Assembly (NCBI GenBank): GCA_902537575.1
Contig: CACBBX010000005.1
Location: 1-38,178 of the forward strand
Length of the DNA stretch: 38,178 nucleotides
Source: an uncultured Pelagibacteraceae bacterium
GTDB lineage: Bacteria; Pseudomonadota; Alphaproteobacteria; Pelagibacterales; Pelagibacteraceae
Reading direction: 5' to 3'
The first letter of the stretch is position 1. Each line of letters opens with the position of its first letter. Below are positions 1-38,178 of this stretch, piece by piece. The notes under the pieces were generated by a model. That model made no database searches and was not told the DNA's origin. It saw only the letters and a program-made list of their open reading frames with translations. The position numbers and the translations under genes are program-made.

Positions 1-1
1 T

Positions 2-1039
2 CCAGCAGATTTAAATAAAATGTTTTATACCATATGTGGTTCAACTGCTGTAGAGACAGCAATTAAAATTGCAGTCGCTTATCATAGAGCAAAAGGAAAT
101 GCGCATAGATTTAGATTTGTAGGTCGTGAACGTGGATATCATGGAATGAATATTGGCTGTGTTTCAGTTGGAGGAATGATCAACAATGTTAAAACTTTTG
201 CAAGTATTTTAATGCCAGGCGTTCAACACATGAGACATACGCACTTACCGGAACATAAATTCGTTAGTGGTCAACCAGAGACAGGTGCAGACTTAGCTGA
301 CGACTTAGAAAGAATAGCAAATAACTTTGGACCTGAGAATATTGCAGCATGTATCGTTGAACCGATTGCTGGATCAACTGGAACTTTAGTGCCACCAAAG
401 GGTTATTTACAAAAATTAAGAGACACATGTGATAAACACGACATACTTTTAATTTTTGATGAAGTGATTACAGGATGGGGTAGGACAGGTTCTGTATTTG
501 CTAGTCAAGAGTTTGGGGTAACACCAGATATCATGACGATGGCTAAAGCAACAACTAATGGAGTAGTTCCTATGGGTGTTGTTGCATGTAAAGATGAAAT
601 TTACGATGCAGTGATGGATGCTTCACCTATGGGTTCAGTGGAATTATTTCACGGATATACTTACTCGGGAATACCAGTTGCAGTAGCTGCAGCTTTAGCA
701 GTTCAAGATATTTTTGAAAAAGAAGATATATTTGAAAGAGCAAAAAACTTAGCTCCTTATTTCCAAAAAGGTTTATTTTCACTTCAAGACTTAGAAGCTG
801 TAGAAAATATTAGAGGATATGGAATGATGGGTGGAATAGATATGAAATTAAACACTAAGCCAGGTAAAGCAGGTTATGAAACTTTCAAAGCTTGTTATGA
901 AGCAGGAGTTAATTTCAAAGCTACTGGAGACTGTCTAATTATAGCTCCACAATTTATATGTGAAGAAAAACATATAGACGAAATTATCGATAAACTTAGA
1001 ACCGGTATAACTAATTATCAAAAAAACCAAAAAAATTAG
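2..1039 (+). CDS. Class III (PLP) aminotransferase, omega-amino acid/beta-alanine--pyruvate type, 5' truncated
   Basis: Frame is open upstream of the listed ATG (PADLNK-MFYTICGSTAVETAIKIA) to the window edge. Class III motifs include GRERGYHGMN, EPIAGSTGTLVPPKGYL, IFDEVITGWGRTG and MTMAKATTNG. Confidence 0.9.
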   Translation, partial: PADLNKMFYTICGSTAVETAIKIAVAYHRAKGNAHRFRFVGRERGYHGMNIGCVSVGGMINNVKTFASILMPGVQHMRHTHLPEHKFVSGQPETGADLADDLERIANNFGPENIAACIVEPIAGSTGTLVPPKGYLQKLRDTCDKHDILLIFDEVITGWGRTGSVFASQEFGVTPDIMTMAKATTNGVVPMGVVACKDEIYDAVMDASPMGSVELFHGYTYSGIPVAVAAALAVQDIFEKEDIFERAKNLAPYFQKGLFSLQDLEAVENIRGYGMMGGIDMKLNTKPGKAGYETFKACYEAGVNFKATGDCLIIAPQFICEEKHIDEIIDKLRTGITNYQKNQKN

Positions 1040-1057
1040 TTAATTTAAAAAAAGCTT

Positions 1058-2176
1058 ATGAAGATAGGCGTGCCTAAAGAGATAAAACCTCAAGAGAACA
1101 GAATTGGCTTAACCCCTGAAAGTGTAAAAATTTTAGTTTCTGAAGGTCACGATGTTATTGTTGAAAACAATGGGGGCTACGAAGCTGGTTTTGAAAATGA
1201 ACAATATATAAATGCTGGGGCAAAAATTGCTTACACTGCAGCAGATATTTTTAATGATGCTGAAATAATTGTTAAAGTTAAAGAGCCTCAAAAAGTTGAG
1301 GTTGATATGATTAAAGAAAACCAAATTGTTTATACATATTTACATCTAGCGGCAGCCAAAGAATTAACTGAAGGCTTGATTAAATCAAAAAGTATTAATA
1401 TCGCTTATGAAACTGTAACTGATAATAATGGTAGATTACCTTTGCTTGCTCCTATGAGTGCAGTTGCTGGTCGCATGTCAGTACAAGCTGGAGCTCATTG
1501 CTTAGAAAAAAATCAAAACGGAAGAGGTCTTCTATTAGGAGGAGCACCTGGTGTAACAGGAGCAACTGTTGTTATTTTAGGTGGAGGTGTGGTAGGAGAA
1601 AATGCGGCGGTTATTGCAACCGGAATGCAGGCAAAAGTACATATTGTTGACAAATCGGAGGAAAGATTAAAACAACTAACAAAAATTTTTGGTAATAAAA
1701 TTATTCCAGAACAAAGTGATAAAATTGATTTAACTAAATTACTGTCAGAAGCTGATCTTTTGGTTGGAGGCGTTTTGATTCCAGGGTCTGAGGCACCAAA
1801 ATTAGTTACTAAAGAAATGTTAAAATTTATGAAACGTGGATCTGTAATTGTTGATGTTGCTATTGATCAGGGGGGGTGTGTTGAAACAAGTAAACCAACT
1901 ACCCATGGTGATCCAACATATATAGTTGATGATGTTGTGCATTATTGTGTCGCGAATATGCCAGGTGGTGTACCAAGAACATCAACATTAGCCTTAAATA
2001 AAGCTACACTTCCATTTTTAGTAAAACTTGCAAATAAAGGTTATCAAAAAGCCTTAGGTGAAGATAAAAATTTTTTAGCGGGACTAAATGTTCACAAAGG
2101 TCATGTAACCTATAAAGCAGTTGCCGATGTTTTTGGCCATAGTTTTGTTGAGCCTGGAGAAGCTATCAAAATTTAG
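1058..2176 (+). CDS. ald: Alanine dehydrogenase
   Basis: MKIGVPKEIKPQENRIGLTPESV N-terminus, YTYLHLAAAKELT, VILGGGVVGENAA nucleotide fold, DVAIDQGGCVETSKPTTHGDPTY. Confidence 0.95.
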   Translation: MKIGVPKEIKPQENRIGLTPESVKILVSEGHDVIVENNGGYEAGFENEQYINAGAKIAYTAADIFNDAEIIVKVKEPQKVEVDMIKENQIVYTYLHLAAAKELTEGLIKSKSINIAYETVTDNNGRLPLLAPMSAVAGRMSVQAGAHCLEKNQNGRGLLLGGAPGVTGATVVILGGGVVGENAAVIATGMQAKVHIVDKSEERLKQLTKIFGNKIIPEQSDKIDLTKLLSEADLLVGGVLIPGSEAPKLVTKEMLKFMKRGSVIVDVAIDQGGCVETSKPTTHGDPTYIVDDVVHYCVANMPGGVPRTSTLALNKATLPFLVKLANKGYQKALGEDKNFLAGLNVHKGHVTYKAVADVFGHSFVEPGEAIKI

Positions 2177-4623
2177 TGATGGATAAAAAGTATCCTTCAA
2201 GCACAAAAGTTGCTGTAATCGGTGGTGGAGTTATCGGAAGTTCTGTTGCTTATCACTTAACGAAGTTTGGGTGGAAAGATGTTATTTTATTTGAAAGAGA
2301 TCAATTAACATCCGGAACAACATGGCACGCTGCAGGATTAGTAAGTCAGTTAGGTCCATCTGCTGCGGTAACTAAAATTAGAAAATATACTTTAGATTTA
2401 TATAAAAACCTGGAAAAAGAAGTTGATCACTCAGCAGGGTTAAGACTTAACGGAGCTCTTTCAATTGCACAAACTGATAGTCGTTGGCAGGAACTTAAAA
2501 GACAAGCAACTACTGCACAACTATATGATGTCGATTTAAGGATACTTAATAAAGAAGATATTAAAAAAAATTATCCAATAATGATCACCGAAGATTTAAA
2601 AGGTGGAGTTTTCATGCAGGGAGATGGATCTGCTGATCCAAGTGGGGTCACTCATATGCTTGCAAAAGGTGCAAGAAAAGGTGGAGCAAAAATATACGAA
2701 CAATCACCGGTTGAAACTATATTGACTAAAAATGGTAGAGTTCATGGAGTTCGAGTTAATGGTCAAGATGTAGAGTGTGAGTATGTAGTCTTGGCAACAG
2801 GAATGTGGTCAAGACAAATTGGTCAAAAGATTGGAGTTAGCATTCCTCTTTATCCTGCAGAACATTTTTATGTAATTACTGAACCAATAGAAAAGCTCTC
2901 ACCAACGCTACCTGTTATAAGAGATTTTGATAGCAGTGTTTATTTTAAAGAAGATGCTGGGAAATTATTAATTGGAATATTTGAGGGTAAATCTATACCT
3001 GCATTTAATAATACTAATAAAGTACCAGAAGATTTTTCTTTTGGAGAATTTCCTGAAAATTTTGAGCACTTTGGGCCTTATTTAGAAAAATCTATGAAAA
3101 GGTTTCCTGTTTTAGAAAAAATAGGTATTAGAAAATTTTTTTCCGGTCCAGAGTCTTTTACTCCAGACACTAATTCTTTATTAGGTGAAGTTCCTGATGT
3201 AAAAAATTTATTTGTCAGCTGTGGTTTAAATAGTATTGGAATTGGAACTGGGGGAGGTGTTGGAAAGATAACTGCCGAATGGTTAATAAATGGTCATATT
3301 AATGAAGATATTTTAAATTATGATATCAAAAGGTTTCAAAAATTTCATTCAAATTTAGGTTTCATTAAAGATAGGATTACAGAGTCTCTAGGGGATTTAT
3401 ATGGAATGCACTGGCCATACAAACAATACATTACGTCGAGAAATATTAAAACTTTACCTCATCATGACTTGTTGAAAAGTTTTGGTGCGTGTTTTGGTGT
3501 ATCAGCTGGATATGAGAGACCTATGTGGTTTGCTCTTGATGGCGAAAAAACTGAATATGAATATAGTTATAATTATCAAAATTGGTATCCATCTGTTGAA
3601 TATGAAACAACCAATACTCTTAAAAACGTTGGTTTATTCGATTTAACACCATTTTCAAAATTTGAAATCAAGTCAAATAAAGCTCATGAAAATTTACAAA
3701 AAATTTGCACAGCAAATATTAGAAACGAAGTTGGAAAATGTACATACACACAAATGTTGAATAAAGATGGTGGTATAGAAACCGACTTAACAATAGTATG
3801 TATTGATAAAAATCATTTTAGAATTATTAGTTCAGCTGCAACAAGAGAGAGAGATAAATTTCACATTAAAAAACATTTATCAGATGGAATTGATCTTAAA
3901 GATGTAACAGATGATTATTGTGTTTTTGGTGTTTTTGGTCCAAAAAGCAGATCTTTGATGCAAGAAATAAGTAAAGAAGATTTTACAAATGAAAATTTTA
4001 AATTTGGTTATTCTAAAAATATTAAAATCAATGATTCAACAATTTGGACCCAGCGATTGTCTTACGTTGGAGAACTAGGTTATGAATTGTATGTAAAAAT
4101 ATCTGAGGCTAAAAAAATTTATGAACTACTTATTGAAAAAGGAGAGAAATTTAATCTCTCTAATTGTGGTATGCATGCTTTAGATACGATGAGAATGGAA
4201 TGTGGTTTTTTGCATTGGGGTTATGATATTTCACCAGAGGAAAATCAATTTCAATCAGGCCTAGCTTTCACCATTAGTAATAAAAAAGATATTAATTTTA
4301 TTGGAAAAAAAGCTCTACAGAAAATTAAAACAAAAAAAATTGATAAAAAATTAGTTATGCTAACACTTAAAGTTAGTAAACCTGGTTTTCCGTTGTTACT
4401 TCATGACGAGCCTATTTATTTTAAAGATAAAATAATAGGAAGAACAACCTCTGCTAATTATTCATTTAATTTTAAAAAAAATTTATCTTTTGGCTACATT
4501 GATAATTCATATTCTAAAGATGATTTAACTGGAGATCACATTTACATAGAAGTTGAAAAGCAAAAATATCAAGCCGAGTTAATTCAAAAACCCTTAAAAC
4601 AAAATAATTTCAAAAATATTTGA
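2176..4623 (+). CDS. FAD-dependent oxidoreductase with GcvT/aminomethyltransferase C-terminus (dimethylglycine/sarcosine dehydrogenase-like); true start may be ATG at 2179
   Basis: VAVIGGGVIGSSVAYHL FAD motif and TSGTTWHAAGLVSQLG, followed by GcvT-like C-terminal half (YVGELGYELYV, GMHALDTMRMECGFLHWGYDISPEENQF). Confidence 0.9.
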   Translation: MMDKKYPSSTKVAVIGGGVIGSSVAYHLTKFGWKDVILFERDQLTSGTTWHAAGLVSQLGPSAAVTKIRKYTLDLYKNLEKEVDHSAGLRLNGALSIAQTDSRWQELKRQATTAQLYDVDLRILNKEDIKKNYPIMITEDLKGGVFMQGDGSADPSGVTHMLAKGARKGGAKIYEQSPVETILTKNGRVHGVRVNGQDVECEYVVLATGMWSRQIGQKIGVSIPLYPAEHFYVITEPIEKLSPTLPVIRDFDSSVYFKEDAGKLLIGIFEGKSIPAFNNTNKVPEDFSFGEFPENFEHFGPYLEKSMKRFPVLEKIGIRKFFSGPESFTPDTNSLLGEVPDVKNLFVSCGLNSIGIGTGGGVGKITAEWLINGHINEDILNYDIKRFQKFHSNLGFIKDRITESLGDLYGMHWPYKQYITSRNIKTLPHHDLLKSFGACFGVSAGYERPMWFALDGEKTEYEYSYNYQNWYPSVEYETTNTLKNVGLFDLTPFSKFEIKSNKAHENLQKICTANIRNEVGKCTYTQMLNKDGGIETDLTIVCIDKNHFRIISSAATRERDKFHIKKHLSDGIDLKDVTDDYCVFGVFGPKSRSLMQEISKEDFTNENFKFGYSKNIKINDSTIWTQRLSYVGELGYELYVKISEAKKIYELLIEKGEKFNLSNCGMHALDTMRMECGFLHWGYDISPEENQFQSGLAFTISNKKDINFIGKKALQKIKTKKIDKKLVMLTLKVSKPGFPLLLHDEPIYFKDKIIGRTTSANYSFNFKKNLSFGYIDNSYSKDDLTGDHIYIEVEKQKYQAELIQKPLKQNNFKNI

Positions 4624-4684
4624 GATTATTAAAAAAAATATTAATTGTTTTTAAATCAATTTGATGATTAAATTATCATTTAAA

Positions 4685-4885
4685 ATGTCAGATAATACTA
4701 AAGAATTTACTAAAAATATTTATCCTGAAAGAAGTGATGCAGATAATGAGATTAAGACAACTAATGTAAATATTTTATTAAACAGAGTAAGAGAAAATAA
4801 AAAAAAAACTTTTAAAAAAAGAATATTCTTTTCTTTATTATTGGCTGCACTAATAAGTTCATTTGCTGTTTTTTTAATTGTTTAG
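4685..4885 (+). CDS. Small single-TM hypothetical protein (start more likely at the internal Met MSDNTKEF)
   Basis: Short ORF with charged N-terminus and hydrophobic C-terminal helix (FFSLLLAALISSFAVFLIV); co-oriented with the preceding gene. Confidence 0.45.
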   Translation: MSDNTKEFTKNIYPERSDADNEIKTTNVNILLNRVRENKKKTFKKRIFFSLLLAALISSFAVFLIV

Positions 4886-4952
4886 AAAAAAAAAGTATTT
4901 AAAAGTTTATTGAAACAATAAAGATTTATATTATAAGTCATCATGAAAGTTT

Positions 4953-5029
4953 GGCGGGGTAGCTCAGTTGGTTAGAGCGCAGGACTCATAAGCCTGAGGT
5001 CAGTGGTTCGATCCCACTTCCCGCTACCA
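4953..5029 (+). tRNA. tRNA-Met (CAT), probably elongator
   Basis: GGCGGGG...TCCCGCT acceptor stem with encoded ACCA; D-arm AGCTCAGTTGGTTAGAGC; anticodon loop CTCATAA; T-arm GTGGTTCGATCCCAC. Confidence 0.93.
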
Positions 5030-5481
5030 ATTAATGTCCTGGAAAAATTAATTAAGTTTATACTTTACAATTTCTTTTCACTAAATTATCGAAACGTATA
5101 ATTGTTAATTACTTTATATAATTATCTATTTTATAGACTTGAGTGTTACAAGAATTATCAAGATTGGTTAATATGTTTCTGCAGAAATAATTAAGTTCTA
5201 TATATGAGTTAGTAATTTTCATTAAAGGACTTTATTAAATATGGAATAATTATTTTAAGATAAAAATAAAATTACTAAAGCATAACAAAAGAAATACTTA
5301 TAATTCTAAATCAAAATAGTATTTTTTTTATTATTTTCAAAAGTAAAACACTAATTTTTTTTTTGAAAAAAAATTAAAAAATTAATCCAGGCAAGAGAAT
5401 GACAAAATAAGACTAATTATATCCTGTAATAAATTTTTTTAGAAATAAATAATACCCATAGTAAAACTTAGGAAGTTTTTG

Positions 5482-5510
5482 TTGACGGTAGTTGGCTATC
5501 TTGGTAATTA
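5482..5510 (+). promoter_or_regulatory. Candidate sigma70-like promoter (TTGACG-17 bp-TAATTA) and/or ops-like element upstream of the glycan operon
   Basis: TTGACG at 5482-5487, 17-bp spacer, TAATTA at 5505-5510; overlaps GACGGTAGTTGGC, which resembles ops. First CDS starts at 5536. Confidence 0.35.
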
Positions 5511-5535
5511 AAAATATTTAAAAATTGATTGTATT

Positions 5536-6279
5536 ATGAATATAAACCTCATTAAAAAAGAAAATATATTCACTATAATTACTGTTAGAACAAGTTCAAA
5601 AAGATTACCAAAAAAATGCTTAAAAATTATAAATAAAAAAAAAGTAATTGAAATTATTATAAAAAGAGCAAAAAAAATAGGTTTTCCAATTATACTTGCT
5701 ACTACGAAAGATAAAGCAGATCGTATTTTATGTAATATTGCAACCAAAAATAAAGTTTCCTATTTTAGAGGGTCAAAAAAAAATGTTCTAAAAAGGTGGA
5801 ATGATTGTATCTTAAATTTTAATGTATCTATAGCTTTGATAGTTGATGCAGATGATTTACTTTTTGATTATATCGAATATAAAAAAGCAGTTAATATAAT
5901 TATAAAAAAAAAATATGATTATATTAGATTTAATAAAGACTCTATAACTGGTTTGTTTACTTATGTATTTAGATCTGAAGTTTTAAGAAAAATTCATAAC
6001 AAATATAAGAGCAAAAACATAGAATCTCCAGAACCTTTTTTGCCTAAAAATTTTAAATTTCATTCTTTAAAATTAAAAAAAGATAAAAATATAAGACTTA
6101 CTCTTGATTATTTGGAGGATCTAAATTTTTTTAAAAAAATATTTTCTAAGTTTTCCTTTACTGTTAAAACAACTGATGTAATCAATTATTTAAAACGTTT
6201 TAAAAATATTAGTAAAATTAATTATCATAGACAAGATGACTATATAAACAATCAAAAGAAAATTTATGAAAGATTATAA
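5536..6279 (+). CDS. Cytidylyltransferase-like protein (SpsF/NeuA-type nucleotidyltransferase)
   Basis: IITVRTSSKRLPKKCLKIINKKKVIEIIIKRAK resembles the nucleotidyltransferase start motif; DADDLLFD acidic motif; first gene of a sugar operon. Confidence 0.75.
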   Translation: MNINLIKKENIFTIITVRTSSKRLPKKCLKIINKKKVIEIIIKRAKKIGFPIILATTKDKADRILCNIATKNKVSYFRGSKKNVLKRWNDCILNFNVSIALIVDADDLLFDYIEYKKAVNIIIKKKYDYIRFNKDSITGLFTYVFRSEVLRKIHNKYKSKNIESPEPFLPKNFKFHSLKLKKDKNIRLTLDYLEDLNFFKKIFSKFSFTVKTTDVINYLKRFKNISKINYHRQDDYINNQKKIYERL

Positions 6280-7504
6280 AGGTTGGAAATTTAAAGGAAA
6301 AGAATTGAGTTACATAAAAGAAGTTTTATCTTCTGACTTTAAAGCAAAATCATCAGGAACTATGAATGAAAGATTAGAGGTAAAATTTGCAAAAATACAT
6401 AATCAGCGTTATGCAGTTACTGCAAATTCAGGAACCTCAACTCTACACATGGCTCTAAATGCTTTTGGTGTAGGACACGGTGATGAAGTAATTATACCAG
6501 GGTTAACGGTTGCAATGTGTGGATATGCTGTCTGGCAATGTGGTGCTGTACCAGTTTATGCAGATATAAAAAAAGATACTTTTTTAATAGATCCTGAAGA
6601 TATTCAAAGAAAAATAACAAAAAAAACCAAAGCTATAATGGTGGTCCATCTTTATGGTTTAATGTGCGACATGACAGAAATAATGAAAATAGCTAAAAAA
6701 CATAATTTATTTGTTTTAGAAGATTGTGCACAATGTGTTTTTGCTAAAGATGAAAAAAAAAGAATTGCAGGAACAATTGGAGATGTTGGGAGCTGGAGCT
6801 TTGAAAATTCAAAACATATAACTACTGGAGATGGTGGGATTGTAACAACTAATAATAAAATTTTAGCCAAAAAAATGAGGGAGTTTTCTTGTGCTGGTTT
6901 TAGAAATGTTACAGCTTCAAGTGGAAAAGTAAGAATTGATAGAAGTAAATTTCAGGACCCTAATTGGAAAAGACACAACACTTTGGCATATAATTATAGA
7001 TTACCAGAAGTTGCAGCAGCAATAGGCTTAGCTCAAATTGAAAGAAAAGAATTTTTTTTATCAAAAAGAATTTTAATGGGTAAAAAATTTAGAGAAATAA
7101 TTAAATCAAGCAAATGTGATATTTTAATAAATCAAGTTATTCCAAATAAATACACTCACAGCTATTACACTTTTCCATGCAAATTCAATGGAAAAAAATA
7201 TGGGATAAGTTGGCAAACATTCAGAAAAAAATTTATTTTTTTTGGTGGTGATGGCATCTACTCTGCTTGGCAAACCGTAAATAATGAACCAGCATTTAAG
7301 AGGGCTAAAGAAAAAGGTCTTTACTCCGGTTCAATGAAAATTTCTAATTCATATGGATGGGGAGAGGTCAAAACTGGAGAAAAAATTCAAAAAGTCTTAA
7401 TGCAATTTACCACCAATCAAAGAAATTTATCAGAGATGAAAAAGCAAGAAATAGCATTAAAAAAAGTTTTAAATTATTATAGGAAAAAGTTTAACTTAAT
7501 TTAA
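6266..7504 (+). CDS. DegT/DnrJ/EryC1-family sugar aminotransferase
   Basis: AVTANSGTSTLHMALNAFGVGHGDEVIIPGLT, EDCAQ, SFENSKHITTGDGGIV (PLP lysine), NYRLPEVAAAIGLAQ; overlaps the previous gene. Confidence 0.92.
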   Translation: MKDYKGWKFKGKELSYIKEVLSSDFKAKSSGTMNERLEVKFAKIHNQRYAVTANSGTSTLHMALNAFGVGHGDEVIIPGLTVAMCGYAVWQCGAVPVYADIKKDTFLIDPEDIQRKITKKTKAIMVVHLYGLMCDMTEIMKIAKKHNLFVLEDCAQCVFAKDEKKRIAGTIGDVGSWSFENSKHITTGDGGIVTTNNKILAKKMREFSCAGFRNVTASSGKVRIDRSKFQDPNWKRHNTLAYNYRLPEVAAAIGLAQIERKEFFLSKRILMGKKFREIIKSSKCDILINQVIPNKYTHSYYTFPCKFNGKKYGISWQTFRKKFIFFGGDGIYSAWQTVNNEPAFKRAKEKGLYSGSMKISNSYGWGEVKTGEKIQKVLMQFTTNQRNLSEMKKQEIALKKVLNYYRKKFNLI

Positions 7505-7524
7505 AAAAAAAAATCTAATCAATA

Positions 7525-8664
7525 ATGAAAAAAATACTTATTATTACTGAAAGAAGAGCCGACTTTAGTAGATTTAAACCAATTATAAAACTTATACAAA
7601 AAGATAAAAAACTTGATTACCAGCTAATTGTAACAGGTCTACACTTGGTAAAAAAATATGGATACACCATTAATGAAATCAATAAAGATAAATTTAAAAT
7701 TTTTTCAAAATTTAAAATGTTTGATAGCGAATATTTTATAAAAAATGACGGTGCTGAAATGGTAAGAGCAATAGGAAAAGTTTTCATAAATATTTCTCAT
7801 TTATTAAAAAAATCAAAACCAGATTTAATTTTATCTGGTTTTGACATTGCTGCAAACTTTGCTATTAGTGTTGCAGGAGCACATATGAATATACCTGTGG
7901 CTCATATTCAAGGTGGAGAAGTATCTGGTACAATCGATGAGTCTATAAGACATGCAACATCTAAATTTTCAAATTTTCATTTTACTGCAAATAAAGAAAC
8001 TAAGAATAGATTAATTAAACTTGGAGAGATTCCAAAAAACATATTTTCTGTTGGATGCCCATCCATTGATGCTCTATTGTCTGAGGATTTAATCAATAAA
8101 GAGTTAATTAAAAAAAAATTTAAAATTAACTTAGATGAAAATTTTTTATTAGTAATTCAGCACCCGGTGACCAGTGAGCAAGACACTTTGTCCCAAATAA
8201 ATAAAACATTAAGTGTAATTAAAAATTCTAAGATGCAGCACTTAGTGGTATTTCCTAATAACGACTCAGGTTCAAAAAAAATTTTACAAGAAATAAAAAA
8301 AACAAATCTTAATTATGTTCCGACTTTAACTCTATCTGAGTATCGAACTTTATTGAGTGGAAAAATGATACTTATAGGAAATTCAAGCTCAGGTATACAT
8401 GAGGCCGCATCATTTAAAGTCCCTGTTATAAATATAGGATCAAGACAAAGTGGGAGATTTAAACCAAAAAATGTTGTTAATGTAAATTATAGTAAACAGG
8501 AAATAGAAAAAGCAATCAAAAAAGTAAAGAGCCAAAATTTTTATAAAAAAATTAAAAATATTAAGAATCCTTATGGAGATGGAAAATCAGCCATAAAAAT
8601 TATTAAAATTATCAAGAAACTAAATTTAAGAAATTTTGATACACAAAAAAAATTGACATATTAA
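7525..8664 (+). CDS. UDP-N-acetylglucosamine 2-epimerase (hydrolysing, NeuC/LegG-like)
   Basis: ILIITERRADFSRFKPII, HIQGGEVSGTIDESIRHATSKFSNFHF, IGNSSSGIHEAASFKVPVINIGSRQSGR. Confidence 0.92.
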   Translation: MKKILIITERRADFSRFKPIIKLIQKDKKLDYQLIVTGLHLVKKYGYTINEINKDKFKIFSKFKMFDSEYFIKNDGAEMVRAIGKVFINISHLLKKSKPDLILSGFDIAANFAISVAGAHMNIPVAHIQGGEVSGTIDESIRHATSKFSNFHFTANKETKNRLIKLGEIPKNIFSVGCPSIDALLSEDLINKELIKKKFKINLDENFLLVIQHPVTSEQDTLSQINKTLSVIKNSKMQHLVVFPNNDSGSKKILQEIKKTNLNYVPTLTLSEYRTLLSGKMILIGNSSSGIHEAASFKVPVINIGSRQSGRFKPKNVVNVNYSKQEIEKAIKKVKSQNFYKKIKNIKNPYGDGKSAIKIIKIIKKLNLRNFDTQKKLTY

Positions 8665-8665
8665 A

Positions 8666-9484
8666 TTGAAAACTGTTTTATTAATTGGATCATCTGGATT
8701 TTTAGGGTCTCATCTTAAAAAAAGATTAAAAAATAAATATAAATTGATATGTGTAAACAGAAAAAAACAATTTGATATTGGAGATTTTAATCAAGTTAAA
8801 ATTTTATTAAATAGAAAGATAGATTTTATAATTAATTTATCTGGACAAGCCTCAACTAAAAAAAATATGTTTAATACCATAGTGAGAGGTAATGAAAATA
8901 TTACCAATGTAATAAAAAATAAAAAAATTAAACCAATGGTTTACTTTATTTCAACAACACTTGTGTATGGATTTTCTAATAAATTATTAAATGAACAATC
9001 TAAATTAGCTCCATCATTAAACTATTCTAAATTTAAAAAAATATCGGAGCTTCATTATTTAAAATCTAATTTAAATTTTAAGATACTTAGAGTGGCGAAT
9101 GTCTATAGCTCAAAAAAAAATGGAATTATTAAAAATTTAATTAATTGTTTTCTTTATAAAAAAAAATTAAATGTTACAAATATAAAATCATATAGAAATT
9201 ATATTCATGTTGATGATTTCACAAATATAGTAGACAAAATGTTAAGAAAAAAATTACATCACAATATTTATAATATAGGGTATGAAAATTTTAGTATACA
9301 TGAATTAATTAAAATAATTGAAACTAAATTTAAAAATAAACTTATCTATAATAATAATAACTGTAAACTTTCAGAAATCTCTTCTCATAAAATAAGTAAT
9401 CCTAGGTTATTGTCTGAAATAAATTATAACCCTCAAATAAAAATGAAAAAATTCTTAATAAAAGAAATTAAAAATGAAACTTGA
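8666..9484 (+). CDS. NAD-dependent epimerase/dehydratase family protein (start codon TTG or uncertain)
   Basis: VLLIGSSGFLGSHLKKRL Rossmann motif; STTLVYG...YSKFK SDR-like Tyr/Lys; the listed start reads ttg. Confidence 0.82.
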   Translation: MKTVLLIGSSGFLGSHLKKRLKNKYKLICVNRKKQFDIGDFNQVKILLNRKIDFIINLSGQASTKKNMFNTIVRGNENITNVIKNKKIKPMVYFISTTLVYGFSNKLLNEQSKLAPSLNYSKFKKISELHYLKSNLNFKILRVANVYSSKKNGIIKNLINCFLYKKKLNVTNIKSYRNYIHVDDFTNIVDKMLRKKLHHNIYNIGYENFSIHELIKIIETKFKNKLIYNNNNCKLSEISSHKISNPRLLSEINYNPQIKMKKFLIKEIKNET

Positions 9485-10517
9485 TTTTTTAAAAAATAAA
9501 AAAGTTCTAGTTACTGGAGGAACAGGTTCTATTGGATCTTTACTTGTTTTAACTCTTATTAAATCTAAGTGTAAAGTGATACGCGTAATGAGCAATGATG
9601 AAAATGGCCTCTATGAACTTTCTAGAGAAATCAACGACAAATTTACTATTAATTATAATTTATTTTCTAGTCAGATGAAAAAACAAAAAGTTAGATTTTT
9701 CCTAGGTGATGTAAGAGACATCAAAAGATGTCATGAGGTTACAAGAGATGTTGATATTGTTGTGCACGCAGCTGCTATAAAACATGTTAATATTTCTGAA
9801 TACAATCCATCTGAAGCAATGCAAACAAATTTACAAGGAACCAAGAATATGGTTGCAGCTTCAATATACAATAATGTTTCAAAATTTTTATTTATAAGCA
9901 CAGATAAAGTAGTTGCATCAACTAATATTATGGGAAAATCTAAATTATTAGCTGAAAAATTTATCATTAATTCTAAAAAAATAATAAAAAATAAAAAAAT
10001 AAAAATATCTGCAATAAGATTTGGTAATGTGATTGGTTCAAGGGGGTCAGTTATACCTAATTTTATATCTTTGCTACAAAATAAAAAAAATATAAACGTA
10101 ACAAGTAAAAAAATGGCAAGATTTGTAATGACACCGGAAGAGTCAATTGATTCAATACTAAAAGCTTTAGGACAAATGAATGGTTTTGAAATATTTATTA
10201 AAAGAAGTATGAAGTGTTTTAAAATTATTGATTTAGCTAGAGCTTTGCTTACCTTTTTTAAGAAAAAAGGTAATAAAACAAGTAAGATTATTATATCTCA
10301 GAAAAATATAGGTGAAAAATTTGAAGAAGAGTTATTTTTAGTCAATGAAATACCAAAAATACATATAGATAACGACATGTTTGTAATTAATAAAAAATTC
10401 AGTATTAGACGAAATAAAAATGTTGAAAATATAAGTAAATATAGAGTGAGTAATTTTAATTTTATGAACCAGCAACAAATAATAAAACTGCTAAAGAATT
10501 TGAAGTTATTAAGTTAA
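9474..10517 (+). CDS. Polysaccharide biosynthesis nucleoside-diphosphate-sugar 4,6-dehydratase (CapD/PseB-like)
   Basis: VLVTGGTGSIGSLLV, HAAAIKHVNISEYNPSEAMQTNLQGTKNM, FISTDKVVASTNIMGKSKLLAEK, RFGNVIGSRGSVIPNF. Confidence 0.9.
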   Translation: MKLDFLKNKKVLVTGGTGSIGSLLVLTLIKSKCKVIRVMSNDENGLYELSREINDKFTINYNLFSSQMKKQKVRFFLGDVRDIKRCHEVTRDVDIVVHAAAIKHVNISEYNPSEAMQTNLQGTKNMVAASIYNNVSKFLFISTDKVVASTNIMGKSKLLAEKFIINSKKIIKNKKIKISAIRFGNVIGSRGSVIPNFISLLQNKKNINVTSKKMARFVMTPEESIDSILKALGQMNGFEIFIKRSMKCFKIIDLARALLTFFKKKGNKTSKIIISQKNIGEKFEEELFLVNEIPKIHIDNDMFVINKKFSIRRNKNVENISKYRVSNFNFMNQQQIIKLLKNLKLLS

Positions 10518-10522
10518 ATCTG

Positions 10523-10541
10523 TTTTAGAAAGTTTCTAAAA
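10523..10541. terminator. Candidate bidirectional hairpin between convergent genes
   Basis: Perfect inverted repeat TTTTAGAAA-G-TTTCTAAAA in the 10517/10572 convergent gap. Stem is AT-rich and the loop short, so terminator function is uncertain. Confidence 0.35.
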
Positions 10542-10571
10542 TGTTGGGTTCGTATCAACTACTGCTATTCT

Positions 10572-11099
10572 TTAATGCCCAGGAAAATCCATCAAGTTTT
10601 CAACTTTATAACCCTTTTTAACCAAATTATCTGAACCACCAAGGTCAAAAAGATTAATTGCAAAAACAAATGTAGCAACTTTTGCATTAGACATTTCTAC
10701 AAGTTTAGCTGCAGCTTCGGCAGTACCACCTGTTGCTATTAAATCATCTATAATCAAAACTGAGTCATCTTTATCAATTGAGTCTTTGTGGGCTTCAATA
10801 GTCGCTGTTCCATACTCTAATTTAAAATCAACAGAATGTGTTTCACCAGGAAGTTTGTTCTTTTTTCTAAACATAATAAAAGGTTTTTTAAGTAGATATG
10901 AAACTGCAGAAGCAAATACAAATCCTCTTGACTCAATTGCAGCAATTTTATCTATCTTATAATTTTTAGCTCTTTTAATTATTTGATTAATGCATTCTTC
11001 AAATGCATCTGTATCCTCTATTAAAGTTGTAATATCTCTAAATAGGATTCCTTTTTTAGGATAATCTTGTATCGATCTTATGTAATTTTTTAAATTCAT
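10572..11099 (-). CDS. apt: Adenine phosphoribosyltransferase
   Basis: MNLKNYIRSIQDYPKKGILFRDITTLIED, AAIESRGFVFASA, VLIIDDLIATGGTAEAA PRPP motif. Confidence 0.95.
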   Translation of the reverse strand: MNLKNYIRSIQDYPKKGILFRDITTLIEDTDAFEECINQIIKRAKNYKIDKIAAIESRGFVFASAVSYLLKKPFIMFRKKNKLPGETHSVDFKLEYGTATIEAHKDSIDKDDSVLIIDDLIATGGTAEAAAKLVEMSNAKVATFVFAINLFDLGGSDNLVKKGYKVENLMDFPGH

Positions 11100-11143
11100 T
11101 ATAAATAATTAATAATATATAATATTTAAAGAATTTTATTAAT

Positions 11144-12016
11144 ATGGCAAATAATAAATTAGCAATAATTGGTGGAAGTGGTCTTTATGATGTTGAAGAA
11201 TTTAAAGATAGAGAATTATTAGATTTGCATACACCATGGGGAAAACCTTCAGATCAAATATTAAAAACAAATTACAATAATAAAGAAGTTTATTTTTTAC
11301 CAAGACATGGTAGGGGACATTTTATTTCTCCCTCAAAAATTAATTTTAGAGCAAATATAGATGCACTTAAGCAGTTAGGTGTTACAGACATTGTTTCAGT
11401 TTCTGCTGTAGGTTCTTTAAAGGAAGATTTACCGCCAGGAAAATTTGTAATAGTCAATCAATTTATTGACAGAACATATTTAAGAATAAAAACTTTTTTT
11501 GAAGATGAAATTGTAGCCCATGTTTCAATGGCTCATCCAACTTCTAATGGTTTAATGAATGCATGTGAGGATGCTATAAAAAAAACAAATATAGAATATC
11601 AAAGAAATGGAACATATGTTGTAATGGAAGGTCCTCAATTTTCTACATTAGCTGAATCTAACTTATATCGATCTTGGAAAGCGGATGTAATTGGCATGAC
11701 AAATATGCCAGAGGCAAAATTAGCAAGAGAAGCTGAAATTAGATATGCGTCCGTCTCCATGGTTACAGATTTTGATTGTTGGCATCCAGATCATGAAAAT
11801 GTTGATGTACAGCAAGTAATTAAAGTTTTATTAGGTAATGCTGAAAAAGCAAAAGTTATGATTAAAAATTTAATAGATAATTTTGAGGATCATATTGATC
11901 CTAACGATCCAACAAACAATTGTTTAGATGTAGCAATTATAACATCTCCAGAAAAAAGAACTAAAAAAACAATTGAGAAACTTAAAACTATAGCGGGTAG
12001 AGTATTATCTAAATGA
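11144..12016 (+). CDS. mtnP: S-methyl-5'-thioadenosine phosphorylase
   Basis: LAIIGGSGLYDVEEF, FLPRHGRGHFISPSKINFRANIDALKQLGVTDIVSVSAVGSL, VMEGPQFSTLAESNLYR, DVIGMTNMPEAKLAREAE. Confidence 0.95.
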   Translation: MANNKLAIIGGSGLYDVEEFKDRELLDLHTPWGKPSDQILKTNYNNKEVYFLPRHGRGHFISPSKINFRANIDALKQLGVTDIVSVSAVGSLKEDLPPGKFVIVNQFIDRTYLRIKTFFEDEIVAHVSMAHPTSNGLMNACEDAIKKTNIEYQRNGTYVVMEGPQFSTLAESNLYRSWKADVIGMTNMPEAKLAREAEIRYASVSMVTDFDCWHPDHENVDVQQVIKVLLGNAEKAKVMIKNLIDNFEDHIDPNDPTNNCLDVAIITSPEKRTKKTIEKLKTIAGRVLSK

Positions 12017-13083
12017 AGATTGAAGGTAAAGAATATCGAACAATATGGTACGATGGAAATGTTGTAAAAATAATTGATCAAACTAAACTTCCTCATCAAT
12101 TCATTATTAAAGAGCTTAAAAAAGTTCAAGATGCAATTAATGCAATTAAAATAATGGAGGTTAGGGGTGCACCATTAATTGGTGGAACAGCAGCTTACGG
12201 TATTGCTCTAGCAGTTAAAGAAAACAAAGATCCTAAATTTATCAAAAAAAATGCTGAAAAATTAATAAAATCAAGGCCTACCGCTATAAATTTAAAATGG
12301 GCTGTTGATCGAATGATGGAAAAATTATCAGGTATCAATAGTGACAAAATTTTAGACATAGCTTTAAACGAAGCTAAAGAAATCTGCGATGAAGATGAAA
12401 AATTTTGTAAAAATATTGGCGTTAATGGGCTCAAAATAATTGAAGAAATTTTTGATAAAAAGAAAGAGACAGTAAATATTTTAACTCATTGTAATGCTGG
12501 ATGGTTAGCAACAATTAATTGGGGTACAGCTACATCACCAATTTATCACGCTCACAAAAAAGGTATCCCAGTTCATGTATGGGTAGATGAAACAAGGCCA
12601 AGAAACCAAGGTGCAAATTTAACTTCATACGAACTAAATGAAGAGGAAATTTCAAATACCATTATTGCTGATAACACTGGTGGAATTTTAATGCAAAGAG
12701 GCGAAGTTGATATGTGTATTGTAGGAACTGATAGAACACTATCAAATGGAGATGTTTGCAATAAAATTGGAACTTATCTAAAAGCATTAGCTGCCCATGA
12801 TAATAACGTTCCATTTTATGTAGCTCTCCCAAGCTCAACAATAGATTGGAATATTAAAGATGCAAAAGAAATTCCTATTGAGGAAAGGAATTCAGAGGAA
12901 TTATCTCATGTTGAGGGCATTGATGAGAACAATCAACTTAAAAAAGTTTTGATATATCCTAAAAAAAGCAAGGCAATAAATTTAGCTTTTGATGTTACAC
13001 CTGCAAAATATGTTACAGGTTTGATTACTGAAAGAGGGATTTCTGAAGCTTCTTCTGAGGGACTAAAAAGGTTATTTAATTAA
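12013..13083 (+). CDS. mtnA: S-methyl-5-thioribose-1-phosphate isomerase
   Basis: EVRGAPLIGGTAAYGIALA, TPILTHCNAGW-like ILTHCNAGWLA, VDETRPRNQGANLTSYEL, GTDRTLSNGDVCNKIGTYLKALAAH; ATGA overlap with mtnP. Confidence 0.95.
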   Translation: MKIEGKEYRTIWYDGNVVKIIDQTKLPHQFIIKELKKVQDAINAIKIMEVRGAPLIGGTAAYGIALAVKENKDPKFIKKNAEKLIKSRPTAINLKWAVDRMMEKLSGINSDKILDIALNEAKEICDEDEKFCKNIGVNGLKIIEEIFDKKKETVNILTHCNAGWLATINWGTATSPIYHAHKKGIPVHVWVDETRPRNQGANLTSYELNEEEISNTIIADNTGGILMQRGEVDMCIVGTDRTLSNGDVCNKIGTYLKALAAHDNNVPFYVALPSSTIDWNIKDAKEIPIEERNSEELSHVEGIDENNQLKKVLIYPKKSKAINLAFDVTPAKYVTGLITERGISEASSEGLKRLFN

Positions 13084-13084
13084 A

Positions 13085-15118
13085 TTATCTAAGGGAAGCA
13101 GCTATATTTCCACCATCAACAGTTAATACTGCTCCGGTTGTTTTTTTTGATACAGCTAGATGAAAAAAAGCTCTTGCAACATCCTCTACTTTTACTTCGT
13201 TTAAAAGCAAGTTTCCTCTCATATATTCATCAGTTGAAACTTCTCTGGCCTTAGCTCGAGATTTAATCATTCCATCATTTAAAAGACCACTCCTAATTCT
13301 ATCAGCATTAACTCCATTTGATCTAATGCCAAGTGATCCATAATCAACCGCATATTGCTTACATAAACTTAATAAAGCTGTTTTTGGGAGACCATAAGGA
13401 CCAAAGTTTTTTCCAGGATTAACTGATTGTTTCGAAATATTAAACAATAAGCATCCTTGAATATTTTGTTTTTTCATTATTTTAATAGTTTCTGAAGCAC
13501 AATTTTGATGAGAGAAAAAATTATCTTCAAAGCTTTGTCTTAAAATATCATCATTCACTTCAGCAATTGATCCACCAACTGCTGTTCCAGCATTTGATAT
13601 TAAAATATCGATACCACCATATTGTTCACAAATCTTTTTAAAAGCATTTTTTACACTATTTTTGTTTGTTACATCACAGTGCAAACATAAATCTTTAATT
13701 TTATTTTGCATTTCTTTAACTTTTTTAGAATCGTAATCAAGTAATACAATTTCTGCACCATAACTTTTAAATAGTTTGTAAGTGGCTGAACCAATTGCAC
13801 CAAATCCACCAGTTATTACAACAACATTTCCTTGGAGAATTTTTTTAGTTTTTTTTATTTTAGCTTGTTCTAGCGACCAATATTCAACATCAAACAAATC
13901 CTTTTCAGGTATGAATTTATATTTTGTAGTTTCCTCTACTGATGAAATTACTCTTGCATTAGTTTCTGTCAAATCTCCAGCTATTTTGGAAGCACTAAGA
14001 CTATCACCTACACTAAATAAACCAACGTTTTGTACCAGGATTACCCTAGGTGATGTATCTAACATTGTTTTTTTACCTTTAACTTTTTTTTTGTTTATGT
14101 TGAAATATTTTACATATTTTTTTCTATAATCTTTGAAACTTTTCTCAGCTATTTTTTTGAAATCTTCAATAGTTGAATTTTGTTTTGGTGTAATTACTAA
14201 TGGAAAAGGTTTGACTCTAATAACATGATCAGGAGTGGCAGTTCCAATACCAGAATATCTTTTAACCTCTTCACCATTTATAAAATAATCTAAAGTTTTG
14301 TTTGACTTAAAATTTAGTATAAATTTTTGATCTTTATTTTCAGTCAACAACCCTCTTAAAATTGGTGCAATTTCATGAGGTTTAAACTTAGTGCTATAAT
14401 TTTTGATTTGTTTTATTTTTTTTCTTTTTAATTTTTTTACAGTTTTTTCTGCAATTGAAACATATTTAATCATTAAGTCATAAGATCTTTTAGCATCATT
14501 ATCAAAAGTAAATATTCCATGGTTTAAAAGTATTAAGCAATTAATATTTGGATTTTTCTTATATACTTCATTAATTTTTTGAGCCAAACCAAATCCAGGC
14601 ATTACGTAAGGTACTATACTAACCTTGGGTCCAAAAATTTTTTTACAAAGATCTTTACCATTTGGCCTATTTGTTACATCCATAATTGCATCAGAATGGG
14701 TGTGATCAACAAATTTGAAAGGTAAAAAGGCATGTAAAAAAGTTTCTACAGATGGATTAGGTGACTTAATATCGATTAAGTTTCTTTTTTGATATGCAAC
14801 CATATCTTCATCGCTTAAATATTTTTTATTTTTAAGAGCTAAAAGTGGATTTAATTTTACTGCAGGTAAACCAGCTGGCTCTATTTCAGCCATGTCCCAA
14901 CCACTCCCTTTAACACAGAGTACCTCGTAATTTTTGCCATCAATATCTTTAATTGATGTTTTTACAGAAGTATTTCCACCTCCATGAAGAACAAGCTCAC
15001 TATTTCTACCTAATAATCTGGTTGTATAAACTCTTAAAGCCATGTCTTTTGAATGACCAAGTTTTGTATACTTTTTAATGTATTTTTTTGCTTCTAAATT
15101 TGACCAATTGTTTTTCAC
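13085..15118 (-). CDS. Bifunctional class II aldolase / short-chain dehydrogenase (RhaD-SDR family)
   Basis: N-terminal class II aldolase region (LVLHGGGNTSVK, VETFLHAFLPFKFVDHTHSDAIM, CLILLNHGIFTF) fused to a Rossmann SDR (VVITGGFGAIGSATYKLF, ILISNAGTAVGGS, YGLPKTAL, GAVLTVDGGNIAAS). Confidence 0.92.
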   Translation of the reverse strand: MKNNWSNLEAKKYIKKYTKLGHSKDMALRVYTTRLLGRNSELVLHGGGNTSVKTSIKDIDGKNYEVLCVKGSGWDMAEIEPAGLPAVKLNPLLALKNKKYLSDEDMVAYQKRNLIDIKSPNPSVETFLHAFLPFKFVDHTHSDAIMDVTNRPNGKDLCKKIFGPKVSIVPYVMPGFGLAQKINEVYKKNPNINCLILLNHGIFTFDNDAKRSYDLMIKYVSIAEKTVKKLKRKKIKQIKNYSTKFKPHEIAPILRGLLTENKDQKFILNFKSNKTLDYFINGEEVKRYSGIGTATPDHVIRVKPFPLVITPKQNSTIEDFKKIAEKSFKDYRKKYVKYFNINKKKVKGKKTMLDTSPRVILVQNVGLFSVGDSLSASKIAGDLTETNARVISSVEETTKYKFIPEKDLFDVEYWSLEQAKIKKTKKILQGNVVVITGGFGAIGSATYKLFKSYGAEIVLLDYDSKKVKEMQNKIKDLCLHCDVTNKNSVKNAFKKICEQYGGIDILISNAGTAVGGSIAEVNDDILRQSFEDNFFSHQNCASETIKIMKKQNIQGCLLFNISKQSVNPGKNFGPYGLPKTALLSLCKQYAVDYGSLGIRSNGVNADRIRSGLLNDGMIKSRAKAREVSTDEYMRGNLLLNEVKVEDVARAFFHLAVSKKTTGAVLTVDGGNIAASLR

Positions 15119-15203
15119 AGTTACAACCTCAGCGAAGTATTATAATAGTTTTTTGTTTGAAAGAAGCAAAAAATTTGATTAGTAAGGTTTTATCAAGCAC
15201 ATT

Positions 15204-16244
15204 ATGACGAAAGTTGGTGAACATATTACTCTAGATATAATTGGAACTACTAAAGAGTATGATCCTTCTTTATTTGAAAAAGTAATTCATGATATTGCAA
15301 AAGCTGCAAAAGTAACAATCTTAAATATATCTAAATATAAATTTGAACCTCAAGGTTTTACAATTATTGCTTTGCTGGCTGAAAGCCATATTAGTTTTCA
15401 TACTTTTCCAGAAAAAGGAATTATTAGCTTTGATTTCTTTACTTGTGGAAAAGTAAGTCCCTCTGTCGCGATAGATATTATTAAAAAAGAGTTTGAACAT
15501 ACAAGAATAGTTAAAAAGGAATTCAATAGAGATACCAAGTCTCTTTATCATGATATTTATAGCTCACCTGGTTTACAAAAATCATATGTAGTAAATGATG
15601 TTTTAGAAGACTTTAAATCTAAGGTAGGCCAACACATTGAAATTTTAGATTTAGAGCAATTTGGAAAATCTTTATTTATAGATGGCGAAATACAAGTGGC
15701 TTCAACAGACGAACATTTATATAGCTCAACATTTATAGGCTCTGGGTTAGATTTAAATAAAGACAATGAAAGAGCCGCAATAATCGGTGGTGGAGACGGT
15801 GGAGTTGCAAGAGAATGTATTTCAAAAAATTTTAACTTTATAGATTGGTATGAACTAGATCCTGAAGTAGTTGATGTTTGCAACAAACATCTTGGAGACA
15901 TAGGAAAAAAAGCAACCGAGAAGAATTCTGTAAAATGTGTTTGGGGCGATGCATTTGAAAGTATTAAATCAGTAAGTGATGATACTTATGATCATATTTT
16001 TGTAGATCTTAATGATGATCAATTTTGTATAGATTTAGCTGCAAAAAATATGGATTCGCTTGTAAGAATTTTAAAGCCAAAAGGAGTTATTACTGCACAA
16101 GTTGGTAGTCAGGATAAAAAACCACAGCAGGTTGAAAATTGGTTGAATGTATTTAATCAAAACTTTGGAAATGCAAAATTATCTAGAGTTTATATACCTA
16201 GTTTTGATTGTTCTTGGAATTTTTCATCATCAATAAATCATTAA
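15204..16244 (+). CDS. S-adenosylmethionine decarboxylase - spermidine synthase-like fusion (SpeD-SpeE)
   Basis: SpeD self-cleavage region LLAESHISFHTFPEKGIISFDFFTCG, then aminopropyltransferase domain (LFIDGEIQVASTDEHLYSS, AAIIGGGDGGVARECI, WYELDPEVVDVC). Confidence 0.9.
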   Translation: MTKVGEHITLDIIGTTKEYDPSLFEKVIHDIAKAAKVTILNISKYKFEPQGFTIIALLAESHISFHTFPEKGIISFDFFTCGKVSPSVAIDIIKKEFEHTRIVKKEFNRDTKSLYHDIYSSPGLQKSYVVNDVLEDFKSKVGQHIEILDLEQFGKSLFIDGEIQVASTDEHLYSSTFIGSGLDLNKDNERAAIIGGGDGGVARECISKNFNFIDWYELDPEVVDVCNKHLGDIGKKATEKNSVKCVWGDAFESIKSVSDDTYDHIFVDLNDDQFCIDLAAKNMDSLVRILKPKGVITAQVGSQDKKPQQVENWLNVFNQNFGNAKLSRVYIPSFDCSWNFSSSINH

Positions 16245-16303
16245 TTTTTCTTTTTTCTTTTTTAAATTTGTGAAATAATTATTTCTAATTAAAGGAGAAA
16301 ATA

Positions 16304-17155
16304 ATGAATATATTCAAAAAAACTATTTTAACAGTTCTTGCTTCTTTATTTATCATTGGAAACGTTTCTGCTGAAAAAATAAAAATTGGAACTGAAGGCG
16401 CTTACCCTCCATGGAATTCAAAAGATGCTTCAGGTAATCTTATTGGTTTTGAGGTAGAGCTTGCTCAAGAACTTTGTACAATTATGAAGTATGAGTGTAC
16501 AATCGTTGAACAAGATTGGGATGGTATGATCCCAGCCTTAGTAATGAGAAAGTTTGATGCAATAATGGCTGGAATGTCTATTACTGCTGAAAGACAGAAA
16601 ACTATTACTTTTTCACAAGGTTATGCTGATGAAGTAGCTTCTCTTGCTGTAATGAAAGGTTCAAGTTTAGAGGGCATGGATACACCAGAAGGTATTAATT
16701 TATCATTAGGTGGATCTGATGTTAAAAAAGCTCTTAAGACATTAACAGGAGCACTTGCTGGTAAAACTGTTTGTACTCAAACAGGAACAATTCACCAAAA
16801 CTTTTTAGAGTCAGGTGATGTTGGAAGTGTAAATGTTAGAACTTACAAAACTCAAGACGAAGTTAATCTAGATCTTACTTCTGGAAGATGTGATGTAGCT
16901 TTGGCTGCAGCAGTAGCGTTTACAGATTATGCAGACAAATCAGGTAAATCAGTTGAATTAGTTGGTCCAACTTTTTCAGGTGGTGCATTTGGTAATGGTG
17001 TGGGTGTTGGTATCAGACAAGCTAGCGATAGTGCTATTGGTAAAAGAGATGCCAAAATCTTAAAAGACTTCAATAAAGCAATTAACAAAGCTAGAAAACA
17101 AGGAATTATTAGCAAACTTGCTATTAAACACTTTGGTTTCGACGCTTCTATGTAA
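16304..17155 (+). CDS. Polar amino-acid ABC transporter substrate-binding protein (HisJ/ArgT family)
   Basis: Signal peptide; KIGTEGAYPPWNSKDASGNLIGFEVELAQELC; DWDGMIPALVMRKFDAIMAGMSITAERQKTITFSQGY. Strong SD (aaaggaga) upstream. Confidence 0.95.
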   Translation: MNIFKKTILTVLASLFIIGNVSAEKIKIGTEGAYPPWNSKDASGNLIGFEVELAQELCTIMKYECTIVEQDWDGMIPALVMRKFDAIMAGMSITAERQKTITFSQGYADEVASLAVMKGSSLEGMDTPEGINLSLGGSDVKKALKTLTGALAGKTVCTQTGTIHQNFLESGDVGSVNVRTYKTQDEVNLDLTSGRCDVALAAAVAFTDYADKSGKSVELVGPTFSGGAFGNGVGVGIRQASDSAIGKRDAKILKDFNKAINKARKQGIISKLAIKHFGFDASM

Positions 17156-17163
17156 TTAATTTA

Positions 17164-17197
17164 AGATTAGGCGACTATAATATATAGTCGCCAATCT
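17164..17197 (+). promoter_or_regulatory. Long intergenic stem-loop 2 nt upstream of the permease start codon
   Basis: AGATT-a-GGCGACTATA / ATA / TATAGTCGCC-AATCT: 10-bp perfect stem extended by 5 bp beyond a single bulged A; no U-tract follows. Confidence 0.8.
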
Positions 17198-17199
17198 AT

Positions 17200-17892
17200 A
17201 TGGAACTTCTCGCATTTGGTAAAACTGGTTGGGGTGATGAACTATTTTATGCCACCTTAATGACCATAGCTGTCTCGGTCACAGCAATGTTAATTGGATT
17301 TTTTTTTGCTCTTATATTTACACCTTTAAAACTCTCGAAATTTAAGTCTTTTAATTTAATTGGAAATTTTTACACAACAGTTATTAGAGGTGTTCCTGAG
17401 CTTCTAGTAATTTACCTTTTTTTTTTTGGAGGAAGTGGAGCCATTATGTATGTGGCATCTATTTTTGGATATTTTGAATATATTGAAATTAATGCATTCA
17501 TTACAGGATCCTTGGCTATTGGAATAATTTCAGGTGCATATTCTACAGAAGTTTTTAGAGGCGCAATTCAGTCTATTGATAAAGGCCAGTTTGAAGCTGC
17601 TAAAGTTTTGGGAATTAATAAATTTACTCAGTTTTATAAGATCATTTTACCCCAAATGTTAAGACTAGCAATTCCAAACTTAAGTAATGTTTGGCAAATT
17701 ACTTTAAAAGATACATCTTTAATTTCTGTGACTGGACTGGTTGAAATTATGAGACAATCCTACATTGCTGCAGGGTCTACAAGGGATCCTCTACTCTTTT
17801 ATAGTATTGCTGCAGTTTTATACTTGATGCTTACATATTTAAGTATGAAAATTATTAACAGATTAGAGACTAAATATAGTAAGGGGTATTGA
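17200..17892 (+). CDS. Amino-acid ABC transporter permease (HisQ/ArtQ-type)
   Basis: MELLAFGKTGWGDELFYATLMTIAVS, TVIRGVPELLVIYLFFFGG, EAAKVLGINKFTQFYKIILPQMLRLAIPNLSNVW. Confidence 0.93.
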   Translation: MELLAFGKTGWGDELFYATLMTIAVSVTAMLIGFFFALIFTPLKLSKFKSFNLIGNFYTTVIRGVPELLVIYLFFFGGSGAIMYVASIFGYFEYIEINAFITGSLAIGIISGAYSTEVFRGAIQSIDKGQFEAAKVLGINKFTQFYKIILPQMLRLAIPNLSNVWQITLKDTSLISVTGLVEIMRQSYIAAGSTRDPLLFYSIAAVLYLMLTYLSMKIINRLETKYSKGY

Positions 17893-18569
17893 TGGATTTT
17901 AATCTAATGGTCAGTAGTTTCCCCAAACTTTTAGGAGCAACCGTTATAACTTTAAAATTATTATCAGCATCATTATTCTTTGGATTAATTGTTGGGCTTT
18001 TATTTGCAATATTAAGATTAAACAAAAATATTTTTATAAATAAATTTGCTTATGGATATTCTTATTTGTTTAGAGGAACTCCTTTATTAGTTCAAATTTT
18101 CATAATTTATTTTGGATTAGGACAAATAGAATATTTAAGGTCAACATTTTTATGGGTTATACTAAAAGAGCCTTATTGGTGTGCAATTATAGCTTTTACT
18201 TTAAATACAGGTGCCTATACATCTGAAATATTAAGATCAGCATTTCAGACAATAAAGCCAGGTATAATTGAAGCTGGCCAAAGCCTAGGGATACCAAATA
18301 AAATTATTTTTTATAAAATACAAATTCCAATTGCTATTAGACAATCTCTTCCAGCTTATGGAAATGAAATTATATTAATGATGAAGGGAACATCTCTAGC
18401 AAGTACTGTAACGTTAATGGACTTAACTGGTGTTGCAAAATATATAATATCAACAACATTTAAGCCAATAGAAGTATTTATTGTTGCTGGTGGAATATAT
18501 TTATTTATGACTTTTATTATCCATAACTTTATTAAATATTTGGAAAAAAAATATAGCTTTTCTCAATGA
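17889..18569 (+). CDS. Amino-acid ABC transporter permease (HisM-type)
   Basis: YLFRGTPLLVQIFIIYFGLGQ, EAGQSLGIPNKIIFYKIQIPIAIRQSLPAYGNEIILMMKGTSLAS; ATGA-type overlap with upstream gene. Confidence 0.93.
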   Translation: MMDFNLMVSSFPKLLGATVITLKLLSASLFFGLIVGLLFAILRLNKNIFINKFAYGYSYLFRGTPLLVQIFIIYFGLGQIEYLRSTFLWVILKEPYWCAIIAFTLNTGAYTSEILRSAFQTIKPGIIEAGQSLGIPNKIIFYKIQIPIAIRQSLPAYGNEIILMMKGTSLASTVTLMDLTGVAKYIISTTFKPIEVFIVAGGIYLFMTFIIHNFIKYLEKKYSFSQ

Positions 18570-19393
18570 CGAAGCTTACCACAGAGCAAATAAATCATTA
18601 TAGAAATAAAGGATACATCTCTTCAGTAAGTGCCTTAACCTCTGGAGAAGCAAAAGAAATTAGAGAAGAAATTGAAAAAATTGAAAAAAATTGGCCAGGA
18701 TCATTGGACGGAATTAATCGTAATTACGTCCATTTAATTTCTCCTATATTAAATAAAGTTTGTTTAAATAAAAATATTCTAGACGCGGTTGAGAGTATTA
18801 TTGGTAAGAATATTCTTATTTGTGGTACTACGCTTTTTATAAAAGAAAAAAACGAAAAAGGATTTGTTAGTTTTCATCAAGACGCAAAATATATAGGTTT
18901 AGAGCCTCATAATTGGGTTACAGTTTGGCTAGCAGTTACTGACTCCAACGAGAAAAATGGTTGTATGAGAATGTTGCCAGGCTCTCACAAAGATAATTTA
19001 AAATATCATGAACAAAAATTTGATAAAAATAACTTATTAACACGTGGTCAAACAATTCAAAATATTTCTCTGGATGAAACAGATCCTGTAATCCTTAAAG
19101 CAGGAGAAATATCATTACACCACCCTTTGGTTATTCATGGGTCAGGGCTTAATTGCAGCAAAGATAGAAGAATTGGCTTTGTTATTCAAAGTTATATAGG
19201 AACCAATGTTAGTCAGGTTATAGGAAAAATGTATGTTCAAAAAGCAAGAGGTGAAGATAAGCATAATTATCATGAATATTCCGAAATACCTTTAACACTT
19301 ATGGGTAAAAATGAAATTATTTCTCAGAACAAAGCAAATAAAGAATTATCAAAAATTTTTTATAATGGCTCAAACAAAATAGGTAAATTTTAA
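18566..19393 (+). CDS. PhyH/phytanoyl-CoA dioxygenase-family Fe(II)/2-oxoglutarate oxygenase
   Basis: GFVSFHQDAKYIGL (HxD), MRMLPGSHKDN, HHPLVIHGSGLNCSKDRRIGFVIQ (distal His/Arg); ATGA overlap with the permease gene. Confidence 0.88.
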   Translation: MTKLTTEQINHYRNKGYISSVSALTSGEAKEIREEIEKIEKNWPGSLDGINRNYVHLISPILNKVCLNKNILDAVESIIGKNILICGTTLFIKEKNEKGFVSFHQDAKYIGLEPHNWVTVWLAVTDSNEKNGCMRMLPGSHKDNLKYHEQKFDKNNLLTRGQTIQNISLDETDPVILKAGEISLHHPLVIHGSGLNCSKDRRIGFVIQSYIGTNVSQVIGKMYVQKARGEDKHNYHEYSEIPLTLMGKNEIISQNKANKELSKIFYNGSNKIGKF

Positions 19394-19402
19394 TTAAAAA
19401 GA

Positions 19403-19792
19403 TTAATAATTAGTATATTCCTTAATTTCTTTAATTTTTGAACCAGTAAGGTTATTAATTTCTAATTTAATTTTAGCTCTTTCGTCGTTTAAAAAATGAA
19501 CATCCCTTGAAAGTTTAATGAATTTTTCTGTAAAATCTTTATCTTTTTCACATTGTCTTTTATTATCCTCTATTATCCATAATTTTGCATTAATTTGTTT
19601 TAAAGCCTCAAAAAGTTTATTTACCTTTTGATCAGATCTTACATTTTTATTTAATTGATCTTTAAGAATTGAATGTTCTTCATCAATAAATTTTAATTTT
19701 TTGGCATCTTTGATTTTTTCTTGTTTAATTTCGAGGATAGAAATTTTGTCTAATAACTCACCAATAGATACTTCAACTAGAATTTTATTCAT
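19403..19792 (-). CDS. Conserved hypothetical coiled-coil-rich protein (possibly DUF6165 family)
   Basis: MNKILVEVSIGELLDKISILEIKQEKIKD...; adjacent and divergent to a GT9 gene. Family assignment from memory, not searched. Confidence 0.6.
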   Translation of the reverse strand: MNKILVEVSIGELLDKISILEIKQEKIKDAKKLKFIDEEHSILKDQLNKNVRSDQKVNKLFEALKQINAKLWIIEDNKRQCEKDKDFTEKFIKLSRDVHFLNDERAKIKLEINNLTGSKIKEIKEYTNY

Positions 19793-19824
19793 AAAAAAAT
19801 ATACTATGTTAAGTTGTTGTAAAT

Positions 19825-20772
19825 ATGTCCAATATTTTAATCATTAAACATGGTTCTTTAGGTGATATAGTGCAAGCATGTGGAGCAATTCAAGATATTT
19901 TTGAAAATCACAGAGGTGATGAATTATATTTATTAACAACAAAACCATTTTTTGATTTATTCAAAAAAAACCCCTATGTTTCAAACGTAATTTTAGATAA
20001 GCGATTATCAAGATTTAATCTCATCTATTTATATTCATTGATGAAAAATATTAAGAAATTTAAATTTACTAAAGTTTATGATCTTCAAAACTCTAGCAGA
20101 ACGTCATTCTATAAAAAAATATTATTTCCAAAAGCTACAAAAGAAGTCTGGTCATCTACAGAAACCACATTACCAGAAGGTACTACAAAGCAAGATTTTG
20201 ATAAAGGCTCGGTATTATCTAGATTTGATCATCAATTAAAAAGTTCTGGAATTAATACTAATCATACTTTAAGCCCTAATTTTTTATGGAGTGCATCAGA
20301 AATTTCTCAAATAAAAAATTATTATCAACTTGAAAAATATATTATCCTTTTTCCTTTTTGCTCACCACATTTAACATTAAAGAAGTGGCCATATTATAAT
20401 AATTTAATTTCTATGATTAATGAAAAGGCAAAAGACAAATTTAAAGTAGTAGTAGCACCTGGACCAGATGAAATTAAAGAAGCATCAAGTATAAATGCAC
20501 TGTGTGTTTTAGATAAAGGTAAAGCTTTAGATATTTCACAGTTATCAGCATTGATAAAAGATAGCTCTTTTGTTGTTGCAAATGACACTGGTCCTGCTCA
20601 TATGACAGCTCATTTAGGATCAAAAGGAATTGCTTTATTTGGTGCACACACAACAGCACATAAAGTAAGTATAGAGAGGGAAAATTTTAAAGCTATTCAA
20701 GTAAGTGATTTATCAAAATTATCTGCTGAAAAAGTATTTGAAAGATTAAGTAGATCTCTTAATGAAAATTAA
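19825..20772 (+). CDS. Glycosyltransferase family 9 (heptosyltransferase-like)
   Basis: ILIIKHGSLGDIVQACGAIQDI, ILFPFCSPHLTLKKWPY, FVVANDTGPAHMTAHLGSKGIALFGAHT. Confidence 0.9.
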   Translation: MSNILIIKHGSLGDIVQACGAIQDIFENHRGDELYLLTTKPFFDLFKKNPYVSNVILDKRLSRFNLIYLYSLMKNIKKFKFTKVYDLQNSSRTSFYKKILFPKATKEVWSSTETTLPEGTTKQDFDKGSVLSRFDHQLKSSGINTNHTLSPNFLWSASEISQIKNYYQLEKYIILFPFCSPHLTLKKWPYYNNLISMINEKAKDKFKVVVAPGPDEIKEASSINALCVLDKGKALDISQLSALIKDSSFVVANDTGPAHMTAHLGSKGIALFGAHTTAHKVSIERENFKAIQVSDLSKLSAEKVFERLSRSLNEN

Positions 20773-20781
20773 GTTAAAATA

Positions 20782-21861
20782 TTATAATAAACTTTTTTTT
20801 ACAAAAACATTTCCAGACATTATTAGTCTTGCATTTCTTGTGGTAGTAACTTTTATGTCTTCGATCATCTCATTTTTATAGTTAACCTCATAATCAATTT
20901 TTAATAAACCAGAAGGGTGTTCAAGTGTAAAAGGTCCACTTTCGGAAAAGTTATTATAAAATTCTGAACAGACAGTATTTTTTGATTTGCACGCAGCTAA
21001 TAAAGCCATTGATCCTGTCACCGCGTAAGCTGGATGACAATTCCATGGCATAAAATATCTTGAGCTTATGTCTGCCAAATTAGAGTTGTTTACAATTGCA
21101 GTTTTAGGGATCACAGAATTTGTTACATCACCTAAGCCAACTTCTTTAGCAATCTTTATTCTTATAGAATCCATTTTATTTATAAGATTTTTATCAACAT
21201 CTAATTTCTCAAATGTTTCATTGTCCTTTAATCCTAATTCATAACTTTTAAAAATAACCATAGGAACTGCACAATCGATAAGAGTGAAATTAATTCCATC
21301 AATTTGATCCAGTGAATTACCAGTTGGAAATAATTTTTTTGTTTGTGAGCCAATAATATTTAAAAATTTTAATTTTATAGGTGAGCCAGGTGTTGGAACT
21401 CCATCTATAAAGCAATCACCTTCATACTGTACTATTTTATTAGGTGTTTTAACTATTTGCTCTATTTTCATACCAGTATTTTTATCTCTCACTATGACTG
21501 AGGTTTCTCCATCTTTTGCATTAACTAAACCTTTCTCAATTGCAAAAGGCCCAACCCCAACTAAAATATTTCCACATGAAGGTTTAGTATCTACAATTGG
21601 CTCATCAATTTTTACTTGGGCAAAATAATAATCAACATCAATTCCATCCTCTTTCGACTTATCAATAATAGCTACTTTACTTTTGACTGGTTCAGCGCCA
21701 CCTAATCCATCAATTTGCCTAATATCAGGTGAGCCCATAACTGCTAGCAGAATTTTATCTCTTTTTGATGTATCCTCTGGTAAATCTTTTTTTAAAAAAT
21801 ACGGCCCTCTTGAAGTACCACCTCTCATAAACATACAAGGTATTTTAATTTGATCACTCAT
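20782..21861 (-). CDS. PrpF-family isomerase (4-oxalomesaconate tautomerase/2-methylaconitate isomerase-like)
   Basis: IPCMFMRGGTSRGPYFLKKDLP, DGLGGAEPVKSKVAII, KPSCGNILVGVGPFAIEKGLV, GTPGSPI-like TPGSPIKLKFL. Confidence 0.88.
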   Translation of the reverse strand: MSDQIKIPCMFMRGGTSRGPYFLKKDLPEDTSKRDKILLAVMGSPDIRQIDGLGGAEPVKSKVAIIDKSKEDGIDVDYYFAQVKIDEPIVDTKPSCGNILVGVGPFAIEKGLVNAKDGETSVIVRDKNTGMKIEQIVKTPNKIVQYEGDCFIDGVPTPGSPIKLKFLNIIGSQTKKLFPTGNSLDQIDGINFTLIDCAVPMVIFKSYELGLKDNETFEKLDVDKNLINKMDSIRIKIAKEVGLGDVTNSVIPKTAIVNNSNLADISSRYFMPWNCHPAYAVTGSMALLAACKSKNTVCSEFYNNFSESGPFTLEHPSGLLKIDYEVNYKNEMIEDIKVTTTRNARLIMSGNVFVKKSLL

Positions 21862-22016
21862 TATAAAATTTTTTAATACAAAAAATGTTTAAAGTACATC
21901 AAATATATAGGGTGCTGCTAATTTGTTGGAATATTTAATGCCAAAAATTACTATTGAAAGTTACGAAAAATACATCTAATTTTTTCTAAATTTAAATTAA
22001 TAACAGGGGATAATAA

Positions 22017-23078
22017 ATGTTAAAAAAAATACTAGCAGTTTTAGCTGCCTCATTGTTTTCAGTTACTGCTGCATTAGCAGTAGATTATTCTGGAAAGACT
22101 GTAACTATGTGGATACCATTTAAAGCAGGTGGTGGTTCTGATACATGGGCTAGAGCAATCGGACCTGCTTTTAGTGCAAACCTACCAGGCAATCCTACAG
22201 TCGTTGTAAAAAACGTAACTGATGGAAAAGCTATCGGTGCATCAAATAAATATTTTGCCGAACATGGAAAAGATAAAGATGGTATGGTTGTATTCGGAAC
22301 GTCTGGATCAGTTCAAATGCCATTTATCTTTAAAGATGAAAGAGTAAGATACAACTATAAAAATATGGTTCCAATTTTTGCAAGTGGTACAGGCGGAGTT
22401 GTTTATGTTAGAAAAGAAATGGGAGTAACTGATATAATAAAAGACTTCGATAAGTTTAAAAGTTCTAAACTTGTTTATGGGTCTCAAGGGAAAACTTCTT
22501 TAGACGCTGTTCCAATTTTAGCGTTCGATATGATGGGTGTAGACGTAAATGTTGTCTATGGCATGAAAGGAAGAAAAGCAGGAAGAGCAGCAATCTTACG
22601 AGGTGAAACAACAGTTGATTATCAAACCACAGCATCATATTTAAAACATGTAAGACCTTTAGTAGAAAAAGGAGAAATGGTTCCTATAATGACTTGGGGA
22701 GCACCAATTGGTGGTAAAGTTGAGAGAGATCCTAACTTTCCAGATCTTCCAGCATTTCCAGAAGTTTATGAAGCGGTAACAGGAAATAAATTTAAGGGAA
22801 CAGAAGCTAAATCTTGGACAGCATTATTTTATGCTGGTTTTGCAACACAAAAATATGTGATGCTTCCTAAATCAGCTAAAAAAGATGTTGTTAAAGCTTG
22901 GCAGAATGCAGCTGCAGCAATAGTAAATGATCCAGCGGCAATGAAAGTTTTAAATAAAAAACTAGGTAAGTATGATCAAGTTACTGGTTCTAAAGCTTTA
23001 AAATCTGCACTAAAAAAAGCTACTTCTATAGACAGTAAGTCTGAAAAATTCTTACAATCTTGGAAAGATACCAAGTAA
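22017..23078 (+). CDS. tctC: Tripartite tricarboxylate transporter substrate-binding protein (TctC-like)
   Basis: Signal peptide; KTVTMWIPFKAGGGSDTWARAIGPAF; upstream of the TctA gene. Confidence 0.85.
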   Translation: MLKKILAVLAASLFSVTAALAVDYSGKTVTMWIPFKAGGGSDTWARAIGPAFSANLPGNPTVVVKNVTDGKAIGASNKYFAEHGKDKDGMVVFGTSGSVQMPFIFKDERVRYNYKNMVPIFASGTGGVVYVRKEMGVTDIIKDFDKFKSSKLVYGSQGKTSLDAVPILAFDMMGVDVNVVYGMKGRKAGRAAILRGETTVDYQTTASYLKHVRPLVEKGEMVPIMTWGAPIGGKVERDPNFPDLPAFPEVYEAVTGNKFKGTEAKSWTALFYAGFATQKYVMLPKSAKKDVVKAWQNAAAAIVNDPAAMKVLNKKLGKYDQVTGSKALKSALKKATSIDSKSEKFLQSWKDTK

Positions 23079-23097
23079 AAGCTTAATACAATTATCT

Positions 23098-23128
23098 AAA
23101 AAAAGGGGGCCATGCCCCCTTTTTTTTT
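23098..23128 (+). terminator. Rho-independent terminator/attenuator between tctC and tctA
   Basis: AAAAAAA-GGGGGC-CAT-GCCCCC-TTTTTTTTT: perfect GC stem, 3-nt loop, long U-tract. Confidence 0.9.
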
Positions 23129-23144
23129 ATATGATATAAACATT

Positions 23145-25151
23145 ATGTTTGAAGCATTATTTGCTGCACTTGCTACTATTGTTTCAGGTCCGTCATTATT
23201 TTTTCTGATTCTCGGTGTTTTAATTGGTTTAGTAGTTGGAGTAATTCCAGGATTTGGTGGAACCGTAGGGTTGTCTTTGTTGCTTCCATTTGTCTTTGGA
23301 ATGGAACCAGTTTCTGGAATAGCGATGATGATGGGATTATTATCGGTTGTAGCAACCTCCGATACTTTTCCAGCAGTTTTAATAGGAGTTCCAGGTTCAG
23401 TTTCTGCACAAGCAACTGTAATGGATGGCTTTCCTTTGGCTAAAAAGGGACAAGCAGCAAGAGCGTTGTCAGCTGCTTTTTTTTCATCTTTGTTTGGTGG
23501 GCTTTTTGGAGCAGTTCTACTCACCATGGTTATACAAATTGCAAAACCAATTATTTTAGCTTTTGGAACTGGTGAGATGTTAATGTTGGCAATTTTTGGA
23601 ATTTCAGTTGTTGGAACATTAACTGGATCAAGTATTTTCAAAGGATTAGTTGCAGCATGTCTTGGAATGATAATTGGTTGTATAGGTATTTCACCAGCAA
23701 GTTCAGAGTATAGATTAGATTTTAGTACCATATTAGAGGTTCAAAACCCTGTTGTAATGTATTTAGGAGGAGGTATCCATTTGATGGTGGTTGCAATTTC
23801 TATCTTTGCGTTCCCTGAAATTGTAGAACTTTTGAGATCAAATAAAGCTGTATCTGAAAAGGCAGAGTTAGAAAAATCTGGATGGTTTAAAGGTTTAAGA
23901 GATTTTTTAAGTAACAAGTTTTTAGTACTAAGGTGTTCTTTTATTGGAAGTCTTATTGGTTTGATACCTGGTATTGGAGGATCTTGTATAGACTGGATAA
24001 GTTATAGTCATGCAAAAACAACTGTAAAAAATAATGAAAATTTTGGTAAAGGTGACATCAGAGGTGTTATTGGACCTGAGTCTAGTTCTAATTCCAAAGA
24101 AGGTGGAGCACTTATACCCACATTATTATTTGGAATTCCTGGATCTGGTGGAACTGCAATTTTAATGGGTGGACTAATATTACTAGGTGTTGATCCAGGT
24201 ATAACAATGGTGGATACTCAATTAGATTTAATTTATACAATAATTTGGTCATTAGCAGTTGCGAATATATTTGGTGCAATAATTTGTGTAGCTATGGCTA
24301 AACCAATTTCACAGTTAACAACTATAAATTTCACAATTCTTGCACCATTTTTAATTTCATTAATATTATTTGCAATTTTTAATTCAACAAGATCATGGGG
24401 TGATTTGATATTTGCAACTTTTATTGGAGTAATTGCTGTTTATATGAAACGATTTGATTACTCTAGAGTTGCTTTAATGATTGGTTTTGTCTTAAGCGAT
24501 AGTATTGAAACATACTTATATCAGACAATGCAATTTTATACCTTTTCTGAGCTTTTTATTAGACCAATTTTTTTAGTTTTAATTTTGATTTCTGCGTTTT
24601 CAATTTATTCAGGAATTAAAATAATTAATAAAAAAGATAAAATAGCCAATACTAAATCAGACTTACTAAATGCTAAATCTAGGCCGCAATGGATTTTTTT
24701 AATTTTGTTGTCAGTAATATCTCTTTATACAATATTTGTAACAGATCATTTACAATATTTAGGTAAAATATTTCCAATTAGTGTTGGACTATTTATGTTT
24801 TTATTTTGTATCATTATAGGAATTCAAATGTTTATAAGTAAATCTGGCTCAAAGGTATTCCACGATGTAGAAAATTTACTTTTGGAAAATACAGAAATTA
24901 GAAGTCAGTGGCTAACTATTTTCTGGTTTATCTCTCCATTATTTTTATCAGTATTTATAGGATTTTATATATCTATTGGTTTATTTGTTTTTATATTTTT
25001 ATCTAAAATTGCAAGAGTAAGTTTTAGATTTAGTTTAATTAGTTCAATTGGTGTATGGATCGCTCTTGCAGCAATTTCTCATTTTATGATAATGGATTTT
25101 CCTCCAGGAATTTTACAGAGTTATATTGAATTACCTTGGCCGATAAATTAA
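23145..25151 (+). CDS. tctA: Tripartite tricarboxylate transporter TctA fused to a TctB-like C-terminal domain
   Basis: VLIGLVVGVIPGFGGTVGLSLLLPFVFGMEP, IGVPGSVSAQATVMDGFPLAKKGQAARAL, LIPGIGGSCIDWISYSHA; C-terminal ~150 aa is a separate four-TM TctB-like segment. Start reassigned from 23112, which lies in the terminator loop, to MFEALFAAL. Confidence 0.9.
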   Translation: MFEALFAALATIVSGPSLFFLILGVLIGLVVGVIPGFGGTVGLSLLLPFVFGMEPVSGIAMMMGLLSVVATSDTFPAVLIGVPGSVSAQATVMDGFPLAKKGQAARALSAAFFSSLFGGLFGAVLLTMVIQIAKPIILAFGTGEMLMLAIFGISVVGTLTGSSIFKGLVAACLGMIIGCIGISPASSEYRLDFSTILEVQNPVVMYLGGGIHLMVVAISIFAFPEIVELLRSNKAVSEKAELEKSGWFKGLRDFLSNKFLVLRCSFIGSLIGLIPGIGGSCIDWISYSHAKTTVKNNENFGKGDIRGVIGPESSSNSKEGGALIPTLLFGIPGSGGTAILMGGLILLGVDPGITMVDTQLDLIYTIIWSLAVANIFGAIICVAMAKPISQLTTINFTILAPFLISLILFAIFNSTRSWGDLIFATFIGVIAVYMKRFDYSRVALMIGFVLSDSIETYLYQTMQFYTFSELFIRPIFLVLILISAFSIYSGIKIINKKDKIANTKSDLLNAKSRPQWIFLILLSVISLYTIFVTDHLQYLGKIFPISVGLFMFLFCIIIGIQMFISKSGSKVFHDVENLLLENTEIRSQWLTIFWFISPLFLSVFIGFYISIGLFVFIFLSKIARVSFRFSLISSIGVWIALAAISHFMIMDFPPGILQSYIELPWPIN

Positions 25152-26230
25152 TTTAGTGTCTTTTTATATTCTTCTATAATCTTTGACCATTGAAATTTGT
25201 TCACAAATTCTTTGGCATTCTTACCATACTCTAAATATTTCTTATTTTGTAAAATTGCATTTGTAGATGAATAAATATCATCTAAATTATTCCCATCACA
25301 AATTAAACCAGTTCTTTGATGATCAATTGCATCTGCTGCCCCTCCATCTTTACCTCCTATAGAAGGTATTCCATATTGAGCTGCCTCAACATATGCAATT
25401 CCAAATCCTTCAACAGATGTTTTGTGTATTACTGAGGGCATTATAAATACATTAGATTTTGCAACTAGGGCATTTTTCAGGTCATTACTTATATCTTTAA
25501 AGAACATTACTTGTCCTTCTAAATTTAATTCTTTTACTAGGTTTTTAATATTTTCTTCTTCTTCGCCGTAACCTACGCAAATATAAACTATATCAGGGTA
25601 AATTTGTTTCAAATTTCTTAAAGTCATAATTATTTTTTCATGGTTTTTTCTTTTATCAAACCTTGAAACAGTAATTAATCTTGGTGTTTTTACTTTTAAC
25701 AAACTCTCAACTTTATCCAGAGTTTTTTTATCTAATTCTTTTTCTGGATCTACTCCAGGATTAATTACAATTATTTTATTTTCATTGATACCACAGTTAA
25801 TTGCTAAATTTTTTGTAAATTGTGAATTTGCAATTACTCTCTCAACATTATTTAAAATATTTAAAACTCTTTTATTTAAATTTGAACCTTTTGGATGATT
25901 AATTTCTTTACTATGAATTAAGCAATATTTTTTTTTAGGTGATTTAATTAGTTCCAAACTTTTCCAGTGATCAGCAATTATTCCATCTATCTTGTTATCT
26001 TTAATAAATTCATTTATTAACTGAGCTTTTCTGTATTTTCTTAAAAGTTTGATTCCTCCAACTCTTTCGATTGAAAAAGACGCTTGTTCATCAAATTCTT
26101 TATGACCCTCGATATAATCTGCAAAAACTTTGATCATAAAGTTTTTCGATAATTCTCTTGAAAGACCCCACATTAAACTTTGCATTCCACCAAGCTCTGG
26201 TGGGAAAGATCTAGTAACAACTAAATACAT
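25148..26230 (-). CDS. Glycosyltransferase family 4
   Basis: RSFPPELGGMQSLMWGLSREL, LITVSRFDKRKNHEKIIMTLRNL, FIMPSVIHKTSVEGFGIAYVEAAQYGIPSIGGKDGGAADAI. Confidence 0.92.
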   Translation of the reverse strand: MYLVVTRSFPPELGGMQSLMWGLSRELSKNFMIKVFADYIEGHKEFDEQASFSIERVGGIKLLRKYRKAQLINEFIKDNKIDGIIADHWKSLELIKSPKKKYCLIHSKEINHPKGSNLNKRVLNILNNVERVIANSQFTKNLAINCGINENKIIVINPGVDPEKELDKKTLDKVESLLKVKTPRLITVSRFDKRKNHEKIIMTLRNLKQIYPDIVYICVGYGEEEENIKNLVKELNLEGQVMFFKDISNDLKNALVAKSNVFIMPSVIHKTSVEGFGIAYVEAAQYGIPSIGGKDGGAADAIDHQRTGLICDGNNLDDIYSSTNAILQNKKYLEYGKNAKEFVNKFQWSKIIEEYKKTLN

Positions 26231-26784
26231 TAATCATATTTCCATTTAATGCCACAGCCAGCACTTGGAATTTGTTCTTTTGGACCTTTGCCTGTTTCAG
26301 CTATTTGTTTCATTGCTTGGAATAGATCACTTTCCACACTTCTAACTGGAATAAGTTTTTTTAATTCTCTAATTCGACCTCTGTATTGAAGTTCTAAATC
26401 TTTATTATATCCAAAAAAATCAGGCGTACAGACAGCGTTATAAGATTTAGCAACTTCTTGTGTTTCATCAGTTAAATACGGAAAATTAAAATTGTTTTCA
26501 TATGCAAATTTAATCATGTTTTCGAATGAATCTTCTGGATAATTAACTGCATCGTTTGAACAGATCGCAATAGAATTTATCCCAAACTTTTTTAGGTTGT
26601 TACAATCTTCAACTATATCTTTTGTAACTGCCTTAACATACGGACAGTGATTACAAATAAACATTATCAAAGTTCCATTTTCACCTTTAAAATCATTAAG
26701 TTTTAAAATTGTTTGATCAGTCGATTTTAGTTCAAATGGAATGGCTTTTTTACCAAAATCACATATTGGAGTTTGTATTGGCAT
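26230..26784 (-). CDS. Thioredoxin-fold/AhpC-TSA-like protein
   Basis: DFKGENGTLIMFICNHCPYVKAVTKDI (CxxC-like NHCPY), AVCTPDFFGYNKDLELQYRGRI. Confidence 0.85.
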   Translation of the reverse strand: MPIQTPICDFGKKAIPFELKSTDQTILKLNDFKGENGTLIMFICNHCPYVKAVTKDIVEDCNNLKKFGINSIAICSNDAVNYPEDSFENMIKFAYENNFNFPYLTDETQEVAKSYNAVCTPDFFGYNKDLELQYRGRIRELKKLIPVRSVESDLFQAMKQIAETGKGPKEQIPSAGCGIKWKYD

Positions 26785-26804
26785 AATGTAGTAATGTATA
26801 AATT

Positions 26805-27317
26805 ATGTTTTATGATTTGAAAGATAAAAAACCAAAAAACTCTGGCGAAAATTGGGTAGCACCTAATGCAACTGTAATAGGGGACGTTACTTTAGAGCAA
26901 AATACAAGTATTTGGTTTAATGCAACTTTAAGAGGTGATATTGAAAATATTCACATTGGAGAAGGATCAAATGTTCAAGATGGAAGTGTTTTGCATACAG
27001 ATCCCGGCTATCCATTAAAAATTGGAAAAAATGTAACGGTTGGTCATATGGTTATGCTTCATGGATGTACGATAGGGGACAATAGTTTAATTGGAATTGG
27101 AGCAGTGATTTTAAATAATGCTAAGATAGGAAAAAATTGTATCATTGGAGCAAAAACTCTTATTACTGAAAATAAGGAAATACCTGATAATTCCCTTGTG
27201 ATTGGTTCACCTGGAAAGGTTGTACGAGAAGTAACTGAGGATGAAAAGAAAGCAGTTTTTGATAATACAAAACATTACCAAAATAACTGGAAAAAATATT
27301 CTAAATCAATTTTTTAA
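26805..27317 (+). CDS. Gamma-carbonic anhydrase/left-handed beta-helix hexapeptide protein
   Basis: [81 protein letters not shown]. Confidence 0.93.
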
Positions 27318-27340
27318 TTTCTTCATAAACAGATAGACAA

Positions 27341-27940
27341 TTAAGGAACTAGCCAATTATCTTTATTTTTTTCCAGATCAAATTTGGCTCTTCGGTGTCC
27401 CTTAGCTGCTAAATATAACCATTCAATAGACTTAATTTTACACTGAATGACAGTAAAATTTTTATAACCTTCTTCGCTTTGTTCCTTTGTATAATCGAAA
27501 TTATCAAGCTCGGGTTTTAGACCAGAAGTTGGTTTATCTGAAATAGTGCCAGGACCATTATCAACTAAATAACATTTTCTACTTATATGTTGAGTTTTTT
27601 CCCAGGATTTTTTAGTGATATCATTTTTATGATTTATAGTACAATCTACTTTTAATCTGAGCTGAATTTTTTCCTCTTTATCATAAAACAACATTGCTGC
27701 ATTAGAATTTTTTTTAAGTATTTCAATCTTATCTGATCTGATATCGCTGTGAAATTGAACCAAATTATTTTCTTTTTCAGTTTTTCTTAAAACAACTATT
27801 CTACCATTTATATCTGGCCCATGACCACATATAAAAGTAGGTATTCTAAATTGAGAGTTACGGTTTGAAACTGCATCCTCTAAAATAAGCCAAATCTTTT
27901 TTTTTATTTCACTGAAATCTTCATAGTATGCCGGCTGCAT
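27341..27940 (-). CDS. Pyridoxamine 5'-phosphate oxidase-family (FMN-binding split barrel) protein
   Basis: GPDINGRIVVLRKTEKENNLVQFHSDIRSDKIEILKKNSNAAMLFYD, terminal region KGHRRAKFDL. Confidence 0.85.
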   Translation of the reverse strand: MQPAYYEDFSEIKKKIWLILEDAVSNRNSQFRIPTFICGHGPDINGRIVVLRKTEKENNLVQFHSDIRSDKIEILKKNSNAAMLFYDKEEKIQLRLKVDCTINHKNDITKKSWEKTQHISRKCYLVDNGPGTISDKPTSGLKPELDNFDYTKEQSEEGYKNFTVIQCKIKSIEWLYLAAKGHRRAKFDLEKNKDNWLVP

Positions 27941-27945
27941 ACTTT

Positions 27946-28815
27946 CTATTTTCTAAACCTTCTTATTAAACTTGAAGTATCCCATCTGTTGCCACCCATT
28001 TCTTGAACTTCACCATAATATTTATCAACCAACTCGGTTATAGGTAACAGAGAACCATTATTTTTAGCCTCATCCATAGCAATTTTAAGATCTTTTCTCA
28101 TCCAGTCCACAGCAAAACCAAAATCAAACTTATCATCTATCATAGTTTTATATCTGTTTTCCATTTGCCACGATTGAGCTGCCCCCTTTGAAATGACCTC
28201 AATTACATCTTCCATATTTAATCCAGCCTTCATGCCAAAATTGATTGCTTCTGATAAACCTTGAACTAAGCCAGCAATACATATTTGATTAACCATTTTA
28301 GCAAGCTGACCGTTGCCAGGACCACCAAGTAACTTCATTTTTTTACTGTAACAATCAATTTTATCTTTAGCTTTGTCAAAATCAATTTGATCACCACCAA
28401 TCATAACTGTGAGAGCTCCATTTTCTGCACCAGCTTGGCCACCAGATACTGGTGCATCTAAAGAACCAAAACCGTTTTTTTTTGCATACTCATGAATTTC
28501 TTTCGCAATTGTTGCTGAAGCAGTGGTGTTATCGATATAAACAGACCCTTTTTTTATAGTTTTAAAGACACCATTTGCACCAAATGTTACTTCTCTCAAA
28601 TCGTTATCATTTCCAACACATGTAAAAATATATTCAGCATCTTTGGCGGCTTCAGCTGGTGTATTTGCCATTTTACCTTTGTATTCATTTATCCATTTTT
28701 CTGCTTTGGATTTAGTTCTATTAAAAACAGTTACATTGTGTCCTGCTTTTGATATATAACCTGCCATTGGGTAGCCCATAACCCCAAGACCTATGAAAGC
28801 AACATTACAAGTCAT
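27946..28815 (-). CDS. NAD(P)-dependent beta-hydroxyacid dehydrogenase (3-hydroxyisobutyrate dehydrogenase family)
   Basis: VAFIGLGVMGYPMAGYISKAGHNVTVFNRT, DAPVSGGQAGAENGALTVMIGG, GNGQLAKMVNQI. Confidence 0.92.
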   Translation of the reverse strand: MTCNVAFIGLGVMGYPMAGYISKAGHNVTVFNRTKSKAEKWINEYKGKMANTPAEAAKDAEYIFTCVGNDNDLREVTFGANGVFKTIKKGSVYIDNTTASATIAKEIHEYAKKNGFGSLDAPVSGGQAGAENGALTVMIGGDQIDFDKAKDKIDCYSKKMKLLGGPGNGQLAKMVNQICIAGLVQGLSEAINFGMKAGLNMEDVIEVISKGAAQSWQMENRYKTMIDDKFDFGFAVDWMRKDLKIAMDEAKNNGSLLPITELVDKYYGEVQEMGGNRWDTSSLIRRFRK

Positions 28816-28826
28816 AATTTTTATTT

Positions 28827-30032
28827 ATGTTTAAAAGTTTAAGTTTAAAAGTAATTATATTTGGTTTTATTTTTACATTTTTTTCAAGCTTTGGACAGAG
28901 TTTTTTTCTTGGACTCTTTAACTATAGTATTAGAGAAGCTTTATCAATTTCCCATGGACAATTTGGCTCAATCTATGCATCAGCAACTTTATTAAGCAGT
29001 ATTATTTTAGTTTGGGTAGGTAAAAAAATAGATGATGTAAATATTTTAAAATTTGCATTATTTGTAATTATATTTTTATCTGCCTCGTGTTTTATTTTTT
29101 CTAAAATTTCTTCAATTATATTTTTATTTATTGGAATTTTTTTAATGCGTTTAGCAGGTCAAGGATTATCTAGTCATACTGCTACAACAACAATTTCACG
29201 CTTTTTTGAAAAAAATAGAGGTAGAGCGTTAAGTACAGGCTGGCTTGGATTATCTTTAGCTGAATTTACTCTTCCAGTTTTAATTGTTTTTTTATTAACC
29301 TTTATTGAATGGAGAAATATTTGGTTATTTATATCAATTTTAGTAATAATCATTTTACCAATTATTTCTTATGTTCTTGTTAAGGATGTTAAATTAGAAA
29401 CTAGAGAAAAATCTAGTGATAATGAAATTACTAAAGAAATAAGACAGTGGAAAAGAATTGAGGTTTTAAAAGATTATAGATTTTACTTAATATCTATGAC
29501 CATGTTAGCTATGCCATGGATTGCGACAGGTTCATTTGTTTATCAATCATTTATAACTACTTCAAAAGGATGGGGACCATATATAATTGCACAATCATTC
29601 ATGGTTTATTCAATACTTTCCGTTGTCACATTATTTATTTCAGGTTTTTTAATAGATAAATTTTCAAGTAGAAAATTATTAATTTATATGAATATTCCAC
29701 TATTGTTTTCTACTGTTGTACTCTTTTATTTTAATGCTCAAATCTCATCATTTTTTTTCTTTGGACTATTAGGAATTACCAATGGACTTGCTAATGTATT
29801 GGGTTCTTCTACATGGGCTGAAATTTATGGAGTAAGATTTATAGGATCTATTAAATCTTTAACCACAGCCCTAATGGTTTTTGCTACTGCTTTTGGTACT
29901 GCTTTATTCGGGATTTTGATTGATTTTGGTTTTAGTATAGAGCAAATAGCTGTTATTTCTGGATCATATATTTTAACCTCAATAATTCTTCTCTATTTAA
30001 TTAAGAACAAGTTAAATCCTCAATATTTATAA
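28827..30032 (+). CDS. Major facilitator superfamily transporter
   Basis: ~12 hydrophobic helices; GQFGSIYASATLLSSIILVWVGKKIDD, RFFEKNRGRALSTGWLGLSLAEF. Confidence 0.88.
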   Translation: MFKSLSLKVIIFGFIFTFFSSFGQSFFLGLFNYSIREALSISHGQFGSIYASATLLSSIILVWVGKKIDDVNILKFALFVIIFLSASCFIFSKISSIIFLFIGIFLMRLAGQGLSSHTATTTISRFFEKNRGRALSTGWLGLSLAEFTLPVLIVFLLTFIEWRNIWLFISILVIIILPIISYVLVKDVKLETREKSSDNEITKEIRQWKRIEVLKDYRFYLISMTMLAMPWIATGSFVYQSFITTSKGWGPYIIAQSFMVYSILSVVTLFISGFLIDKFSSRKLLIYMNIPLLFSTVVLFYFNAQISSFFFFGLLGITNGLANVLGSSTWAEIYGVRFIGSIKSLTTALMVFATAFGTALFGILIDFGFSIEQIAVISGSYILTSIILLYLIKNKLNPQYL

Positions 30033-30074
30033 AATCTACTTGATTTTTTAGTACGCACTGTATAGATACTCCGC

Positions 30075-30602
30075 ATGGCAAGAGTAACTGTAGAAGATTG
30101 TATAGACAAAGTAGATAGTCCTTATGAATTAGTATTAGTTGCAAAAGAAAGAGCAACGCAATTAAATTCTGGCGTTGAACCTACAATTGATAAAGATAAC
30201 GATAAAAATACTGTTATTTCATTAAGAGAAATTGCAGATGAAAAAATCAAAGTTTCTGATTTAACAGACAGTGCAATTTATAAACTTAGAAAACATGTTG
30301 AGCAAGTAGATGATATTGCTGAAGATGATGAAGATATAGGCGATGATTTTGAAAACCTATATAAAGGTGAAATTTCAAAAAGTGGAACACCAATTTTACC
30401 ATCAAAAAGAGCTAGAAAAACTCCTGAAAAAATTCAGGTAACAACAGAGGATTTATCAGAATTGTCTGAAACAGCTAAACCAGATATTGATGATACAGTT
30501 AGTGATGAAAAAATGAATGAAGATGGTGAAGTTTCATTAGAGGAAGTTTCAGAGGTTGAAAATCAAGAAAATGAAGTAGAGTCTGAACAACAAGATTCTT
30601 AA
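30075..30602 (+). CDS. rpoZ: DNA-directed RNA polymerase omega subunit with long acidic C-terminal extension
   Basis: [45 protein letters not shown], followed by a Glu/Asp-rich tail. Confidence 0.9.
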
Positions 30603-30628
30603 AATTTAAAAAAAATATTTAAAATTAA

Positions 30629-31579
30629 TTATCTTATTGGATTATCACTTACAATTAGTTGATCCTTAATTTTTTCTCTTAAATAAATATAAATTCCAGC
30701 ACTTATTATAATTGATACACCAATTAAAGTTTTTAAAGTAGGAATATTGTCAAACAATATATAACCAGTAAGTATTGCCCAAACTATTAAAGAATATTCA
30801 TATAAAGAAACTACCGATGGAGATGCAAAACTATAAGCATTTAAAATAAAATAAAAAGCCAAAACACTAATAAATCCCATGGCCACAATAAAGGGCCAAG
30901 AATAACCTGGATTAGAAAACCATTCTCTAAAAATAAATTGAAATGTTGGATCACTATAAATATTGAATTGACCTTTTCCTGTAAAAATAAAAAATAAAAT
31001 ACTTATCACTATTGCTCCCAGGTATAGATGTAGCATTTGAGTATAAACATTGTCTTTATCAGATGTTATTTTGGTAATTGTCATTGATATTGCATAACAA
31101 AATGCACATGCAATTGGAGCTAGTTTCATATAATCAAAATTATTAAAATTTGGATCTAGTACAATAAATACTCCAATAAACCCTGTGGCAATAGCCAACC
31201 ATCTTCTTATTCCAACTTTTTCCTTAAGAAATATTACTGCTAAGATTGATACAAAAAAGGGGCAACAAAAAAATAAGGCATTAGCCATTGCTAAAGACAT
31301 ATAAGTTAATGAAATATAAAAGAAACTAAATCCAAAAAAAAAACAAATAACTCTGATTGAAGTTAAAACTGGATAGTATGTTTTAAGTTCAATCTTCTTA
31401 TTTGAGAATTTTAAAAAACTTATTAATAAAAATAATGCAGCTATAGTTCTTCCAAAATATAACTCATATAAGGCTGCATCATTATAAACAAACTTAATTA
31501 AAGCATCTTGAACTGAAAAAAAACCCATTCCTATGAGTATAAAAAGTATACCTTTTGGATTATTTTGAGCTTTATGCAT
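30629..31579 (-). CDS. DMT-superfamily (EamA) transporter
   Basis: GILFILIGMGFFSVQDALIKF; ten-helix pattern; SVVSLYEYSLIVWAILTGYILFDNIPT in the second EamA repeat. Confidence 0.88.
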   Translation of the reverse strand: MHKAQNNPKGILFILIGMGFFSVQDALIKFVYNDAALYELYFGRTIAALFLLISFLKFSNKKIELKTYYPVLTSIRVICFFFGFSFFYISLTYMSLAMANALFFCCPFFVSILAVIFLKEKVGIRRWLAIATGFIGVFIVLDPNFNNFDYMKLAPIACAFCYAISMTITKITSDKDNVYTQMLHLYLGAIVISILFFIFTGKGQFNIYSDPTFQFIFREWFSNPGYSWPFIVAMGFISVLAFYFILNAYSFASPSVVSLYEYSLIVWAILTGYILFDNIPTLKTLIGVSIIISAGIYIYLREKIKDQLIVSDNPIR

Positions 31580-33159
31580 TAATTGAGGATAAAGTCTGCT
31601 GCTCTTTCAGCTATCATTAATGTTGGTGCATTAAGATTTCCACTCGTAATCTCTGGCATTACTGAAGCATCTGCAACTCTTATATTCTGTAATCCATGAA
31701 CTTTTAATTTTTCATCCACAACTGCCATTTTATCTATTCCCATTTTTAAAGTACAAGAGGGATGATAAGCTGTTTCTGCTTTTGACCTAATATACTCTTT
31801 AATTTCTTCCTCGCTATGAGCGTGATCGCCAGGGCCGATTTCTTTACTAGCGTATGGTTTCATTGAATCTTGTTTTAATATCTTTCTTGCAACATGAATA
31901 CATTTAACTGTTTCATTAAGGTCATATTCATTTTCTAAATAATTAAATTGAATTTTAGGATGGTCATAAGGATTAGAACTATTTAGCTCTATACTTCCAC
32001 GACTTTTTGGTTGATTTAGACTTGCATGTAACTGATATCCATGCCTATCAGGATCGACTTTACCATGGTCGATAACAAATGAGGGAAAAAAATGAAACTG
32101 AATATTTGGATATTCTTTATCAGGTGATGATTTACAAAACCCTCCTGCTTCTAAAAAAGATGTTGAGCATGGACCACTTTTGTTTAAAAACCACTGAATG
32201 CCTGCTTTAACCATATTAAATTTATTTATATACTTAAATAAAGTATCTGGGGTTTTACATTCTTGTTGAATATAAGTTTCAAGATGATCTTGTAGATTTT
32301 TACCTACACCTGGAATATCTTTAATAATTTCAATTCCTTTTTCTTTAATATGATTAGCCGGACCAACTCCAGAAACCATAAGTAATTGTGGTGAATTTAT
32401 TGACCCACTACTCAATAAAATTTCTTTATTCGCATAAATTTTATTAATTTTGCCATTTATATTAACCTGAATGCCTATAGCTTTTGTGCCATCGAATATA
32501 ATTTTTTCTACAAACGACTTAGTGAATATTTTCAAATTTGATTTATTTCTTACAGGGTTTAAATAATATTTTGATACACTTGCTCTTTCACCTTTATGAA
32601 TTGTAACATCGTACATACCAAATCCTTCTTGATCCTCCCCGTTCATATCTTTATTAATTTTATGACCAGCTTCTTTGGCCGATGCTAAAAATGCTTTAAA
32701 TAATGGATTATTATTTTGAGATTGGTTAATAGGGAGTATGCCATTCCCGCCTCTAAACTCATTTTCTCCACCTGACCAAGTCTCTATTTTTTTAAAATAA
32801 GGTAGAACTTTTTCATAATTCCAATCTTTTAAACCAAATGATGCCCATCTTCTATAATCTTCTTTATTTCCTCTCACATAAACCATTCCATTGTGAGCTG
32901 AACATCCTCCAATCATTTTTCCTCTGGGACAAAATAATCTTCGATTATTCAGATGAGGCTCAGGTTCTGAATAATACTTAAAATTATATTTCGGATCATG
33001 CATTGTGTAAAGCAATGCTAAAGGCATGTTCACCTTCCAAATATCACTATTTCCACCAGCTTCAAAAATTGCAACACTGTTTTTAGAGTTCTCTGAAAGT
33101 CTATTAGCAAGCACACAACCTGCGGTTCCTGCACCAATAATTAAATAATCAAACTTCAA
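31579..33159 (-). CDS. GMC oxidoreductase (choline dehydrogenase-like)
   Basis: FDYLIIGAGTAGCVLANRLSEN, RGKMIGGCSAHNGMVYVRGNKEDY, SSGSINSPQLLMVSGVGP, HPSCTLKMG, VADASVMPEITSGNLNAPTLMIAERAAD. Confidence 0.93.
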   Translation of the reverse strand: MKFDYLIIGAGTAGCVLANRLSENSKNSVAIFEAGGNSDIWKVNMPLALLYTMHDPKYNFKYYSEPEPHLNNRRLFCPRGKMIGGCSAHNGMVYVRGNKEDYRRWASFGLKDWNYEKVLPYFKKIETWSGGENEFRGGNGILPINQSQNNNPLFKAFLASAKEAGHKINKDMNGEDQEGFGMYDVTIHKGERASVSKYYLNPVRNKSNLKIFTKSFVEKIIFDGTKAIGIQVNINGKINKIYANKEILLSSGSINSPQLLMVSGVGPANHIKEKGIEIIKDIPGVGKNLQDHLETYIQQECKTPDTLFKYINKFNMVKAGIQWFLNKSGPCSTSFLEAGGFCKSSPDKEYPNIQFHFFPSFVIDHGKVDPDRHGYQLHASLNQPKSRGSIELNSSNPYDHPKIQFNYLENEYDLNETVKCIHVARKILKQDSMKPYASKEIGPGDHAHSEEEIKEYIRSKAETAYHPSCTLKMGIDKMAVVDEKLKVHGLQNIRVADASVMPEITSGNLNAPTLMIAERAADFILN

Positions 33160-33169
33160 AACTATTTAC

Positions 33170-34006
33170 CTAAAGAGGATGATCGCCTTCAATAGCAATA
33201 CGATCCATTACTCTTTCGTATCCTAAACCTCTTCCTGGAAAAAAATCCGTAAGACCTTGATGTAAGGTACTTCTATTATCCCTTATTGCCACTGCGTTTT
33301 CAGACCATTTAAATCTGCATGTAAAATCTAACCTCTCTTGATGTATAAATATTTCATTTAATATCTCATCACTTTCTTGCTCATCAGTATCTAGAATTTT
33401 TTTTGTATACATTGAGTTTACATATAAGATTTTTTTACCAGTTTCTGGATGTGTTCTTACTATAGGATGTGCGTTCGAATATTCATCTAAATTTCCATTT
33501 CCTTCCATAGCTTTATAGGCTTCTGTAAATGCTGCTGCGCCAAGAGAACTATGCACAGCTTTTTTATTTTTTATTTTATTTTTAAGTTTTGCATCTAATG
33601 TTTCATAGGCTATTTCCATATTTGAAAACATTGTATCTCCACCCACTGGAGGAATTTTTAAAGATCTTAAAATAATAACTTTAGTTGGTTTAGGGTTATA
33701 ACTAACATCTGTGTGCCAAGTTTCACCCCATTGACGCTTTTCATCTGGTTCTTTTATTATCCTTAAAATCTCAGGATAATTTTCTCTACCTTTTACATAT
33801 ATATGTCTTTCTAATGGACCAAATCTTTTAGCAAGATTTATTTGCTCTTCAGAAGTAATATTTTGATCTCTAAAAAATAGTGCTTTATGTTCTAACAGAA
33901 GATTATTAATTTTATTCCAATTTTCAAAAGAGGAATCTTTTAAATTAATACCTGAAACTTCAGCTCCAAGAGCGCCTGATAGCATTTTAATATCCATTAT
34001 AATCAA
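33170..34006 (-). CDS. TauD/TfdA-family Fe(II)/2-oxoglutarate dioxygenase
   Basis: GALGAEVSGINL, LLEHKALFFRDQNIT, WGETWHTDVSYNPKPT (HxD), NRSTLHQGLTDFFPGRGLGYERVMDR. Start may be the second Met, MDIKML. Confidence 0.92.
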   Translation of the reverse strand: MIIMDIKMLSGALGAEVSGINLKDSSFENWNKINNLLLEHKALFFRDQNITSEEQINLAKRFGPLERHIYVKGRENYPEILRIIKEPDEKRQWGETWHTDVSYNPKPTKVIILRSLKIPPVGGDTMFSNMEIAYETLDAKLKNKIKNKKAVHSSLGAAAFTEAYKAMEGNGNLDEYSNAHPIVRTHPETGKKILYVNSMYTKKILDTDEQESDEILNEIFIHQERLDFTCRFKWSENAVAIRDNRSTLHQGLTDFFPGRGLGYERVMDRIAIEGDHPL

Positions 34007-34048
34007 CTTAATACTAGATCTTTATTTTGTCAAAATGTATAAGCAACA

Positions 34049-34384
34049 ATGACTTTAGCTCAAGCATATGTATTATTAGCTATAGCTATAGCTGGTGAAA
34101 TTATTTCAACAGGTACACTTAAAGCAACAGAAGGTTTCACAAAGTTTGTTCCTTCATTAGTATGCGTAGTAGCAATAATAATTTGCATGTATACGATGTC
34201 TCATGTAATGAAAATTTTGCCTATAGGAATTACTTATGCAACTTGGTCAGGTGTAGGCATTGTAGCTCTATCACTGCTAGGTATTTTCAAATATAAACAA
34301 GTTCCAAATATTCCAACAATTATAGGTTTAGCTTTAATTATAATTGGTGTTTTTATTGTAAATACCATGAATAATAACCAATAA
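34049..34384 (+). CDS. Small multidrug resistance (SMR/EmrE-family) transporter
   Basis: 111 aa, four TM; YVLLAIAIAGEIISTGTLKATEGFTKFVPS (membrane Glu), PIGITYATWSGVGIV. Confidence 0.93.
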   Translation: MTLAQAYVLLAIAIAGEIISTGTLKATEGFTKFVPSLVCVVAIIICMYTMSHVMKILPIGITYATWSGVGIVALSLLGIFKYKQVPNIPTIIGLALIIIGVFIVNTMNNNQ

Positions 34385-34385
34385 A

Positions 34386-34853
34386 TTATTTTTTTAGTTT
34401 TGATAAAAATTTTAAGTCATCTTTATTAAAACTATTTTCATTTTTATTAATAAAATTTTCCATTAGATTTATCTTTTCATTTTCAAACTCTGAAACTTTT
34501 CTTTTTTTAAGGTCAACATATAAAGATAATAATTCTATTGTTGCGGATAATTTCTTTGATGATTTTTCGATCATTTCCAATCTATAATGTAGTCTTTTTT
34601 TATCGTGATTAAAATAAGTTAAAAATATTTCAACTTCTTCACCCTCTTTAACTTCATTCTTATAAGTTATGTATGTTTCAACAACCATCGTACTCATTTC
34701 AGCAGTTTTTGCAGAATTTTCTCCCATTTTAAATTTTTGTAACATTACTTCCCAAGCTTCATCAAATACCAGCACATAGTAAGCCACATTCATATGTTTG
34801 TTGTAATCGGTCCACTCTTTTTTGATAATTTTGTTTGTAATATGAAATGACAT
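34386..34853 (-). CDS. Hot-dog fold acyl-CoA thioesterase (candidate betainyl-CoA thioesterase)
   Basis: EWTDYNKHMNVAYYVLVFDEAWE, ETYITYKNEVKEGEEVEIFLTYFNHDKKRLHYRLEMI; divergent to BKACE/carnitine dehydrogenase genes. Specific substrate inferred from context. Confidence 0.82.
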   Translation of the reverse strand: MSFHITNKIIKKEWTDYNKHMNVAYYVLVFDEAWEVMLQKFKMGENSAKTAEMSTMVVETYITYKNEVKEGEEVEIFLTYFNHDKKRLHYRLEMIEKSSKKLSATIELLSLYVDLKKRKVSEFENEKINLMENFINKNENSFNKDDLKFLSKLKK

Positions 34854-34900
34854 TTTTTTATTTCCCTTGAGAATTTATTATATTATATACTGATACTAGA

Positions 34901-35788
34901 ATGAGCAATAAGGTTTTCATATCATGTGCTATCACAGGATCTGGTGATACAGCAAGTAAACATCCTGATTTACCTAAAACACCTGAACAAATTGCTACAG
35001 CTTCAATTGAAGCAGCAAAAGCTGGCGCAGCAATCGCTCATATTCATGTTAGAGAAGAAGACGGTACTCCAAGTAGAAGATTAGAACTTTATAAAGAAGT
35101 TGTAGATAGAGTCAGATCGAGTGATACTGATGTAATTTTAAATTTAACAACTGGTATGGGTGGAGACCTGGATATTGGACAAGGTGATAATCCTTTAGAT
35201 TTTGGTCCCATGACAGATATGGCAAATGTTATGGAAAGAATTGCCAATGCAGAACAATTTTTACCAGAAATATGTACTTTAGATGCAGGAACTTTAAATT
35301 TTGGAGACAGTTCAGTTATTACAGTTAATACTCCAAATGATTTAAGAAAAGCTGCAAAGAAATTAAAAGATATAAATGTTAAGCCTGAAATAGAGGCATT
35401 TGATTTAGGAAATATGTGGTTTGGAGCACAACTTTATAAAGAAGGGTTGTTAAGTGACCCACCAATGTTTCAAATGTGCCTAGGAATTCCCTGGGGAGCA
35501 CCAGCAACAACTTTAGCGATGCAAGCAATGAAAGATATTATGCCAAAAGAGGGTATTTGGTCTGGTTTTGCAATTTCAAAAAATGAAATGCCGTTTGTTG
35601 CTCAAACAATATTAATGGGTGGAAATCCAAGGGTTGGACTTGAAGACAACTTATATTTATCAAAAGGAAAATTAGCAACAAATGCACAGCTTGTCGAAAA
35701 AGCAATTAGAATTGCGGATGAAATTGGTTTTTCACCAATGACACCTGCAGAAACAAGAGATAAACTAAAGCTTGTTAAACACAAGTAA
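34901..35788 (+). CDS. BKACE/DUF849 family beta-keto acid cleavage enzyme (dehydrocarnitine cleavage type candidate)
   Basis: VFISCAITGSGDTASKHPDLPKTPEQIATASIEAAKAGAAIAHIHVREEDGTPSRRLELYKEVVDRVR, ILNLTTGMGGDL. Confidence 0.92.
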   Translation: MSNKVFISCAITGSGDTASKHPDLPKTPEQIATASIEAAKAGAAIAHIHVREEDGTPSRRLELYKEVVDRVRSSDTDVILNLTTGMGGDLDIGQGDNPLDFGPMTDMANVMERIANAEQFLPEICTLDAGTLNFGDSSVITVNTPNDLRKAAKKLKDINVKPEIEAFDLGNMWFGAQLYKEGLLSDPPMFQMCLGIPWGAPATTLAMQAMKDIMPKEGIWSGFAISKNEMPFVAQTILMGGNPRVGLEDNLYLSKGKLATNAQLVEKAIRIADEIGFSPMTPAETRDKLKLVKHK

Positions 35789-36729
35789 TGTCTAACATAA
35801 AAAAGGTTGCAGTCATTGGAACTGGAGTAATCGGAACAGGGTGGATTATTAGATGTTTAGCGCATAACAAAATTGTTAATGCATTTGATAAAGATCTTAA
35901 ATTAAAAACAAGTTTAATAACTGAAATTAAAAGAACTTGGCCTTATGTAAAAAAACTTTTTAATAAAAAAAATCTTAATCTTAAAAATTTAAAATATTTT
36001 ACGTCCATTGGAGAAGCGTTAAAAGATGCAGATTTTATTCAAGAATGTGCTACAGAAAACTATACATTAAAAACTAATTTAATAAGTTCAATTGGTAAAT
36101 ATTCTAAAAAAAATGCTATTATAGCTTCAAGTTCATCTGGTTTATTACCAACCAGAATTTACTCAAAATGCAAAAACCCTAAAAGAGGATTAATAGGTCA
36201 TCCATTTAATCCAGTATATTTACTTCCAGCGGTTGAAATTGTACCAGGCAAAAAAACTTCTATGAAATTTGTAAATAAAGCAAAAAAATTTTATAAATCT
36301 ATTTCAATGAGTCCAATAATACTTGAAAACGAGCTGCCAGGATATCTTTCTGATAGATTACAGGAAGCTCTATGGAGAGAAGGGCTTCATATAATAAATG
36401 AAGGCTTTGCAACAACTAAAGATCTTGATAGAGCAATAGAAGATGGACCTGGATTAAGATGGTCTTTAATGGGAACTTTTCTGACCTTTCACCTAGCAGG
36501 AGGCAAATCTGGAATGAAACATATGTTAGAGCAGTTTGGTCCAGCATTAAAACTTCCATGGACAAAGTTGAAAGCTCCAAAGCTTTCAAAAAGATTGGTT
36601 AAAAGATTAGTTGAAGGAACAAAAAAACAATCTAAAGGTAAATCAGTTGAAAAAATTTCAAATATTAGAGATCAGTACTTGGTTGAACTACAAAAACTTA
36701 GAAAAAAATACGAAAAAAAATTAAGATAA
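35788..36729 (+). CDS. 3-hydroxyacyl-CoA dehydrogenase-like L-carnitine dehydrogenase
   Basis: VAVIGTGVIGTGWIIRCLAHNKIVNAFD, FIQECATENYTLK, IIASSSSGLLPT, GHPFNPVYLLPAVEIVPGKKTS, PGLRWSLMGTFLTFHLAGGKSGMKHMLEQFGPALK; TAATG-coupled to BKACE. Confidence 0.88.
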   Translation: MSNIKKVAVIGTGVIGTGWIIRCLAHNKIVNAFDKDLKLKTSLITEIKRTWPYVKKLFNKKNLNLKNLKYFTSIGEALKDADFIQECATENYTLKTNLISSIGKYSKKNAIIASSSSGLLPTRIYSKCKNPKRGLIGHPFNPVYLLPAVEIVPGKKTSMKFVNKAKKFYKSISMSPIILENELPGYLSDRLQEALWREGLHIINEGFATTKDLDRAIEDGPGLRWSLMGTFLTFHLAGGKSGMKHMLEQFGPALKLPWTKLKAPKLSKRLVKRLVEGTKKQSKGKSVEKISNIRDQYLVELQKLRKKYEKKLR

Positions 36730-36730
36730 C

Positions 36731-37519
36731 TTAATCATTTCTCTCTGTATGACCATCTACGGAGATTACTTGTCCAGAAACTCTAATCGATTCGTCTGAA
36801 ATTAAAAAAGAACACATTTTTCCAATATCTTCCTCCATTATCCACTGTTTCATTGAACTCATCGAAATAAAATCTTTTTCAATCACTTTGGCCGAAACTT
36901 TAGTAAATTTAGCCTTATCTTTTATAACTCTTTTCATTCTATCTCCTTTTATTGTTCCGGGACATACAGCATTAACTCTTATATTAAATTTTCCAAGTTC
37001 CATTGCTAATGTCTTTGTAACGCCAATAATTGCCCATTTACTTGCTGCATATGGAGATCTCAATGGAAAACCAAGTATTCCAGCGGTTGAGGAAATATTA
37101 ACTATTGATCCATTTTTAGATTTTTTAATTAATGGGATAGCCTGTTTTGTAAAATAAAAGTGACTATTGATATCTGTATGAATTGTATTTTCCCAGTCTT
37201 TAGATTTTAATTTTTCAAGTGATCCTGTAGGCCCTGCAATACCTATATTATTGATTAACGCATCAATCTTTTTCGTTTTCTTTTTAACATTTTTGAAAAA
37301 ATTTAATACTTGATCTTCATTTGATGCATCACACTCATGAACGAAAAGTTTTTTATTATAAAGAGCATGTTTTTTTGTTTTAATTAAATATTTTTTGTTA
37401 ATGTCGCAAATAAAAACAGTGGCCCCTCTAGATAAGCATAATTTTGTTGTAGACCAACCAATTCCAGACGCACCAGCTGATATTAATACTTTTTTATTTT
37501 TTAAAGATTGATTGATCAT
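36731..37519 (-). CDS. Short-chain dehydrogenase/reductase
   Basis: VLISAGASGIGWSTTKLC, ALINNIGIAGPTG, SPYAASKWAIIGVTKTLAMELGKFNIRVNAVCPGTI. Confidence 0.92.
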   Translation of the reverse strand: MINQSLKNKKVLISAGASGIGWSTTKLCLSRGATVFICDINKKYLIKTKKHALYNKKLFVHECDASNEDQVLNFFKNVKKKTKKIDALINNIGIAGPTGSLEKLKSKDWENTIHTDINSHFYFTKQAIPLIKKSKNGSIVNISSTAGILGFPLRSPYAASKWAIIGVTKTLAMELGKFNIRVNAVCPGTIKGDRMKRVIKDKAKFTKVSAKVIEKDFISMSSMKQWIMEEDIGKMCSFLISDESIRVSGQVISVDGHTERND

Positions 37520-37575
37520 TTTTTATCTTAATATTTTATTTTTAAAAAAAAAACTAAATTTTCAATTTAAAAAGA

Positions 37576-37606
37576 TAAAAAAAAAGGCCCTGGTTATCAG
37601 GGCCTT
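37576..37606 (-). terminator. Rho-independent terminator for the minus-strand betaine-binding-protein gene
   Basis: Minus-strand reading: AAGGCCCTG-ATAAC-CAGGGCCTT followed by a T-run; just 3' of the stop at 37630. Confidence 0.9.
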
Positions 37607-37629
37607 AATTTTAAATATATATTAAACAA

Positions 37630-38178
37630 TTAATTAGGTAACCAACTTTTCCATTTATCAGGATTGTTGTCTAACCATTCGTTAACTACTTCTTTAACAT
37701 CTCTTTTTTTGATATCAACTTGAACTAACATCTTAGCTTGGTCAATATTTTCTAATTTCATTTTTTCAAAAAAAGCTTTTGCCTCAGAATGTTCCGATTT
37801 AGCAAAAGTAGCAGGATTTCCGTAGTTCATGGTATAGTCTTTGTCCCAACCAGTTGCTGGCCATCCTTTTGTGCCACAAGTTTTCCAGTTATTTGCTTCA
37901 GTAAATGTATCACCTTCACATGTTTTATACTCTGGAAGTTGAACACCTACCATGTCAAACTCTCCAAAAAACCAATGTGGTGACCATAGGTATAATAAGA
38001 AAGGTTCTTTTCTCATGTAAGCAGCTTTTGCTTCCGCAATTGCAGCAGCTTCCGTACCTAGCTCATCTGCTTGGAAATCAATTCCTAAAAGATCAAGTCT
38101 TTTTTGGTCATGACAGTTCCAACCAGCTACTGGACAACCAATTAGCCTTCCTTTACCACCAGTCTCAATAGTCGCAAA
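37630..38178 (-). CDS. Glycine betaine/choline-type ABC transporter substrate-binding protein (OpuAC/ProX-like), partial, runs off window
   Basis: Frame is open to the window edge beyond the listed Met: ...GRLIGCPVAGWNCHDQKRLDLLGIDFQADELGTEAAAIAEAKAAYMRKEPFLLYLWSPHWFFGEFDMVGVQLPEYK. Confidence 0.88.
   Translation of the reverse strand, partial: FATIETGGKGRLIGCPVAGWNCHDQKRLDLLGIDFQADELGTEAAAIAEAKAAYMRKEPFLLYLWSPHWFFGEFDMVGVQLPEYKTCEGDTFTEANNWKTCGTKGWPATGWDKDYTMNYGNPATFAKSEHSEAKAFFEKMKLENIDQAKMLVQVDIKKRDVKEVVNEWLDNNPDKWKSWLPN

Follow-up and report, generated by a model that had tools for sequence, protein, structure and literature searches.

The locus analyzed here raises the question of what a protein that fuses a class II aldolase to a short-chain dehydrogenase (SDR) does among the genes for salvage of S-methyl-5'-thioadenosine (MTA). 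The window, the whole stretch of 38,178 nucleotides that was analyzed, comes from a SAR11 (Pelagibacteraceae) assembly of 913 kb in 49 contigs that is 68 % complete. A first-pass annotation of this DNA had described five contiguous genes, and all five lie where it placed them, each passing or clearly matching its family models:

10572..11099, minus strand: apt, adenine phosphoribosyltransferase (TIGR01090, 195.9 bits, cut-off 185.85)
11144..12016, plus strand: mtnP, S-methyl-5'-thioadenosine phosphorylase (NF006492, 437.6 bits, cut-off 437; TIGR01694, 306, cut-off 275)
12013..13083, plus strand: mtnA, methylthioribose-1-phosphate isomerase (TIGR00512, 419.7 bits, cut-off 279)
13085..15118, minus strand: aldolase-SDR fusion, 677 aa, GTG start (NF006192, 889 bits, cut-off 639)
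15119..15203, no strand: divergent intergenic region of 85 bp between the fusion and speDE (from the ORF coordinates)
15204..16244, plus strand: speDE, a SpeD-SpeE fusion with an AdoMet decarboxylase and an aminopropyltransferase/spermidine synthase domain (TIGR03330, 96.9 bits, cut-off 75.65; PF01564, 84.9 bits)

The genes mtnP and mtnA share 4 bp. The fusion gene is read from the other strand, towards mtnA (convergent, 1 bp separating the two stop codons) and away from speDE (divergent), and is thus outside the mtnPA transcription unit in the window genome. The block had been thought to end in the fusion; its last gene is speDE. The same genes in the same order are found in most of the 80 sufficiently long SAR11 loci, which argues that the adjacency is not due to chance. 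A search with Rfam found no riboswitch in the window.

A run of surface-sugar genes adjoins apt at 5536-10517, named by eye as a nucleotidyltransferase-like protein, a DegT aminotransferase, a NeuC-like epimerase and two epimerase/dehydratase-like proteins. After speDE (16304-18569) come an amino-acid-type ABC substrate-binding protein and two permeases, an arrangement kept in most SAR11 loci, with no ATPase gene among the adjacent ORFs. Across SAR11 the interval that separates mtnA from the fusion is a hotspot for insertions of varied cargo (L012, L025, L047, L063, L066), by eye asparaginase-like, PLP-dependent synthase-like, TRAP transporter, FAD hydroxylase and sulfatase-like genes; the flanking pathway genes are retained.

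The fusion protein belongs to NF006192, 'bifunctional aldolase/short-chain dehydrogenase', a subfamily without a name of its own, and its nearest named relatives are from Pelagibacteraceae isolates. Pfam places Aldolase_II at aa 31-224 and the SDR (PF13561, PF00106) at aa 428-672. The gene can be divided as follows:

14432..15052, minus strand: class II aldolase core, aa 23-229, with putative metal ligands H139, H141 and H200 and the putative acid/base E125 ('PNPSVE')
13838..14431, minus strand: middle region, aa 230-427, linking the two catalytic domains and well-folded in the model
13103..13837, minus strand: SDR domain, aa 428-672, with N509-S562-Y575-K579, a glycine-rich nucleotide motif and D461

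All of the residues named here are invariant or nearly so in an alignment of 55 mtn-type fusions, those of the aldolase core being invariant in 55 of 55, and the aldolase-core motif lines up with that of stand-alone class II aldolases. D461 is expected to favor NAD(H). The AF2 model (pLDDT 88, pTM 0.87) has both domains intact, with pLDDT of mostly 84-96 in the middle region and a low of 64 near aa 411-420. In the PDB, Foldseek ranks the class II aldolase domain 3m4r first, ahead of SDR dehydrogenases; phmmer also matches 3m4r.

We consider it likely, from sequence comparisons, that the fusion acts as the terminal enzyme of a DHAP shunt, combining an aldolase for MTRu-1-P and/or 5-deoxyribulose-1-P with a fused NAD-dependent aldehyde dehydrogenase. 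The first-pass annotation had also read the fusion as a DHAP-shunt enzyme, a reading now supported comparatively by linkage to mtnA, by exchange with another aldolase at the same slot and by the absence of MtnD and rhamnose isomerase in relatives. In the proposed pathway SpeDE would make spermidine and release MTA, and MtnP would convert MTA, and probably also 5'-deoxyadenosine, to adenine and 5-methylthio- (or 5-deoxy-)ribose-1-phosphate. Apt would reclaim the adenine, and MtnA would convert the sugar phosphate to its ribulose form. Cleavage of that form by the metal-dependent aldolase half would yield 2-(methylthio)acetaldehyde (or acetaldehyde) along with DHAP. On the same polypeptide, the NAD+-dependent SDR half would then turn this aldehyde into (methylthio)acetate, comparable to the RhaW half of RhaEW acting on lactaldehyde. 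We infer this substrate, this redox direction and this product for the fusion.

Several lines of evidence tie the fusion to mtnA. All 22 genomes with the fusion among 150 relatives have mtnA, compared to 73 of the 150 overall, and within the sister family f2 mtnA and the fusion are confined to precisely the same three genomes (p=4e-5, shared ancestry ignored). Among 337 Alphaproteobacteria, mtnA is present in 53 of the 57 genomes with an NF006192 fusion (hypergeometric p=3e-16, phylogeny ignored). It lies within 5 kb of the fusion in 27 of these 57 and is co-directional in 26 of the 27, the window locus being the sole exception. Context maps reveal mtnP-apt-mtnA-fusion operons across many families. 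For 11 copies below the NF006192 cut-off (RhaEW-type and two others), 3 occur in genomes with mtnA and 0 are linked to it. Co-occurrence of the fusion with mtnP and mtnA in relatives had been put forward as a check, and the linkage to mtnA proves to be conserved in SAR11, in the order and in the class.

In rhizobial clusters the fusion is found together with a sugar ABC transporter and mtnK-mtnA. In one such MTR cluster (L152:14452-18052, also L154), mtnK-mtnA is followed by a split transketolase, whose N-terminal (dxs-like) part is encoded by one gene and whose C-terminal part by another. Of the 57 NF006192 genomes, four lack mtnA, including at least one complete genome (G173), and some rhizobial members are located in other loci, away from mtnA. 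The NF006192 subfamily may therefore not be monofunctional. Other points against the proposed role are that MtnD also occurs in six class genomes with the fusion, that mtnA and the fusion are not co-transcribed in SAR11, and that the window genome is just 68 % complete.

What occupies this position in SAR11 genomes without the fusion? A class II aldolase lies within 12 kb of mtnA in 46 of the 51 relatives that have mtnA and no fusion. In the loci examined it is a stand-alone protein of 215 aa encoded between mtnA and speDE, most similar to FucA and the 5-deoxyribulose-1-P aldolase DrdA (1fua, 6btd). The remaining five genomes have neither aldolase, and we rejected them as true exceptions: their contigs end before speDE. 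Three genomes that have the stand-alone aldolase but lack mtnA (G001, G005, G076) were set aside likewise, their loci being cut off at a contig end.

Parsimony counts 11 changes between the fusion and the stand-alone state on the mtnA tree and 8 on the speDE tree, with at least 3 and at least 4 of these, respectively, on strongly supported branches. The two enzymes have thus been exchanged at least three to four times at the same SAR11 slot. Since one slot is repeatedly filled by either enzyme, the aldolase half of the fusion would be doing the job of the stand-alone aldolase, and this repeated exchange is the strongest evidence for such a role.

The known DHAP shunt (MtnP or Pfs/MtnK - MtnA - Ald2; R. 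rubrum, R. palustris, E. coli ATCC 25922) shares its upstream enzymes with the proposed pathway: MtnP and MtnA score over their cut-offs in the window, and elsewhere mtnP or mtnK adjoins the fusion. The SAR11 stand-alone version (mtnP-mtnA-FucA-like aldolase) has the gene order of R. rubrum. The cleavage proposed here for the fusion, which yields 2-(methylthio)acetaldehyde and DHAP from MTRu-1-P, is that of published shunts, and E. coli goes on to make 2-methylthioethanol from the aldehyde (PMC10986504). The differences are that Ald2 belongs to the FucA/Ald2 family and the fusion to the RhaE-type family NF006192, that the SDR of the fusion is on the same chain, and that the aldehyde is probably oxidized rather than reduced. 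In the salvage of 5-deoxyribose by DrdK-DrdI-DrdA of B. thuringiensis the same chemistry takes place on 5-deoxyribulose-1-P; unlike the fusion, DrdA consists of a FucA-type aldolase alone and carries no dehydrogenase domain. Fused enzymes of MTA metabolism are also found in Tetrahymena (MtnBD, MtnAK) and plants (DEP1), but these belong to universal methionine salvage (dehydratase, dioxygenase, enolase-phosphatase) and not to aldol cleavage.

It is conceivable, though we regard it as somewhat unlikely, that the main substrate is 5-deoxyribulose-1-phosphate derived from 5'-deoxyadenosine, a by-product of radical SAM enzymes, which would yield DHAP and acetate and leave MTA a secondary role. DHAP-shunt enzymes are bifunctional and serve MTA and 5'-deoxyadenosine alike (PMC10986504). 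In addition, f2 genomes carry apt-mtnP-mtnA-fusion, and those that were searched gave no speDE homologue, which makes 5'-deoxyadenosine or external MTA a likely substrate in f2. In SAR11, however, speDE directly adjoins the cassette and tends to occur in the same genomes as mtnA (p=1e-6, shared ancestry ignored), consistent with spermidine synthesis as the source of MTA there. One complete SAR11 genome (G012) has speDE with no mtnA match and no fusion, and its MTA would be handled otherwise or exported.

A less probable explanation, and one that we find unlikely, retains the same shunt and has the SDR half reduce the aldehyde, giving 2-(methylthio)ethanol (or ethanol), a step for which E. coli and R. 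rubrum use a separate alcohol dehydrogenase. The pathway of E. coli ends in 2-methylthioethanol (PMC10986504), most SDRs interconvert carbonyls and alcohols, and the best SDR matches of the fusion by Foldseek are sugar, diol and alcohol dehydrogenases. Against this, RhaEW proteins, the sole assayed aldolase-SDR fusions found, oxidize the aldehyde with NAD+ and have no activity when given NADH (PMC3870299), and the SDR catalytic residues and D461 are common to mtn-type and RhaEW proteins. With RhaEW, no DHAP was detected in reactions lacking NAD+ (PMC3870299). Because RhaEW of the same architecture oxidize with NAD+, oxidation of (methylthio)acetaldehyde to (methylthio)acetate is, by analogy, the most likely activity of the SDR half.

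The same likeness to RhaEW (YuxG), the L-rhamnulose-1-P aldolase / L-lactaldehyde dehydrogenase, raises a further explanation, namely that the protein is an ordinary RhaEW or other sugar-phosphate enzyme that lies beside mtnA by chance. The two share an identical two-domain architecture and order, the metal-ligand histidines and about 29-31 % identity, and the logic of RhaEW, aldol cleavage to DHAP followed by processing of the aldehyde, matches that proposed for the fusion. We consider this explanation very improbable. The fusion scores below both RhaEW cut-offs (TIGR02632, 439.5 against 567.75; NF006189, 420 against 634); a control protein encoded in an annotated rhamnose locus reaches 1190 and 1283, respectively. 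When 76 fusion proteins are placed in a tree, the 15 from rha loci form one clade with 100 % SH-aLRT and all mtn-linked proteins fall outside it. The neighbors differ as well, being mtn genes for the fusion subfamily and rha genes for the RhaEW controls in the context maps, and the linkage to mtnA is class-wide.

Rhamnose isomerase (RhaI) was found in 0 of 101 relatives, the outcome there of a search for rhamnose genes that the first-pass annotation had proposed. Together with the sub-cut-off scores and the separate clade, this led us to reject the assignment of the fusion to RhaEW. Moreover, related rhizobial genomes hold an NF006192-type copy side by side with a RhaEW-like copy.

Rhamnulose-1-P and MTRu-1-P differ at C4. 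Stereochemistry speaks against the proposed substrate in that RhaE relatives act on an L-threo compound and MTRu-1-P is D-erythro; the pocket of the fusion must therefore differ from that of RhaE, in line with conserved differences between mtn-type fusions and RhaEW at residue 34 and around residues 120-125. The configuration of 5-deoxyribulose-1-P has been inferred as 3R,4R (PMC6079011). The active-site loop reads PNPSVE in the fusion and RAASID in RhaEW. Glu versus Asp at residue 125 was considered as a strict marker of specificity and dropped, as the Deinococcus RhaEW keeps Glu.

That the aldolase half is instead an MtnB-like MTRu-1-P dehydratase feeding methionine salvage is barely credible: MtnB does have a class II aldolase fold and acts on MTRu-1-P (PMC6302742), but MtnD (acireductone dioxygenase) is found in 0 of 150 relatives and in only 6 of the 57 class genomes with an NF006192 fusion (absent from 51), the nearest homologues of the aldolase half are aldolases, and such a route has no role for an aldehyde-handling SDR. 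MtnB itself was found in 0 of 150 relatives over the TIGR03328 cut-off, a strict one that just 2 of 14 control genomes pass, and the weaker matches are other class II aldolases. These searches for MtnB and MtnD, run on the relatives in response to an earlier proposal to look for mtnB/C/D, led us to reject methionine salvage via MtnB/MtnD.

Taken together, we lean towards a reading in which the NF006192 subfamily constitutes a widespread 'oxidative DHAP shunt' of Alphaproteobacteria that would convert the carbon of MTA and 5'-deoxyadenosine to DHAP and an acid on the same polypeptide, with SAR11 releasing or using (methylthio)acetate. SAR11 are among the most abundant bacteria of the surface ocean and need reduced sulfur. 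If the oxidative DHAP shunt is true, (methylthio)acetate would be an organosulfur product not earlier assigned to SAR11, which amounts to the prediction of a specific marine sulfur metabolite. The DHAP shunt in SAR11 would be run by two interchangeable enzymes, and the aldolase-dehydrogenase fusion design would have a second use in which a reactive aldehyde is kept on one chain. We found no description of an aldolase-SDR fusion in MTA metabolism in the open-access papers searched, and a prior mention in a 2020 survey of the DHAP shunt is possible. The proposal assigns a function that can be tested to an abundant family of enzymes annotated just as 'bifunctional aldolase/short-chain dehydrogenase', and sets that family apart from the rhamnose RhaEW, a possible confusion.

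The phylum sample contains a third subfamily of aldolase-SDR fusions (L275-L281, L285-L287), which score about 485-590 bits to NF006192 and have 29-36 % identity to the window protein; neither mtn nor rha reference genes were detected near them. On pSymB of Sinorhizobium meliloti, a related class II aldolase whose annotation includes no SDR (L155:8001-9251) adjoins lsr genes for AI-2 uptake and an AI-2 kinase. This neighborhood suggests another substrate for that aldolase family.
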